This document shows positions 1 to 64,000 of a stretch of DNA of 64,000 bases, piece by piece. Origin of the DNA: Ginsengibacter hankyongi (GTDB lineage Bacteria; Bacteroidota; Bacteroidia; Chitinophagales; Chitinophagaceae); the NCBI RefSeq assembly GCF_008710285.1, contig NZ_VYQF01000001.1:1311501-1375500 (forward strand), in the 5' to 3' direction. The notes under the pieces are model-generated. The model was given only the letters and a program-made list of their open reading frames with translations, made no database searches and was not told where the DNA came from. Each line of letters begins with the position of its first letter. Position 1 is the stretch's first letter. The position numbers and the translations under genes were made by a program.

Positions 1-150
1 AAAATCAACCCCATTTCTCCCAACCCTTTTTTGAATGTAAAATCCACCACCCCTGCTTTCCATCGCTACCAATAAATAAATCATCACCAAAAGTGGAGAT
101 AAAATAAGGATGCCTAACAAAGAAAACAAAATATCAAAAAATCGGATCAT
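1..150 (-). CDS. Priming sugar-phosphate transferase (PglC/WbaP type), N-terminus only
   Basis: This is the first 50 codons of a bacterial sugar transferase (PF02397 family); the rest lies beyond the left edge. Such enzymes move a sugar-1-phosphate from a UDP-sugar onto undecaprenyl phosphate and so start the repeat unit at the inner membrane. The visible part begins MIRFFDILFS and has one hydrophobic segment (about residues 5-28) broken by Ser-Pro, the helix-break-helix seen in PglC. A GGGFYIQKRVGRNG stretch follows, matching the family's G-x-x-(F/I)-(F/Y)-x-Q-x-R-V-G-x-(N/D)-G signature. The ATG overlaps the TGA of the aminotransferase before it (ATGA at 147-150), so the two are probably translationally coupled. 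Family assignment is firm; the sugar used cannot be read from this piece. Confidence 0.85.
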   Translation of the reverse strand, partial: MIRFFDILFSLLGILILSPLLVMIYLLVAMESRGGGFYIQKRVGRNGVDF

Positions 151-1367
151 CCTCTTTCAATGACATTTTCGCAAGCCTCAATTACTATTTTAATAACAAA
201 CGCCACTTCCCCATCTGTTAATTGAGGGTAAACCGGCAAAGATATTTCACCGGCAAAATTCTTATAAGATTGCGGATAGTCTGCCATTTGATAGCCCTGT
301 TCCCTAAAAAAGCTGAGCATAGGCATAGGTATAAAATGTACGTTAACAGCCACCTCGTGTTTTGCGATTTCTTCAATTATCGCATCCCGCTCTTCTTCTG
401 AAACATTCCTTATGCGCAATGCATAAATATGATAGGAACTTTCCTTTCCGTTACATTTAGAGGGGGGCAGAATTGCCCAATTATATTTGCTAAAAGCGCT
501 ATTGTATTTTTCGAATACCCGTTTACGCTCTTTTAATAATTCCGGGTATTGCCGCATTTGCGCCAATCCAATAGCAGCATTCACATCAGCCATATTTATT
601 TTCATTCCCAGGCCCACAATATCGTAACGCCACCCACCAGCTTTACTCTTTGAAAAAGCATCTTTAGTTTGGCAATTCAAAGTCATTTGACGCAATTCCT
701 TATATAATTCGTTATTGTCAAAGGATCGAGGTAAATTCAAACAAATGGCCCCACCTTCAGCGGTAGTAACATTTTTTACAGCGTGAAGAGAAAAAATGGC
801 TACATCCGTTTCACAACCCGTTAGAATGTCCTTTTTATACCAGGCGCCCAACGAATGAGCAGCATCATTTATTACAAGTATTCGCCCTAATTTTTGCTGA
901 ACCGTAGAACTTGGCTGAAACATCTTCAATACATCTTCATCCTTTACCAACGACATTATATCATCATAATCACAAGGGAAGCCGGCAATATCAACCGGAA
1001 TAATCGCTTTCGTTTTTGGTGTAATTGCTTTGCGAATAGCCTCCACCGAAATATTAAAATCTTCGCCACAATCCACCATTACTGGTGTTGCCCCAGCATG
1101 CAATACCGCTAAAGCAGTAGCGCTGTAGGTATACGCTGGTACAATCACTTCATCACCAGTTGTCACCCCTAGCCATTTCAGCATCATAATAGCGCCTGAA
1201 GTCCATGAATTCACACACAACACTTCTTTCGCTCCGCAAAACTTTTTAATTTCATCTTCCAAAGCCTTTACTTTAGGTCCCGTTGTAATCCAGCCGGATT
1301 TTAATGAATCAACAACTTCGTTGATAACAGCATCGTCTATATATGGTGGAGCAAAGCTTATTTTCAT
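147..1367 (-). CDS. DegT/DnrJ/EryC1 family PLP-dependent sugar aminotransferase
   Basis: A 406-residue cytoplasmic PLP enzyme that aminates a keto-sugar nucleotide. Visible are the fold-type I hallmarks of the DegT family: GSGW-type N-terminus (SGWITTGPKV, 24-33), the PLP-ring aspartate in INDAAHSLG (D168) and the Schiff-base lysine in SLHAVKN (K198). Length is normal. It lies between a GNAT acetyltransferase and a PglC-type priming transferase, an order like pglD-pglE-pglC. A role in making a UDP-4-amino sugar such as a bacillosamine-type primer is a reasonable inference, with the 4,6-dehydratase at 18773 supplying the ketone. The exact substrate is not proven by sequence; a perosamine-type product is an alternative. 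Confidence 0.85.
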   Translation of the reverse strand: MKISFAPPYIDDAVINEVVDSLKSGWITTGPKVKALEDEIKKFCGAKEVLCVNSWTSGAIMMLKWLGVTTGDEVIVPAYTYSATALAVLHAGATPVMVDCGEDFNISVEAIRKAITPKTKAIIPVDIAGFPCDYDDIMSLVKDEDVLKMFQPSSTVQQKLGRILVINDAAHSLGAWYKKDILTGCETDVAIFSLHAVKNVTTAEGGAICLNLPRSFDNNELYKELRQMTLNCQTKDAFSKSKAGGWRYDIVGLGMKINMADVNAAIGLAQMRQYPELLKERKRVFEKYNSAFSKYNWAILPPSKCNGKESSYHIYALRIRNVSEEERDAIIEEIAKHEVAVNVHFIPMPMLSFFREQGYQMADYPQSYKNFAGEISLPVYPQLTDGEVAFVIKIVIEACENVIERG

Positions 1368-1372
1368 AATTC

Positions 1373-1972
1373 TCAGGCTATTTTTTTTATCATTCGATAC
1401 ATTCTTCGATTAGGATATGCGATAAAATCATAATAGACCTCATATCCTAAGCCTTTATAAAATTGTATCGCTTTTTCATTATTATTGAAATCGGTAGTGA
1501 GAGATAAAGAAGAACAACCCCTTAATAGCATTTGTCTTTCAAACTCTATTAATAAATTTTTTCCGATACCTTGTCCCTGTTTATTAACCGATACGCCTAT
1601 CGAAAGTAATTCCGCATAGTCGCCATCATCCTGAAAGTCCTTGTGAGTTTTGGTAAAGTTCTTAAACAACCGGGATAAAGATGATATTTGAGTAAATAAC
1701 AATCGGAAGCCAATAAACGAAAATTGAAGAAAGTTGTTGATTATTAGTTGTTTATTGAATCCCTTAGATAAACTAGTAGCGGCAAAAAAGCCGCACAACT
1801 CCTTTTCATTATAAAGACCCACTAATATTGCTTTTTTATCCTTACGCACCGAGTCATAATAAACGGTAAGAAAATGGTCGCCGAGTTCAGTAAGAAAAAA
1901 ACCTTTGAATGAATCTTTATGAACCTCAACGACCTGGGGCACGTCCTCTCTTTCAATCCTTTTTATTTCCAT
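1373..1972 (-). CDS. GNAT family N-acetyltransferase of the polysaccharide locus
   Basis: A 199-residue GCN5-related acetyltransferase. The acetyl-CoA pyrophosphate loop is clear as Q-G-Q-G-I-G (about 132-137), followed by an FYKGLGYE motif near the C-terminus typical of the fold's last strands. The ATG at 1970-1972 is preferred over an upstream TTG; it overlaps the end of the preceding glycosyltransferase by 20 bp. It lies 5 bp before the DegT aminotransferase, so acetylation of the amino group made by that enzyme is likely. An insert around residues 80-115 rich in Phe, Leu and Lys is longer than in minimal GNATs. Substrate not known. Confidence 0.8.
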   Translation of the reverse strand: MEIKRIEREDVPQVVEVHKDSFKGFFLTELGDHFLTVYYDSVRKDKKAILVGLYNEKELCGFFAATSLSKGFNKQLIINNFLQFSFIGFRLLFTQISSLSRLFKNFTKTHKDFQDDGDYAELLSIGVSVNKQGQGIGKNLLIEFERQMLLRGCSSLSLTTDFNNNEKAIQFYKGLGYEVYYDFIAYPNRRMYRMIKKIA

Positions 1973-3161
1973 CAACTAAATTTTCAATAAGCGAAATTAC
2001 CTTTCGCAAATTATTTTTTTTTGAGAAATTCAATAAGGCAAAGTCTCTGCCATTATTGCCTAACTTTTCAAGACTAGTCTTATCCATTTTATAAGCCTTT
2101 TTCATTGTGAGGACTAGTAACTCTATATTTTCTGGCCCAACCACATATCCGCATTTAGCTGAATTTATCGCAACAGCGGTATCACTATCTTCATCGACGC
2201 AGGCAATGATTGGCTTGGCTGAAAACATATATGCTGGCAATTTTGAAGGGATTGAAGTAGACGCATTACCTTTTTTTACCGGGAGCAACAATACATCTGC
2301 CATGCCTTGCACTTCAGGTACTTTACCATTGGGAACAGGCCAAAATTCTATAATGCTATCTGAAAAAAAATTTGCATCCTTTTCCAGTCTTTCTTTCATT
2401 GAACCCGATCCTGCAATTACGAGCCTGGCATTTTTTAGGTTAGTTTTTGCAAAAGCTTTCAATAATAAATCTACTCCGGCAACCGGGCCAATGTTCCCTA
2501 AGTACATAAATGTGAACAGGGTATCTGAAGTTTTAACCGGCTGTTTAGATTGATTCAGGAAGAGATCTTCATTCTGCCAGTTAGGAATAACTGCAACGCC
2601 ATCAGCATTCAGTTTTCTCGATTGTACAAGGTAATCTTTCATTTTTTTTGAAATAACGATTATTCTTGTTGCTTTGCTCAGGATATACTTGTCAAGTGGC
2701 ATTAATACTCCCTTTAGAAACAACCCGGCATACGGTATTTTTTTTGTTAAAGATTCGGGATAAATATCCTGCACGTGCACGATTATTGGAATACTATACT
2801 TTTTTGCGGCCTTAACAACGAAGTACTGCCCCAGCAAGGGCCATGTATTGACATAGATGCTATCTATATGGTTATGGTTCTCAGAAATATATTTATAACA
2901 ATGCTGTCCAAAACTATAGCTTTCCCTGAGGCGGCCAAAAATCCCGGAAGAAGGGTGTACGAATGAATCTACCTGGACATGATTAAAATTGAAAACTAAT
3001 CTTTCATTTGTAAATCGAAATCCAAAAGGGCGACTCGGCCTGGGAGAAATAACAGTTACTGAGTTTCTTTCAGCCAATGAATCCGCAATATCAAAAGATA
3101 AATTAGCGGAAACGACAGGTTCGGGCGGAAACACGGCTGTAACTACTAATATATTTTTCAA
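1953..3161 (-). CDS. Glycosyltransferase family 4 (GT-B), WbuB-like
   Basis: A GT-B fold retaining glycosyltransferase of about 400 residues, probably adding one sugar to the lipid-linked repeat unit at the inner face of the membrane. The N-terminus KNILVVTAVFPPEPVVSA is the usual first strand and loop of this family. The C-terminal half has the sugar-nucleotide-binding GT4 layout (FMYLGNIGPVAGVDLLL, then SIPSKLPAYMFSAKPIIA). There is no ATG near the expected start. The TTG at 3159-3161 puts the initiator directly before KNILVV and 8 bp after the upstream stop; another TTG at 3192-3194 is possible and would overlap the preceding gene. Donor and acceptor unknown. Confidence 0.83.
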   Translation of the reverse strand: MKNILVVTAVFPPEPVVSANLSFDIADSLAERNSVTVISPRPSRPFGFRFTNERLVFNFNHVQVDSFVHPSSGIFGRLRESYSFGQHCYKYISENHNHIDSIYVNTWPLLGQYFVVKAAKKYSIPIIVHVQDIYPESLTKKIPYAGLFLKGVLMPLDKYILSKATRIIVISKKMKDYLVQSRKLNADGVAVIPNWQNEDLFLNQSKQPVKTSDTLFTFMYLGNIGPVAGVDLLLKAFAKTNLKNARLVIAGSGSMKERLEKDANFFSDSIIEFWPVPNGKVPEVQGMADVLLLPVKKGNASTSIPSKLPAYMFSAKPIIACVDEDSDTAVAINSAKCGYVVGPENIELLVLTMKKAYKMDKTSLEKLGNNGRDFALLNFSKKNNLRKVISLIENLVDGNKKD

Positions 3162-3169
3162 ACGGGATG

Positions 3170-4150
3170 TCAGATTTTGATGTGATCCCGGCAAATAAAT
3201 TTTCTTAAATTTCGCGAGGCGCTTTTTAATTTGTTTTTTGTCGAAGAATTTTTTGCTTCGGCTCTATCTTTATGATTGAATTTAATAGAAAGGACTTCAT
3301 TATATTTTATAAGACTTCTCAAATAAGGAATATAGATGTTGTTCCTTAAAATGCCAGTAAGAGGAACCAAATACTTACTAACGTTGGTAATATAACTGTT
3401 TGTATCAACTTGTTTAAAACTCGCGAAGTGATAAAATATAAGATTTTGATTATTGACTAAAATTTGGTGAGTAGCAGGAGCCAATTTTAAACGAAACCTC
3501 CCCACATTCCACGGGGCCAGATTTGCACCGGCATGCGTTATAATATGAACACCGGAATACTTTTCCGGCCAATAATCTAAGTATTTCTGATCTGCGAATT
3601 TCCCATCCTCTAACCGGTCGTAACACCATTCAAGACAATTTTTTCTCCAATCCTCCAGGCATTTTCTCCCAAATTGATCATTCCTGAATGAAACCCATCC
3701 TACATTAAATCGTCCATATTTTAAATATCTCTTACCGAAGAACGAAAACCCATGTTCAATTATACCAACAGATGCGTCTTTTAATTCCTCATAGATCGGC
3801 ACCGGGGAAGAAAAAAAGTATAGATCAGCATCAAGGTATGTGAGAAGCTCAGTCGCTGGATAACTATCAAAAATAAAACTGCAGATGGCAGATGAACATG
3901 TAAAGTAATATTCAACCCGGGATCTGTTTTTTTTAGCATTTAATAGCTCAGCATAGTGGCTTTCCAATTGCCGGTATGAAATCGGAATAATCGAATGACT
4001 CTTTATCCTTTGCAAATACTGATGACTTTCATCATCCATACATAGACAATACAAGGTAAAATTTGATATATTCCTTTTAAGAGAATCGTATAATGATAAT
4101 ACGTGGGGCAAATAATTTTTATCAAAGAGGGTGCAGTAATTATATTTCAT
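3170..4150 (-). CDS. GT-A type glycosyltransferase with DxD motif (GT8-like)
   Basis: A 326-residue protein with the look of a GT-A nucleotide-sugar transferase. The N-terminus MKYNYCTLFDKNYLPHVLSLYDSL fits the first strand and helix of GT8-like enzymes, and a metal-binding D-A-D lies at residues 107-109 (LTYLDADLYFF). An NVGWVSFRND stretch and an FADQKYLDYW segment are typical acceptor-side elements. No signal peptide or membrane segment is visible. It follows the FdtB-like aminotransferase by 2 bp, so it may transfer the amino sugar made by that cassette, but this is inference. Family placement is by motif only. Confidence 0.7.
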   Translation of the reverse strand: MKYNYCTLFDKNYLPHVLSLYDSLKRNISNFTLYCLCMDDESHQYLQRIKSHSIIPISYRQLESHYAELLNAKKNRSRVEYYFTCSSAICSFIFDSYPATELLTYLDADLYFFSSPVPIYEELKDASVGIIEHGFSFFGKRYLKYGRFNVGWVSFRNDQFGRKCLEDWRKNCLEWCYDRLEDGKFADQKYLDYWPEKYSGVHIITHAGANLAPWNVGRFRLKLAPATHQILVNNQNLIFYHFASFKQVDTNSYITNVSKYLVPLTGILRNNIYIPYLRSLIKYNEVLSIKFNHKDRAEAKNSSTKNKLKSASRNLRKFICRDHIKI

Positions 4151-4152
4151 TT

Positions 4153-5238
4153 TTAGCTAAAAGAATTTAAGACCTCTATCACCCGGAGTATGTCTCCTTC
4201 GGTATGGAAATAGGAGATCGGTAAGCTAAGTGTAGTAGCATGAATTTCTTCAGATATTGGATAATCCCCATCGATTATTCCTTTCATAGCTTTTTGCTTA
4301 TGAGGAGCAATTGGATAATGAATTTCTGTTTTTATTCCGAATTCGAGAAGGTATTTTTTTAAATGATCCCTTTTAGGATGCCGGATATTAAATATGTGGT
4401 ACACATCATAATAGTCATCATGTATAACTGGTTTAATAAATTCAGCTTTAAGATTCTCTAAGTATAGTTTAGCCAGTTTGCGTTTATGATCATTAATTTT
4501 ATTTAAGGATGCTAATTTAACTGATAAAAACCCAGCCTGCATTTCATCGAGGCGTGAATTATAACCCACATAATCGTTTACGTATTTGAGATTAGAACCA
4601 TAATTTCTCAGGGCTTTGATTTTTTCCGCCATTAAAACATTATTTGTTGTCACTGCTCCTGCATCCCCAAGTGCGCCTAAATTTTTAGTTGGATAGAAAC
4701 TATGTGCTCCAAAATCACCAAAAGTACCGGCAATCTGTTGTTTAAATTTAGCGCCATGAGCTTGGGCGCAATCTTCTATTAAACGCAATTTATATTTCGC
4801 AGATATGCTAAGAATCTGATCCATATCACAGCACTTTCCATATAAATGTACCAACATAATTGCACGCGTTTTGGATGTAATTTTTTCCTCTATCTTAGCA
4901 GGATCTATATTATAGGTATTGATGTCGGGTTCAACGAGAACTGGCTTTAAGCCATTTTGCACAATAGATAAAATGGTAGCTATATAAGTATTGGATGGTA
5001 CAATGACTTCTGTGCCGGCAGGAAATTCAAAACAACGAAGACTTAGACTGAGTGCGTCGAGGCCAGACGCTAAACCGACGCAATGATTTGATCCGATATA
5101 GTTTGCAAATTCGTGCTCAAATGTTGCGACATTTTTCCCTAAAATATACCAACCTGATTCAAGTATTTCATCAAATATTTTTCTATAAGATTCAAAAAAG
5201 GGATGATTTAATCTTCCCAGGTTTTCATATTCTATCAT
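4153..5238 (-). CDS. fdtB: FdtB-like dTDP-3-keto-6-deoxyhexose aminotransferase
   Basis: A 361-residue DegT-family PLP transaminase. The PLP aspartate is D156 in [10 protein letters not shown] and the catalytic lysine K185 in [14 protein letters not shown], a sequence pattern characteristic of the FdtB/QdtB/TylB branch that aminates C3 of dTDP-3-keto-6-deoxy-hexoses. The 3,4-ketoisomerase that makes that substrate (FdtA-like) lies two genes upstream in the same transcription direction, which supports the assignment. Product would be dTDP-Fuc3N or dTDP-Qui3N. The usual acetyltransferase FdtC/QdtC is not between them; a methyltransferase-like gene is. Confidence 0.82.
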
Positions 5239-5247
5239 TATGGAACT

Positions 5248-5925
5248 TTATTTTGCCTGCAAGAAAAATATTGCTTTATCTGTTTTAAATTTCCTGGCTA
5301 AAATATAATACGGATCCCAAAGTTTCCTAAAAGATCCCAAAGTCCTTGCATAGCCACAAAACACACGTGGTTTTCCTTTAATCATACTAATCACGAAAGT
5401 TTTTATTTCTGCAAGTATTATTCGAAAACTTAATAATTCTGCCGGAATAAAACATATACTGTTTATTCCTGACTTGTGACATTTTTCAAATAATTCATTT
5501 AGTTGAAAATCATCAAATTCTGTATCGATCCGAGGAAAAAGAACCACCCAGCTTTTATCCACCGGAAGCGGATCCTTAAATGCGTCTAAAATAAATGCGT
5601 CATCGAAAATCTGGAATTGCTTCAATCGCATTACAGAAGGATTGTAGTCAGTTACAACTACTTTACACTTTGAAAATTTCTTCAATTGATATTCCTGGAT
5701 AGCAATCCCCGAACCAATGGAAAATACCTTTTTCAGTCCAATTCTTTCTATCTCTTGGAGAATTATTTTTGTTGATAAAGATGGTTCAGTTGCTTCAACC
5801 CTTAATAAATAATCTTTCTTTTGATAAGGCAAATAGTAAGGTCCTTCTGTTTGATCGTTTCTTAAGATTTCCCAATCAAGAGCTTTCATTTGATTCTTAA
5901 AAACCCCAAAATGTTTTATGCGCAT
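5248..5925 (-). CDS. Putative class I SAM-dependent methyltransferase
   Basis: A 225-residue protein not recognised with certainty. Around residues 85-110 it shows a Rossmann-like pattern: KKVFSIGSGIAIQEY followed by KVVVTDYNPSVM, where the acidic residue after the second strand would bind the SAM ribose. The glycine-rich loop is degenerate (IGSG rather than LGxGxG), so activity is uncertain. It lies between the FdtA- and FdtB-like genes with 9-27 bp spacing. N-methylation of the 3-amino sugar, as TylM1 does after Tyl1a and TylB, is one possible role. No membrane segments or signal peptide. Confidence 0.55.
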   Translation of the reverse strand: MRIKHFGVFKNQMKALDWEILRNDQTEGPYYLPYQKKDYLLRVEATEPSLSTKIILQEIERIGLKKVFSIGSGIAIQEYQLKKFSKCKVVVTDYNPSVMRLKQFQIFDDAFILDAFKDPLPVDKSWVVLFPRIDTEFDDFQLNELFEKCHKSGINSICFIPAELLSFRIILAEIKTFVISMIKGKPRVFCGYARTLGSFRKLWDPYYILARKFKTDKAIFFLQAK

Positions 5926-5952
5926 TAACTACGGCTTTATTTAAAAAATAAT

Positions 5953-6336
5953 TTATCGGGATATCTTTTTATATGGTTCATATATGTAATCGTTAGCATC
6001 AAAATATTCAGAGGCAAACACCATAAGGATACAATCTTTGGAGAAATTGTCCATCCAATGGTAATCTTCTCGATTAATGATAAGGCATTTCGAAGGTGAA
6101 TTAAGAGAAAATATCTCGATGGGTAAATCTTCGCCGGATTGACTATGTATTTGGCATTCCCCCTGAATTGCAATTGCAGATTGAATGGTTTTTTTGTGTC
6201 TATGATGTCCTCGTACGGAATTGTCCACACCATAAATATAAAAGACTCTTTTAATATCAAAAGGGATAACTTTTTCAATAACAGTTAGATTGCCTCTTGC
6301 ATCTGTAAATGTTTTTAAATTAATCAAATTAGCCAT
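5953..6336 (-). CDS. fdtA: dTDP-4-keto-6-deoxyglucose 3,4-ketoisomerase (FdtA/QdtA type cupin)
   Basis: A 127-residue single-domain cupin of the WxcM/FdtA family, full length. It would move the keto group from C4 to C3 of dTDP-4-keto-6-deoxyglucose, making the substrate for the FdtB-like aminotransferase. The active-site histidine cluster is seen in RGHHRHKKTIQS (H44, H45, H47), and the C-terminal part carries the CLIINREDYHWMDNF segment typical of the family. It starts 1 bp after the stop of the preceding glycosyltransferase, so it belongs to the same operon. Whether the product has galacto (Fuc3N) or gluco (Qui3N) configuration cannot be told by eye. Confidence 0.88.
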   Translation of the reverse strand: MANLINLKTFTDARGNLTVIEKVIPFDIKRVFYIYGVDNSVRGHHRHKKTIQSAIAIQGECQIHSQSGEDLPIEIFSLNSPSKCLIINREDYHWMDNFSKDCILMVFASEYFDANDYIYEPYKKISR

Positions 6337-6337
6337 A

Positions 6338-7501
6338 TTATCTTATTGTAATTTCTGATATTTTATCATAAGATAAAAAATCTCTTGTTGTTTTAATTGC
6401 ATTTAATTTCATTGATGCTAAAAGATTGGGATCATCCATTAATAATTTTAAATAACTGTATATTTTTTCTGGCGTAACCGAGTTTTTCTCAATAATGAAT
6501 ATGTGATTGTTCCTGTTTAAATATGTTACATCCTGAGCCAATGATTGCCCAATTATCAAAGGTAACCCAACCCCGATTGCTTGCTGCCATAAAACAGACT
6601 GGCTTGCCGGAAATACGGCTACATTACACGCTGACATATAATCATAAACTCTCTCGCCATCAACCCAGCCTATATAGTGAATTCTCGGATGAGAATTTAT
6701 TAACTCTAGTATTTCTTTTTTGTAGGTCTCGTCTTTGGTATCCCCAACGATGATCAAATGAGCGACAGTTGATTGAATTAGAAAAAAAGATTGTATAACT
6801 AATTCTATTTTTTTTTCTTTAACAAATTTGCCGCCCGAAAAGATCACAAAATCATTGTGATTAATTCCTAACTCCTCCCTTATAGAAATGTTTGTTTGTC
6901 TGGTCTTTATTAAATTAATATAATCTGTATCTGCCCCAAGCGGAAGAATGGACATATGACTAAAAGGAATACCGTAAATTTTATTTAAAAATTCTCCCCC
7001 GTTTGGGGTGATATAGAAAATTTTATCCAGATTTTTAAAATACATTTTCATTACTACGCGATAAAATATCCCGTGAAGTACATTTAATGACAGCCAGTTA
7101 TTGGCAGAATTACTAAAATCCCCGTGGAAATCGAAGATTAATTTACAACCAGCGTTTCTTTTCTTATAAGAAATAGGATCTATGAGATTTAAAGGTATTC
7201 CGTGAACGTATATTAAGTCAGGTAATTCGTTATCGATATATTTTTTTAAATTTTCTAATTTACGCAGCTTATTATAAAAATTTATTGAGTAGGGCAATCG
7301 GATTAATTTATACCCGTTGATATGGCAACTATGAATTTTACTCTTTTTATTATAATTATTCTCGTAATAATCGAATACCGAGATAAATGTGGATGCAATG
7401 ATTGTAACATCATGTCCTTGTTTTAGATAATATTTAGCCAAAAGGTTTTCCTGATATTGTTGATTTTCGTGAAAAAAATCGCAAATCATTAAAATTTTCA
7501 T
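6338..7501 (-). CDS. Glycosyltransferase family 4 (GT-B)
   Basis: A 387-residue GT-B glycosyltransferase. MKILMICDFFHENQQYQENL is the N-terminal strand and loop; the donor-binding half starts at FVIFSGGKFVKEKKIEL and includes RIHYIGWVDGERVYDYMSACNVAVFP, a common GT4 pattern. The E-x7-E region is poorly kept (SQSVLWQQAIGVGLPLI), so the usual first glutamate appears replaced. Composition is strongly AT-rich (many Asn, Ile, Lys, Tyr), more so than the housekeeping genes, as is common in transferred polysaccharide loci. Acts at the cytoplasmic membrane face; specificity unknown. Confidence 0.82.
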   Translation of the reverse strand: MKILMICDFFHENQQYQENLLAKYYLKQGHDVTIIASTFISVFDYYENNYNKKSKIHSCHINGYKLIRLPYSINFYNKLRKLENLKKYIDNELPDLIYVHGIPLNLIDPISYKKRNAGCKLIFDFHGDFSNSANNWLSLNVLHGIFYRVVMKMYFKNLDKIFYITPNGGEFLNKIYGIPFSHMSILPLGADTDYINLIKTRQTNISIREELGINHNDFVIFSGGKFVKEKKIELVIQSFFLIQSTVAHLIIVGDTKDETYKKEILELINSHPRIHYIGWVDGERVYDYMSACNVAVFPASQSVLWQQAIGVGLPLIIGQSLAQDVTYLNRNNHIFIIEKNSVTPEKIYSYLKLLMDDPNLLASMKLNAIKTTRDFLSYDKISEITIR

Positions 7502-7572
7502 TCAGCTTTTAATTATATTGAATTGACAATATTTATAATGGATGATAAACACTCTTTAGGAGGAGGCATCTT

Positions 7573-8679
7573 TTAGGATTTATGTCTAAATTTCATCAAG
7601 TTTTTCATATACATAATAAACGCCAGAATTTTTTCATTTGAGGGATAGGATTTATCAGTAACTTTTTCCATCGTGAGATATTTTTCTAATTCTTGTTTAT
7701 CAATTTCAAGCTTATTGCATACATATTCAATGTCAAGTTTTAGTTGGTGAGGGTCGTACAATGGCTTTTCAAGTTCTTTTATCGCGTCATCCCTGGTGAT
7801 CATTCCTGACATAATCATACTGGTAAGGTGGCCTTTGCGTTTATCTATACCATAACGTTCAGGCAACCAATAATTTTGAAAAAACCGGGTAAAAACTGAT
7901 TCCCCGTGTTTAATTCCGTAGGCCTTCCATTGCACCTCTTGGACAAGAAATCTAACAGCCTCATCTTTATCATACGCGATCAGGTTCAAAGGTTTTACAA
8001 CGGTTTGTTTTAACGTAAAGTAAAGTCGCTGAAAAAGGGAAATAGTATCATAGGATTTCAATTGAATGGAACCAAACTTATCATGGATGTAATGAAGTTG
8101 CTTTGAATCCATTGCATCCGAGCCCCAACCAGAAATAGAAATTGATTCAGTCGCCAAGTTTGTTCCCGTCATTATATATTTAATTTTCTCCTTTGCCGTG
8201 ATTTTAAAGAGTTGTGAAAAGAAAATATGATCTTGGGGAGTGTCCTGGTTAACAATCCCCGATTTAAAATAGGATAATTGCAGATCCCGCATTTCTTCCC
8301 AATCAACAACATAAGTAAACAGATCTATTTTGTATTTGTTAACTAACTTTTCGATATTAGATTCTGCAATTTCAGAATTCCAACCGGCATTAACATGTAC
8401 GGCCAACACTCGTAGCCCCCATTTTTGCGTTGCAAGATAGGTAAGGTATGAACTATCAATTCCGCCACTCAAGCCAATAACACAATCATAACTTTTGCCC
8501 CTTCCGTCCTTCTTAATCTTTTCCAGTAAATCATTAAGTATCTTCGTTCCTTCGTCATTTGGGCTCCACCGTGCCTTCAATAAGATTTCTATATCTTTAC
8601 AATAATTACATACTCCAAATTCATCAAATCTAATTTGAGGATCTCCTGAATCCATCACACATCGTGTACAAACTTTCAT
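7573..8679 (-). CDS. wbpG: N-acetyl sugar amidotransferase (WbpG/PseA family)
   Basis: A 368-residue ATP-dependent amidotransferase that turns an N-acetyl group on a sugar nucleotide into an acetamidino group, using ammonia delivered by the HisH2/HisF2 pair. Seen directly: the PP-loop SGGIDSS at 71-77, and two Cys pairs CTRC (4-7) and CNYC (24-27) that form the family's N-terminal metal site. Length fits WbpG/PseA. HisF2 and HisH2 lie immediately upstream (11 bp gap), which is the diagnostic arrangement known from Pseudomonas O-antigen and Campylobacter flagellin loci. The target sugar is unknown; no NeuB-type synthase is in the window, so a ManNAc3NA- or FucNAc-type sugar is as likely as a nonulosonate. 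Confidence 0.9.
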   Translation of the reverse strand: MKVCTRCVMDSGDPQIRFDEFGVCNYCKDIEILLKARWSPNDEGTKILNDLLEKIKKDGRGKSYDCVIGLSGGIDSSYLTYLATQKWGLRVLAVHVNAGWNSEIAESNIEKLVNKYKIDLFTYVVDWEEMRDLQLSYFKSGIVNQDTPQDHIFFSQLFKITAKEKIKYIMTGTNLATESISISGWGSDAMDSKQLHYIHDKFGSIQLKSYDTISLFQRLYFTLKQTVVKPLNLIAYDKDEAVRFLVQEVQWKAYGIKHGESVFTRFFQNYWLPERYGIDKRKGHLTSMIMSGMITRDDAIKELEKPLYDPHQLKLDIEYVCNKLEIDKQELEKYLTMEKVTDKSYPSNEKILAFIMYMKNLMKFRHKS

Positions 8680-8690
8680 ATAGAGGTTAG

Positions 8691-9458
8691 CTAATTTTTT
8701 AAAAGGTTACTAATTACAGCCTGAGAGGGGTAACTAAGGAGTACAGCCTTATGTTTACCATTAAACACGAAAAAACTCCCAACAGCCGCGGCGGAGGCAC
8801 CCCCTTCGGTTAAGACTTCCCTTATATGTCCGAGGTTTCCGCAACCACCGCAAGCTATTACTGGAACTGTTGACACAGAAGTTACCATTTTAATCAAATC
8901 AATATTGTACCCTTTCATTACTCCGTCATTATTGACATCATTAATCAGGATTTCACCAGCGCCGTTACTTTCCAACCACTTTACACTTTCAGGAATTGAT
9001 AAATCAGTAACAATAGACTTTGTTGAATTATCCACTATGCGGTAACTGCCCAGAAAATTTCGAAAGATATTTAAAGAAACAATAAGGCTTTGGCTTCCGT
9101 ATAACTTATTTATTTCGTGGAGAAGCTTAGGATTCTTAAAGACTGCAGTATTTAAACAAATTTTCTCAATACCGATACTAAATAATCGCTTGGCTTCATC
9201 CAGGGAAGTTATTCCCCCACCATAGGTTAATGGAGAGAAAGAGATACTTGATATTTTTTGAATCAATTCAAAATTAGGTTTCCTGCCTTCCGCAGAGGCT
9301 GTGATATCGAGAATCATTAACTCATCAATCATTTTTACATTAAATATCTTGACAATATTCAATGGATCTCCGAGGTAGACCGGGTGCTTAAAGTTCATTG
9401 TTTTGACAAAGCCCTTTCCTTTTAACAGCAAACAGGGAATAATTCTTTTTTTTAGCAT
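8691..9458 (-). CDS. hisF: HisF2/AglZ-type acetamidino modification protein
   Basis: A 255-residue (beta-alpha)8 barrel related to the HisF cyclase. The chosen ATG (9456-9458) gives the standard start MLKKRIIPCLL and lies 1 bp beyond the hisH stop. The two catalytic aspartates of true HisF are absent: the position after IIPCL is Leu instead of Asp (D11 in Thermotoga HisF), and the second (D130) falls in LIVSLNIFRN where Asn stands. This is the pattern of the HisF2/WbuZ branch, which is thought to channel ammonia from HisH to WbpG rather than make histidine. The histidine pathway genes are not nearby, in line with that. Confidence 0.88.
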   Translation of the reverse strand: MLKKRIIPCLLLKGKGFVKTMNFKHPVYLGDPLNIVKIFNVKMIDELMILDITASAEGRKPNFELIQKISSISFSPLTYGGGITSLDEAKRLFSIGIEKICLNTAVFKNPKLLHEINKLYGSQSLIVSLNIFRNFLGSYRIVDNSTKSIVTDLSIPESVKWLESNGAGEILINDVNNDGVMKGYNIDLIKMVTSVSTVPVIACGGCGNLGHIREVLTEGGASAAAVGSFFVFNGKHKAVLLSYPSQAVISNLLKN

Positions 9459-9459
9459 G

Positions 9460-10077
9460 TTAAATTTCCGAAAACGATTTAAACAAATTAACTCCAAACA
9501 TATGACTTCGTTCAGGATGAAACTGAACACCTAATTTGTTCCCGTTTTTTATTGCAACCGTAAAATCATATCCGTAACTAGCGGTAGCAATAGAATATTT
9601 TTCTGCCCCTGTTATATGGTAAGAATGTGCAAAATAGTATTTAAGCTCTTGGTCAATCATTTTGAAAAGGCTAGTTCCGCTATTGACGGGGGTAATATCA
9701 TTCCAACCCATATGTGGAATCTTTTGCCGGCCATGAAGAGTGCCATCAAATTTGAATTTGATGCATTTTGCTTCAAACCAGCCTAAGCCTGGTAATTCAC
9801 CTTCCGCGCTCCCTTGTGTCATCATTTGCATTCCCAAACAAATACCAAGAATTGGAGTTGCCTCGTTGTTTACTTTTTCGTCTATAAGTTCCTTAAGTCC
9901 GGATTTATTAAATAAGGTAATAGCCTGATCAAACGAACCAACTCCCGGTAATATTAATTTCGAAGCATCCCTAATTTCTGAATAATCCTTCGTTACAATA
10001 GCAGGAATTCCAATATAATTCATCATATTCAAGATAGAGCCTACGTTTCCAACACCATAATCAATAATTGCGATCAT
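9460..10077 (-). CDS. hisH: HisH2/WbuY-type glutamine amidotransferase subunit
   Basis: A 205-residue class I glutamine amidotransferase. The nucleophile is C80 in ILGICLGMQMM, and the His/Glu of the triad are H187 and E189 in GVQFHPERS; the oxyanion segment PGVGSFDQA is also present. It hydrolyses glutamine and should feed ammonia through the HisF2 barrel to the WbpG-type amidotransferase next door. The three genes are packed with 1- and 11-bp gaps. The alternative, a genuine histidine-biosynthesis HisH, is unlikely given the partner's lost catalytic residues and the polysaccharide context. Confidence 0.9.
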   Translation of the reverse strand: MIAIIDYGVGNVGSILNMMNYIGIPAIVTKDYSEIRDASKLILPGVGSFDQAITLFNKSGLKELIDEKVNNEATPILGICLGMQMMTQGSAEGELPGLGWFEAKCIKFKFDGTLHGRQKIPHMGWNDITPVNSGTSLFKMIDQELKYYFAHSYHITGAEKYSIATASYGYDFTVAIKNGNKLGVQFHPERSHMFGVNLFKSFSEI

Positions 10078-10132
10078 GTCATTAATATATTAGATTGATT
10101 TGCATTAATAAACTGAATACTCTATGATTTTC

Positions 10133-11491
10133 CTACCCTCTTAGGAGATTAGACTTTAAAGTCATATCCTGACAGATCTTTTCGAGCTTATGCGAAATTT
10201 TTTGATAATGAAATTCTTTTATTTGTTCAAGATTTGGGTTGAACACTATATTCCCTTCCAAGATCTTATTATTGTACTGATTCACTAAATAACCTTTTAA
10301 TAATAATAGATCAATATCTTTTCTAACGTACTCACACGCTATACCAAGATTTAAATCTTTAACCATCTTTGTTAATTCAGAATCTTTCAGATCGCCATTG
10401 ATGATAGCAATTATTGGCTTAAATGCCTGAAGGTATTCAAAAAATTTACCGGATAAAATGCCTTGTTCTTTCCTTGTATTCCAGCTTAAAACAACTAAAA
10501 AGTCACAAGAATTCTGAAGTTCGATAGCTTGAAACCGAAGAAGATATCCATGATCGTGCACCATATCTTGGATTCCGTGTGAATATGCCTGCTCGTAAAG
10601 ATCAGAACTGCTGGTCCCGGCATAATGAATTTCCACTTTATTTCTTTCTATTTTCTTTTCATGGACTAACTCTTTTATTGCCTCAAATAATAAAGACATA
10701 TCTCTTTTCCCGGAATATAATGAACCTGTATATGCAATCTTTAAAATATTTGAATTGTTTTTCGCTCTAATAGTTTCAATTTCATTTTCATATCCATTAT
10801 GGACAACGGAAACATTCTTACTCCTGAATTTTTGTTGTCCAACAGTTCTTTCAAGCACCTCACGAAGACCATTGGAAATCACCGTAATACTGTCCGCTTT
10901 TTTAATCATCTCTTTTTCAAAATACAGATAGATGAGGTTAATAACTTTGGAATATTCTTCATTGTGCATAATGTCGCGTAGATCTGCCACCCAAAAATTT
11001 GCTCTTTTGCTCTTCTTTACGAATCGCCCAATCAGATGGGAGCCCAAAGGACCAAAAGAGGAAAGCACAATGTCATAGGTGATATCACCCATTTTTTTAT
11101 TGATCACACCTTTTGCCTGGAGGAACCAGTCAATTTCAAGATAAAGGTTGTACATTTCCAATCTAAAGGATTTAAATTTTTGATACAACCTATTTATAAT
11201 TGTTTGCTTTTTTTGAGATTGTATCCGTGAAAGCGCCAACTGAGATTCTCGATTACTAATTCTATTTTCCACGCCGGAAATCAACTTTAGAGCAAAACCT
11301 GAATGATCAACTCTTTCAATATGTATCGAATCGTTCAGTTGTTGAGACCCTAAGAATAATGATTTGGGAACTCCGGTTAATACGGTTACACTGTGCCCCA
11401 TGGCGTTTAAATATTTCGCGAAATTCGTTGGCCTTATTGCTCCTATTTCGTTTTCAGGAAAAAATAATTTACTGCAAATTAAAATATTCAT
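10133..11491 (-). CDS. Glycosyltransferase family 4 (GT-B)
   Basis: A 452-residue GT-B protein, long for the family because of an insert of basic, helix-forming sequence at about residues 85-130. MNILICSKLFFPENEIGAIRP is the N-terminal acceptor domain start; the donor domain contains LKIAYTGSLYSGKRDMSLLFEAI and the late GILSGKFFEYLQAFKPIIAI segment, where the Gly-Lys-Phe-x-Glu-Tyr pattern corresponds to the nucleotide-sugar contact helix of WbuB/FucT-like enzymes. Separated by 7 bp from the polymerase gene upstream. Acceptor and donor unknown. Confidence 0.82.
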   Translation of the reverse strand: MNILICSKLFFPENEIGAIRPTNFAKYLNAMGHSVTVLTGVPKSLFLGSQQLNDSIHIERVDHSGFALKLISGVENRISNRESQLALSRIQSQKKQTIINRLYQKFKSFRLEMYNLYLEIDWFLQAKGVINKKMGDITYDIVLSSFGPLGSHLIGRFVKKSKRANFWVADLRDIMHNEEYSKVINLIYLYFEKEMIKKADSITVISNGLREVLERTVGQQKFRSKNVSVVHNGYENEIETIRAKNNSNILKIAYTGSLYSGKRDMSLLFEAIKELVHEKKIERNKVEIHYAGTSSSDLYEQAYSHGIQDMVHDHGYLLRFQAIELQNSCDFLVVLSWNTRKEQGILSGKFFEYLQAFKPIIAIINGDLKDSELTKMVKDLNLGIACEYVRKDIDLLLLKGYLVNQYNNKILEGNIVFNPNLEQIKEFHYQKISHKLEKICQDMTLKSNLLRG

Positions 11492-11498
11492 GAATTGT

Positions 11499-12683
11499 CT
11501 ATGAATGAATAAGCTGATTATTCGACCGTCTACTGTTTTTTTCCATTGTTAATATTATTATGGATAAAAGAATACCATTCCAGAAATACTTTTTGTTATA
11601 AGCGTCCAAAAAAAATATCACCACGAATGTGCCTACCAATAACGCAGGTAAGAGACTCGTTTTACTTTTAAATGATTTAATAAATAAGATTATTAAAGAG
11701 GTGGCAAATAAAATGAATCCTACTATTCCTGATTCAACACCCACAATAATAAATTGATTATGTACACCCACTTTGGTAATTCCCTGGAAGCTTCCTATAC
11801 CAATTCCAAATAAAGGCGCAGTTAAAAATTGCTGGAAGGCGATATTCCAGATTAACAAACGATCGCTGCCCTTATCCTCCCGAATTCTTTGGAATGATAA
11901 ACGCTTTAATGTTTCCTGGTCCAGGTGTGGGATAAAAAAAAATAAAATTGTACATACTATAGCTATCGATGTTATTATATACAGTTTGTTTGACCGAATT
12001 TTATTTTTTTGAGCAAATCTATTATGAAAAAAAAGTAAGAATAAGGATCCACATATCAGTCCAAATAAACCCCCACGTGAACTTAACATTAGCATAGCTA
12101 AAATGCATGAGCCCAGGAATAAATAATTTATAACTATATATTTTCTGTTTAATAGAGTAATGTATTGCTTATTTAAAATTCTCCATAGAGAGATTAAGGT
12201 TGGTATGACCAGCATTGCGGATAAATTATTGGGATCCTGTTCTAATCCGTTCACAACTAGTGTTGATCTGGAAAATCCATGGTAAAGCTGTCCTTTAATA
12301 ATTAAGAATATTGAAAAAATTGTTGCTGATAATTGAAAAGCAAAAAGAAGAACATTTAGATCTCTTTTATTCCATGATAAAGTTGAGGCAACTAATATCA
12401 GAACTATCATATTTGCCATCGATAAAAGATAGTAACTTCCAGTTGCTACATCATCCGACCACAGGAGTGAAATCATGGCTAAGATAAGATATATCGCGAA
12501 AAAAATAATTTCCTTGCTTTCTTTTGCATTGGGCATTTTGTTTCTGCCTAAAAAAAGCCACCCAAATGTAATGGCATACCCATAAAATTTCAGTAATGAA
12601 TTCCCGGAAATCAGTAAACCATACTCAATAAGGGTCAAACATATATATACTATGAATGCCCTTTTAAATAAGCTATCCGGCAT
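11499..12683 (-). CDS. O-antigen polymerase/ligase family membrane protein (Wzy-like)
   Basis: A 394-residue integral inner-membrane protein with about ten to eleven hydrophobic segments. The SSRGGLFGLICGSL stretch (residues ~200-215) and a large periplasmic loop with HLDQETLKRLSFQRIREDKGSDRL followed by FGIGIGSFQG are typical of the Wzy_C/O-antigen ligase family (PF04932). In a locus with Wzx, Wza and Wzc it most likely joins repeat units on undecaprenyl pyrophosphate in the periplasm. Ligase function cannot be excluded from sequence alone. Its stop lies 7 bp before the next gene and its start overlaps the previous gene by 11 bp. Confidence 0.78.
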   Translation of the reverse strand: MPDSLFKRAFIVYICLTLIEYGLLISGNSLLKFYGYAITFGWLFLGRNKMPNAKESKEIIFFAIYLILAMISLLWSDDVATGSYYLLSMANMIVLILVASTLSWNKRDLNVLLFAFQLSATIFSIFLIIKGQLYHGFSRSTLVVNGLEQDPNNLSAMLVIPTLISLWRILNKQYITLLNRKYIVINYLFLGSCILAMLMLSSRGGLFGLICGSLFLLFFHNRFAQKNKIRSNKLYIITSIAIVCTILFFFIPHLDQETLKRLSFQRIREDKGSDRLLIWNIAFQQFLTAPLFGIGIGSFQGITKVGVHNQFIIVGVESGIVGFILFATSLIILFIKSFKSKTSLLPALLVGTFVVIFFLDAYNKKYFWNGILLSIIILTMEKNSRRSNNQLIHS

Positions 12684-13920
12684 TTGATAGTATTCTGTTT
12701 CCGTTAAGAATATAGTTTAAAAAAGTATCATAATTCTTAATAGCATTGAAATTTTCCGTCCAGTATTTATAGGTGGAAGAACGTAATTCAAGGTAATTCT
12801 GAAAATCATGTACTTTTTGGAAATGAAATTCCTGGATAACATCTGCAATTAAACGGGCAGAGGCTGCATTTGGTACTAATTTCCCGGATATTTCATTAAT
12901 TACAATTTCGCTATTGCCGCCTACATTTCGAGCTATGCACGGAATCCCATAAGACATAGCTTCCATTATTGATACAGGGATACCTTCATAATCACTTGCA
13001 TTGATAAATATATCAACATCATTGTTTTCGTAATATTTTAAGATATCTGAATTTGCTAATTGGCCTTTAAAAGAATAAGTAATATTATTTTTTGCGAGTT
13101 TTTTCTTTGCATAATCTAATATCATGTTGAAATCGCTTCCGTCACCAAAATGGACCCAATTTAATTTTACGGCTTCTGATACTTCAGCTAACGAATCTAT
13201 TATCAAATCTAAACGTTTCAATTGATGTATTCCGGAACATGAGGCAATATGTAATGTATTATTATGATTAAATGCATTGGGTACAAATTGTCCCAAATTA
13301 TTCACTCCTAAACGAATTACTCTTTGCTCGGCCCTCACTTCATTAGCAATCCTCTTCACTATTGACTCATATTCTATTTTAGTGTAGCGCGAAATAAAAA
13401 TAATTTTGTCCAAATAGGTGTCGATAGTTCTGCGAAATGGGATATAATCATTAAAATCGCGGATTTCAAAACCATGTGCTCTTGAAATAGCCGTAATTTG
13501 GGGGTTTCTCTTTTTTACATTGGCCACGAAATAGGCATAGACGTTTAACCAATAGGAATACAAAATCATTTCTTCTCCCTGCCATATTTTCCCCAGGTAG
13601 CCCTGTAATCTTCTTTCTATCATCCATGTAGTTATCCAATTATAAATCAACGATTTTAGACCAGGATTTACACGCATTTTTTTCCTGTCACGAAGTTCTT
13701 GATAGGCCTCTTTGGAGAATAATTTCTTCATGGAATGGAGAATAGCAGGCAAAAGAAAGTCACTTCTTTTTGATATTATTATTTCAAATTTGTGCGTTAT
13801 GTTATTGCTCTTTTGCGTTGTAATAACAACGACCCTATCAAAATGATGGGCAATTTCATTTAATTCATTGATAAGAAAGGATTCGGTTTCAATCTCCTGA
13901 GTGGCTATTATTAACATCAT
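12673..13920 (-). CDS. Glycosyltransferase family 4 (GT-B)
   Basis: A 415-residue GT4-type glycosyltransferase. The donor domain is well conserved: LHIASCSGIHQLKRLDLIIDSL, then NNDVDIFINASDYEGIPVSIMEAMSYGIP. In this last segment the E-x7-E signature (E-G-I-P-V-S-I-M-E) is intact. The N-terminal domain is less typical (MLIIATQEIETESFL), with a basic stretch around residues 60-110. The start codon ATG is doubled (ATG ATG), so the first or second may be used. Overlaps the downstream polymerase gene by 11 bp, so translation is probably coupled. Confidence 0.87.
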   Translation of the reverse strand: MMLIIATQEIETESFLINELNEIAHHFDRVVVITTQKSNNITHKFEIIISKRSDFLLPAILHSMKKLFSKEAYQELRDRKKMRVNPGLKSLIYNWITTWMIERRLQGYLGKIWQGEEMILYSYWLNVYAYFVANVKKRNPQITAISRAHGFEIRDFNDYIPFRRTIDTYLDKIIFISRYTKIEYESIVKRIANEVRAEQRVIRLGVNNLGQFVPNAFNHNNTLHIASCSGIHQLKRLDLIIDSLAEVSEAVKLNWVHFGDGSDFNMILDYAKKKLAKNNITYSFKGQLANSDILKYYENNDVDIFINASDYEGIPVSIMEAMSYGIPCIARNVGGNSEIVINEISGKLVPNAASARLIADVIQEFHFQKVHDFQNYLELRSSTYKYWTENFNAIKNYDTFLNYILNGNRILSNAG

Positions 13921-14029
13921 AAAGTCAGAATTGAACTTGCTGTTTACGGAAATACTTTTTATACTGGCTTTTTCGGCAGATCCTTTATGTTGGAGACTCA
14001 GGGAAAACCTTGATGAAAGGCCACAATTA

Positions 14030-15478
14030 TCAAATAACTTTTTTCCTTATATAAGTAATCAAAAATGATTTATATAAATTTCTATTAAGAATTAAATACC
14101 CAAGTAGGTATAAAGTACCAAAAAGAATTAAATTCGACCATAAAAAATTTCTATACTCCCCTAAAAAGGTTTTCAATAATGTAAGGATCCAAAATAGAAA
14201 TAAAGAAGATAAGAAAAATTTCAAAAAAGCAAGAAGATATTCTTTATACTCTAATGTTTTTAAAATCTTATTTATAACTAATTTCCAATAAACCGTATAA
14301 AAAAACAGGGAATAAAGAGATTGAGAAATTGCTATTCCAATTAGTCCAAATTGATATCCAATGAGAATAAATAAAGGGTTTGCGATTACCCTTATTAATG
14401 TCCATCTGAAACCCACATCCGTCTTACCCATTACCACAATTATTGCGCTTGCAATGCTCATGATAGAAGTGATGCCACCCCAAATACAAAAAATCTGTAA
14501 AATAATGTCTGCATTAACATAAGATTCACCATATAGTATGGTTATAATTTCCTTTGACAATAAAGCCGTCACACCATAAATAGCAAGATTCACAAAAGAT
14601 GATATTTTTATCATTTGCAAATACTTTTCTTTTAGTAAATATAAATTATCATTTAAAGTTGCTAAAACAGGAATAGCGACACTTGAAATAATTGGGTTTA
14701 TAAGTCCGTAAATTTTTAATACAAGTTGCTTTATGAGATTGTAAACACCCAAATCTGCCGCAGCCATAACCTTACCAATAATTAATATATCTAATTGTGA
14801 GGCAAAATAATCCAGGATTTGTGAGCCCGTTTGATATAATCCGATTTTATAAAAGGCTTTCCCTTCCTTTAAAGAAATGTAAAATAGAAGTGGATGACTG
14901 CGTAATCCTGTAATAATTAAAAGCAAAGAAGATATAAAAGAGGCAAAAAGCGCTGACAATACAATGCTCCAAACGCCGCCCCCTTCTATAGCGACCCATA
15001 CCGCAATTATTATTGACAATACAGATCCCACTATATCAATAATGGCTAACGATTTAAACTTTAAAGATTTTTCCTTGAAAATACGGAATTGTCTTCCTGC
15101 AGTCGTAACTAATAAATCTATACCCATCACTGGAATTAACATTTTTAATTCTGGCATTTGGTAAAACTTTGCAATAAAGGGCGAAAATAAACAGAGCAGG
15201 CAATAAAGGGCTAGCCCTAACAACAGAGCCACCCAATATAAAGTACTATATTCTTTTTCTGAGATTGATTTTCGGGAATACAAGGACACAGAAACACCAA
15301 GATCGGCAAAAATGTGAGTAAAACCCAGTACAAGAGTAACAATTGCCACTAAACCAAAATCAGATTTCTCTAAAAAACGAGTTAGGATGGATAATCGTAG
15401 GATTTGGATTAAAGACTGCACCGCAAAAGAAAGTGTTGTCCAGAAACTTGCCGAAATCGCTTGTTTTTTTAGACTCAT
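14030..15478 (-). CDS. Polysaccharide flippase, Wzx/PST family
   Basis: A 482-residue MOP-superfamily transporter with about twelve to fourteen hydrophobic segments. The amphipathic start MSLKKQAISASFWTTLSFAVQSLIQ followed by LSILTRFLEKSDFGLVAIVT is the classical N-terminus of the lipopolysaccharide biosynthesis/PST family, including the L-x-x-x-D-F-G loop. It should move undecaprenyl-pyrophosphate-linked repeat units across the inner membrane to the polymerase. A 109-bp gap separates it from the glycosyltransferase downstream, larger than elsewhere in this locus; the nucleotidyltransferase gene ends 16 bp upstream. Confidence 0.88.
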   Translation of the reverse strand: MSLKKQAISASFWTTLSFAVQSLIQILRLSILTRFLEKSDFGLVAIVTLVLGFTHIFADLGVSVSLYSRKSISEKEYSTLYWVALLLGLALYCLLCLFSPFIAKFYQMPELKMLIPVMGIDLLVTTAGRQFRIFKEKSLKFKSLAIIDIVGSVLSIIIAVWVAIEGGGVWSIVLSALFASFISSLLLIITGLRSHPLLFYISLKEGKAFYKIGLYQTGSQILDYFASQLDILIIGKVMAAADLGVYNLIKQLVLKIYGLINPIISSVAIPVLATLNDNLYLLKEKYLQMIKISSFVNLAIYGVTALLSKEIITILYGESYVNADIILQIFCIWGGITSIMSIASAIIVVMGKTDVGFRWTLIRVIANPLFILIGYQFGLIGIAISQSLYSLFFYTVYWKLVINKILKTLEYKEYLLAFLKFFLSSLFLFWILTLLKTFLGEYRNFLWSNLILFGTLYLLGYLILNRNLYKSFLITYIRKKVI

Positions 15479-15494
15479 TTATGCTTATAAGAAC

Positions 15495-16553
15495 TCATTG
15501 AAATAAAACTTTTGAATAAAACTGCCATTCCCCTATATCGATCCATGATTTTTCACTAATCGGAAATACTCCTACCTTACCTCCTCTACCTTTAATTCTT
15601 TCTATTAAATGAGTCAAATGAAAAAAAGTACTTTTGGGAATTTCTTTCAGTAAATGAGGCTCCAGAATATACATCCCACTATTGATCATAAAATCTAATT
15701 GGGGTTTTTCTTTCAGCGAAATTAACTCGCCATTTATTCCGCTTTCTATTGTTCCATAAGGTATGTCATAATTTTTTATTGAGGCAACAATGGTTAATTC
15801 GTTTTTATTTTCGCGGTGATATTTATGAATTGCCGAATAATCTTCTTCAATTAAGATATCGCAATTAGATACAAAAAAAGTTGTTAGTAATTTATCCTCT
15901 AGTAAGTGCAAACTACCGGCTGTGCCTAGGGGTTTTTCTTCAGTAAAGAAATTGATATGATAATCTTTCTCCCCCAAACTATCAAAATAAAAACGTATTA
16001 AATCCGCTTTATAATTAACCGAAATCTCAAAATTAAAACAACTATATTTTTTAAATCTATCTATAATATTCTCTAAAATAGTTGACTCGCCAAAAGGCAA
16101 AAGTGGTTTGGGTAAAATATTGGTTAATGGTTTTAGCCGGGAGCCAATTCCTCCGGCCATAATTACCACTGGCAAATTTAAAATAGGATATATTCTATTT
16201 TCCTCATCCTTTACAATATCTTCCCAATAAATTATCTTAATTACCTTCTTATTCTCATCAATTATAGGCATATATACTAAACGATATAACAACATTTGCC
16301 TTCTTATTTCTGATAAGGAGTCATTTGTGTTACCAAGAATTAAATCGGACCTGCTAAACAAGACAGCAGGTTCATCTAAAGATTTATTGGCAATAATGGC
16401 TCTTTGTATATCTCCAATTGTAATTAAGCCTTTGAAAAAACCATTTACATCAACAATCATTAATAATTTATAACCAACATCGTCCATTTGCGTTAAAGCT
16501 TGCTTCAACGTGGTCTTAGGATTAATAATCAATTGACTTATATCAGGGCTCAT
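15495..16553 (-). CDS. Sugar-1-phosphate nucleotidyltransferase with N-terminal CBS pair (PtmE-like)
   Basis: A 352-residue fusion of two CBS domains (about residues 1-115) and a nucleotidyltransferase domain (from about 126). The GT-A nucleotidyltransferase signature MAGGIGSRLKPLTNILPKPL is complete at 132-151, so the enzyme should activate a sugar-1-phosphate with an NTP. The same CBS-plus-transferase layout is known in Campylobacter PtmE (a GlcN-1-P guanylyltransferase of the legionaminic acid route) and in many capsule loci. CBS pairs commonly sense adenylates, so control by energy state is possible. Overlaps the preceding glycosyltransferase by 11 bp. Confidence 0.82.
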   Translation of the reverse strand: MSPDISQLIINPKTTLKQALTQMDDVGYKLLMIVDVNGFFKGLITIGDIQRAIIANKSLDEPAVLFSRSDLILGNTNDSLSEIRRQMLLYRLVYMPIIDENKKVIKIIYWEDIVKDEENRIYPILNLPVVIMAGGIGSRLKPLTNILPKPLLPFGESTILENIIDRFKKYSCFNFEISVNYKADLIRFYFDSLGEKDYHINFFTEEKPLGTAGSLHLLEDKLLTTFFVSNCDILIEEDYSAIHKYHRENKNELTIVASIKNYDIPYGTIESGINGELISLKEKPQLDFMINSGMYILEPHLLKEIPKSTFFHLTHLIERIKGRGGKVGVFPISEKSWIDIGEWQFYSKVLFQ

Positions 16554-17733
16554 TTGCGTTTGACTTATACTCCATTATTACACTGTGCCAATCTTTAATA
16601 CATTCACTCCATAAAGATGATTTAAATTTCTCCGCTGTATTTGATTGAATTACTTTATTTTTTATATCAGTCAGGTTTTCAAATACAAATAATAGCTTTT
16701 CCTTTAATTCGGTAACACTATCAATTGTTTCATAATAAATTCCTTTATCTTTTAAAGAATGGTAAGGCAACCAATTTCCCGCAATTACTATGTTTTGTGC
16801 GAATAAATGTTCCTGCAATGACCCTGAAAATGCATCTGTTATTGGAATTTGGATCATTAGATCCGTCGCCTTTCTCAAATGAGCTATTTTTTCATCGGAT
16901 AAAAAGTTCTCATAGATTACATGTTCCAATCCACTTGCTTTCAGTTCTTTTTTGATCTCCATTTTGTATTCATTACTACCACCGTAAGTAATTGGAAGGA
17001 TAACTTTTGTTTTTGCTGGTAGTTTTGATCCAATCTGAGATAACATCGATATTATTTTGTGATGTTGGAGATTGGGAGATCCGTTATATCCGCAAATAAT
17101 AATGAAATCATCTTCGTTAAATCCTAATATTTTTTTTGATTCCTTTCCCGTTATATTTTGTAGCTGAAACAAAGGAAGAAGAGGCGCTAATCCAAAAAAG
17201 CAATTTCTGATTTTGCTTTGATCAACCTGTTTTACCTTCAAGACATCCCTTACCATCTCCTGGGTTGAAATCACGAGTAGATCGCAATGATCGATGGTAC
17301 TAAAAATTTTATATTCATTTTCCTGTCTCTTATAGAAATCTGAACCCCATATCGCCCCGACAGAGAAAATATTTTGTTTATTTAATTTAGAGAAAACGTA
17401 ACAATTAGGTAACCAAAATCCCTGTATTAAAATTACATCATATTGAGCGATATTTTTATTTACATTATCTATGGTTTTATTTAATTTCCTCTTAGTCAAA
17501 ATTCCTCTTAATTTTGGAATTTTAGCTATTATCGGATTTAGCGGTCGATAGCTAAAAACCTTATTATAAGGCTCGCGTTTTTCGTATTGGATTTCTTTAA
17601 TGGAAATAGGATTAACAATATCAATTTCTAATGAATCATCATAATTATTTAATGTTAGAGAAAAATTTTCGATATATTGACTATACATATCTCCAATAAT
17701 TAATAGTTTGCACACTTTACTTTTAGCTAGCAT
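16543..17733 (-). CDS. Putative GT-B glycosyltransferase
   Basis: A 396-residue protein recognised as a GT-B fold glycosyltransferase mainly from its C-terminal half: DDFIIICGYNGSPNLQHHKII, then KVILPITYGGSNEYKMEI and YENFLSDEKIAHLRKATDLMI, and a DAFSGSLQEHLFAQNIVIAG segment in place of the usual E-x7-E. These patterns recall the WecF-like family (Fuc4NAc transferases) but the similarity is loose. The ATG at 17731-17733 is preferred over a TTG two codons upstream. Ends overlapping the nucleotidyltransferase gene by 11 bp. Confidence 0.68.
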   Translation of the reverse strand: MLAKSKVCKLLIIGDMYSQYIENFSLTLNNYDDSLEIDIVNPISIKEIQYEKREPYNKVFSYRPLNPIIAKIPKLRGILTKRKLNKTIDNVNKNIAQYDVILIQGFWLPNCYVFSKLNKQNIFSVGAIWGSDFYKRQENEYKIFSTIDHCDLLVISTQEMVRDVLKVKQVDQSKIRNCFFGLAPLLPLFQLQNITGKESKKILGFNEDDFIIICGYNGSPNLQHHKIISMLSQIGSKLPAKTKVILPITYGGSNEYKMEIKKELKASGLEHVIYENFLSDEKIAHLRKATDLMIQIPITDAFSGSLQEHLFAQNIVIAGNWLPYHSLKDKGIYYETIDSVTELKEKLLFVFENLTDIKNKVIQSNTAEKFKSSLWSECIKDWHSVIMEYKSNANEP

Positions 17734-17881
17734 TAGCAAGGGTATTCATTTTTCTAAGTATTCTTGTCGTTAGATTTTCTACACTTTTTAAACTTCTTTA
17801 AAACTGGTCCTTTACCTGACACCCAATTTTAGTAAAACCTCATTCTTTCATTTCTGTCCTATTGCTTTCATTCAATTATTA

Positions 17882-18751
17882 TCAAGTATCTCTATTTTTT
17901 TTAAAATATTCTATAGTTAATCTTAACCCCCTAGTTATTGAAATTTTCGGCTTCCAGTTCAATTCGTTTTGTATTTTAGATATATCAGCAATAGTATCTA
18001 AAATTTCCCCTTGCCGAATTTCATTGGTAAAATGAACGCGCGCCTTAGATTGTGAAAGATTAATAATCGCATCGACAATATCTTTAATTGAAGTCGAAAC
18101 TCCGGAACCAAGGTTATAGATTCTAAAGAATTTGTCGTTATCAATAATTGACAGATGCACAGCTTCCACTACATCATCAATATAAATAAAGTCACGTTTA
18201 GGTCTCGAATCATTCAATTGAATAGCTTTATTATTTATCTGACTAATTACAGTCGGAATAAAAAAGGGGAATTTCTGACCTGCACCATAAATATTAAATG
18301 GTCTAAAAATAGTAACGGGAACTCCAAAATCTCTAAAATATGCTTCACATAACTCTTCACCAATTAATTTTGATTGGGTATAAGGATTTTTAGGGCTTTT
18401 ATGGTGATTTTCATCAATTGGTAGATATATAGGAGTACCATAGACGTAAGTGCTAAAAAAAATTACTTTTGCCCCATCTATCTTAGCCTTTTCAAGAATA
18501 TTTAATGTCGATAAGATATTATTATTATAAAAACTTAACGGGGTTTTAAACGAATCAGGAACAAAACTTTTGCTCGCTAAATGAACGATTATTTCAGATT
18601 TTGGAATATTCTTAACGGCTTCCCAATCACATAAATTGAGCGTATTGCTACTTCCAACATCGAAAACTTCAAATGACTTGGATTTCAATAAGGAAGTTAA
18701 TGAGTTTCCAACGAACCCTTTGCTCCCGGTTATTAGTATTCTTTCATTCAA
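17882..18751 (-). CDS. NAD(P)-dependent epimerase/reductase of the extended SDR family
   Basis: A 289-residue extended short-chain dehydrogenase. The N-terminal dinucleotide loop is G-S-K-G-F-V-G (8-14); the catalytic Ser/Thr lies in FFSTYVYG and the Tyr-x3-Lys in PYTQSK (about 128-133). RPFNIYGAGQKFPFFIP and KRDFIYIDDVVEA are the substrate-side motifs of GalE/RmlD/WbpV-like enzymes. Next to the 4,6-dehydratase it may reduce the 4-keto sugar (as WbpV does for UDP-QuiNAc or FucNAc) or epimerise it. The only in-frame start is TTG at 18749-18751, since a stop codon lies two codons further up. A 148-bp gap follows it. Confidence 0.82.
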   Translation of the reverse strand: MNERILITGSKGFVGNSLTSLLKSKSFEVFDVGSSNTLNLCDWEAVKNIPKSEIIVHLASKSFVPDSFKTPLSFYNNNILSTLNILEKAKIDGAKVIFFSTYVYGTPIYLPIDENHHKSPKNPYTQSKLIGEELCEAYFRDFGVPVTIFRPFNIYGAGQKFPFFIPTVISQINNKAIQLNDSRPKRDFIYIDDVVEAVHLSIIDNDKFFRIYNLGSGVSTSIKDIVDAIINLSQSKARVHFTNEIRQGEILDTIADISKIQNELNWKPKISITRGLRLTIEYFKKNRDT

Positions 18752-18772
18752 AATCTATGTTATTCATTGTTG

Positions 18773-19960
18773 TTACATTTTTGAGTCAAGATATTTACCA
18801 GTCTCTTTATGACCAAAATTTGGAATCATTTCGTTAAACAATTCTATGATCTCACTTTTCTCCCATTTCCCCATTTTCTTCATTTCGTTAATTCTGGCTT
18901 CAAAGTAATTCAATTTTTCTCCCTCTGTTTTCAAATCGTTCCTTATTACACCAATATTCCTGAACCTACTTAGGTCTGTTTGTTCTTTTTCAGTAAAAAA
19001 TTCTTCAAAAGATTTTTCCCCCGTGGTATCGCTCAACGTAAACAGGCAAGGCCATTTCTTTTTTAAAGGTGATGTGGCCATTAAAGATCTTGCTTCATCT
19101 TCATCAGCGCAGATATAAGGCTGATAACCTAATGCTTCCAGGTATTTTACTGCTATCTCAGCAAAAGAGATTAAATGCAAATCTGCTGTCAGTTTTGGGA
19201 AAAAAATATCCCTGTTTTGCCCAAACACACACGACATCAGGCATAATTCCCCTGATTCTTTCGGTGTTACGAAATATCGCTTAATGTCTTTTGGGGCAAC
19301 AATAGGTTGGCGTTTTTTTATTCTTTGATCAAACCCGTATAATAAAGATCCATCTGAAAAGGCCACATTAGCAAAACGGGCCGTCGAAATATTAATTTCG
19401 CTGCTTCTTTTCATCAGGAACATTTCCATAATTCTTTTGGAAGCTCCCATTAAATTCACAGGGTTCGCCGCTTTATCCGTTGAAACACAAAAATATTTTT
19501 TTGTATTATTCTCTATTGCTGTTTGAATAGTTTTATCTGTGTTAAAAATGTTTACGTTTATCATCCGCATCAATGTAAAAGGATCTTTTTCACTTCTTAC
19601 GTGTTTTAATGCAGATAAATTTAAAACATAATCATAATGCTTATTTATTTTCGTAAAATATTCGTATTCCAATGAACCAATATCAAGGGCAAAAGTTTGA
19701 AAATCTCCGGGAATATAGCCGTAGGAACTTCTGATATCCCGGACAAGTTCCACCAAATTGTTTTCACTCAAATCGACCACATGCAGTTTTCGTGGAAATC
19801 GCTTAAAAATCTCCTTTGTTACTGCCTGCCCGATGGAGCCGGCACCGCCAATTATTAGAAAACTTGAATTTCTTATATGGTAACACAGCTCGCTTTCGTT
19901 TTCTGAAATGTCGTTGTCAAAAAGTTGTTGGGTTCGCCCGATTAGATTTAGTATATCCAC
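18773..19960 (-). CDS. Soluble UDP-GlcNAc 4,6-dehydratase (PglF/WbpM-type active site)
   Basis: A 395-residue cytoplasmic SDR of the polysaccharide biosynthesis protein (CapD) family without the N-terminal membrane part of WbpM. The cofactor loop is GGAGSIG (38-44) and STDKAANP follows at 160. Where FlaA1/PseB have Tyr in Y-x3-K, this protein has Met (NLMGASK: M171, K175), the substitution known for PglF and WbpM. That suggests a configuration-retaining enzyme giving UDP-2-acetamido-4-keto-2,6-dideoxy-glucose. The start is GTG at 19958-19960, 5 bp after the wzc stop. It probably supplies the aminotransferase at 147 or the reductase at 17882. Confidence 0.83.
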   Translation of the reverse strand: MDILNLIGRTQQLFDNDISENESELCYHIRNSSFLIIGGAGSIGQAVTKEIFKRFPRKLHVVDLSENNLVELVRDIRSSYGYIPGDFQTFALDIGSLEYEYFTKINKHYDYVLNLSALKHVRSEKDPFTLMRMINVNIFNTDKTIQTAIENNTKKYFCVSTDKAANPVNLMGASKRIMEMFLMKRSSEINISTARFANVAFSDGSLLYGFDQRIKKRQPIVAPKDIKRYFVTPKESGELCLMSCVFGQNRDIFFPKLTADLHLISFAEIAVKYLEALGYQPYICADEDEARSLMATSPLKKKWPCLFTLSDTTGEKSFEEFFTEKEQTDLSRFRNIGVIRNDLKTEGEKLNYFEARINEMKKMGKWEKSEIIELFNEMIPNFGHKETGKYLDSKM

Positions 19961-19965
19961 TTTCT

Positions 19966-22302
19966 TTATCTTCTAAAAATCTTTTTTAACCAGCTTGTTT
20001 CATTTTCTTCTTCAGTGTACCCATATCCATATCCATATCCATATTTGTTTACCCCTTTACCTCTAATACCATTATACACAATGGCGGGATTTTTAAGCGC
20101 ATCTTTTTTATGCTGCTGTTCCAGTTTTTTTAAGAACATTTTGGGCGTATAATCATGCCTGATTATAAAGAGGGTTACGTCAGCTAAGGGAGATATGATA
20201 AAAGCATCAGTAACCGGGTTTATAGGAGCAGTGTCCATTATAATATAATCCAATGTTTCCCCAAGATAACTTAGTAATTCCTGCAACTTACCATTTGAAA
20301 TTAACTCTGAAGGATTGGGTGGTATAGGTCCAGCCGGCGCTAAAAACAAGTTGTCAATTCCGGTACTTTTCATCAGGTTCTCAACCGGCAATTTTCCAAT
20401 TAAATAATTCGAAAGACCCACGTGCCTTGAAATTCCAAATTGCTCGCTCAATTTGGGTTTCCGAAGATCCAGTTCAAGTAATGCCACCTTTTTTCCCATT
20501 AAGGCAAGGCTGATTCCCAGGTTGATAGCAATAAAGCTTTTCCCTTCTCCAGAAATGCTGGAGGTTATGAGTATCCTTTTATGGGTTTCATCGATACCCA
20601 TATACCCTAATGATGTTCGTAATTGTCGGAACTGTTCGGCGATAAAACTGCGTTTGCCCTCGGCAATTACAATAGCGGATTTTGACCTGTCATAATTTAC
20701 TTCCCCCAAAAATGGAATATCTGTATATTTTTCAATTTCAGCACGATCCTGAATGCTTCGGGTGAGCATTGTTTTAATGGAAATAGCGGCGATCCCAAAA
20801 GCCAAAGAGCCTACGAAAACTATGAAATATATAAGCGATTTTTTAGGACTGACCGGAACGTCTGAGGTTTCCGCTTTGTCTATGACACGGCTATCGGCAA
20901 CGGCAGAAGCATACGACAGGGTTGTTTCTTCACGCTTTTGTAAGAGGAATGTATAAATATTATTCTTAATCGCTTGTTGTCGGCTGATACCCAGCAATTC
21001 TCTTTCTTTTTCAGGGATGGTTTTAAGCATCGATGTATAAGATGAGTTGGTAGAGGATAAATCGTCCCTGGCAGCGAGCAGATTTGTACGCTGGCTATTG
21101 ATATTTTCTAAAATACCCGGTTTTAATTTATTAATTGCATCCAAAAGGGCAATGATACTTGGATTGTTGTCAGGGACTATTTTTTTGGTTTGGGAATACT
21201 GTAATTCAAGATCAGACAATTTTTGTATTAGATTCGTTAAGGAAGGATCGGCCACACCCAAGGTGGCGGGAACTATACCGCCCATGCCCTCCTTACTTTT
21301 TACATAATTTTCTACCTGATCCAGCACCGCCAACTGCATGTTAAGATCGCTGATTTTTTGATCGTTAGTCGCAACTGTTTGCAAAAAAATCTGGCCCTGT
21401 GCACTGATATCTGTAATTTTATTCCTCGCCTTAAAGCTTTGTAATTGTCTTTCCACAGAGTCCAAGTCATTTGATACAAACTTTAACCGATCCTCTACAA
21501 ATTTCAGCGTATTAGCCGCCAGCATATTTTTATCAAGTATCGCGGCTTCATTATATACCTGCAACAATTCATTCAAAATATCTTCTCCCCTTTTGGGATC
21601 CTCTCCTTTTATACTTAGGTTAATAACAGACGATTCCTTGCTGGAAGCCGAAATAGTAATACTGCCCAGGATACTGTTTGCAGTATTTTTTACTCTCAAC
21701 AAAGAAAAATAAAAATCATTCGGTTCATCTATTTTGCCTGTGAAATGATAATATTTGTTAGGAAGAAATTCCAAGACGCCAAAAGATGTGGAAACCCATC
21801 GGTTTAAGGGAAAGTCATTTTTTCCAATGTGTATTGATTGTAAAGCCTCGTTATAAGAAAATGGAATTTTTTGTGCAACTTTAATAGAATCCGGATCTTT
21901 CGCTTCAATTACAATAGGACATGATTCATATCCTGATTGATTTGTAACTCTTCCTTCTATAGTTATTGGAGCATACAAATGCAGATTTTTCACTACTTCC
22001 TGCATAAGTGTTTTTGATTGCAGCACCTCAACTTCATTTTCCACGTTTTTTTTAGAGCCAAACATATCCAATGCATCGATCAAATCTGTATTAGCGGAAG
22101 TATTTTTATCATCCTTAATTAATAGAACTGCCGTTGTTTGGTAAACAGGCCTTTTATAACGCAAGTATAACCAGGCAGAAGTCATACCAATGGCCACCAA
22201 CAATGCAAAAAGCGGCCAATAAGGGAGGAATTTATAAAATACATCACCTAGGGAAAGACCTTCGCTTTCATCAGGCTCGTTCATGTTTACTAGTTGTTGC
22301 AT
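19966..22302 (-). CDS. wzc: Wzc-like polysaccharide co-polymerase and tyrosine autokinase
   Basis: A 778-residue inner-membrane protein. An N-terminal Wzz domain starts with a transmembrane helix at about 30-48, a long periplasmic coiled-coil part follows (to about 490), then a second transmembrane helix (IYFIVFVGSLAFGIAAI) and a cytoplasmic BY-kinase domain. The kinase has Walker A S-x-S-G-E-G-K-S (582-589), Walker A' LLELDLRKP (609-617) and Walker B YIIMDTAP (686-693). The tail carries five tyrosines alternating with glycine (754-762), the autophosphorylation cluster, encoded by a perfect (CCATAT)4 repeat at 20021-20044. Controls chain length and export together with the Wza-like protein, whose gene ends 31 bp upstream. 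Confidence 0.92.
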   Translation of the reverse strand: MQQLVNMNEPDESEGLSLGDVFYKFLPYWPLFALLVAIGMTSAWLYLRYKRPVYQTTAVLLIKDDKNTSANTDLIDALDMFGSKKNVENEVEVLQSKTLMQEVVKNLHLYAPITIEGRVTNQSGYESCPIVIEAKDPDSIKVAQKIPFSYNEALQSIHIGKNDFPLNRWVSTSFGVLEFLPNKYYHFTGKIDEPNDFYFSLLRVKNTANSILGSITISASSKESSVINLSIKGEDPKRGEDILNELLQVYNEAAILDKNMLAANTLKFVEDRLKFVSNDLDSVERQLQSFKARNKITDISAQGQIFLQTVATNDQKISDLNMQLAVLDQVENYVKSKEGMGGIVPATLGVADPSLTNLIQKLSDLELQYSQTKKIVPDNNPSIIALLDAINKLKPGILENINSQRTNLLAARDDLSSTNSSYTSMLKTIPEKERELLGISRQQAIKNNIYTFLLQKREETTLSYASAVADSRVIDKAETSDVPVSPKKSLIYFIVFVGSLAFGIAAISIKTMLTRSIQDRAEIEKYTDIPFLGEVNYDRSKSAIVIAEGKRSFIAEQFRQLRTSLGYMGIDETHKRILITSSISGEGKSFIAINLGISLALMGKKVALLELDLRKPKLSEQFGISRHVGLSNYLIGKLPVENLMKSTGIDNLFLAPAGPIPPNPSELISNGKLQELLSYLGETLDYIIMDTAPINPVTDAFIISPLADVTLFIIRHDYTPKMFLKKLEQQHKKDALKNPAIVYNGIRGKGVNKYGYGYGYGYTEEENETSWLKKIFRR
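20021..20044 (-). repeat. Hexanucleotide tandem repeat inside wzc coding Tyr-Gly units
   Basis: Four perfect copies of CCATAT (read as ATATGG on the coding strand) code the alternating Tyr-Gly tail of the Wzc-like kinase. Because the unit is 6 bp, slippage would add or remove phosphorylatable tyrosines without changing frame. The repeat and its coding meaning are seen directly; variation in number is inference. Confidence 0.9.
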
Positions 22303-22333
22303 TCAGATAAAATAATTTAATAAAGAAGCAATT

Positions 22334-23128
22334 TTATAACTTAAAAACGTTCGTTAATAATATAATTATAAGGGAAAGACCGCTTAGGATAACAGGCAAG
22401 CGTTGTTGCGTAACACTGAGACTAGCTACTTTGGCTTTACCCGGTTCCACATAAACAACATCATTTGATTTCAAAAAGAAATATGGGGATTGTAATATTT
22501 TGGAGGAATTAAGATTTAATCTTTTTATCAGCTTTACAGAATCTTGTTGACGGATTAATATTACATTATCCCGAAGCCCATATATAGTAAGATCCCCGGC
22601 ATCCCCTATTGCTTCCAGGATGTTGATCTGTTCACTTGGAACATATACAACGCCCGGCCGATTCACCTCTCCCAAAACTGTAACCCTAAAATTTAAAAAT
22701 CTTGACGTGACGATGGGGTCAAACAATAACTTTTTATCCACCAGTAGTTGCGTAATGTTATTCTCCAATTGTTTCTGCGTAAGCCCGGCAGCAGGAATCT
22801 TCCCAAGAATCGGAAATTTAATAAATCCATCTTCATTTACTAAGTAACCCGCAGTTTGAGAAGTATTGTTAGTGGAAGCTATAGGAGATGCGGGCAAATT
22901 AGGTGTATTAAAAACAATTGTCGCTTCGTTACTCAAACTACTTACGGCAATACTTAAGATATCTTTTTTTTGTATAACAGGTTCCAATCCCGCTTTTGAG
23001 GCTATAAGCGTTGAATCCTTTACATCGTTAAAATAGGCTACTTTTCGGGTGTCCACGCAGGATGCAAGCAGGATAAGCCCGAAAAGGATGAGTAATAAAT
23101 ATCTTGAGTTGCGGCCAGATTTATTCAT
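22334..23128 (-). CDS. wza: Wza-like polysaccharide export lipoprotein
   Basis: A 264-residue outer-membrane polysaccharide export protein. It has a lipoprotein signal peptide with lipobox L-A-S-C (Cys24), a Poly_export domain (ILSIAVSSLSNEATIVF... to NEDGFIKFPILGKIPAAG) and an SLBB-like domain (VTVLGEVNRPGVVYVP..., EAIGDAGDLTIYG). A hydrophobic C-terminal segment (about 240-258) is typical of the Bacteroidota versions. Works as the export channel with the Wzc-like partner encoded next. It is preceded by a long 513-bp region without a gene, so this may be the first gene of the main polysaccharide transcript. Confidence 0.9.
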   Translation of the reverse strand: MNKSGRNSRYLLLILFGLILLASCVDTRKVAYFNDVKDSTLIASKAGLEPVIQKKDILSIAVSSLSNEATIVFNTPNLPASPIASTNNTSQTAGYLVNEDGFIKFPILGKIPAAGLTQKQLENNITQLLVDKKLLFDPIVTSRFLNFRVTVLGEVNRPGVVYVPSEQINILEAIGDAGDLTIYGLRDNVILIRQQDSVKLIKRLNLNSSKILQSPYFFLKSNDVVYVEPGKAKVASLSVTQQRLPVILSGLSLIIILLTNVFKL

Positions 23129-23641
23129 ACCAGGAGTTAAAAAATAATAATAATTTGTTGTTATATAATCACAATAAATACATTAAACCAGGTTACCAGG
23201 ATAATCAGCTGGAAAACTGAGGAACCGGCATCCCAATATTCGCCATCAATTCCCCGGCACAGGGCTTCGCCCTTCCCCAATCACAGGGTACAACAAGAAA
23301 TTATATTCAAAAAGTAATTAATCTGTTTCTGCTAATCAAATTAGATGCCGTTGATTTTTGGTCAAGAGAATTTACTGATAAGGTCTTCTTTTGTAACAGG
23401 AATAACAGGATAGAAAGATTTACTCTTTAAATAAATTTGAGCCGCGAAATTAAGGCATTTTGGTTTATCGAAGTGAAATTAATAAGGTGGGTTAGTTAGT
23501 TAAAAGCACCCTCCGGTGTGCAAAAAATACGGGCAGAAACGCCTGTAAACCAGTCTTCATGCGGGATTTTCAAATAGCTGCTTTCCCCCCAAAACATCCC
23601 TTTGGTTTAAGAACTTTCACAAATAAATTGCATAGTTATCG
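23129..23641. other. Gene-free region upstream of the wza-wzc operon
   Basis: A 513-bp stretch with no convincing reading frame. On the minus strand it contains a near-consensus -7 box (TAATTTCG, rc of 23445-23452) that would give a leader of about 300 nt, and a short stem-loop GGGC-GAA-GCCC at 23262-23272 inside a locally GC-rich patch (23220-23290). It probably carries the promoter and 5' leader of the polysaccharide operon. No UpxY-type or JUMPstart antitermination element was recognised. Confidence 0.4.
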
Positions 23642-24355
23642 TTACCGTATTACGCCACCCATTACCCGGGAGGGCCTGAATCGTTCATTGAGCAGTAATG
23701 AGGATGCTCCATTCACGTTACCAAAATAATCCAGGGCTATTACCACCATGGTAATTCTGCCCGCCGGCATTGGGAAGGAGAAAAGTTTTGTTTGGGCAGA
23801 AATCCTTTCAGCATTATACGGTATCGTAATAGCGTCATTATAATTTTGTAATGCTTCACCCGTGGCGATGTTACAACAGGCAGCCGCTATTTTAAGCCGG
23901 ATATGGCTGGTTGCGGGAGGGGCATTAAATCCCAGGGTGGGAACCATTTCCGGGAGGTGCACGGCAAACTCATCAGGGCTTTGTAAAGTAATACTAAGCG
24001 GTACTTTCATACAATTGCTCAACACGGAGGCTTCATTAAAGCTCAGTCCGCCGATAAAAGGTATTGCGGCAGGCGGTTCTATATTAACCACGCCGCTCTT
24101 AAGTAATTTTAGTAAGGCAATTCTTAGGTTGGTTTGCATTTCCATATTTTTTGGATAGGGCAGCACACCGTCCAGCAACCTCCTGAAAGATGCGCCCATA
24201 GTGGTGGATAAGCCATTGGCATTTTTATGCGCAATCACCGCCGGCGATTGATACACGTTTGCGGGTATGGTTCTTATACAGGGTATCTCCTTCCAGCTAT
24301 AATATAATATGTTCCCTGATTTAGCGTTCAGGTACAATCCCTTTTGCTTACCCAT
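23642..24355 (-). CDS. DUF6266-like protein of unknown function
   Basis: A 237-residue protein starting MGKQKGLYLNAKSGN. The layout resembles the DUF6266 proteins of Bacteroidota: a glycine-containing start, a W-K-x-I-P-x-x-R segment (about 20-28), then a helical part with a Met-rich and Phe-rich face (MGASFRRLL) and a beta-rich C-terminal half. The ATG at 24353-24355 was chosen because it gives this family-like start; a longer frame upstream has no supporting features. No signal peptide or catalytic motif is visible. It lies between wecB and the export genes in the same direction with large gaps on both sides, so it may not belong to the capsule operon. Confidence 0.55.
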   Translation of the reverse strand: MGKQKGLYLNAKSGNILYYSWKEIPCIRTIPANVYQSPAVIAHKNANGLSTTMGASFRRLLDGVLPYPKNMEMQTNLRIALLKLLKSGVVNIEPPAAIPFIGGLSFNEASVLSNCMKVPLSITLQSPDEFAVHLPEMVPTLGFNAPPATSHIRLKIAAACCNIATGEALQNYNDAITIPYNAERISAQTKLFSFPMPAGRITMVVIALDYFGNVNGASSLLLNERFRPSRVMGGVIR

Positions 24356-24624
24356 AATAATTTTTTTATAAATGGATGTCAATTGTATAACGCAAAAAAT
24401 AATAAAATCATATCCGCCGTTCCTCCTGGTCACGATGTAAGGGTATCTCTTTATTAGGGTATTGCTATTTCCCATGGGAATTCCTATGGCAAATAGCAAG
24501 GAAATAGCCTTCATTCAACAATGAAATAACTACTTATGCAGCGCATAAATGCGCAAAGGATATAATGGTAATGATTCAACCGGAGACGATCAATCCTTCC
24601 TATGATAAATGTCCTTTGTAAATT

Positions 24625-25695
24625 TTACGAATGTGTTTTAAGAAAATTTACAATAACCTCAGATGCTTTTCCATCTCCATAAAGCGAATCGTGAGAGAAA
24701 TAAAATTTCTTGTTTATCATAGTAGAATATTTAAATAAAATATCTTCCCGGGCTGCTTTTGCGAGAATGTTGTATCCGCTATCAATCAGCTCTACCCATT
24801 CAGTTTGATCTCTGAGTGTAACACAGGGCTTTTGAAAAAAGAAAGCTTCTTTTTGAAGACCGCCACTATCTGTCATTACTAAAGATGCATTCTTTAGCAT
24901 ATACAACATTTGAAAATACCCCAAGGGCTCACAGGTAAAAAAGTGTACAGGAATCTGGAATTCATCTAATAACTTTTTTGTACGGGGATGCAGTGGAATA
25001 ATTACTGGGATTTGAGTGTTTATTTCATTAAAGGCTTCTACAATTTCCTTTAAACGATTTTTATCATCTGTATTTTCGGCTCTGTGTAAAGTTGCCAAAA
25101 CAAATTTTGAGGGTACATTAAATGAGGGTGGTAAGGCATAGTCAGCAAAATAGATAGATGCATCAAACATTACATCTCCGTTCTTAATAATTTTTATCCA
25201 ATTCTTGTTTTCAAATCCTTCATTTTTTAAATTTGATATAGCCTGGTCCGTAGGGCAGAATAACACATTGCTTATTTGATCCGTCAGGATTCTATTAATC
25301 TCTTCCGGCATTTCCATATTAAAAGAACGCAGTCCTGATTCTACATGGATAACAGGAATATGTAATTTTGATGCCGCTAATGCTCCCGCTAAGGTAGAAT
25401 TAGTATCTCCATATACCATTACATATTGTGGCATTGTTTTTTTTATTATTTCTTCTATAGATTCCAGCATCCTTCCGGTCATTGCGCCATGAGATAAGTT
25501 ACCAATCTCAAGATTGTAGTGTGGCTTCGGCAAATCCATCTGTTCAAAAAAGACCTGGCTCATATTACTATCGTAATGCTGGCCAGTATGCAATATAATT
25601 TCTTGGATACCTGTTGAATCTTCTTTAATTCTGTGACTTACAATAGCGGCTTTTATAAATTGAGGCCGGGCTCCGATAATTGTTAAAATCTTCAT
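24625..25695 (-). CDS. wecB: UDP-N-acetylglucosamine 2-epimerase (non-hydrolysing)
   Basis: A 356-residue GT-B-fold epimerase interconverting UDP-GlcNAc and UDP-ManNAc in the cytoplasm. Family marks are MKILTIIGARPQFIKAA at the start, D97 in YGDTNST, E119 in HVESGLRS, E131 in PEEINR and the HPRTKK histidine near 212. TDSGGLQKEAFF completes the UDP-binding site. The length matches WecB/MnaA. It likely supplies ManNAc or a ManNAc-derived sugar to the polysaccharide, or a precursor of the amidino sugar. It is the most upstream gene of the locus, following the tRNA-Glu terminator by about 125 bp. Confidence 0.93.
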   Translation of the reverse strand: MKILTIIGARPQFIKAAIVSHRIKEDSTGIQEIILHTGQHYDSNMSQVFFEQMDLPKPHYNLEIGNLSHGAMTGRMLESIEEIIKKTMPQYVMVYGDTNSTLAGALAASKLHIPVIHVESGLRSFNMEMPEEINRILTDQISNVLFCPTDQAISNLKNEGFENKNWIKIIKNGDVMFDASIYFADYALPPSFNVPSKFVLATLHRAENTDDKNRLKEIVEAFNEINTQIPVIIPLHPRTKKLLDEFQIPVHFFTCEPLGYFQMLYMLKNASLVMTDSGGLQKEAFFFQKPCVTLRDQTEWVELIDSGYNILAKAAREDILFKYSTMINKKFYFSHDSLYGDGKASEVIVNFLKTHS

Positions 25696-25820
25696 ATACG
25701 TTTAAAATTATTACAAATATTATTCTCCAATATTCTTTATTAAAACAATTATAAGTTTTGTAATATAACTGCAAGGTTAAAAGTTTAAATTAATTGTCAC
25801 AAGGTGCGAATTCCAATCAA

Positions 25821-25850
25821 TAAAAAAGCCTCGTAATAAATTACAAGGCT
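25821..25850 (-). terminator. Rho-independent terminator after tRNA-Glu
   Basis: On the minus strand a ten-base-pair stem (AGCCTTGTAA with TTACGAGGCT, one G-U pair, four-base loop) is followed by six T residues. It lies 10 nt past the tRNA-Glu 3' end. Confidence 0.85.
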
Positions 25851-25859
25851 TTGGCTTTT

Positions 25860-25934
25860 TGGTACCACGTACGGGATTCGAACCCGTGATTCCTCCGTGA
25901 AAGGGAGGCGTCTTAACCCCTTGACCAACGCGGC
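25860..25934 (-). tRNA. tRNA-Glu (anticodon TTC)
   Basis: Cloverleaf read on the minus strand: acceptor stem GCCGCGT/ACGTGGT (two G-U pairs), anticodon stem CCTCC/GGAGG with loop CTTTCAC giving anticodon TTC, T arm ACGGG-TTCGAAT-CCCGT. The discriminator A is followed by CCA in the genome. The anticodon TTC reads glutamate codons. Confidence 0.93.
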
Positions 25935-25953
25935 AGATTTTATTAAGGGACGG

Positions 25954-25984
25954 CAAAGATAACCTTAGGGTTATTAGATGCCAA
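25954..25984 (-). promoter_or_regulatory. Promoter of tRNA-Glu (TTG-N20-TAnnTTTG)
   Basis: The -7 element TATCTTTG (rc of 25954-25961) and a -33 TTG (rc of 25982-25984) are separated by exactly 20 nt, the Bacteroidota primary sigma arrangement. It lies 20 nt upstream of the tRNA. Confidence 0.7.
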
Positions 25985-26017
25985 ATTTTTTCTTAGCGAT
26001 AAATAAAAGAAAATATT

Positions 26018-26200
26018 GGCCACGGATTACGCAGATGGACACGGATTAAGAAAGGGGGAAAGATGGGCCATGGATTACACGGATAAAAAGGAGGCCACGG
26101 ATTTCATGGATGAAAGAAAATGCCACGGATTACACTAAATTACACGAAGGGGCGTAAATCAAAAACAAAAAAAATCCATGCAAATCTGTGTAATCCCCGG
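26018..26200. repeat. Cluster of GCCACGGATTACACGG-type intergenic repeats
   Basis: Four degenerate copies of (G)GCCACGGATTAC(A/G)C start near 26018, 26066, 26093 and 26121, and an inverted copy lies at 26172-26200 (AATCTGTGTAATCC). The direct and inverted copies can fold into a long imperfect hairpin. The rest of the 25935-26248 gene-free stretch holds only the tRNA-Glu promoter. The same repeat occurs at 44092-44139. Confidence 0.75.
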
Positions 26201-26248
26201 CAAAACCAGCATGATATAAATCAAGTAAAATCTGTTGCAAGTATCGAT

Positions 26249-27256
26249 CTAAAATTTCGGGCAAGGAATTCCTTTGGAACCTGCAGGTTTTTTTACATAG
26301 ATCAATGAAATTTCCATGCCCCCGCGGCTTTGAGAACCTGCTTTTAAACTGGAAATATTAATGTCGTACGTAGCACCGATTCTCATTCCTGCAAATTCGA
26401 GACCGAGGTAAGGAATGATAGCATCATCGAAACGATACCAGGAACCTAAATAAATATTAGAAGGATTAGTGCTGGCATTATCAAGGACGGCAGCAAGCGC
26501 TCCGCCTACGGTTGTTTCGGTTGCCTTATTCTGGTACTGGTAAATACCACTGGTATGCAAAGTAAGAATATCGGATACCGGAAAATAGCCGCCCGCGCTA
26601 ATGGTAGTACGTGTTGCAATATTCCAGTTACCGCCCTGGAAACTTTCCTTTGGCCGGTTGATATGGTACATAGATGCGCCGACGTAAAAATTATTGTCTT
26701 CGCTGGTGGAACTGGTAAACAATAAGCCGGCATTCACATCCAAATAATTGATGTTGAGTTGTTGCGCATTAAACACGTCTGCAGTTACACCGGTAAACCC
26801 GAATGGAGTCAATTGGTCTTCAAATTTCAGGTTGTCGGTATTTAGTCTTTTCTGGCCGTAAGTTCCCTGGAAGCCGATTCCTAATTGCTGGAATCCATCT
26901 TCATCTAACGATTTATGGTAGGAAGTAGAAATTCCCAGGTAATTGTTGGTGAGCACTCCTCCTCCTGCTTTGTCTGTTAAGGCTAAAATACCCAGGCCCC
27001 ATGTATCATAGTCAGGAAGCTTGCTTTTTAAAATAGGAAAATCAACACTTAAAGTTGACGTGGTATATACATTATTAAATGCCGGCCATTGATTGCGATA
27101 ATTACCGGCCACCCGTAAGGTGCCATCAAATTTCCCGGTTAATGCGGGATTTAAGGTAAGGGGCGAAGCAAAAAATTGCGAGAAATGAGGATCCTGCGCA
27201 TTGGCAAAAAAACTCATAAGTAACAGGATAGCAAAAAGAGATAGTCTTGTTTTCAT
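26249..27256 (-). CDS. PorP/SprF family type IX secretion-associated outer-membrane protein
   Basis: A 335-residue beta-barrel protein. The ATG at 27254-27256 gives a clean Sec signal peptide (KTRLSLFAILLLMSFFANAQ) cut before DPHFSQFF. The mature start D-P-H-F-S-Q-F-F-A-S-P-L-T-L-N-P-A-L-T-G is the hallmark of the PorP/SprF family. Alternating aromatic and polar strands and conserved L-G-I-G patches follow, ending in a Cys-Pro-Lys-Phe tail. SprF proteins work with the type IX machinery to export a specific partner, often a giant adhesin encoded beside them. No such partner is here, so this is an orphan copy. An alternative TTG start three codons upstream is less likely. Confidence 0.9.
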   Translation of the reverse strand: MKTRLSLFAILLLMSFFANAQDPHFSQFFASPLTLNPALTGKFDGTLRVAGNYRNQWPAFNNVYTTSTLSVDFPILKSKLPDYDTWGLGILALTDKAGGGVLTNNYLGISTSYHKSLDEDGFQQLGIGFQGTYGQKRLNTDNLKFEDQLTPFGFTGVTADVFNAQQLNINYLDVNAGLLFTSSTSEDNNFYVGASMYHINRPKESFQGGNWNIATRTTISAGGYFPVSDILTLHTSGIYQYQNKATETTVGGALAAVLDNASTNPSNIYLGSWYRFDDAIIPYLGLEFAGMRIGATYDINISSLKAGSQSRGGMEISLIYVKKPAGSKGIPCPKF

Positions 27257-27390
27257 TACAGGCAATATTCTGATATTTAAAGATAGGAGTAAATTTTTTA
27301 TTATACCTCAAAAACCTATAATAACAAAAGACCGTAATTTTTATTGTACCGCTGCACCCTAAACCCGGCAAGCCAGTAGACCAAAAGAAA

Positions 27391-27775
27391 TTCACCACAA
27401 AAGCGCGAAGAGCAAAAAGAAAAGTTTTGTTTTTTCGGCCAATAAAATCCTTAGTGTTCTTTGTGGCTTCGTGGTATAAAATAAACCTCTGAGCTTAAAA
27501 AGAAGTTCACCACAAAGGCGCGAAGAGCACAAAGAAAAGCTTTGTTTTTTCGGCCAATTTAATCCTTAGTGTTCTTTGTGTCTTCGTGGTATAAAATAAA
27601 CCTCGAACCTAATAAGAAATTCACCACAAAGGCACGAAAGGCACAAAGAAAAACTTTGTTGTTTCGCCAATAAAATCCTTTGTGTTCTTTGTGGCTTCGT
27701 GGTATAAAGCAACCCTCGAGTGTGAAAAGAAATTCACCCCAAAGGCGCGAAGAGCACAAAGAAAAGGTTGTTTTT
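27391..27775. repeat. Four-copy tandem array of a ~114-bp hairpin-forming repeat
   Basis: Units begin at 27391, 27506, 27620 and 27733 (spacing 115, 114, 113); the fourth stops after about 40 bp. Each starts TTCACCACAAAGGCGCGAAG and ends with TTTGTGGCTTCGTGGTATAAA, which is partly the reverse complement of the start, so each unit can form a stem of roughly 25 bp around an AT-rich loop. The reading frames inside it are by-products of the repeat. The array fills most of the 27257-27849 gap between the PorP/SprF gene and upp. Confidence 0.85.
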
Positions 27776-27849
27776 GTCTTTCGCGAAAGTCTTTTCTGTT
27801 TTTGATTTCAGAAGCCACGTAAGGTTCAAACTAATTCTAAAATGTGGTA

Positions 27850-28500
27850 TTACATTTGGACTTTCACACCGTATGAAAGGTCCCCCGCATCTCCTAAGCC
27901 GGGAACAATATACCCCTTTGCTGTTAACTCATCATCAATATCGCCACACCAGATTATTGCCTTAGGTTCAGCACGCAGAATATATTCAATACCTACTGTA
28001 CAGGCGAGCGCACATACGATATGAATCTCAGCAGGATTGCCTTCCCCCCTGATATATTGTATTGTCTTTACCAATGAAGAACCTGTAGCCAGCATTGGAT
28101 CAGATATAATAACCACCCGGCCTTCCATTTCGGGGCAACTAATATAATCGAGGCTTATCTCAAAAGTTCCATCGGGATTATGTTTACGATACGCACTTAT
28201 AAAAGCATTATCTGCCTTATCAAAATAATTCAATAAGCCGGTATGCATGGCAAGCCCTGCTCTTAAAATAGTGGCCAGTACAGGCTGCTTTTCCAAAACT
28301 TTACAGGTGGAAGTACCCAGCGGGGTGGTTACTTCTTTTTCAATCCAGGATAATTTTTTACTTATTTCGTAAGCGCTGATCTCTCCTATCTTTTCGAGGT
28401 TCCTGCGAAACCTGGCCCTGTCTTCCTGGATTTCAACGTCTCTCAATTCGGCCAGGTAATTACTCACCAACGAATGCTCTTCACTAAGATTGATTACCAT
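27850..28500 (-). CDS. upp: Uracil phosphoribosyltransferase
   Basis: A 216-residue type I phosphoribosyltransferase that makes UMP from uracil and PRPP in pyrimidine salvage. The PRPP loop is VVIISDPMLATGSSLV (about 124-139) and the uracil-binding signature YIVPGLGDAGDLSYG lies near the C-terminus; LRAGLAMHTGLL is also typical. Length is normal for the family. Transcribed away from anmK with 104 bp between the two start codons. The downstream side is the 114-bp repeat array rather than a gene. Confidence 0.95.
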   Translation of the reverse strand: MVINLSEEHSLVSNYLAELRDVEIQEDRARFRRNLEKIGEISAYEISKKLSWIEKEVTTPLGTSTCKVLEKQPVLATILRAGLAMHTGLLNYFDKADNAFISAYRKHNPDGTFEISLDYISCPEMEGRVVIISDPMLATGSSLVKTIQYIRGEGNPAEIHIVCALACTVGIEYILRAEPKAIIWCGDIDDELTAKGYIVPGLGDAGDLSYGVKVQM

Positions 28501-28549
28501 GATTCACGTTTTAAAGTTGACAGAAGGTGTTATCCAATTCTTAAAGTTA

Positions 28550-28567
28550 TAAATTTGAACAAATCTA
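28550..28567. promoter_or_regulatory. Back-to-back -7 boxes for anmK (+) and upp (-)
   Basis: Plus-strand TAAATTTG (28550-28557) lies 48 nt before the anmK ATG; minus-strand TAGATTTG (rc of 28560-28567) lies 60 nt before the upp ATG. Both fit TAnnTTTG, and both have a TTG about 30 nt further up rather than at the ideal 20, so the assignment is tentative. Confidence 0.4.
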
Positions 28568-28604
28568 AATTCTAAAAGTTTAAAAAGGTAAAAAATCCAA
28601 GAAA

Positions 28605-29693
28605 ATGGTTTACAAGGTGATTGGAATAATGAGTGGAAGTTCGCTTGATGGAATAGACATCGTTTTTACAGAACTACAGGACCAAGGTGGTACATGGCAC
28701 TATGAAATTATGCAGGCGACCTGCTTAGGTTATAATAAAGAATGGCATCAAAAATTGCAGGAAGCTATCTTTCTTTCTGCAAAAGATTATCTTTTATTGC
28801 ATACAGAATACGGAGAATATACCGGGCAAAAAATTAACGAGTTTATTGATAAAAAGAATTTACATCACCAGGTAAATCTTATTGCTTCACATGGGCACAC
28901 CACGTTTCATATGCCTGAGAGAAAAATGACTCACCAGTTAGGCGATGGGGCCGCAATTGCAGCAGCAACTCAACTTCCGGTGGTAAGCGACCTGAGATCA
29001 ATTGATGTGGCGTTTGGCGGGCAGGGTGCTCCGATAGTGCCTTTGGGAGAAAAATTATTATTCACTGAATACAATTATTTTTTAAACATAGGCGGTATAG
29101 CCAATATTTCTATCCATAAAAAAAATGAAGTCATTGCTTTTGATATATGTGCTGCCAACCGGGTTTTAAATATGCTGGCAGAGAAGATAGATCTTGCATA
29201 TGATGACGAAGGAATTATTTCATCACGGGGAAGCGTAAACGAAGATTTACTCTTTCAATTAAATGGGCTTGAATATTATAAACTTCCCGCCCCCAAATCT
29301 TTGGCTAATAGTTTCGGAACCGATATAGTTTATCCATTATTAACTTCGCTTAACCTGAATGTTGAGGATACTTTGCGCACATATGTTGAGCATATTTGTA
29401 TTCAAATAAAGAATTCTCTCGTGGTATTTAAAGAAGAAAAGGTTCAGTATTTGTTTATAACGGGCGGTGGCGCTTTTAATACTTTCCTTATAAAAAGATT
29501 ACAACAAAAACTTGACGAGATAAATTTTGAAATTGTTATTCCCGCTGCTGATGTAGTTAAATATAAAGAAGCTTTGATAATGGCATTGCTGGGGGCGCTC
29601 CGTTGGCGGGAGCAATACACCGTGCTGTCGTCGGTTACAGGTGCCACCCGAAATAGTATTGGCGGGGCTTTATGGCTGGGCACTGAAGCATAA
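28605..29693 (+). CDS. anmK: Anhydro-N-acetylmuramic acid kinase
   Basis: A 362-residue ASKHA-fold kinase that phosphorylates and opens 1,6-anhydro-MurNAc, recycling peptidoglycan. The N-terminal ATP phosphate loop GIMSGSSLDGIDIVF is diagnostic. SHGHTTFH (about 95-102), the NIGGIANISI motif near 164 and FITGGGAFN in the C-terminal domain complete the family pattern. MSGSSLDG shows Ser where many homologues have Thr, a mild variation. One of few plus-strand genes here, divergent from upp. Confidence 0.93.
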   Translation: MVYKVIGIMSGSSLDGIDIVFTELQDQGGTWHYEIMQATCLGYNKEWHQKLQEAIFLSAKDYLLLHTEYGEYTGQKINEFIDKKNLHHQVNLIASHGHTTFHMPERKMTHQLGDGAAIAAATQLPVVSDLRSIDVAFGGQGAPIVPLGEKLLFTEYNYFLNIGGIANISIHKKNEVIAFDICAANRVLNMLAEKIDLAYDDEGIISSRGSVNEDLLFQLNGLEYYKLPAPKSLANSFGTDIVYPLLTSLNLNVEDTLRTYVEHICIQIKNSLVVFKEEKVQYLFITGGGAFNTFLIKRLQQKLDEINFEIVIPAADVVKYKEALIMALLGALRWREQYTVLSSVTGATRNSIGGALWLGTEA

Positions 29694-30049
29694 TGATAAT
29701 TTACTTATTTTAAGTTATAGAATTCGGTATTTTAATCTCAAATCCTTAATAACAAAAAAAATCAACGCTTCATAAAAAAACTAAAAATATGAATGATTGT
29801 ATAAAATAAAATTAATCCCGGCGATAGCCTATATCCAGGCTAAGTGCAACTTACCCACTACGTGCAATGCCAGGCTTTGGTAACAACAATTTCATTTCTT
29901 AACGACTATCAATCAAATTTTCTTAACGCCTTATTTATAGGCCTGTGCTCAATGCCTTGCAGCTTTTTGCTGCGGTTATTCCATCTGATCTTAAAAGATT
30001 ATGTATCATTTTTCCTTAAAATTGTTTTTATTGTGATAAATTTTATTCA
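29694..30049 (+). other. Gene-free region with small stem-loops between anmK and a lipoprotein gene
   Basis: In 356 bp no gene is supported. A stem-loop TAGCCT-ATATCC-AGGCTA lies at 29825-29842, followed by two GTGCAA copies and a second hairpin GCAGC-TTTTT-GCTGC near 29958-29972. No T-run follows either, so they are not obvious terminators. Confidence 0.4.
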
Positions 30050-30475
30050 ATGAAAAAACTCATTTTATTATTGGCTGTGTTTTCTTTCATAGCATTTTCC
30101 TGTGGCAGCGACGCCAAAAAAGCTTCGACTGAAAAAGAGGTTTATGAAAAAACAAAAGAAAGCCTCAAGGAGAAAGAAGAAAAAAGCCCGCAAAATTTCT
30201 TGTTTGTTGACGGGCATGATAAACGAAATCTTTTTGGGCAAACCGTTATTAAAGGTTCACTCACTAATAAAGCCACCATTGCCGTTTTTAAGGATGTAGT
30301 TATAAATTTATCATTTTACAGTAAAACACATGCATTACTGGAAACAGACAAAGAAACTGTTTTCGAAGTATTACATCCCGGTGAATCTAAAAATTTTAAA
30401 ACAAAATATTTTGCTCCGAAGGGAACGGATAGCGTTGCGCTCGCTGTGTTAGGAGCTAAAGTTGTTAAGGAATAA
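30050..30475 (+). CDS. Small predicted lipoprotein with C-terminal beta domain
   Basis: A 141-residue protein starting MKKLILLLAVFSFIAFSC: a lipoprotein signal peptide with Cys18 as the lipidation site. A charged Lys/Glu-rich linker (20-48, likely helical) leads to a beta-sandwich-like domain (about 50-140) with VIKGSLTNKATIAVFKDVVI and VLHPGESKNFKTKYFAP, a pattern like FxLYD-type domains. Function unknown. It lies alone between anmK and the convergent rpoC gene. Confidence 0.7.
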   Translation: MKKLILLLAVFSFIAFSCGSDAKKASTEKEVYEKTKESLKEKEEKSPQNFLFVDGHDKRNLFGQTVIKGSLTNKATIAVFKDVVINLSFYSKTHALLETDKETVFEVLHPGESKNFKTKYFAPKGTDSVALAVLGAKVVKE

Positions 30476-30540
30476 ATGCTGGATACTAAGTGCTAGATGC
30501 TAGACTGGATGGGGATGCCGGATGCTGGATGCTAGATGGA
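30476..30540. repeat. GATGCTGGATGCTAGATG-type degenerate short repeat
   Basis: About 65 bp built from degenerate copies of GCTGGAT/GCTAGAT directly after the lipoprotein stop codon. No coding potential is seen. Confidence 0.6.
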
Positions 30541-30591
30541 TACCGGACCCATAAGAATTGATCGATGACTTTTCTGCGGTTTAGCGATACT

Positions 30592-30623
30592 AAAAAAGAG
30601 TAAGATTTCTCCTACTCTTTTTT
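30592..30623. terminator. Bidirectional terminator between the lipoprotein gene and rpoC
   Basis: The stem AAAAAAGAGTA with TACTCTTTTTT (10-base loop) gives a T-run on both strands, so it can end the rpoBC transcript on the minus strand and the lipoprotein transcript on the plus strand. It lies 26 bp past the rpoC stop. Confidence 0.8.
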
Positions 30624-30648
30624 AATATTATTCATCTAAATATCATTT

Positions 30649-33600
30649 CTATTCTTCTTCATCAAAAGCCATTGCTTCTTTTGTAGTCATTAATAGTTCA
30701 TATTCTTCTTTGCTACCCACGATCATATTTTCAAACTCTCTCAATCCTGTTCCTGCAGGTATTGGATGGCCGGTAATTACATTTTCTTTCAGGCCAAGCA
30801 TCGTATCTGTTTTACCTTGTATGGCAGCAGAAGACAATACTTTAGTTGTTTCCTGGAACGATGCTGCAGATATCCAGCTTTGTGTGCCCAATGAAGCTTT
30901 TGTAATTCCCAATAATAATGGAGAAGAAGTTGCAGGTCTTGCATCACGATACTCAACCGTTTTCTTATCGGCACGGCGAAGAATAGAATTTTCTTCTCTT
31001 ATTTCACGAAGTGTAACAATTTTACCAGGACGCATTTTAGTGCTATCACCGGATTCGGTTACAACCTTCTTGTCGAAGATCCAATCATTCTCTGTATTAA
31101 AATCGTACCTGTCTTCGGTATCTCCTTCGAGGAATTTAGTGTCACCAGCATCTTCAATAGTTACCTTACGCATCATCTGGCGAACGATCACTTCAATATG
31201 TTTATCATTGATTTTTACACCTTGCAAACGATACACTTCCTGTATCTCATTTACCACGTATTCCTGAACCGCGAACGGGCCTTTAATTGAAAGAATATCA
31301 GCAGGGGCAATTTGTCCATCAGATAAAGCAACACCGGCTTTTATAAAGTCACCATCCTGCGCCAAAATCTGGCGGGTAAGAGGTACAAGGTATTTCTTCA
31401 CCACTCCGTCTTTTGCTTCCACGATAATTTCCCTGTTACCACGCTTAATATTTCCAAAAGACACCACACCGTCAATTTCAGAAACAACTGCAGGGTTACC
31501 CGGATTTCTTGCTTCAAACAATTCAGTTACACGTGGCAAACCTCCTGTTATATCTCTTAACTTTCCTAATACCCTTGGAATTTTTACCACTACCTGGCCA
31601 GCTCTTACCTCTTCGCCTTCATCCATTATGATGTGCGAACCAACTGGTAAATTATATGATTTGGATTCCTTTTTACCTTCAACAATTAATGAAGGAATAC
31701 GGGCTTTATCTTTAGTTTCAATAACAACTTTTTCCCTATGCCCTGTTTGTTCATCAGCTTCTTCACGGTAAGTGATGCCATCCACAATATGTTCAAACTT
31801 GATATTACCATCAATTTCAGAAACAATAACATTATTGAACGGATCCCATGTACAAATAACTTCTCCTTTTGTAATTTTCTGTCCGTCTTTTACATTAAGT
31901 GTTGCCCCATAAGGAACGTTATTGGTAATAAGGAGACGATCGTTCTTAACATCCATAATCCTTACTTCACCTGTGCGGCCAATAACCACTTTTGTTTTTT
32001 CGCCTGAGTTACTAACGGCATCGACTGTACGCAATCCATCAAACTGAATCGTGCCGTCAAATTTAGCGTTCAACGTAGATTCAACAGATGCAGAACCTGC
32101 AACACCACCCACGTGGAATGTACGCAAAGTAAGCTGTGTTCCCGGCTCACCAATTGATTGCGCTGCAATGATACCAACTGCATCTCCTTTTTGAGCAGTA
32201 TAACCTGAAGCAAGGTTTTTGCCATAACATTTAACGCAAACTCCACGACGGCTTTCGCATGTAAGTACAGAACGTATTTCCACATTTTCAACACCTGCTT
32301 CATCAATGGCATGTGCAATTTCCTCAGTTATTATACCACCGGCTTCTACAATCAAATCGTCATTAACCGGGTTATAAACATTATGTAAAGAAGTTCTTCC
32401 CAATATTCTATCATACAACGGTTCAATAATATCTTCATTATCTTTTAGCGCCGTAGTAGCAATTCCCCTTAATGTTCCGCAGTCCTCTTCGTTTATTACC
32501 ACGTCCTGTGCAACGTCCACAAGCCTCCTTGTTAAGTAACCTGCATCAGCAGTTTTCAATGCTGTATCTGCAAGACCTTTACGAGCACCGTGTGTAGAAA
32601 TAAAATATTCCAATACATTCAACCCATCCTTAAAATTAGAAAGGATAGGGTTTTCAATAATTTCACTTCCGGTACTACCTGATTTTCGTGGCTTTGCCAT
32701 TAAACCCCTGATACCAGCCAACTGCTTAATTTGCTGCTTGGAACCCCTTGCACCGGAATCAAGCATCATGTAAACAGAATTGAAACCCTGTTTATCTGCG
32801 GCCAATTCGCGTATAAGCGTTTCAGTCAGACGTGTATCTACCCTGCTCCAGATATCAATGATACCGTTATATCTTTCATTATTGGTGATAAGCCCGGCAT
32901 TATAGTTATCCCAAACTTCATCAACCTCGCCTGTTGCATTATCAATCATTTCCTGTTTAGTGTCAGGAATAATAAGATCATTAATATTAAACGACAATCC
33001 ACCCCTAAAAGCCATACGGAAACCAAGCTGCTTTATATCATCCAGGAATTTTGCAGTGGCCGGAATGTTAGTCCATTTAATAATATCACCAATAATTTCA
33101 CGTAATGCTTTTTTAGTAAGCAAAGCATTTACATAACCAGCGCCTTTGGGAACATGCTGATTAAATATTACACGGCCAACAGTTGTATCAATTAATTTAT
33201 TTTGAAATGTTCCATCATCATTGCGAATATCAACTTTCACTTTGATGGTTGCATGCAGATCAATTTTCTGTTCGTTATAAGCGATAATTACTTCTTCAGG
33301 AGAATAGTATGATTTTCCTTCGCCTCTTACCACCTGGTCTTTGGTAGACTTCTTTGCTTTCGTAATATAATATAATCCAAGAACCATATCCTGTGACGGA
33401 AGGGTAATCGGTGTTCCGTTTTGAGGATTTAATATATTATGTGAAGAAAGCATCAACATCTGAGCTTCTAAAATTGCAGCGTTGCTTAAAGGAACGTGAA
33501 CAGCCATCTGGTCACCATCGAAATCCGCGTTGAATGCGGTAGTAACCAATGGATGTAACTGAATTGCTTTTCCTTCGATCAACTTTGGCTGGAAAGCCTG

Positions 33601-34941
33601 GATTGATAGGCGGTGCAATGTTGGAGCCCTGTTCAACATAACAGGGTGTCCTTTTAATATATTCTCAAGAATATCCCAAATAATGGCTTCTTTTTTATCA
33701 ACCAACTTACGGGCACTCTTTACAGTTTTTACAATTCCTCTTTCAATTAATTTGCGAATGATAAATGGCTTGAATAATTCAGCAGCCATATCTTTTGGCA
33801 AACCGCATTCATGCATTTTTAATTCAGGCCCTACCACAATTACAGAACGACCTGAGTAATCAACACGCTTTCCTAACAGGTTCTGACGGAAACGTCCCTG
33901 TTTACCTTTTAGAACATCACTCAACGATTTTAACGCACGTCCGCCTTCTGCTTTTACAGCATTAGATTTTCTTGAGTTATCAAATAATGAATCAATAGCT
34001 TCCTGCAACATCCTTTTTTCATTACGAAGAATTACTTCAGGAGCTTTAATTTCCAATAATCTTTTTAAACGGTTGTTACGGATAATAACACGTCGGTATA
34101 AATCATTTAAATCAGATGAAGCAAAACGGCCACCATCTAACGGTACCAGTGGACGCAGTTCAGGCGGAATAACCGGTATGTATTGCATCACCATCCATTC
34201 AGGACGGTTATTGATTCTTGTATTAGCATCACGGAAACTCTCTACCACGCTTAGACGCTTTAAAGCATCTGCTTTACGTTGTTGTGATGTTTCGTTGGCC
34301 GCAGCGTTACGAAGATCGAAAGACAATTGATCGAGATCGATTCTCTGTAACATATCGTGAACCGCTTCTGCACCCATCTTAGCTATAAACTTATCAGGGT
34401 CTTCATCAGGCAAATGCTGGTTGTCTTTTGGAAGGGTATCCAAAATATCCAGGTACTCTTCTTCAGTTAAAAGATCGCCATAGTTCTGGCCTTTATCTGC
34501 ACGGATACCTGATTGTATTACCACAAATCTTTCATAGTAAACAATCGTTTCTAATTTCTTAGAACTCATGCCGAGCAGGTAACCAATTTTATTTGGCAGC
34601 GATTTAAAATACCAGATATGAACAACAGGAACCACCAATTTAATGTGTCCCATTCTTTCGCGGCGCACTTTCTTTTCTGTAACTTCAACACCACAGCGGT
34701 CGCACACAATACCTTTATAACGGATACGCTTATACTTTCCGCAGGCGCATTCATAATCTTTTACCGGCCCGAAAATTCTTTCGCAAAACAAACCATCTCT
34801 TTCAGGTTTGTAAGTACGGTAGTTAATTGTTTCAGGCTTTAATACTTCACCGTAGCTTCTTTCTAAAATAGAATCAGGAGAAGTAAGGCCAATTGTAATT
34901 TGAGAAAACGTTGGACGTGGACGATTTTCTTTTCTTATCAT
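30649..34941 (-). CDS. rpoC: RNA polymerase subunit beta'
   Basis: The 1430-residue beta' subunit, full length for Bacteroidota. The N-terminal zinc ribbon is seen (C-A-C-G ... C-D-R-C, about 66-85), the catalytic magnesium loop [12 protein letters not shown] is intact in the middle of the first half, and the trigger-loop region follows ([18 protein letters not shown]). The second zinc site is shown by [13 protein letters not shown]. It lies 89 bp after rpoB and ends at a bidirectional terminator. Nothing unusual in the catalytic regions. Confidence 0.98.
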
Positions 34942-35030
34942 ATTTTATTTTATTTACCCCAAATCCAAATGAGGATCTTGAGCTTTTTAATTTATTTTTT
35001 TCTGATCTTCCAATATCTCTGCTAAAGGAA

Positions 35031-38000
35031 TTATTCGAATTGTAAATCCAATCCCAAACCTCTTAATTCATGAACCAATACGTTGAATGATTCAGGAACG
35101 CCGGGTCTTGGAATATTATCACCTTTCACAATAGCCTCATAAGTCTTGGCTCTTCCAATAATATCATCAGATTTCAATGTCAGTAATTCCTGCAAGATGT
35201 TTGATGCACCGTAAGCTTCCAATGCCCATACTTCCATTTCACCAAAACGCTGACCACCAAACTGTGCTTTACCACCCAGAGGTTGCTGAGTAATTAAACT
35301 GTACGGCCCGATTGAACGTGCATGCATTTTATCGTCAACCATGTGGTGTAACTTAATAATGTAGATGATGCCCACAGTCGCTTTCTGATCGAAACGATCG
35401 CCGGTTTCACCATCATATAAATAAGTATGTCCAAATGTTGGCAGGTTTGCTTTTTCAATCTGCTCTGCAATTTCTGCAACGGAAGCACCGTCAAAAATCG
35501 GAGTTGCGTATCTCTTATCTAATTTTTCACCAGCCCATCCAAGAACAGTTTCATAGATCTGCCCGAGGTTCATACGACTTGGTACACCTAACGGATTTAA
35601 TACTATATCCACGGGAGTTCCGTCCTCAAGGAAAGGCATATCTTCCTGGCGAACAATTTTTGCAACAATACCTTTATTACCATGGCGGCCCGCCATTTTA
35701 TCACCCACTTTCAACTTACGTTTAACAGCGAGATAAACTTTCGCAAGCTTTAATACGCCAGCTGGTAATTCATCACCAATTGAAATATTAAATTTCTCTC
35801 TCTTGTACCTTCCTAATTCTTCGTTATACTTAATATTATAATTGTGCAACAAAGTATTGATATGATCATCTGTTTTTGCTTCACCAGTCCATCCGAGAGG
35901 ATTTACATTCTGATAATCAATATTAGAAAGATTTTTTGGTGTGAATTTGGAACCTTTGCCAATAAGCATCTCTCCAAAATTATTACTTACGCCCGCTGAA
36001 GTTTTATCTTTCAACAAAACCAAAAGCTTGCTGATGAGTAATTCTAATTGATCGGCTTCGTTTTTCTCATGCGTCTTATCAATCTTTTCAAGAGAAGCCT
36101 TTTCTTTTACTTTACCGTTCTTATCTTTCTTTGCACGCTGGAATAATTTCTTATCGATTACAACACCTTCCGTTCCACTTGGTGCTTTTAATGAAGCATC
36201 CTTTGCATCTCCGGCCTTATCGCCAAAGATTGCCCTTAATAATTTTTCTTCCGGTGTTGGATCGCTTTCGCCTTTAGGAGTAATTTTTCCGATAAGAATA
36301 TCTCCTTCTTTAACCTGTGCACCGATTCTTATTACACCATGCTGATCCAGGTCTTTTGTAGCTTCTTCACTTACGTTAGGAATATCAGGAGTTAATTCTT
36401 CTTCACCCAATTTTGTATCTCTTACTTCAAGTTCAAACTCGTCTATATGTATTGAAGTAAACAAATCTTCTTTTACCACTTTCTCGCTGATAACAATAGC
36501 ATCCTCGAAGTTGTAACCTTTCCATGGCATGAATGCCACTTTTAAATTACGCCCAAGCGCTAATTCACCATCTTTTGTAGCATATCCTTCGGTTAAGAAA
36601 TCGCCTGATTTTACAGTTTGGCCTTTCTTTACAGCAGGACGAAGATTAATGCAAGTACTTTGATTGGTTTTTATAAACTTAGTAAGCCTGTAAACAATAA
36701 GATCCTCTTCAAAACTTACTAATTTCTGTGCCTGGTTCCTGTTATATCTAACATGGATTTCATTTGCGTCAACGTATTCAACAACGCCATCCCCATCAGC
36801 ATGTATCTGAATCCTCGCGTCCCTGGCCGCTTTTCCTTCAAGGCCGGTACCCACAATAGGTACCTGCGGAAGAATCAATGGAACAGCCTGGCGTTGCATG
36901 TTTGAACCCATCAATGCTCTGTTGGCATCATCATGCTCAAGGAAAGGAATTAATGAAGCGCTCAATCCAACAATCTGGTTGGGCGCCACGTCCATATATT
37001 CAACTTCATTTTTATCAAGAATAGGGAAATCACCGGTTTCCCGTGATTTCACTTTATCAAATAGAAAATTGGATTTTTCATCAAGCGGCGCGTTTGCCTG
37101 TGCAATTTTTGCGGTATCTTCTTCTTCAGCACTTAAGAAATATACTTTCTTCATATCTACATGGCCATCATGTACTTTACGATAGGGAGTTTCAATGAAA
37201 CCCATCTCGTTAATTTTTGCATGAACGCAAAGTGTAGATATCAAACCAATGTTTGGTCCTTCAGGAGTTTCAATTGTACAAAGACGTCCATAATGTGAAT
37301 AGTGCACGTCACGTACTTCGAATCCTGCACGCTCCCTGCTTAAACCACCAGGTCCGAGTGCTGAAATACGACGTTTATGTGTGATTTCACTTAACGGATT
37401 CGTCTGGTCAAGAAATTGTGATAATTGAGACGTTCCAAAAAATGAATTGATAACCGATGATAAAGTTCTTGCATTGATCAAATCAACCGGGGTAAATACT
37501 TCATTATCTCTTACGTTCATTCTTTCACGAATGGTACGTGCCATACGGGCAAGACCAACGCCAAACTGAGCATATAACTGCTCACCCACGGTGCGTACAC
37601 GGCGATTACTTAAATGATCAATATCATCAATTTCACTTTTTGCATTAGTAAGCAAAACGAGATATTTTATTATCGCAATAATATCTTCCTTAGTTAAAAC
37701 TTTTTTCTCAATTGGATAATTTAAACCAAGCTTACGGTTGATTTTATAACGACCTACTTCACCTAAATCATAACGTTTATCACTAAAAAATAATTTATCA
37801 ATAATGCCACGGGCAGTTTCATCATCCGGTGCATCTGCACCGCGTAACTGGCGGTAAATGTGCTGCACCGCTTCAATCTCACTATTGGATGTATCCTTAT
37901 TTAATGTATTATAAATAATTGCGTAATCACCACTTACTTCTTCTTTCTGAATGAAAACGCTCTTCACCTCAAGCTCCAGAATCATTGCAATATTATCATC

Positions 38001-38840
38001 ATCCAAAATTGTATCTCTTTCCAGGACAATTTCGTTTCTTTCAAGACTCACAACTTCGCCGGTATCTTCATCCACAAAATCTTCAACCCATGTACGAAGT
38101 ACTCTTGCTGCCAAACGTTTTCCGACATTAGCATGCAATGTTTTTTTATCAGCTTTCACTTCCTCAGCCATTCCGAAAAGTTCCAGTATGTCTTTATCAG
38201 TTTCGTAACCTATAGAACGCAATAAAGTTGTAACCGGGAATTTTTTCTTACGGTCAATATAAGCATACATCACATTATTAATGTCTGTAGCAAATTCCAT
38301 CCAGGCGCCTTTAAAAGGAATAACCCTGGCAGAATATATTTTAGTACCGTTCGGATGAACTGATTGACCAAAAAATACACCTGGTGAGCGATGTAACTGG
38401 CTTACGACAACCCTTTCTGCACCGTTAATTACAAAAGTACCGCGGGGAGTCATGTAAGGTATATTCCCAAGAAATACGTCCTGAACAATTGTCTGGAAAT
38501 CCACATGTTCTTCATCATTACAGCTGAGGCGAAGTTTGGCTTTCAGAGGTACTGCATAAGTAAGGCCTCTTTCAATACATTCTTCGATTGTGTAACGTGG
38601 AGGATCTACAAAATAATCCAGGAATTCCAGCATGAAAATATTTCGCGTGTCGGTAATAGGAAAATTTTCCTTAAACACACGAAACAAACCCTCAACATTA
38701 CGTTTATCGGGTGTGGTTTCTAACTGGAAAAAGTCTTTAAAAGATTGTATCTGTATCCCCAATAGATCAGGGGTTTCCGCCAAATGTTCAATTTTTCCAA
38801 AACTGATTCTTTGATCTGGAGCTACTTTAGTTGGAGCCAT
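35031..38840 (-). CDS. rpoB: RNA polymerase subunit beta
   Basis: The 1269-residue beta subunit, a normal length for the phylum. The rifampicin-pocket region is readable ([33 protein letters not shown] in overlapping parts), with wild-type-like SQL, DQ and H-K-R-R positions. The C-terminal half has [15 protein letters not shown] and the final [24 protein letters not shown] block that contacts beta'. It has its own candidate promoter at 38926-38933 in addition to readthrough from rplL. Confidence 0.98.
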
Positions 38841-38925
38841 ATTTTAGTTAAAATATTTTAAAGTGAGAGCACCTTTACAAGGGTAATTACAGGTATTTTG
38901 TCAGTTACCCGAAAATAAAGGAGTG

Positions 38926-38933
38926 CAAAAGTA
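38926..38933 (-). promoter_or_regulatory. -7 box of a candidate rpoB promoter
   Basis: TACTTTTG followed by CA on the minus strand matches the Bacteroidota -7 consensus exactly, 86 nt before the rpoB ATG. No TTG is found at the ideal distance upstream, so the -33 element is weak. Confidence 0.5.
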
Positions 38934-39033
38934 AGCATAATTATTCAAATATCTTAAAAGTAACTTCCCCTAAGAATATTTTAGGGAATTTTTACAGTAA
39001 GACAATTTAAACAAAAATGCTTCAAGTAAGCAA

Positions 39034-39056
39034 AGGCCGAAGAAAATCCCCGGCCT
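39034..39056 (-). terminator. Possible attenuator hairpin between rplL and rpoB
   Basis: The stem AGGCCG/CGGCCT lies 24 nt past the rplL stop and is followed on the minus strand only by TTTGCTT, a poor T-run. It may act as a partial terminator, as is known for this junction in E. coli. Confidence 0.5.
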
Positions 39057-39079
39057 CTGCAAATTATTTAATACAAATA

Positions 39080-39454
39080 TTATTGTATTTCAACGTCAGC
39101 GCCGGCCTCAGTAAGCTTATTTTTAATTTCTTCTGAAGTTGCTTTATCAACACCTTCCTTAACGGCCTTGGGCGCGCCATCAACAAGGTCTTTCGCTTCC
39201 TTAAGACCAAGGCCTGTAAGTTCTTTTACGATTTTTACAATACCCAATTTATTAGCACCCGGGGCTTTAAGAATCACATTGAAAGATGTTTTTTCTTCAA
39301 CTGCAGCTGCTCCGGCACCTGCATCTGCACTCGCAACTACTGTTGCTGCTGCTGGTTCAATTCCATATTCTGATTTTAAGAATTCAGCTAATTCCTGAAC
39401 TTCTTTTACCGTTAAGCTTACTAAATTTTCAGCTAATGCTTTTACGTCTGCCAT
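39080..39454 (-). CDS. rplL: Ribosomal protein L7/L12
   Basis: A 124-residue stalk protein. The N-terminal dimerisation helices ([22 protein letters not shown]) are joined by an Ala-rich hinge (about 35-52) to the factor-binding C-terminal domain with [30 protein letters not shown], where the KLGIVK lysines contact elongation factors. Normal length. Follows rplJ by 120 bp and precedes rpoB by 239 bp. Confidence 0.97.
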
Positions 39455-39574
39455 TGTTTTTTGATTTTATTTTTTCCGGCTTCTTTCCCTGATAATAATC
39501 AGGGTCCGTCGGAGGGTTTTTTAAAAAAATTGTTTATTAATAATTTAGCTAATTGCTAATAATACACATTATAA

Positions 39575-40186
39575 TTAAGCTTCCGCTTTAGGTTCTGTTC
39601 CTTCAGTTTCCGGTTGATTAACTTCTGTTTTTGCTTCAGTTGGAGCCGCTTCCGCTTTTACTTCGGTAGCTTCGGCTTTAGGTTCGCTGTTCTCATTTGT
39701 TTCAGGCCTGTTTTGTAACGCACCTATTACTCTTTGTATAGGCGACATTAATAACCCAATTACTTCACCAATCAGTTCATTTTTTGTCTTGATTTTGGTA
39801 AGGGCAACCAGTTGATTGTCTCCTACGAAAATATCACCATTTAAAAATGCTGCTTTTAATACGGGTTTTTCACCGTTTATTTGTTTACGGAAACTACTGA
39901 TAATAAGTGCAGGATCTTTAGGACTTTCGCTAAACATTAAGGCAGTTACCTGGTGTAATGAATCGTACACACCCGAATATTTATCATTATCAAGACTTTC
40001 CAGCGCCTTTTTAATGAGTGTGTTTTTTGCCACTTTCATTTCCACTTGTTTATCAAAACAATGGCGACGAAGATTGGTAACTTGTGCAACACTAAGGTTT
40101 TCTGTATCGGTTATATAGAAGTTAGAATACTGAGAAAATTTATTTTTCAAAGTTTCAATCACTTCCTGCTTTTGTTCTTTATTCAT
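39575..40186 (-). CDS. rplJ: Ribosomal protein L10 with an acidic C-terminal extension
   Basis: A 203-residue L10, the base of the L7/L12 stalk. The N-terminal RNA-binding domain starts MNKEQKQEVIETLKNKFSQY and includes LRRHCFDKQVEMKVAKNTLIKKAL. The C-terminal helix that holds L7/L12 dimers ends near residue 158. The usual protein is about 165-175 residues; here a further tail of about 45 residues consists of degenerate E-(V/A)-K-A-E-A units rich in Glu, Ala, Lys, Pro and Thr. The tail is low-complexity and probably disordered. Confidence 0.95.
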   Translation of the reverse strand: MNKEQKQEVIETLKNKFSQYSNFYITDTENLSVAQVTNLRRHCFDKQVEMKVAKNTLIKKALESLDNDKYSGVYDSLHQVTALMFSESPKDPALIISSFRKQINGEKPVLKAAFLNGDIFVGDNQLVALTKIKTKNELIGEVIGLLMSPIQRVIGALQNRPETNENSEPKAEATEVKAEAAPTEAKTEVNQPETEGTEPKAEA

Positions 40187-40242
40187 ACAATGTGTTTTGC
40201 TGCTTTGGCTTGTTAACTTACAACCGAAGCAAATAAATTTTA

Positions 40243-40932
40243 TTAATTCTGAACAGATTTTGCATCAATAGTAATGCCCGGGCTCATCGTGCTTGCCATG
40301 CTAAGGCTTTTCAAATAAATGCCTTTTGAGGTTGATGGTTTTAATTTAATGATAGCATTAATAAGTTCCTGGCTGTTGGCTTCAATTTTATCGGGAGAAA
40401 AACTTACTCTTCCAATTGACGCGTGAACAATTCCTACTTTATCTACTTTAAAAGCAATTTTACCGCCTTTCACATCACTAATTGCTGCTACGACGTCATT
40501 AGTTACTGTTCCTGTTTTAGGATTGGGCATCAGGTTTCTTGGTCCTAATACTTTACCCAGCCTACCAATTTTCGGCATTACCGAAGGAGTTGCAATAATT
40601 ACATCTACATCTGTCCAGCCGCCTTCAATTTTTGTTATGAATTCATCCAGGCCAACAAAATCAGCACCGGCGTCTTTTGCAGCTTGTTCTTTATCAGGAG
40701 TGCAAAGCACCAGTACCTTCTTTGTTTTTCCAGTTCCGTGCGGAAGCGAAACTGTGCCACGTACAGCCTGGTCTGCTTTTTTAGGATCAACCCCTAAACG
40801 AATGTGAAGATCAACAGAGCTGTCGAATTTGGTTGTATTAATATCTTTTATAAGTGATGAAGCTTCCTTAAGCGAGTAAGTTTTATTTTGATCAACTTTA
40901 GCGTTGGCTTCTTTTCTTTTTTTAGTAATCAT
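40243..40932 (-). CDS. rplA: Ribosomal protein L1
   Basis: A 229-residue L1, the mobile stalk protein near the ribosomal E site and, in many bacteria, the repressor of its own operon. The [14 protein letters not shown] segment and the [15 protein letters not shown] signature are intact, and the [18 protein letters not shown] end is typical. Lies 46 bp after rplK. Confidence 0.97.
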
Positions 40933-40978
40933 TTTTTCAAAAGTTTATAAAATCTGCGTGAATGCAAATCCAGTACAA

Positions 40979-41425
40979 TTAATTTTTTTCCCATGGAGCG
41001 GTTCCATCAACAGTTAATCCCATACTGCGGGCAGTACCGGCAACCATTTTCATGGCACTATCCAAAGTGAAGGCGTTAAGATCTGCCATTTTATCTTTGG
41101 CAATTTCTTCCACCTGTGCCCAGGATACTTTACCTACTTTATTACGATTGGGTTCTTTGCTGCCACTTTGAATTTTAGCGGCATCTTTTAATTGTACTGC
41201 AGCGGGAGGAGTTTTTATAATAAAATCAAATGATTTATCTCCGTAAACTGTAATGAGAACGGGAAGGATTTTCCCTTGTTTATCCTGGGTTCTTGCATTG
41301 AACTGTTTGCAAAATTCCATGATATTAATACCTTTTGAACCTAGAGCAGGGCCTATTGGCGGTGCAGGATTGGCTTGTCCTCCTTTACATTGGAGCTTGA
41401 CATAGGCCGTAATTTCTTTTGCCAT
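40979..41425 (-). CDS. rplK: Ribosomal protein L11
   Basis: A 148-residue L11 of the GTPase-associated centre. The N-terminal domain has [33 protein letters not shown] with the thiostrepton-region prolines; the C-terminal RNA-binding domain ends in [18 protein letters not shown]. Normal length. It is the first gene of the rplKAJL unit here because a terminator and three other genes separate it from nusG. Confidence 0.97.
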
Positions 41426-41533
41426 ATTTAATTTTTTGGTGTTAGCGTCCTTCGATACTTCGACAAGCGCAGCATTTCAGGACTCCCAATGAATGATTTC
41501 TACTAAAGAACTTTTTTTGGGAGGGCGAAGGTA

Positions 41534-41541
41534 CAAAAATA
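41534..41541 (-). promoter_or_regulatory. -7 box of a candidate rplK promoter
   Basis: TATTTTTG followed by TACCTTCGCC on the minus strand fits TAnnTTTG, 109 nt before the rplK ATG. The only TTG nearby is 11 nt upstream, too close, so the -33 element is unsure. The leader also carries CTCCC...GGGAG complementary segments and a CTTCGACAAGCGCAGC-type repeat. Confidence 0.45.
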
Positions 41542-41589
41542 ATTTATTACTGCAAGAAGTTTTTTGATTGATTATTAAGAAACAAATAT

Positions 41590-44061
41590 TCAGGAATTTA
41601 CTTTCTCCACAGCCATAACTAACCTTATTTCACTATACGTAATATTCTCAGGTAAATTATCTTTTAGAATTTTGTGGCTGGAGTTGCCATAAGTTTTAGC
41701 AGCTGCTTTTATCAGGAGTTGTTTTTCCAAAGACACCAATTCATTTATATCAATATCGCCATTTCCTACAAACCACCCCAGGTGGCCCTCGATAGTGCTT
41801 ACAGTAAAATTTCTTTCTTTAGCAATTTCAGCAACAGTTTTTCCTTCTTTAAATAAATTATAAGATAGTGTTTTGGTATCCGTCTTTACTTCATTATTTT
41901 TTTCTTTTCGTTCTCTTTTTGGATTAGCCTCTTTGGCAACTATGTTAGTTTCTATATTGTTTGCAGAACAATATTCCTGAACTAATTGCAAAACATCATC
42001 GCCGTACTTATCAACTTTTGCTTTCCCAAAGCCACTTATCTGTAATAAATCTTTTTTAGTTAGAGGAAGATAGGTTGCAATTTCCGTTAACGTAGCCCGG
42101 TTGGCAATCATGTAAATAGGCATTCCTGATTTATCACAAATCTCATCTCGCCACTGTTTCAGCATCTCATACAATTCAACATTTGGAACATCTGTAAAAG
42201 ATTGCTTTTTGCCGCTTGCATAAATTGATAATCTAAATGCTGGCTGGGCAAACTTTAATTTATGTTGTAAAAACGATGTAACAGAAAAAGGTTGTTTACA
42301 ATATTGCAAAAAGTAATTGGTGCTATATAAACTCAACGCCAATTGATTCATATATTCATTGATAATATTTGCAACTTCCCGGTGTTCGGTAATTAAAGGA
42401 TGGTTTTTGAGTGACTGCTGGTAACCAGCAATTTTTTGTTCAAAATGATTTGCTGCAGCATTGATCCTTTTTTGCAGCATTTCATTATTTTCTATTACAG
42501 GTTCATCTTTCATTAATGTTGACACCTGGCTGACAAATTTTAAACCAATCTTCTTATCAGCTAAAAAATCATTTTTAAAATTTGCTATCCATTCAATTCC
42601 TTCTTGATTTAGTTTATCTGAATGCTCTTTGATTTGATAAGATAAAGCATCAGCAACAGTTGATATTTCATTAAAAGAGAAGATCTCTTCCAATAATTGT
42701 TGCGTATAAATTTGCCTTGCCCCGGCAAATCGATCCGCCAATGAACCTTTGTGAGTTAAGGCCTGATGTCCCTTTGTAACATTATCATTACTATAAATAG
42801 CTTCAGCAGGAATTTTTGACAGGAGAACAATACCATCAAGATTGGTACATCGGCTTAAGGCAACATACACCTGGCCACTGCTGAAAGCTGCACCAGCGTC
42901 AATCATAACCTTTTCAAATGTAAGTCCCTGGCTTTTGTGAATGGTAATTGCCCATGCAAGCCTCAAAGGAAATTGAGTAAATGTCCCTAAAGTTTCCTGC
43001 TGTAATTTTCCATCGATCCTATCTAAAACATAACGTGAATTTTCCCAGGTTTCCATTGATACAGAAATATCTGCTCCATCGCATTCAACAATTATTTCCT
43101 CATCATCCAAAGATTTTACAATGCCTATTTTCCCATTAAAATATCGTTTACTGATTACATCATTTTTTAAGAACATTACCTGTGCGCCAAGTTTTAAAAC
43201 AAGCGAACCATCAGCAGGATAATTATTTTCAGGAAAGTCACCTTCAATAATTGCTTCATACTTATAAGATGGAGGTAATAACTTTTGCAGTTCACGGGCA
43301 TTAATTTGATCTGCCTGGTTATTATGAGAAGTAAGGGTTATATATTTTTCTTCAATCGCTGGCCTGAATGCAGGATTATATCGAAGATGCAAATCCTCGA
43401 AATCATCACCGCTCATATTGTTGTTGCGGACTTTATTGAGCAAAGCAACAAATGAATCTTCTTTTTGCCTGTAAATTTTATTCAACTCAATAAGCAACGG
43501 CATTTGCTCCCTAGCAACAATGCTATCAAAGAAAAATGGCGATGGATAATATTCCTGCAAAATACTCCATTCGTGGCGCTGCGCTACGGGCGGCAATTGA
43601 AACAGATCGCCAATACATAATAATTGTACGCCGCCAAAAGGAGTGCTATAATTTCTTCGAACCGATTTTAAAATTGTATCTATTGCATCCATAGTATCGC
43701 AACGGACCATACTTATTTCATCAATAACCAGCAATTCCATTTTGCGAAGCAATTGTTGCCGTTGTTTATTAAACCTGATTTTTGCCAGCAACTCATCGTT
43801 ATTATTTTTTGTTGGCAAAAAAGGATGAAAAGGCAATTGAAATAAACTATGTAACGTGACGCCACCAGCATTAATAGCAGCAACTCCTGTGGGCGCCGCG
43901 ACGATAATATTTTTAGCGCAGTTCTCCTTCAGATATTTCAGAAAAGTTGTTTTACCTGTACCGGCTTTGCCTGTAAGAAAAATATTTTCGCTTGTTTCGG
44001 TTACAAACCTGTAAGCAAGATCAAACACCTCATTACGTTCTATTGAATTAATATTTTGCAT
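41590..44061 (-). CDS. Pif1-like superfamily 1 helicase with HRDC and HTH_40 C-terminal domains
   Basis: An 823-residue DNA helicase. Walker A is GKAGTGKT (31-38) and Walker B LLVIDEIS (D114, E115); the late motif WAITIHKSQGLTFEKVMID and the YVALSRCT segment fit the Pif1/RecD-like group. The C-terminal part has an HRDC domain (about 640-700, with LLQISGFGKAKVDKYG) and an HTH_40-type domain (YNLFKEGKTVAEIAKERNFTVSTIEGHL, about 735-765), an addition typical of Bacteroidota proteins. It probably unwinds DNA during repair or replication restart. It sits between ssb and rplK, interrupting the usual nusG-rplK order. Confidence 0.88.
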   Translation of the reverse strand: MQNINSIERNEVFDLAYRFVTETSENIFLTGKAGTGKTTFLKYLKENCAKNIIVAAPTGVAAINAGGVTLHSLFQLPFHPFLPTKNNNDELLAKIRFNKQRQQLLRKMELLVIDEISMVRCDTMDAIDTILKSVRRNYSTPFGGVQLLCIGDLFQLPPVAQRHEWSILQEYYPSPFFFDSIVAREQMPLLIELNKIYRQKEDSFVALLNKVRNNNMSGDDFEDLHLRYNPAFRPAIEEKYITLTSHNNQADQINARELQKLLPPSYKYEAIIEGDFPENNYPADGSLVLKLGAQVMFLKNDVISKRYFNGKIGIVKSLDDEEIIVECDGADISVSMETWENSRYVLDRIDGKLQQETLGTFTQFPLRLAWAITIHKSQGLTFEKVMIDAGAAFSSGQVYVALSRCTNLDGIVLLSKIPAEAIYSNDNVTKGHQALTHKGSLADRFAGARQIYTQQLLEEIFSFNEISTVADALSYQIKEHSDKLNQEGIEWIANFKNDFLADKKIGLKFVSQVSTLMKDEPVIENNEMLQKRINAAANHFEQKIAGYQQSLKNHPLITEHREVANIINEYMNQLALSLYSTNYFLQYCKQPFSVTSFLQHKLKFAQPAFRLSIYASGKKQSFTDVPNVELYEMLKQWRDEICDKSGMPIYMIANRATLTEIATYLPLTKKDLLQISGFGKAKVDKYGDDVLQLVQEYCSANNIETNIVAKEANPKRERKEKNNEVKTDTKTLSYNLFKEGKTVAEIAKERNFTVSTIEGHLGWFVGNGDIDINELVSLEKQLLIKAAAKTYGNSSHKILKDNLPENITYSEIRLVMAVEKVNS

Positions 44062-44091
44062 TGCCTTCCGGTCATTTGATTTAATAAAATA

Positions 44092-44139
44092 GCCACGGAT
44101 TATACAAACTTATTTAAAAAGAATTTGTAATCCGTGGCC
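44092..44139. repeat. Inverted copy pair of the GCCACGGATTAC repeat downstream of ssb
   Basis: GCCACGGATTATACAAACT and GAATTTGTAATCCGTGGC form an imperfect stem of about 17 bp around an A/T loop. On the minus strand it is followed by TATTTTATT, so it may end the ssb transcript. It is the same repeat family as at 26018-26200. Confidence 0.7.
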
Positions 44140-44145
44140 AAATGG

Positions 44146-44490
44146 TTAAGCAGATGCTTTACTTCCTAACAATAATAATTCATGGACCTGAATTTCGGTA
44201 CTGTATTTTTTGTTACCGTCTTTATCGGTGTAGTTGTTGTTCATCAATTTTCCTTCGATGACAACTTCTGTTCCTTTCGTTAAATATTTTTCAGCAATAT
44301 CCGCCACTTTGCCCCAGGCAATTAAATTGTGCCATTGTGTTTCTTTTACTTTTTCACCTTTCGCATTGCGATAAGTTTCGCTGGTTGCAATAGAAAAGCG
44401 TGCAAGCTTTTTACCACTTTCTGTGTTACGTACTTCAGGTGCATTACCTAAATTTCCAATTAATTGAACTTTGTTTTTTAAAGCATTCAT
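44146..44490 (-). CDS. ssb: Single-stranded DNA-binding protein lacking the acidic tip
   Basis: A 114-residue OB-fold SSB. The ATG at 44488-44490 gives the family start MNALKNKVQLIGNLGNAPEVR; further ATGs upstream add eight residues. WHNLIAWGKVADIAEKYLTKG and EGKLMNNNYTDKDGNKKY are standard. It ends at ELLLLGSKASA without the disordered tail and acidic Phe-terminated tip used by the main SSB to recruit repair proteins, so it is likely an accessory SSB. It lies 85 bp before the helicase gene in the same direction; joint action is plausible. Confidence 0.92.
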   Translation of the reverse strand: MNALKNKVQLIGNLGNAPEVRNTESGKKLARFSIATSETYRNAKGEKVKETQWHNLIAWGKVADIAEKYLTKGTEVVIEGKLMNNNYTDKDGNKKYSTEIQVHELLLLGSKASA

Positions 44491-44712
44491 GACTTTGAGT
44501 TTTGTGCTCATCATTTTTAGATGAACTTGTTTTTAAATTTTTTATTTCAGTTGACGATCCAAATTCATTTTGTTTCATCAACATCACAAAGATGCAATCC
44601 TCAAAAAGCGTTACTCGTATTTTAATCGTTTATAGTTGGATATAACCGTTTGTAAACGCTTGTACATGAAAAATAGTTATTGTATCTTACTCTGTAAATC
44701 AAACTAACTTTT

Positions 44713-45084
44713 ATGACGTCAGAAACAAAAATAAAACTTTGTTTAACCTGCGCGAAACCAGTTAAAGGAAGAACCGATAAAAAATTCTGCGATGATTATT
44801 GTCGGAACAATTATAACAATCAATTAAAATCCGGCACAACCAATCTTATAAGAAACATCAATAACGCGTTAGGTAAGAACAGGCGAATCCTGGAAAATTT
44901 TTTCGGTAAAGAAGATATGACTAAAACAACCAAAGATAAGTTGCTGGAAAAAGGATTTCAGTTTAAATACATTACAAACACCTATACCAATAAAAAGGGG
45001 AATGTTTATTTTTTTTGTTATGATTTGGGATATCTTCCTTTGGAAAATGACTGGTATTTATTAGTGAAGCGAAAAGAAGAATAA
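44713..45084 (+). CDS. Unknown protein with N-terminal four-cysteine zinc ribbon
   Basis: A 123-residue protein of unknown function. The N-terminus has C-x2-C (10, 13) and C-x3-C (26, 30) with KGRTDKKFCDDYCRNNYNNQL between, a small treble-clef-like zinc site. The remainder is a helical stretch with a GKNRRILENFFGKEDM segment and a beta-rich end (FKYITNTYTNKKGNVYFFCYDLGYLPL). Basic overall, so nucleic-acid binding is possible. It is divergent from ssb (222 bp apart) and convergent with nusG. Confidence 0.7.
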   Translation: MTSETKIKLCLTCAKPVKGRTDKKFCDDYCRNNYNNQLKSGTTNLIRNINNALGKNRRILENFFGKEDMTKTTKDKLLEKGFQFKYITNTYTNKKGNVYFFCYDLGYLPLENDWYLLVKRKEE

Positions 45085-45095
45085 TTTTTGGAAAC

Positions 45096-45125
45096 AAAAA
45101 ACCCATCTCAGGTTTGAGACGGGTT
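45096..45125 (-). terminator. Strong Rho-independent terminator after nusG
   Basis: On the minus strand the stem AACCCGTCTC with GAGATGGGTT (one G-U pair, six-base loop) is followed by TTTT, 20 nt past the nusG stop. It uncouples nusG from the ribosomal protein genes. Confidence 0.88.
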
Positions 45126-45144
45126 AGTATTATAAAAAATATTT

Positions 45145-45780
45145 TTAAGAAATTTTTTCTACCTGCATATAATTTAATTCGACAGGAGTAGCACGGCCGA
45201 AGATCTTAACCTGTACTTTCAACTTTTTCTTTTCATCCGTTACTTCCTCAATTACTCCATTAAAATCATTAAACGGTCCATCAATAATTTTAATAGTTTC
45301 GCCTACGATAAATGGTTCACTCATGGTCATTCCGCCTGCATCGGCCATTTCATCAACCTTACCCAACATCTTGTTCACTTCAGCTTTTCGAAGACTGATA
45401 ATATTTCCTTTGGAGCCTTTGCCATCTGTTAAAAAATGCATTACATTACTGATGTTGCTTAGATGCTGAACAATTTCATCGGTAAGCTTTCCATCAACAA
45501 CCTCTATCATTACATAACCAGGATAAAAGTTACGCTCCCGCATTACCTTTTTGCCATTCTGCACTTTATAAACCTTTTCAACGGGTAAAAAAACCTGGAG
45601 AATTAATTTATCCCATCCGTTTCTTATAATGTCTTTATCGAGATATTCTTTTACCTTTCTTTCTTTACCGCTTACCACTCTTAGAACATACCACTTGGTT
45701 TCCTTTTCGGGAGCAGCAGATTTTATTTCCCCGCTTTCATCAGTTGTGGTTTCCTGTTCGATATTATTAGTTTCTGTCAT
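45145..45780 (-). CDS. nusG: Transcription termination/antitermination factor NusG
   Basis: A 211-residue NusG with a short acidic N-terminal leader (about 28 residues), the NGN domain (KWYVLRVVSGKERKVKEYL to YPGYVMIEV) that binds the polymerase clamp, and a C-terminal KOW domain (FIVGETIKIIDGPFNDFNGVIEEV). Slightly longer than the E. coli protein because of the leader. It lies 2 bp after secE and is closed by its own terminator. Confidence 0.96.
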   Translation of the reverse strand: MTETNNIEQETTTDESGEIKSAAPEKETKWYVLRVVSGKERKVKEYLDKDIIRNGWDKLILQVFLPVEKVYKVQNGKKVMRERNFYPGYVMIEVVDGKLTDEIVQHLSNISNVMHFLTDGKGSKGNIISLRKAEVNKMLGKVDEMADAGGMTMSEPFIVGETIKIIDGPFNDFNGVIEEVTDEKKKLKVQVKIFGRATPVELNYMQVEKIS

Positions 45781-45782
45781 AA

Positions 45783-45977
45783 TTACTTAAATAAAGAATA
45801 AACAAATTTCAAAACCCCATTCGACGCAAAGTCCATTAATGCCACAAGTGCGGTTATAATAACAGTGGCAGCCAAAACAATCATAGTAGATTGTTGTAGT
45901 TCCTCCCAGGTTGGCCACGTTACCTTTTGCATCATTTCTTTATAAGAATCCCTGATGTATAATGATATTTTATTCAT
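45783..45977 (-). CDS. secE: Preprotein translocase subunit SecE
   Basis: A 64-residue single-span SecE. The amphipathic part YIRDSYKEMMQKVTWPTWEELQQ contains the conserved K-V-T-W-P-T motif, followed by one transmembrane helix (about 30-50). Together with SecY and SecG it forms the inner-membrane translocon. Located between tRNA-Trp and nusG, the standard place. Confidence 0.95.
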   Translation of the reverse strand: MNKISLYIRDSYKEMMQKVTWPTWEELQQSTMIVLAATVIITALVALMDFASNGVLKFVYSLFK

Positions 45978-46054
45978 AAAAAAACAATTTGAAAATTTGA
46001 ATATAACGCAATTTGAAAATTGTTACCAATAAATTTCAAATCCCGCATTCATTG

Positions 46055-46125
46055 CACGGGCACAAGGATTCGAACCCTGATCAAAGGTTTTGGAGACCTC
46101 TATTCTACCGTTGAACTATGCCCGT
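46055..46125 (-). tRNA. tRNA-Trp (anticodon CCA)
   Basis: Cloverleaf on the minus strand: acceptor ACGGGCA/TGCCCGT, anticodon loop with CCA (GTCTCCAAAAC context), T arm with GTTCGAATC, discriminator G. CCA is not encoded at the 3' end. It precedes secE as in many Bacteroidota. Confidence 0.93.
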
Positions 46126-46208
46126 ATACCCGCCCATAAAGGGGCTTAAGAACTTAAACTTCCCAAATTCAAATAATGAAGTGTGAAGTTGTAATTATAA
46201 AACTTTTT

Positions 46209-46247
46209 AAAAAACAAAGTACTTAAGCATGCCGCCTAAGTACTTTG
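46209..46247 (-). terminator. Rho-independent terminator after tuf
   Basis: The perfect 11-bp stem CAAAGTACTTA/TAAGTACTTTG with an 11-base loop is followed by TTTTTT on the minus strand. A second, GC-rich hairpin (TCCTCCCGTCGGGAGGA, 46274-46290) lies between it and the tuf stop. Confidence 0.85.
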
Positions 46248-46303
46248 CAAAGATATTAAAAGCTTCCACAAAGTCCTCCCGTCGGGAGGATTTAGGTGAG
46301 CAA

Positions 46304-47491
46304 TTATTTCAGTATCTCAGTAACCTGCCCTGCACCTACCGTACGGCCACCTTCACGAATTGCAAATTTCAAACCTTTTTCCATTGCAATAGGAGCAATT
46401 AACTTAACGGTAAGGCTTGTATTATCACCAGGCATTACCATTTCAGTTCCTGCTGGTAATTCAACTTCACCCGTAACGTCAGTTGTTCTGAAATAGAACT
46501 GGGGGCGATATTTCTGGAAGAATGGAGTGTGACGTCCGCCTTCTTCTTTGCTTAATACATAAACTTCTCCTTTGAATTCTGTATGCGGAGTTATTGAACC
46601 TGGTTTGCAGAGTACCATACCACGACGGATCTGGGTTTTTTCAATACCACGTAATAACAAACCTGCATTATCACCAGCTTCGCCTTCGTCCAATAATTTT
46701 TTAAACATTTCAACACCCGTAACTGTAGAAGTTAATGGCTTTTCCATTAAACCTACGATTTCAACTCCTTCTCCTACTTTAATGCGACCTCTTTCAATAC
46801 GACCTGTAGCAACAGTTCCACGACCGGTAATTGAAAATACGTCTTCAACGCTCATAAGGAATGGCTGGTCAACAGGGCGGGGAGGTAACGGAATGTATGA
46901 ATCAACTGCATCCATTAAATCGTCAATAGCCTTAACCCATTTTGCGTCACCCGCCAAAGCTCCTGTTGCAGAACCTTTAATAATAGGAGTATTATCACCG
47001 TCGAAACCGTTTTTAGTTAACAGTTCACGAATTTCCATTTCAACTAATTCGATCAATTCAGGATCATCTACCAAATCAACTTTGTTCATGAAAACTACCA
47101 TACGTGGCACACCTACCTGGCGGGCCAACAGGATATGCTCTCTTGTTTGTGGCATAGGGCCATCAGTAGCGGCAACCACTAAAATGGCGCCATCCATCTG
47201 GGCCGCACCTGTAATCATATTCTTTACATAATCCGCGTGACCTGGGCAATCTACGTGTGCATAGTGACGATTTGCAGTCGCGTATTCAACGTGAGCAGTA
47301 TTAATTGTAATACCCCTTTCTTTTTCTTCAGGAGCACCATCAATATCATCATAATTTCTTTTTTCCGCTAAACCTTTTTTAGACAAAATATCGGTTATAG
47401 CGGCTGTTAGCGTTGTTTTACCATGATCCACGTGACCGATAGTACCAACGTTAACGTGGGGTTTATCCCTTTTAAAATTCTCTTTTGCCAT
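46304..47491 (-). CDS. tuf: Elongation factor Tu
   Basis: The 395-residue EF-Tu, which delivers aminoacyl-tRNA to the ribosome. Domain I has the G1 loop GHVDHGKT (19-26), the switch I region [13 protein letters not shown]3 DCPGHADY and G4 NKVD; domains II and III follow with [11 protein letters not shown] and [14 protein letters not shown]. Length is standard. Embedded in a tRNA cluster as in many bacteria (tRNA-Gly upstream, tRNA-Trp downstream). Confidence 0.98.
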
Positions 47492-47567
47492 TGTGTTTGT
47501 TTTAATTTTTGTTTTAAAAATGTTTCTTTTGCCGCCCTATAATACATTTATGCAGCAATTCTTATTG

Positions 47568-47640
47568 AGCGGAAGACGAGTCTCGAACTCGCGACCTATA
47601 GCTTGGAAGGCTATCGCTCTACCAATTGAGCTACTTCCGC
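47568..47640 (-). tRNA. tRNA-Gly (anticodon TCC)
   Basis: Minus-strand cloverleaf with acceptor GCGGAAG/CTTCCGC, D arm AGCTC...GAGC, anticodon stem ATAGC/GCTAT with loop CTTCCAA giving TCC, and T arm GCGAG-TTCGAGA-CTCGT. Lies 76 bp before tuf. Confidence 0.93.
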
Positions 47641-47684
47641 TTATTATTCTAGTTTATTATTAAAAACTATTTCCAATAATTCTG

Positions 47685-47756
<72 letters not shown>

Positions 47757-47830
47757 TTGAAAGAAGTCCACCTCATCTATTTCAAATAACTTTTTATTTT
47801 GTTTAAAAACAACTTAAACAATATTTAAAG

Positions 47831-47912
47831 TGGGCAGTGGTGGATTCGAACCACCGAAGTCGAAGACAGCGGATTTACAGTCCGCCCCATTTGGCCACTC
47901 TGGTAACTGCCC
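47831..47912 (-). tRNA. tRNA-Tyr (anticodon GTA)
   Basis: An 82-nt class II tRNA on the minus strand: acceptor GGGCAGT/ACTGCCC, anticodon loop ACTGTAAAT giving GTA, a long variable arm (GTCTTCGACTTC), and T arm GGTGG-TTCGAAT-CCACC. Discriminator A. Confidence 0.94.
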
Positions 47913-47962
47913 TTCCAATTGGTTCCTGGCAATTTTCTAATTGCTTATTGCCATTTTAACTG

Positions 47963-48036
47963 AGCCAGTGGAGGGATTCGAACCCCCGACCAGCTGATTA
48001 CAAATCAGCTGCTCTGGCCAACTGAGCTACACTGGC
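47963..48036 (-). tRNA. tRNA-Thr (anticodon TGT)
   Basis: Minus-strand cloverleaf: acceptor GCCAGTG/CACTGGC, anticodon stem CTGAT/ATCAG with loop TTGTA giving TGT, T arm GGGGG-TTCGAAT-CCCTC. It is the first gene of the tRNA-tuf unit. Confidence 0.93.
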
Positions 48037-48108
48037 AATTGCAGCAAACACACATTTGTAATGAACTTCCCAAATTTGCATACCTCTATAGGTTATTTTT
48101 TGGGAAGG

Positions 48109-48116
48109 CAAAGGTA
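48109..48116 (-). promoter_or_regulatory. -7 box of the tRNA-Thr/Tyr/Thr/Gly-tuf unit
   Basis: TACCTTTG on the minus strand fits TAnnTTTG, 72 nt before tRNA-Thr(TGT). The leader contains CTTCCCAAA...TTTGGGAAG, able to pair. No TTG at the ideal -33 distance. Confidence 0.45.
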
Positions 48117-48263
48117 ATGGAAAATGTTTAATGGAAAAATTTTGAAAAATAAAAATTATTGTCAGTAAACTAGTTGGCTCATCGGAAAGAAAACTCTTAT
48201 TATTCCTGAAATAATTAAGAATTATTTTATGAAATACTAAAATCATTTCAAAATTGTGGGTTC

Positions 48264-48289
48264 AAAAAAAATCCCCCGAAACGGGGGAT
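48264..48289 (-). terminator. Rho-independent terminator after hpf
   Basis: A perfect eight-base-pair stem ATCCCCCG/CGGGGGAT with a three-base loop and a following run of T on the minus strand, 25 nt past the hpf stop. Confidence 0.92.
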
Positions 48290-48313
48290 ACATTTAAAAC
48301 CTTTTATTTAGAT

Positions 48314-48613
48314 TCAGGCTGCCATCTTTTCTTTTTTTCTTTTCATTTGTGTTATAACCGATTCTAATGCTATATCAAAACTTTCTTCAAAAGATTTCGA
48401 AGAATGCTTTACAAAAAAATCGTGCCTGGGTACATGTACCTTAATTTCAGCAACCTTGTCTTTAATATTGTGAACCACATTATCCAGCTTTAAAAAAACA
48501 TCTACCTTGGTAATTCGTTCGTGAAATTGTGCAAGTTTAGAGAGTTTCTTCTCCACATAGGTAACCAATTTTGTGTCTGCTTCAAAATGCAGAGTTTGAA
48601 TTTTAACGTTCAT
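48314..48613 (-). CDS. hpf: Ribosome hibernation-promoting factor, short form
   Basis: A 99-residue HPF/YfiA protein. The ATG at 48611-48613 gives the family start MNVKIQTLHFEAD; an ATG three codons earlier is also possible, and a longer upstream frame has no family similarity. VYFKL-like strand VDVFLKLDN and VAEIKVHVPRHDFFVKHSSKSFEESFDIALE are typical. The basic tail QMKRKKEKMAA is short, so this is the short form lacking the dimerisation domain. Lies 170 bp after xerC. Confidence 0.93.
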   Translation of the reverse strand: MNVKIQTLHFEADTKLVTYVEKKLSKLAQFHERITKVDVFLKLDNVVHNIKDKVAEIKVHVPRHDFFVKHSSKSFEESFDIALESVITQMKRKKEKMAA

Positions 48614-48783
48614 AGAATTCATAAATTTTAACAGTGAACAATAAATATAATTTCGATTAGATTTAGACGGTGGTAAGCAATAAACAATTTTGAGGAGAGA
48701 CATAAAAACTGTTTGAATGAAGTTACATTCCAGAACGCATTTTTCAAAGAAAAATTTCATAATTATTTATATCCGCGAAAGAT

Positions 48784-49686
48784 TTATGATTTAGGATGGG
48801 CCAGCTTGTGCACCTCTTTTAATTTATCAATTGAATTATGAGTATAAATTTGAGTAGAAGCAAGGCTTGCGTGGCCGAGAAGCTCTTTTATCGCATTAAT
48901 ATCGGCTCCGTTATTTGTTAAGTGCGTTGCAAAACTATGTCGTAGAACATGCGGGCTTTTTCTTTCATTGGTAGAAACATCGCCGAGGCATTTTTTTACG
49001 ACATTATATACATATTTTGGGTATAATTTTTTGCCCTTTTTATTAATAAGCAAAAAAGATTTTTGGGTGTCGCCGGATAAAAAATTCTTGCCGGCATTAT
49101 AACTGTCAATTTCCCTTAATAATGCATTATTTACCGGAATTATTCTTTCCTTATTACCTTTCCCTAATACCTTAATAGCGCCATTACTCTTATCAATATG
49201 TGATTCTTTTATATTAATAAGTTCACTAAGCCTTATACCTGTTTGATAAAAAATCAGCAGCAAAAGCCTGTTTGTTTTACCTTCCCAGGTATCCGGAAAT
49301 TCTGTATCATTAAACAATGTTTTAAGGTCTTTTTGTGCAACAAAAGAAGGAAGCCGTTTGCTTATTTTTAATGAAACAATCGCGGATACCGGGTTAACCT
49401 CGATTTTATTCATTTTAAGCTGGTACTTGAAAAATGATTTGAGAGTAGATATTTTACGGTTAATAGATTTAGAGGCAATCTTATCTTCCTTTAAGGAGGC
49501 AAGCCAGGAACGAACTATCGACGAAGAAATTTCGGCTAATTCCAAAGAATTATATTGTAAAACAACAAAATCAAAAAAACCTGCCAGGTCATTCTCATAA
49601 GAAATGATGGTATGCCTGGAATATCGCTTTTGAAAAGTAAGATAATTCAAAAATTCCCGAATAGGATAATTTTCAGTTACAGGCAT
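48784..49686 (-). CDS. xerC: Tyrosine recombinase XerC/XerD-like
   Basis: A 300-residue site-specific recombinase. The SAM-like N-terminal DNA-binding domain (FLNYLTFQKRYSRHTIISYENDL) is followed by the catalytic domain with the full set R152 (TGIRLSEL), H246 and R249 (HVLRHSFATHL), H272 (LGHASLAST) and nucleophile Y281 (QIYTH). Length and flanking housekeeping genes (rpsU, hpf) argue for the chromosomal dimer-resolution enzyme and against a mobile-element integrase. Its ATG abuts the T-run of the rpsU terminator. Confidence 0.9.
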   Translation of the reverse strand: MPVTENYPIREFLNYLTFQKRYSRHTIISYENDLAGFFDFVVLQYNSLELAEISSSIVRSWLASLKEDKIASKSINRKISTLKSFFKYQLKMNKIEVNPVSAIVSLKISKRLPSFVAQKDLKTLFNDTEFPDTWEGKTNRLLLLIFYQTGIRLSELINIKESHIDKSNGAIKVLGKGNKERIIPVNNALLREIDSYNAGKNFLSGDTQKSFLLINKKGKKLYPKYVYNVVKKCLGDVSTNERKSPHVLRHSFATHLTNNGADINAIKELLGHASLASTQIYTHNSIDKLKEVHKLAHPKS

Positions 49687-49729
49687 AAAAAAACGGTAGC
49701 TGTAAAGTTAATAAACCTAAGCTATCCGT
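49687..49729 (-). terminator. Terminator between rpsU and xerC
   Basis: On the minus strand the stem ACGGATAGCT/AGCTACCGT (one bulge, 18-base loop) is followed by seven T residues that end directly at the xerC ATG. It probably limits xerC expression to readthrough. Confidence 0.75.
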
Positions 49730-49751
49730 AAGAAGATATAATTAAGATATT

Positions 49752-49949
49752 CTACGCTTCTATTTTACCGCTGGCAATTTGTTGTTTGTAAACTGCCTTC
49801 AAAATCTCACCACGCCTCTTTACTGAAGGCTTGGTAAAAGACTGGCGCTCACGAAGCTGCAGTAATGTGCGGCTTTTCTCAAATTTTTTCTTGTACTTTT
49901 TGAGCGCTTTATCAATATTTTCGCAATCTTTTGAATCAATAATGAGCAT
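49752..49949 (-). CDS. rpsU: Ribosomal protein S21
   Basis: A 65-residue S21. The ATG at 49947-49949 gives MLIIDSKDCENIDKALKKYKKKFEK, the standard start; QLRERQSFTKPSVKRRGEILKA is the basic C-terminal part. An upstream extension of the frame is not S21-like. S21 of Bacteroidota is linked to hiding the anti-Shine-Dalgarno, which fits the lack of Shine-Dalgarno sequences here. Confidence 0.95.
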   Translation of the reverse strand: MLIIDSKDCENIDKALKKYKKKFEKSRTLLQLRERQSFTKPSVKRRGEILKAVYKQQIASGKIEA

Positions 49950-50047
49950 AAAATTTTTCCTTTTATTTTTTTTAGGAATGCGAAGATAAAGTAAATTTTT
50001 AAATTTAGAAATCATAAGCCAGAAAAGCTCATTTAAAAACCATAACC

Positions 50048-50635
50048 ATGTTTACCGGAATTATTGAAGCGCTTGGAACAATTCAAAGCGTCTCCGTCGA
50101 CAGAACGAACAAAACATTTTGGATTAATAGCAATATTTCTTCCCAATTAAAAATTGATGAAAGCCTTTGTCATAACGGTGTATGTCTTACGGTAGAAGAT
50201 ATTAACGACAATAAATACCAGGTAACCGCCATACAGGAAACTTTGGAAAAGACAAACCTGCAAAACTGGAAACAAGGAGACGTTATAAATCTCGAACGTG
50301 CCATGCAAATGAATGGCCGTATTGATGGACACATTGTTCAGGGGCATGTAGATGGAACCGCGAAATGTATTTTGAAGAAAGACCTTGATGGAAGCTTTGA
50401 ATTTATTTTCAGTTTTGATGAAAATAAAGCTGCTTTAATAATAGAGAAAGGCTCGATATGTGTTAATGGAGTTAGCCTTACTGCTTTTAATGTTGCCCGA
50501 AATACTTTTGCCGTTGCCATAATTCCTTACACATTTGAACATACTAACTTCAAAAATATTAAAGAAGGCGATACTGTAAATTTAGAGTTTGATATGTTGG
50601 GCAAATATGTGGCACGCATTCAATCTCTGCAATAA
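50048..50635 (+). CDS. ribE: Riboflavin synthase alpha chain
   Basis: A 195-residue enzyme joining two 6,7-dimethyl-8-ribityllumazine molecules to riboflavin. Two homologous barrels are seen: the first starts MFTGIIEALGTIQSV with SLCHNGVCLTVEDI, and the second has RIDGHIVQGHVDGTAK with GSICVNGVSLTAFNV. The family's S/N-x-x-C-x-x-G-V-x-L-T motif is present in both. Divergent from rpsU (98 bp) and convergent with the MBL gene (8 bp between stops). Confidence 0.95.
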   Translation: MFTGIIEALGTIQSVSVDRTNKTFWINSNISSQLKIDESLCHNGVCLTVEDINDNKYQVTAIQETLEKTNLQNWKQGDVINLERAMQMNGRIDGHIVQGHVDGTAKCILKKDLDGSFEFIFSFDENKAALIIEKGSICVNGVSLTAFNVARNTFAVAIIPYTFEHTNFKNIKEGDTVNLEFDMLGKYVARIQSLQ

Positions 50636-50643
50636 TATTGCCT

Positions 50644-52047
50644 TTACGTTAAACCAATTTCCCAATGCCTTTGCGGAATTTCAACATCAGTAAAACCTTT
50701 ACCTAACAGGCGGTTTTTAAAATCTACCTGTACATCATAATCTCCGTGAACTAGAAATAATTTCTTCACCTGCTTTGGATCCTGGCACGCAAGCCATTGG
50801 CTCAAATCCTGGTAATCACCATGTGCACTCATACTTTTAATTTCTCCAATTTCTGCATGCACCTCATGGGCTTGTCCAAAAATGCCCACTTCTTTTGGGT
50901 GCAATTTTAATCTTCCTCCCAATGAATTAGGTTCGCAATAACCGGAAAGTAAAATTGAATTGCGGCTATTTTCAATATTATTACTGATATGATGTTTCAC
51001 TCTTCCTGCTTCTGCCATACCACTTGCGGAAATAATAACACATGGTTCATTCAAATAATTAAGTGACTTACTTTCCTCAACACTTTTAATAAAATGCAAT
51101 CCCTTAAAACCAAAGGGATCCTCATCACTCATTAATAATTTTTGAATACGGTTATTAAAATATTTAGGATAGCTTTTAATAATATCAGTTGCTTCAAGGC
51201 TTAACGGGCTGTCAACAAAATATTTTACAGGTGGTAAACTGTTTTCATTTTCAAGCTGGTTTAAAAAAAATAAAATTTCCTGCGTACGTCCCACACTAAA
51301 TGCAGGAATAATCAATTTCCCTTTTTTTTGTAAACATGTTTTTGTTACCCATTGCAAAAGTGCATCGGCTGTGCCTGTAACCTCATCATGCAATTTATTT
51401 CCATAGGTTGATTCCATAATAATATAATCGGCCTGCGGAAAAACCCCGGGCGATTTTAATATAACATCCCTGTATCTTCCGACATCGCCGGAGAAAGTAA
51501 GACGTGTTTCTTTCCCGTTTTCATTTATTTTTAAATGAACGGTTGTGCTGCCAATTATATGGCCCGCATCAAGATACATGAATTGAACATTTTCGTCTAT
51601 CCTATGCCATTGGCCATAATTTACTATCACAAAATAATCAAGTGCTTTTACCGCATCTTCCATTCCATATAAAGGCTGCAGATAAGGCTGTCCTTGTGCT
51701 GCACGTGTTTTGTTTTCAAACTTTATATCATTTTCCTGTATGCCGGCGCTATCAGCCATAAGAATTGCTGATAAATCTTTTGTTGCATCGTTTGCAAAAA
51801 TTTTCCCGGTAAATCCGTCTTTAACCAACTTTGGTATAAGGCCACTGTGATCCACATGCGCATGCGATAGAATTAAGTAATCTATTTCCGCAGGTATAAA
51901 TCCAAAATCGCGATTCAATGTATCAGTTTCATTTCCCATTCCCTGGAACATTCCGCAATCAAGTAAATATTTTTTGCCGTTTTTTAAAGTGAGTAAATGT
52001 TTGGATCCTGTAACGGTACGGGCTGCCCCATGAAATGCAATCTTCAT
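50644..52047 (-). CDS. MBL-fold/beta-CASP metallo-hydrolase
   Basis: A 467-residue two-zinc hydrolase of the beta-CASP group, probably an RNase. Motif 2 is SHAHVDHSGLIP (about 60-71), further metal ligands lie in DAGHIIGSTTVHL and FSGDVGRYRD, the beta-CASP part has YIIMESTYGNKLHDE and CVIISASGMAEAGRVKHH. The final RMMBL-like segment has SAHGDYQDLSQWL and LVHGDYDVQVDF. Length and layout match bacterial YSH1/CPSF-like enzymes. Transcribed alone. Confidence 0.9.
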   Translation of the reverse strand: MKIAFHGAARTVTGSKHLLTLKNGKKYLLDCGMFQGMGNETDTLNRDFGFIPAEIDYLILSHAHVDHSGLIPKLVKDGFTGKIFANDATKDLSAILMADSAGIQENDIKFENKTRAAQGQPYLQPLYGMEDAVKALDYFVIVNYGQWHRIDENVQFMYLDAGHIIGSTTVHLKINENGKETRLTFSGDVGRYRDVILKSPGVFPQADYIIMESTYGNKLHDEVTGTADALLQWVTKTCLQKKGKLIIPAFSVGRTQEILFFLNQLENENSLPPVKYFVDSPLSLEATDIIKSYPKYFNNRIQKLLMSDEDPFGFKGLHFIKSVEESKSLNYLNEPCVIISASGMAEAGRVKHHISNNIENSRNSILLSGYCEPNSLGGRLKLHPKEVGIFGQAHEVHAEIGEIKSMSAHGDYQDLSQWLACQDPKQVKKLFLVHGDYDVQVDFKNRLLGKGFTDVEIPQRHWEIGLT

Positions 52048-52116
52048 AATTCGTTGTATAAATTAACAATGTAAATTGAAGGTAAGAAATCAAACTGCAA
52101 AATGATTTGCCAGAGT

Positions 52117-52611
52117 TTATTTCCCAGGAGATTTTGTTTTAAAAGACCATGTAAATAAAAATTCAGCGACTATTTCTCCGAATTTATTTTTACCGGTTGA
52201 TTTTGCAATTGCGCTTTTCCCTTCTCCTGTTTTAACAGCCTCGTCAATTATTGATGCAATTTCTTCTCCCTGCTCACAAGTAAAAAAAATAGTACCCGTC
52301 GCTTTTTTAAAATATGTTGCTTCCATTTTTGTTACAAGCATTGATATCGATGGCTTTCTTTCATACACGTTGCTCAATGCAATAGTTCCAGTGCTCATTT
52401 CTGCTGCCATTGCAAGCGAAGCAAAATAAGTGGAATGAAATGGGTTTTGTGTAAGCCATTTATAAGGAACAGATGTAACACATCTTTCTTCATTAATTTC
52501 TCTCACTTTGACTCCTGAAAAAAAAGCGGCAGGGAGCCGGGTCAATAAATACATCCTGAATTTGAAAGGGTGATTTGCAAGTTTAAAAAATCTTTGTTGA
52601 GAAGAATTCAT
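52117..52611 (-). CDS. DUF4442 hot-dog fold protein (thioesterase-like)
   Basis: A 164-residue hot-dog fold protein of the DUF4442 group. NPFHSTYFASLAMAAEMSTGTIAL is the central helix, with the S-T/H region where related PaaI thioesterases carry their catalytic residues, but no proven acidic nucleophile is visible. VREINEERCVTSVPYKWLTQNP and GEIVAEFLFTWSFK are the flanking strands. Likely acts on an acyl-CoA, or is a non-catalytic relative. Cytoplasmic; 69 bp upstream of the MBL gene. Confidence 0.8.
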   Translation of the reverse strand: MNSSQQRFFKLANHPFKFRMYLLTRLPAAFFSGVKVREINEERCVTSVPYKWLTQNPFHSTYFASLAMAAEMSTGTIALSNVYERKPSISMLVTKMEATYFKKATGTIFFTCEQGEEIASIIDEAVKTGEGKSAIAKSTGKNKFGEIVAEFLFTWSFKTKSPGK

Positions 52612-52620
52612 AATTGTCTA

Positions 52621-52680
52621 TTTAGCCCCACCCCCAACCTCCCGAAAAATCGGGACAGGATCTCTCCTAAAGGAGAAGGA
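52621..52680. repeat. GCCCCACCCCCAACC...CTAAAGGAGAAGG intergenic repeat
   Basis: A locally GC-rich patch between the DUF4442 and pbpC genes with two short palindromes (CCCGAAAAATCGGG and CTCCTAAAGGAG). It resembles intergenic repeats common in Bacteroidota genomes; no coding potential is seen. Confidence 0.55.
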
Positions 52681-52772
52681 ACAAAACCTTCGCCGGGCGT
52701 GGATTGTAAAAGAACCATATTTTTTTGCATTAACAACATCGTACATCAAACTTCGTACACCGCATATTGTAT

Positions 52773-55163
52773 TCACTTCTCTTTCTCCAATATTTCAAAC
52801 TCCCTGCTAATGCTTTCCCCGTTTTCATCTACAATAGTAAGTAAATGTTTGCCGGGAGAAGGGCTTGCAGCCATTTGATGAAAATTTATTGTGGTACCAA
52901 TATACTCATCATCGAGATGCCAGAAAATTTTACTTCCCGGTTTCCGGTTAGCGGCAGTGAAAATTGTTTTTCCACGTTTCCCATCTATTTCCAATGGCAC
53001 GTAAATTTTAGCGCCTTGTACGGGATATATTAATTCCATTTGCTTTCCTGTTTCGGCAAACTCACAGCCAGGCTTAAACGAAGGCAGTGGTTTATAATCA
53101 TGGTTCTTCTGTTTGTAATACCATTCCATCGCAGGCGTTAACACAAACCAGCTTTTGTGAATCATATTGGAAGGAGATTCACAACTTTCATTTACCCGGT
53201 AAATGCCTGTTGGGTCTAAATGAATCAATTTATGATAGGGGCATAACGGTGACCTGTACCCGTTTTTTGGTACCATAATCGTATCGACATCCGGACAATC
53301 AATATTTGCCCTAAAGCCACTTTCACGGCATACCGGAATAAAAGCAAAATTATTTGCAGGTTTTGAAAACCATTTTGATGAAGGCAATTCACGAAAAATA
53401 TCAAACATAATCGGAGCTGAAGTCTGAACACCAATCAGCCCGGCCCTTCCTTCCCCATCTGTATTGCCCGCCCACACAGCAACAACATATTTTGGCGTAA
53501 CGCCTATTGCCCACGCATCCCTGAAGCCAAAGCTCGTGCCTGTTTTCCAGGCTATTTGTTGTGATGAAGAAAATTCCTGCCACAATCCTTCCTCACCGGG
53601 ACGCATCACTTCTTCCATTGCCTGGAAAGCAAACCATATAGACGTGGCATCTAAAGAATTAATAACATCATCCGCAGATTTTTTTATCGGCTTATTACTT
53701 ACAAGATAATTGGGCGCATGAAAATCTTCTTTTAAAGCAACTCCATTATTTTTTTTCTGATGATTTAAAGTACGTGCCATACCTGCATAAATTCCCGCAA
53801 GATCCCACATGGTTATTTCACCACCTCCAAGGATTAATGAAAGGCCATAATTATCTGCCGGTTTATTGAGTGTTGTAATTCCAAGTTGTTTCAGCAAATC
53901 ATAAAATCGTTGATATTTATATCGCTGCAATAATTTCACCGCAGGAATATTTAAAGAGCGTGCCAGCGCAATAGACGCAGGAACAGCGCCATCATAACCC
54001 AGGTCAAAATTTTGCGGAGCATATCCTCCTATCTGCGTTGGAATATCAGGAACAAGCGAGTTGGGTAAAATCATTCCATCACTAAACATTGCTGCATACA
54101 ATATCGGCTTTAAAGCGCTGCCGGGGCTTCTTGGCGCTTTTATAACGTCTACATCACTTTCAAGCTCTGCATTTTTGGTATCATAAATATTCCCAACATA
54201 AGCTAATACATTTCCTGTTTCAACATCCAGCACCAATGCACAGGCATTATTAATTCCATTTCCTTTTAAAACATTGTGATGCTGATTTAAAATATCAATT
54301 ACATTTTTTTGAAGGTTGATATCAATTGTTGTTTTAGATCTTGATGGCAAACTTTTATTAACCTGCGCTTCTTGTTTAAATCTTTGCAACAGATGCGGAG
54401 CAAGTTGCGGTAAAGAAACCGGCTCTCCGGGAAGCGGTTCTAATTTCGAAAGATAACAGGTTGATTGATCAATAATTTTATTCGTCAGCAATTTATCCAG
54501 CAATGCATTCCTTTTTTTTAAGAGCACCTGCCTGTTTTTACCGGGATGTACTAACGCTGGTGCATTTGGCAAAACAGCCAACGATGCCATTTCACCCCAG
54601 CTTAATTTTTCAGGGCTGCGCCCAAAATATCTCCACGATGCAGCATCCAGCCCAACTACGTTACTTCCGAATGGCGCTTCGGATGCATACAACGCCATGA
54701 TTTGTTTTTTGGAATAGCTGCATTCCAATCTTACAGATTGAATACTCTCAATAATTTTTTCCCAGATGTTTCTTTTAGTTTCATGGCGGCTTAAGCGTAT
54801 AACCTGCATCGTTAGTGTGCTGCCGCCTTGCACCACTTCCTTGCTTCTCACATTCCTTAAAGTTGCTCTTGAAAATGCAATTATATCAACTCCGGGATGG
54901 CTATAAAATCTTTTATCTTCAAATGTGGTGATGCATTTTATAAATTTATCCGGCACATTTTCATCGTAAGGAAAACGCCATTGCCCATCCGCAGCAATAG
55001 ATGCATTCAAGAGATTGCCATCTTTATCCTCAATAACAAAACTTGTGGGAGCATTAAATAATTTTGAAGGAAGACAAAAGTAAAACCAGGTGTATAAACC
55101 CACAGCTATCAGAAAGAAAAACTTTATTTTAAGAGGGATTTTTGACATGGAGCGAGCAAACAT
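52773..55163 (-). CDS. pbpC: Penicillin-binding protein 1C (transglycosylase/transpeptidase)
   Basis: A 796-residue class A PBP. After a short cytoplasmic part and one membrane anchor (about 12-30) comes the GT51 domain with ITTFEDKRFYSHPGVD (catalytic Glu) and VVQGGSTLTMQVIRL. The transpeptidase domain has S-A-L-K in PRSPGSALKP, S-L-N in ARSLNIP, and K-T-G in AWKTGTSFGF. A C-terminal BiPBP_C domain (from about 700) ends the protein. A second ATG five codons in (MSKIPLK) may be the real start. PBP1C is usually paired with a YfhM-type alpha-2-macroglobulin; here that gene is 2.4 kb away behind three other genes. Confidence 0.93.
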   Translation of the reverse strand: MFARSMSKIPLKIKFFFLIAVGLYTWFYFCLPSKLFNAPTSFVIEDKDGNLLNASIAADGQWRFPYDENVPDKFIKCITTFEDKRFYSHPGVDIIAFSRATLRNVRSKEVVQGGSTLTMQVIRLSRHETKRNIWEKIIESIQSVRLECSYSKKQIMALYASEAPFGSNVVGLDAASWRYFGRSPEKLSWGEMASLAVLPNAPALVHPGKNRQVLLKKRNALLDKLLTNKIIDQSTCYLSKLEPLPGEPVSLPQLAPHLLQRFKQEAQVNKSLPSRSKTTIDINLQKNVIDILNQHHNVLKGNGINNACALVLDVETGNVLAYVGNIYDTKNAELESDVDVIKAPRSPGSALKPILYAAMFSDGMILPNSLVPDIPTQIGGYAPQNFDLGYDGAVPASIALARSLNIPAVKLLQRYKYQRFYDLLKQLGITTLNKPADNYGLSLILGGGEITMWDLAGIYAGMARTLNHQKKNNGVALKEDFHAPNYLVSNKPIKKSADDVINSLDATSIWFAFQAMEEVMRPGEEGLWQEFSSSQQIAWKTGTSFGFRDAWAIGVTPKYVVAVWAGNTDGEGRAGLIGVQTSAPIMFDIFRELPSSKWFSKPANNFAFIPVCRESGFRANIDCPDVDTIMVPKNGYRSPLCPYHKLIHLDPTGIYRVNESCESPSNMIHKSWFVLTPAMEWYYKQKNHDYKPLPSFKPGCEFAETGKQMELIYPVQGAKIYVPLEIDGKRGKTIFTAANRKPGSKIFWHLDDEYIGTTINFHQMAASPSPGKHLLTIVDENGESISREFEILEKEK

Positions 55164-55204
55164 GCAGGTTTGAAAATACCGTTTAGGCGTATTTTTTTGA
55201 GAAG

Positions 55205-56254
55205 TTATTTTGGTTTCAGTTTTTCCTTTGCCATTATTAGTGCATGGTGCAGCTTTTGCTGCAACAATTTTTTAGATGGCAGACTTGTATAGTATTGGGC
55301 AACCCTTATATTGCCCTTATCCAACTCGAGGAGTTCTATATGCTCATCAGCTTTGTCCGCACACAAAATCAATCCTATTGGTGTGTTTTCATTTTCTTTC
55401 TTTTCATATTTAATTAGCCAATTAAGATATAATTCCATTTGCGATTTATAGGCAGTTTTAAATTTGCCCAACTTAAGGTCAATTGCAACCAATCTCTGTA
55501 ACTGCCTATTATAAAAAAGTAAATCTATATAGTAGTCTTCACCATCTACCTGTATTCTTTTTTGCCTTGCCAGGAAAGCAAAATCATTACCCAATTCAAT
55601 AATAAAACGCTGCAAGTCGGCAATGATTGACGTTTCAAGATCCTTTTCACTAAACGTGTCATGCAATCCCAAAAAATCAAGAAAATAAGGATCCCTGAAA
55701 AACAAATCAGGTGAAACAGGTTCATTATTGCTAAGTGCAGCAAGCTCTTTACGTATAAGTGATTCCGGGTTTTTTGAAAGTGCGGTACGTTCGTATAACA
55801 TGCTGTTTATTCTTTCTCTCAACTGGCGCACACTCCAATGTTCGCTTCTGCACAATTGAATATAAAATTCCCTTTGCAAATTGTCTTTTATGTAAATCAA
55901 TTCTTTTAAATGCGACCAGCTTAATTCTCCCGACAGTGTAGAGATTATTTTTTCTTTTGGAAAAATCTCTACAGTGTAGAGACAATTCCAAAGTTGTTGT
56001 TTACTCCATCCCCTGCCATACTCTCCGGTTAATTTTTTGGATAAATTATGAATAACCTGTTCCCCATAATCTGCTCTTTTATTATTAAGGATTTCACTTC
56101 TTATCATTTTCCCGATATTCCAATACAAGACAGTGAGGCGCTGATTTACGGCAACTGCAATTGATATTTTGCTTTCATTTATAAGCCGGCAAACCACAGC
56201 AAACAAATGCTTTGTATTTAATTGTGTATTTGTACTTTTTAGTTTAGGGTTCAT
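55205..56254 (-). CDS. YhcG-type PDDEXK nuclease (DUF1016)
   Basis: A 349-residue protein with two parts. The N-terminal DUF1016 domain (about 15-165) contains VLYWNIGKMI, GEQVIHNLSKKL and GRGWSKQQLWN. The C-terminal PDDEXK nuclease domain has YYIDLLFYN (D244) and the catalytic D-L-K in VAIDLKLGKF (D259, K261). The family is linked to defence islands, restriction systems and phage-derived genes; it is presumed to cut DNA. It is followed upstream by a decayed BRO-family gene and dinD, and lies between pbpC and the alpha-2-macroglobulin gene. Confidence 0.9.
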   Translation of the reverse strand: MNPKLKSTNTQLNTKHLFAVVCRLINESKISIAVAVNQRLTVLYWNIGKMIRSEILNNKRADYGEQVIHNLSKKLTGEYGRGWSKQQLWNCLYTVEIFPKEKIISTLSGELSWSHLKELIYIKDNLQREFYIQLCRSEHWSVRQLRERINSMLYERTALSKNPESLIRKELAALSNNEPVSPDLFFRDPYFLDFLGLHDTFSEKDLETSIIADLQRFIIELGNDFAFLARQKRIQVDGEDYYIDLLFYNRQLQRLVAIDLKLGKFKTAYKSQMELYLNWLIKYEKKENENTPIGLILCADKADEHIELLELDKGNIRVAQYYTSLPSKKLLQQKLHHALIMAKEKLKPK

Positions 56255-56304
56255 TTTTCGGCTTAAATGTAAAACAAAAATTATCTTATTTTACTTTAGT
56301 AGCT

Positions 56305-56473
56305 CATGCCTGCGTAATAACATCGATAAGCGTTGCAAATTGTTGTCCTTTTTTTACGCCCTGTTTTCCCATTCATCCGTTAGTTCTTTTCTAACCTCAA
56401 AGTAGCATGTTTCTTTCTCTGCAACCCAGTGGCTGCGAATTTTTTTACTTTCAAATAATTTGATGTTGCTCAC
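56305..56473 (-). pseudogene. Decayed BRO-N family gene (internal deletion and frameshift)
   Basis: From a GTG at 56471-56473 the frame reads MSNIKLFESKKIRSHW...EKETCYF, the usual first 25 residues of BRO-N/antirepressor-like proteins. It then jumps to EVRKELTDEWENR, which is the family's C-terminal segment, so some 200 codons are missing. A lost base then shifts the frame: a TAA ends the first frame at 56354, while the other frame continues as GVKKGQQFATLIDVITQA to a TGA at 56305, matching the family's end. The remnant sits between the YhcG nuclease and dinD. Confidence 0.8.
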
Positions 56474-56572
56474 AAAAATTACTGTTTGGAAATAAAATTT
56501 TGATTGAATTTTTTATATCATTCTAATTTCAGTCGTCGGCAAATTGACCATAACTCAAACCAAAGAATAGCT

Positions 56573-57412
56573 TCATTTCTTTTTCTTTACGTCTTTTATA
56601 ACTTTCTTTTCATCGTTTTCCAGCCTCCGCTGCACTTTCTTTAAATCCTCTGCACCAGGAAGTTGCTCAGGCTTTACGCTTCTTTCAATCAGCATTTTTC
56701 GCACGGCCAGGTTGTTTTCAATATGTTCTTTTGAAATAGTATTTTGACCTTTCAAATCTTTTTCAGTTACATTATGGCTGGTAAGTTCAGTTGCAAAATC
56801 CTTTGCTTTAATAATAAGCGTGGGTAAGAAATCCGCTAAAGGCCTGGTACGCGGGACTTGTAATTTCACCTTCATGTCGCCAGTAGTAAATCCTCCAAAC
56901 AGCGCCTTGTCGCCTTTGCTGCGGATAATAGAAAACCCTCTGTCGTCTACACCTCTTTCGTAAATAATACCGGAAAGCTTCTTTTCCGATTTTGATAATT
57001 TTTCTCTTGCAGTTACTCTTGCAATGTCCAATAGCCTTTGTTCAATAATTTCCTGCCTGCGGGTTTGTACAGCAAAATAAGTTTGGGCAAAAGCAATTTC
57101 AGCTTTGGCCGCATTGCCATTTTGAGCGATAAGATAACAGGCATACCTTGTAAGCGCAATGTCTTCAATTTCACGTTGGGCCCCTTTAGCAAGATTTATC
57201 ATTTTGGTAGTGTCAACAAAATGATGGGAAACCTCCCCGCCACTGTTTTTGCAGGCTTCCTTTGCTTTATCAATTACTTTTAAAAAATTACGCCAGTCAG
57301 TATAATTAAAAATGTTTTGTAATTCTCTTGCACTCCAGCACTCAATACCTTTATAAATGTAACATGCATGCTCAAACTGTTCAAATAGCTGATGTGTTTG
57401 TTCTTTTTTCAT
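56573..57412 (-). CDS. dinD: DNA damage-inducible protein D (DinD), BRO-N domain
   Basis: A 279-residue DinD. The N-terminal BRO-N domain (about 10-120) reads ECWSARELQNIFNYTDWRNFL; the middle has the family's IEDIALTRYACYLIAQNGN and QTYFAVQTRRQE, and the C-terminal part GGFTTGDMKVKLQVP and KEHIENNLAVRKMLIERSVKPEQLP. Full length. In E. coli the homologue is SOS-induced and inhibits RecA filaments. The ATG at 57410-57412 is preferred over a TTG two codons up. No LexA-type operator was recognised. Located between the alpha-2-macroglobulin gene and the BRO remnant. Confidence 0.92.
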   Translation of the reverse strand: MKKEQTHQLFEQFEHACYIYKGIECWSARELQNIFNYTDWRNFLKVIDKAKEACKNSGGEVSHHFVDTTKMINLAKGAQREIEDIALTRYACYLIAQNGNAAKAEIAFAQTYFAVQTRRQEIIEQRLLDIARVTAREKLSKSEKKLSGIIYERGVDDRGFSIIRSKGDKALFGGFTTGDMKVKLQVPRTRPLADFLPTLIIKAKDFATELTSHNVTEKDLKGQNTISKEHIENNLAVRKMLIERSVKPEQLPGAEDLKKVQRRLENDEKKVIKDVKKKK

Positions 57413-57524
57413 CTTCAAAATGTTCGAGACTAAACCTGCGATAAATTAAATACTTGCATCCTAAACTTGATTGAAGACTCAATTTATAGAGTCAGTGCAA
57501 CCCTTTAACGAATTTCGTACTTCT

Positions 57525-60500
57525 TCACTCCTTCACCACCTCCACCCACTTCCCATTCACTCCTGCATTAATGGTATTATCATACATCGCTCCGCAATAG
57601 GTTCCAGGTAAAAAATATTTACCGAGGTAAGCAGCATTCAGTTGTATATAATAAGTGAGGGCCTCATTTTCAGTTATATTGAAATACGTGTACACCCTGT
57701 CGTCTCTTATATCCTGGTAATCGAATGGGGAAGATTTAAAAGCGCTTTCAACATCCTGTGTGCGGGTGTTTAAAATTTCCCAGCCGCTGGGGAAAATCTG
57801 CGTAAGCGCCATCCGCTCATAATAACCACGCCTGCCGGGATTTCTAACCGTAACCTTTGCAATAAAATCGGCGCCCTGCATCATTTTAGTTACATCAATT
57901 GGTTTCAAATCTCTTGTGAGATAAGTTACATTTAATCCCAGGATAGCGGGATTATTATGCACCTGCAGGTTTTCGCCGGTTAAAGGCTGCCCTTCTGAAA
58001 TGATTTGAACATACAACGTATTACTGCCTTTATTCGTTACCGTTATATTAGCTGCGCCTTTGCTTATATCCAGCGGCAACTGCGTTACGTAAGAAGATGA
58101 ATTGATATTGATGGCTTTTCCGTTTACAGAGCCACCTGCCATTATTTTTGAACCTGAAGGATTTTTGCCACAATATTTTGCAATTGCAATTAATGAATAA
58201 GCGGTTGTTTGCGTGCTATACCAGGTATCTTCCGAAAGTTTTGCAGCAATGGTATTCACAAGATCCGATGCTAAAGTGCGTCTGCCCAGCAACGTTAGTG
58301 TTTCTAAAACCATGGCTTCATCTCTAAGATCAGAACCATAGGTAATGCCCGGTGAATGGTTGGTATTAAAAGTCAACGGCAGCCCGCTGATCAACTGCAA
58401 TGCGGTATTGTCTTCGCCCGCCAGCTTGTACGCCGCAGCCAGCCTCCATTTCGCTTCGGGCGAAATATATTTAAATTCTTTCAGCCGGTTCATAGCGCCC
58501 AACTCCGGTGACTTTGCGAGCGCTAGCAAATAGAGCCGGTAGGCCTGCGTAAGATCGCCGCCATAGAAGTTATTGGTAGTGGGCATCCATGAAGTTGCCC
58601 TGTTGCGCTCAAATAGCTTCCATTCCTGCATTAATTGTTCACCCACGGTATACCCGTTTTGCTGTGCTTCCAGCAAGAAATTGCCGGCGTAGTTTGTGCC
58701 CCACTCATCACTTTCGGGTTCGCCGGGCCAATAGCTGAAACCACCATCGTTGCGTTGAAAATTGCGAATGGCCTCAATCCCGGCTTTTATATTTTTATCA
58801 ATCTGCGCTTTACGGTAATCTGATAAATCGGTCAGCTGGTTTAATACCAACTGTGGAAATACAGCAGAGGTTGTTTGTTCAATACATCCATGCGGATATT
58901 CAATAAGATAGTCCAGTCTTTTTTCAAGATTCATTGCCGGAATGCCTGATATTTCAAGTACTGCTTTACTGGTTGAGAGAGTTCCTATCGGCGTTGCACT
59001 GGTAGTCCACTGCCCGCCTCCGGACAATATCTTCGAGCTAACCCTTGTTACAAAAGGATTGGGATTTCGCACATCAAGCTCCACATCATAATCTGCTTTT
59101 TCACCGCCGCCGGCAGCAACAAGTTTTACTTTTCCTATGCCAACGTTGGGCTTTACTTTCACATCAAAATAAATCATTTGTTCGCCGGTTTCGGTAAAAT
59201 TCACTTCCTGCGAATTGGCGCCGGTTACCTCCAGGAAAGGGTTTGTTTGCAACGTAACATGTACATTTTTAATTTTATTATCCATTGCAAAAACGGTTAC
59301 CGGAATTTTTATCGTTTCTTCCGGCCCGAGCACTCTTGGCAAAGTAGCCAGCAACATCAACGGTTTTTTTACACCAACCGCCTTTTCAGCGCTTCCATAA
59401 CTGCCACGGTTAGCCGCAATTACCATCACCCTGACTGAGCCGATATATTGCGGCAATGTAAAATTATGCGTTGCCTTCTCCCCTTTACCAAGATGAAAAG
59501 GGCCAAGGTATTCTACAACGGGCTTAAATCGGTTTGCTTTTTTAGGTTGTATGGGGCCGTTGTTCCCTTCATCGCCGCCAATGGTAAGAATGCGCTCCAG
59601 GTTACCACCCCAAGCGCCTATCACGTAATCATACAAATCCCAGCTCTTTACTCCCAATGCTTCTTTCGCATAAAAATATTCATGCGGGTCTGGTGTTTTA
59701 AACCTGGTAAGGTCAAGCAATCCTTCATCAACAATGGCAATACTGTACGTCATTTCCTTTCCATTTTGCTCACTAACGGTAACGCTTGCCTGCTTTTCCG
59801 GCTGTATCGTTCCGGCCATATTTATAACCGGTTTTAAAAAAGTATTTTTATCCTCAATCATTACCGGCAACACTCCATACATTCTTATTGGCAAATCGTT
59901 TATCGTTTGCGCATGTGGCTGCAGCAGGCTTACATTTACATATATATTGGGCGACATGGTTTCCTCAGCCTTAAATTTCACTAACGTTTGGCCCTGTTCA
60001 GTCTCTACCCAGAAAGAACGGAGTACTTTACTTCCGGATTCGATACTGACCAATCCACGGCCGCCTTTGCTGCTCGGGATGGTAAGTGTAACCTCATCCC
60101 CCACATTGTATTTTTCTTTATCTGCTGTAAATGATAACATGGAGGCTGCAGTGGGATCATCAGTATTATTGCGGCTTTGCCAGTCGGGGCCGTCAACATA
60201 TACCACATCACCAGTGATATGCCCGCTTTTAATATCTTTCACTAAAACAAGATATCTTCCCCAATCATTTTCCCCAACATTGAAGTTCCATTTGCCGGCA
60301 CCGTTAGTTAAATGAACGGTTTCTGCTTTAATTAATTTGTTGTATTTATCCTGGGTAAAATTGCTGAGGTTATCGCCGCTTGCATCCCACCACCAGCGCC
60401 ATTGAATTTTATAAAACTGCACTTCCACATCCTGTATGCCTGTAAGAGGATTTCCACGATTGTCTACATCAACAATCTGCACAGTATGCGTTTTCCCTGT

Positions 60501-61307
60501 TAATAAAAATCCCCAGGGCTTTTCACCTTCCGGCATTTTTACACCTACATAACTGGAGTATGGGCTGTAAGGAATCGTAACATTATCCACACTAAAACTT
60601 CCGCCGGGTTCAAAAACTTTTATCGCGAGGTTAGCATTTAATATTCCAGGTGCATTGTCATCCGTTTCAAAGTTTGGCTTTACGGTTGCCTTTCCCTCAT
60701 CATCCAATGTTCCATCAAAAATTGTTTTGGTTTGCGTAGCGTATTTCGTTGTTGGATCATAAAAATCGTATCCTGCAAATTTTGAAAATGCTGTTCGGTT
60801 TATAAAAAGAGACGCATCAATTTTCGCCTTTAAATTTTTTGCAGTAGCGCCAAATAACCAATGTGCAGAGAGCGACCCTGCGTTTGAAGCATTTTTACCA
60901 AGCAAAGGATTTGTTCCAAAGTCAAGATCAATTTTTAACCGGTTAGGCATTACCGACTCCACTTTAATTCTTTTTTCAAATGTGGCGCCACCTACTTTAA
61001 TTTTGGCCAGCCAGTTGCCTGTGGGTGCATTCTCCAGGGTTTTTGTTTTAAAAACATTAAAGCCTTCATTGGCATTTGTTTGAATTATTTGTTTGTATAA
61101 CTGTCCCTGTGGCGTGTACAATTCAAACTGCACAGGATGATCTTTAGGAAGTTTACCATCCTTATCTTCCACGATGCAATTGATATACATGGAATCGCCG
61201 GGGCGCCAAACACCTCTTTCGCCAAATACAAATCCTTTAATACCGTTCTTTACCTCTTCACCGGAAATATCAAAGCGACTAAGCGGAAGGCTGCTGCCAT
61301 CGTCCAC
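57525..61307 (-). CDS. Alpha-2-macroglobulin family protein, C-terminal part (frameshifted)
   Basis: The open frame (1260 codons) covers the second part of a YfhM-type bacterial alpha-2-macroglobulin, a periplasmic protease trap thought to work with PBP1C. It starts in mid-domain (VDDGSSLPLSRFDISGE), exactly where the N-terminal part stops. FVFGERGVWRPGDSMYI is the MG domain hallmark. The thioester motif G-C-I-E-Q is intact at about residue 808 (codons near 58875-58886), followed by the helical thioester domain and the receptor-binding-like end. No independent start codon context is visible, so alone it would lack a signal peptide. Confidence 0.9.
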   Translation of the reverse strand: MDDGSSLPLSRFDISGEEVKNGIKGFVFGERGVWRPGDSMYINCIVEDKDGKLPKDHPVQFELYTPQGQLYKQIIQTNANEGFNVFKTKTLENAPTGNWLAKIKVGGATFEKRIKVESVMPNRLKIDLDFGTNPLLGKNASNAGSLSAHWLFGATAKNLKAKIDASLFINRTAFSKFAGYDFYDPTTKYATQTKTIFDGTLDDEGKATVKPNFETDDNAPGILNANLAIKVFEPGGSFSVDNVTIPYSPYSSYVGVKMPEGEKPWGFLLTGKTHTVQIVDVDNRGNPLTGIQDVEVQFYKIQWRWWWDASGDNLSNFTQDKYNKLIKAETVHLTNGAGKWNFNVGENDWGRYLVLVKDIKSGHITGDVVYVDGPDWQSRNNTDDPTAASMLSFTADKEKYNVGDEVTLTIPSSKGGRGLVSIESGSKVLRSFWVETEQGQTLVKFKAEETMSPNIYVNVSLLQPHAQTINDLPIRMYGVLPVMIEDKNTFLKPVINMAGTIQPEKQASVTVSEQNGKEMTYSIAIVDEGLLDLTRFKTPDPHEYFYAKEALGVKSWDLYDYVIGAWGGNLERILTIGGDEGNNGPIQPKKANRFKPVVEYLGPFHLGKGEKATHNFTLPQYIGSVRVMVIAANRGSYGSAEKAVGVKKPLMLLATLPRVLGPEETIKIPVTVFAMDNKIKNVHVTLQTNPFLEVTGANSQEVNFTETGEQMIYFDVKVKPNVGIGKVKLVAAGGGEKADYDVELDVRNPNPFVTRVSSKILSGGGQWTTSATPIGTLSTSKAVLEISGIPAMNLEKRLDYLIEYPHGCIEQTTSAVFPQLVLNQLTDLSDYRKAQIDKNIKAGIEAIRNFQRNDGGFSYWPGEPESDEWGTNYAGNFLLEAQQNGYTVGEQLMQEWKLFERNRATSWMPTTNNFYGGDLTQAYRLYLLALAKSPELGAMNRLKEFKYISPEAKWRLAAAYKLAGEDNTALQLISGLPLTFNTNHSPGITYGSDLRDEAMVLETLTLLGRRTLASDLVNTIAAKLSEDTWYSTQTTAYSLIAIAKYCGKNPSGSKIMAGGSVNGKAININSSSYVTQLPLDISKGAANITVTNKGSNTLYVQIISEGQPLTGENLQVHNNPAILGLNVTYLTRDLKPIDVTKMMQGADFIAKVTVRNPGRRGYYERMALTQIFPSGWEILNTRTQDVESAFKSSPFDYQDIRDDRVYTYFNITENEALTYYIQLNAAYLGKYFLPGTYCGAMYDNTINAGVNGKWVEVVKE

Positions 61308-63120
61308 TTAAATATCCTTTTTCATCATTCAGTTTGGCTATAATAAGATAGGGTTTCCGATTGCAATCAAACGTTGCAAAGCCATTATTATCACTGTTTA
61401 CTTTTGCAATTATTTGTTGCTGGTAATCGAGCACCTGCAGTTCCACATTGGGAAGCGGATTGGTTGTCAAAATATCTGACACCGCAATTGTAATCGTATT
61501 GCTGGCCCCACGTTTAGCGGTAAGTCCAATATTGGAGGCGATAATGTTCCTTGTTGCCCAGCGATCTTTATTGTAATAAGATTTTGAGCAGGGATTATCA
61601 CGCTGTTTCCAATTATAACCATAAGGGTAATAACTGTTATACCGCTTCCAGAATTCATCGTTATCATCTACGGTATTTTGTTGATCGTTGTCATAATAAT
61701 CGTTATAATTATCTTCATCTTCATCATCTTTATTGGCTGAAGAATCAGCATGGCAGGTATATAAAGAATAATCGGGCCTGAAGCCGATGGTAACCCTGTA
61801 AATGGCGCCCGGTTCGGTTTTCAGGAACTTATCAATATCTAAAGAAAAGTTTTGCTTTTTATGCAAGTCAAGCGTTTTATCATCATCAAGTCGTAGCGTT
61901 TTTTGTACCACGGGCACGGCTACACGACGCAAATCTTCTTCACCATTTAAATCATTTCCCTGCAAAAACTGCGGAATATTATTCTCGTAAATTTTAATGA
62001 TACTGATGTCGACTGCATTTAAATTAACCGCTTCAAAAGGCAAAACGAGATGGCCGGACTTAGGAAGTATATTTCCCCTGCCCTGTATCTTTACGGAGGG
62101 CAACCGGTTTTCAAAAAATACGTTTGCAGCATAACCTTTCTGCAAGGTATCGCCCCAGGTATTTTTTATTCCCGGGTTTACGCTAATGTTATAATCTCCA
62201 TTGAAATTATCGCCGGTATATAGCTTTACTTCGCTTCCATTTATCGTATAAGTTATTTCCGGTTGATTACTTATCGTTATTAGGCCAGTAAGCTCCTGGC
62301 CGGTTGCAATGGGATCGCTAAACTGAACGGAGGCATATTGCTCAGCATCGTTCATTGCCATAATATTCAGCACCTTAAAATCTCCGACAGCAGGTACTTC
62401 TAAAGATTTGCTGTTTACGTTATCAATGCCTAATGGCTTGCCATTCCAGCTAAGCTGCATTTGTTGCGCCGTAGTTTCCCGTTGTATTGAAGTAACGGTA
62501 AAATTATGCGTCTTGGCGGCAGCGTTATGTTGCCAGCTAATTTGTAAATTCTTATCATTTTCTGTAGCGGTCAATATTTTTTCAACCAATGAATTGTCTT
62601 CAATATCTGCGGTTTCAATTTCACCTAACAACATCATTTTATCTTTCTGGTCATTACTTCTTAAGCCAAAACCCTGTACGGTAAATGCAGGTTTAATGGT
62701 CTTAATATTAAAATTAAATTCTTCGTACTTAGCAGGAACCTTGGTTACTTTACCAAGATTAAAAGTTACCTGGTATAATTTATCAGGAACCAGGTTTCCA
62801 TCGGGCTTAAATTCAATCGTTCGTGCATCGAGCCAAATTGCTTTTCCTTTTACAGAGGGTGAAAAACTAAAAAGATCTTTATCAATTGGCTCTCCAACAG
62901 TGTGCGTGGTGGAAGCGTCCGCGGCCAGTTTAATTCTTATTAAAGTTGTTTTAGAAACAATTCCTGAGGTGTAAGCGTCAATGTATTGGCTGAAGGATGG
63001 ATCAACCTCTACCAGTTTATTTTTTTTATTGCAAGAAATAAATATTGTAAAAAGAGAAATGAAGCAGAAAAAAATAAGGGAACGATTTTTCTTATTGACA
63101 ATAAAGAAAAGGACTTTCAT
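61279..63120 (-). CDS. Alpha-2-macroglobulin family lipoprotein, N-terminal part (frameshifted)
   Basis: A 613-residue frame with a lipoprotein signal peptide (Cys30 in TIFISC, from the ATG at 63118-63120) and the N-terminal MG domains of a YfhM-type alpha-2-macroglobulin. An Asp/Asn/Tyr-rich low-complexity insert lies around residues 465-510. The frame reads through PYLIIAKLNDEKGYL and then diverges into a short out-of-frame tail ending at a TAG at 61279. Correct sequence continues in the +1 frame at GTGGACGATGGC, so the two frames are one gene of about 1870 codons broken near 61305-61310 by one extra or two missing bases. Confidence 0.88.
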   Translation of the reverse strand: MKVLFFIVNKKNRSLIFFCFISLFTIFISCNKKNKLVEVDPSFSQYIDAYTSGIVSKTTLIRIKLAADASTTHTVGEPIDKDLFSFSPSVKGKAIWLDARTIEFKPDGNLVPDKLYQVTFNLGKVTKVPAKYEEFNFNIKTIKPAFTVQGFGLRSNDQKDKMMLLGEIETADIEDNSLVEKILTATENDKNLQISWQHNAAAKTHNFTVTSIQRETTAQQMQLSWNGKPLGIDNVNSKSLEVPAVGDFKVLNIMAMNDAEQYASVQFSDPIATGQELTGLITISNQPEITYTINGSEVKLYTGDNFNGDYNISVNPGIKNTWGDTLQKGYAANVFFENRLPSVKIQGRGNILPKSGHLVLPFEAVNLNAVDISIIKIYENNIPQFLQGNDLNGEEDLRRVAVPVVQKTLRLDDDKTLDLHKKQNFSLDIDKFLKTEPGAIYRVTIGFRPDYSLYTCHADSSANKDDEDEDNYNDYYDNDQQNTVDDNDEFWKRYNSYYPYGYNWKQRDNPCSKSYYNKDRWATRNIIASNIGLTAKRGASNTITIAVSDILTTNPLPNVELQVLDYQQQIIAKVNSDNNGFATFDCNRKPYLIIAKLNDEKGYLSGRWQQPSA

Positions 63121-63239
63121 TAGCAAGATGATTTATGATAAAAGTCGCAAATTTTTATCAGGTAAACCAATTGCTTTAATATGAATTGAAAGAATTTAAC
63201 CAGGCCGGAATATTAAAAATGAAATATGCCGCTATAGAT

Positions 63240-63608
63240 TTAGTTTTTGCTTAAGCCAAGCTGGTGTTTTACCTTTTGGAGCAAATTGGTTACATCAAAT
63301 GGTTTGGCAATAAAATCATCTGCGCCATATTCCGCAATAGTGGCAGCGGCACCAGGATGGGCAGAAAACATAATTATAGGAATGTGTTTTGTTTCATTAT
63401 CTGATTTCAATTTCCTGCAAATATTTCGTCCGTCATGACCTGAAATGAGTACATCCAGCAGAATAAGGTCCGGCTTAAATGTTTCAATTTTTGGAAAGGT
63501 ATTCTCGCCTTTTGTGGTAACTTCTACTTCAAAACCTTTCATTGTTAGAAGTATTTCCATCACCGAAAGGATATCAGTATCATCATCAACAACAAGAATT
63601 TTGGACAT
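63240..63608 (-). CDS. Stand-alone response regulator receiver protein
   Basis: A 122-residue CheY-like receiver domain without an output domain. The acidic pocket is VVDDD (8-10), the phospho-acceptor D52 (LILLDVL), the switch Ser82 (MFSAHP) and K102 (IAKPFD). Such proteins relay phosphate by protein contact. No sensor kinase is next to it; the alpha-2-macroglobulin gene lies 119 bp downstream. Confidence 0.92.
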   Translation of the reverse strand: MSKILVVDDDTDILSVMEILLTMKGFEVEVTTKGENTFPKIETFKPDLILLDVLISGHDGRNICRKLKSDNETKHIPIIMFSAHPGAAATIAEYGADDFIAKPFDVTNLLQKVKHQLGLSKN

Positions 63609-64000
63609 AATAATTTTTTATCTAATTGCAGTGGTGAGAATATGAAAATTGATAGTTAATTATTGACATTTTGTTTTTAAGCAAAATTCTCTTCATTTTT
63701 ATAATAAAAGTTTTTTGCGATAGAATAGTTATAAATTCTTCTACTAATAATTCATTAACGCTTTTTCTCTAAAATTTGTTATATCGAACCAACAAAATGA
63801 TTTAAAAAGCACTTAATATATATTAAATTATTTCATTAAAAAATGAACAGTATGACGAGCCAAGTTTATTAAAAATAGAAGTCAAAAATTATAAGTATGC
63901 CCATTTTTAAATCAGCAGTTTCAATTTTTGATTATTAATCAACCTCAAAATTTATTCCGAAAAAAACATTTACCAACAGATTTCTTAAAATGACAAAACT
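63609..64000. other. AT-rich gene-free end of the window
   Basis: About 390 bp, strongly AT-rich, without a supported reading frame, RNA gene or clear hairpin. It presumably holds the promoter of the response regulator gene on the minus strand; no exact TAnnTTTG box was found. Confidence 0.4.

What the first reader, a model, noticed from the sequence alone, without database searches (positions are those of the whole stretch)
61270..61320. Frameshift splits the giant alpha-2-macroglobulin gene
Two overlapping frames are both clearly one protein: the first reads to KLNDEKGYL, the second resumes at VDDGSSLPLSRFD. The junction is TATTTAAGTGGAC; one base fewer or two more A residues would restore the frame. 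It may be a real inactivating mutation, a phase-variable site, or a sequencing error. If real, the thioester domain would not be exported.
Basis: seen in the sequence. Interest (0 to 1): 0.6.

Follow-up and report, generated by a model that had tools for sequence, protein, structure and literature searches.

The report
Private frameshift in bacterial macroglobulin gene
A conserved gene for a large protease-trapping surface protein is broken in two in this one genome, while all 93 relatives examined carry it whole, so this is an ordinary one-strain mutation or a sequencing error and not a new kind of gene.

Summary
On the minus strand, ORF A (63126..61279, 615 aa) and ORF B (61307..57525, 1260 aa) are two pieces of one bacterial alpha-2-macroglobulin in different frames, overlapping by 29 nt. 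All 93 distinct relatives (53-73% identical) read through the site in one frame; full-length copies have about 1850-1900 codons. The site reads [GSA]-[YF]-L-(K/R)-[LIV]-D-[DEH]-[GA]. The window has one base (61308) where relatives have the K/R codon, a net loss of two bases seen only here. There is no long homopolymer, tandem repeat or unusual RNA fold at the break, and no relative shares the split, so phase variation and programmed frameshifting are unsupported. Neither piece shows relaxed constraint and the thioester motif GCIEQ is intact. The break is therefore either very recent or a sequencing/assembly error; no reads were available to decide. A survey of about 250 homologous genes in 850 kb of this genome found one other such frameshift, against none in a control genome. 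If real, the strain makes a truncated anchored fragment and no exported bait/thioester part. A private pseudogene or an artefact; interest is low.

The parts
61279..63126 (-). ORF A (615 aa): N-terminal piece of the type I bacterial alpha-2-macroglobulin: lipoprotein-like signal, Big_5, bMG2, most of bMG3; last nine residues out of frame
   Evidence: lipobox-like LFTIFISC read by eye
57525..61307 (-). ORF B (1260 aa, first start GTG): rest of the same protein: MG2, bMG5, bMG6, bait region, A2M, thioester domain with GCIEQ, bMG10; no signal peptide seen
61305..61311 (-). frame break: TTA-A-GTG; the single base 61308 stands where relatives have one Lys/Arg codon
61279..61307 (-). 29-nt overlap of the two frames, ending in TAG of frame A
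52773..55163 (-). intact pbpC (penicillin-binding protein 1C), the usual operon partner of type I bacterial A2M
   Evidence: TIGR02073, 692 bits

Best explanation
A private, very recent small deletion (net loss of two bases) has inactivated a type I (thioester) bacterial alpha-2-macroglobulin of the yfhM-pbpC kind in this one Chitinophagaceae genome. If the sequence is correct, translation yields a truncated, membrane-anchored fragment of about 600 aa (MG1 to most of MG3). The bait-region, thioester and C-terminal domains would be left unmade, or at most made in the cytoplasm by weak re-initiation at the overlapping GTG. The strain would then lack this protease trap while keeping pbpC. Shown: the split, its privacy, the size of the loss, the intact remainder. 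Inferred: that it is real in the living strain, and its consequences.
For: All 93 distinct relatives, down to 53% identity, are in one frame through the site, with K (88) or R (5) where the window has a single base. Full-length relatives have single frames of 1851-1902 aa, including the same-genus copy L003 (1887 aa, 73% identical), against 1260 aa here. The break is not at any of the gene's longer homopolymers and is a two-base change, which is not the usual platform miscount (platform behaviour is my own knowledge). A single lesion is typical of real young pseudogenes: 346 of 378 in Salmonella had one (PMC2916853). Two genes lie between this gene and pbpC that are found there in no relative with enough flank, so the locus has been disturbed in this lineage.
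Against: Nothing shows that the mutation exists in the organism: no reads, no second isolate and no independent assembly were available. Both pieces have normal branch lengths compared with the same-genus copy L003 (N part 0.283 vs 0.310; C part 0.205 vs 0.178). Unique changes at invariant columns are 0 and 2, against 2 and 4 in L003, and GCIEQ is kept. So any inactivation is too recent to have left a trace. Antonov et al. expected such BLAST-validated singletons to be mainly sequencing errors (PMC3711429).
Confidence: 0.55

Rival explanations
1. Sequencing or assembly error: the strain's gene is intact and the two-base loss exists only in the draft (33 contigs).
For: No relaxed constraint in either piece and only one lesion in 5.6 kb. 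A second isolated frameshift at an A-rich stretch of another conserved small gene in the same contig (about C1:1539580), with none in the control genome (2 of about 256 versus 0 of about 247 matched places; not significant). Antonov et al. expect validated singletons to be mostly sequencing errors (PMC3711429).
Against: The break is not at a long homopolymer although the gene holds 14 runs of six or more A/T or five or more G/C. A net two-base loss is an unusual consensus error (own knowledge). Two lesions per about 250 genes is also compatible with ordinary pseudogene load.
Confidence: 0.38
2. A functional arrangement: programmed +1 frameshifting, or a split two-protein A2M made by translational coupling through the 29-nt overlap.
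For: ORF B opens exactly at a GTG inside ORF A's end, so re-initiation is conceivable. Both pieces show normal constraint.
Against: No relative shares it, and functional frame transitions are expected to be conserved in clusters (PMC3711429). There is no known slippery motif by inspection and no unusual RNA fold (z = -0.12). ORF B has no visible export signal and the cut falls inside the bMG3 domain.
Confidence: 0.04
3. Phase-variable on/off switch by slipped-strand mispairing.
For: A two-base change could in principle arise by slippage in a very short run.
Against: No homopolymer of 6 or more and no tandem repeat at the site. None of the 93 relatives is in an off state.
Confidence: 0.02

Closest known systems
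Type I bacterial alpha-2-macroglobulin, E. coli YfhM/ECAM and Salmonella Sa-A2M (PDB 4ziq, 5a42, 4rtd, 4u48)
   Same: ORF B matches YfhM from the domain after MG3 through the thioester domain (E about 1e-76) and ORF A matches a short N-terminal stretch of it weakly; CXEQ motif GCIEQ; neighbour of pbpC
   Different: the gene is broken by a frameshift in bMG3; two genes (DinD/Bro-N and YhcG-type nuclease) lie between it and pbpC
Intact Chitinophagaceae and Sphingobacteriaceae orthologues (e.g. L003, L014, L043, L044)
   Same: 53-73% identical over ORF B with the same site motif
   Different: one uninterrupted frame of about 1850-1900 codons
Singleton frameshifted genes in prokaryotic genomes (Antonov et al. 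2013, PMC3711429)
   Same: frame transition confirmed by protein homology, not shared by relatives, no recoding motif
   Different: nothing of note

Membership tests
Type I bacterial alpha-2-macroglobulin (YfhM/Sa-A2M) | macroglobulin domains, bait region, thioester domain in bacterial order | tested here: met
   Pfam bMG3, MG2, bMG5, bMG6, A2M_BRD, A2M, TED, bMG10 across the two ORFs
Type I bacterial alpha-2-macroglobulin (YfhM/Sa-A2M) | CXEQ thioester motif | tested here: met
   GCIEQ in ORF B
Type I bacterial alpha-2-macroglobulin (YfhM/Sa-A2M) | linked to pbpC | tested here: met
   pbpC 2.4 kb downstream here, directly next in many relatives; PMC5764988
Type I bacterial alpha-2-macroglobulin (YfhM/Sa-A2M) | single exported lipoprotein chain | tested here: not met
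   chain split by frameshift, second piece without visible signal; so a broken copy, not a working member, if the sequence is right
Programmed ribosomal frameshifting | frame transition conserved in relatives | tested here: not met
   0 of 93 relatives
Programmed ribosomal frameshifting | slippery site and stimulatory RNA structure | tested here: not met
   no known motif by inspection; fold z = -0.12
Phase-variable gene (slipped-strand) | homopolymer or short tandem repeat at the break | tested here: not met
   none at the break
Recent pseudogene | lesion present in the living strain | not testable with these tools
   no reads and no second isolate available

The most novel reading that the evidence does not exclude
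The split gene is functional: the lineage makes a full-length or two-chain macroglobulin by frame switching or coupled re-initiation over the 29-nt overlap.
Probability: 0.03. Interest if true: 0.5.

Novelty: already known. Interest (0 to 1): 0.1.

Why it matters
Little beyond annotation: the two ORFs should be annotated as one frameshifted gene, not as two proteins. If the lesion is real, the strain is a natural mutant lacking its only detected thioester-domain macroglobulin while retaining pbpC.

Tried and rejected
Phase variation: no tract. Programmed frameshift: not conserved, no fold signal. Two ancestral genes fused in relatives: rejected, because all relatives including the same-genus copy are one frame and the cut is inside bMG3. 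Old pseudogene: rejected by normal branch lengths. The frameshift survey also listed many in-frame stops. The two high-identity cases checked were stops upstream of the true start codon, and most others are probably antisense shadow ORFs, so these were set aside.

Full report
What was claimed.

Check of the observation. The minus strand carries ORF A 63126..61279 (615 aa) and ORF B 61307..57525 (1260 aa), overlapping by 29 nt in different frames. ORF A reads ...AKLNDEKGYL, then nine out-of-frame residues and TAG. ORF B begins at GTG directly after an in-frame TAA. Pfam finds Big_5, bMG2 and bMG3 in A, and MG2, bMG5, bMG6, the bait region, A2M, the thioester domain and bMG10 in B. The bMG3 match runs into the out-of-frame tail of A, so the cut falls near the end of bMG3. 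PDB sequences place ORF B on E. coli YfhM and Salmonella A2M (E about 1e-76) and ORF A weakly on their N-terminal part.

Comparison with relatives. The window lies in a 5.5-Mb draft genome of 33 contigs. Among genomes of the same genus and family, every close relative whose gene is complete in the assembly has a single frame of 1851-1902 aa. A second collection gave 80 loci, mostly Chitinophagaceae and Mucilaginibacter or Pedobacter relatives, some of them the same genomes again. After removing duplicates, 93 distinct relatives were read at the site. All 93 continue in frame for at least 100 codons upstream; in 68 the whole N-terminal part is held and open, and in the other 25 the frame is open to the end of the held DNA. 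The site is [GSA]-[YF]-L-(K 88, R 5)-[LIV]-D-[DEH]-[GA]. The window has one base at 61308 where these have the K/R codon. The lesion is therefore a net loss of two bases, private to this genome.

Is it functional? A programmed frameshift or split gene should recur in relatives; none does. Antonov et al. (PMC3711429) treat unshared, homology-confirmed frame transitions as sequencing errors or recent indels, and look for recoding, phase variation and coupling among conserved clusters. There is no long homopolymer or tandem repeat at the break and the local RNA fold is no better than shuffles (z = -0.12). ORF B has no visible export signal, so even coupled re-initiation at GTG 61307 would give a cytoplasmic product.

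How old is it? Trees of the two parts (32 sequences) give the window ordinary tip lengths beside the same-genus copy L003: 0.283 vs 0.310 for the N part and 0.205 vs 0.178 for the C part. Unique changes at otherwise invariant columns are 0 and 2, against 2 and 4 in L003, and GCIEQ is intact. Nothing has decayed, so the lesion is very recent or not real. One lesion per gene is normal for young pseudogenes (346 of 378 in Salmonella, PMC2916853).

Mutation or error? I compared 850 kb of this contig with 1.6 Mb of a one-contig genome of the same family. Of about 256 matched places in this genome, two show a frameshift: this gene, and a small secreted-looking gene near C1:1539580 at an A-rich stretch, whose relatives are mostly intact. 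The reverse comparison found none in about 247. The difference is not significant, and the rate fits both ordinary pseudogenes and a modest draft error rate. The position (not at any of the gene's 14 longer homopolymers) and the size (two bases) lean towards a real mutation. The lack of decay fits a recent mutation and an error equally. I put a real recent mutation at 0.55 and an error at 0.38.

Consequence if real (inference). Type I bacterial A2Ms are inner-membrane-anchored periplasmic protease traps encoded with PBP1c (PMC5764988, PMC4498604). Here an anchored fragment without bait and thioester domains would remain. pbpC (52773-55163) is intact. The only other A2M-type gene detected in the genome is a 2057-aa protein with MG2, A2M and bMG10 domains but no detected thioester domain, so it would not obviously replace it.

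Verdict. This is an ordinary private frameshift or draft error in a well-known family. It deserves a pseudogene/frameshift note in the annotation and has low scientific interest.

Noticed in passing
window 55205-57418 (-): Two genes, a YhcG/DUF1016 PDDEXK nuclease (PADLOC candidate PDC-S02) and a DinD-like Bro-N protein (PDC-S13), sit between the macroglobulin gene and pbpC; in many relatives pbpC follows directly, and no relative with enough flank has these two genes there.
   Followed up: partly
L147 (G000:C1:1530001-1550000), about 9310-9754 in the locus: A second conserved gene of the same genome (about 159 aa in relatives, secreted-looking) is split between two frames at an A-rich stretch while most relatives are intact.
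   Followed up: partly
L141 7205-13378 (G000:C1 about 1417205-1423378): A second, intact 2057-aa macroglobulin-family ORF with MG2, A2M and bMG10 but no detected thioester domain, also present in other genomes of the genus.
   Followed up: partly
L037 (G095:C30): A relative's partial macroglobulin copy at a contig end carries one in-frame TGA within the match; not examined further.
   Followed up: no
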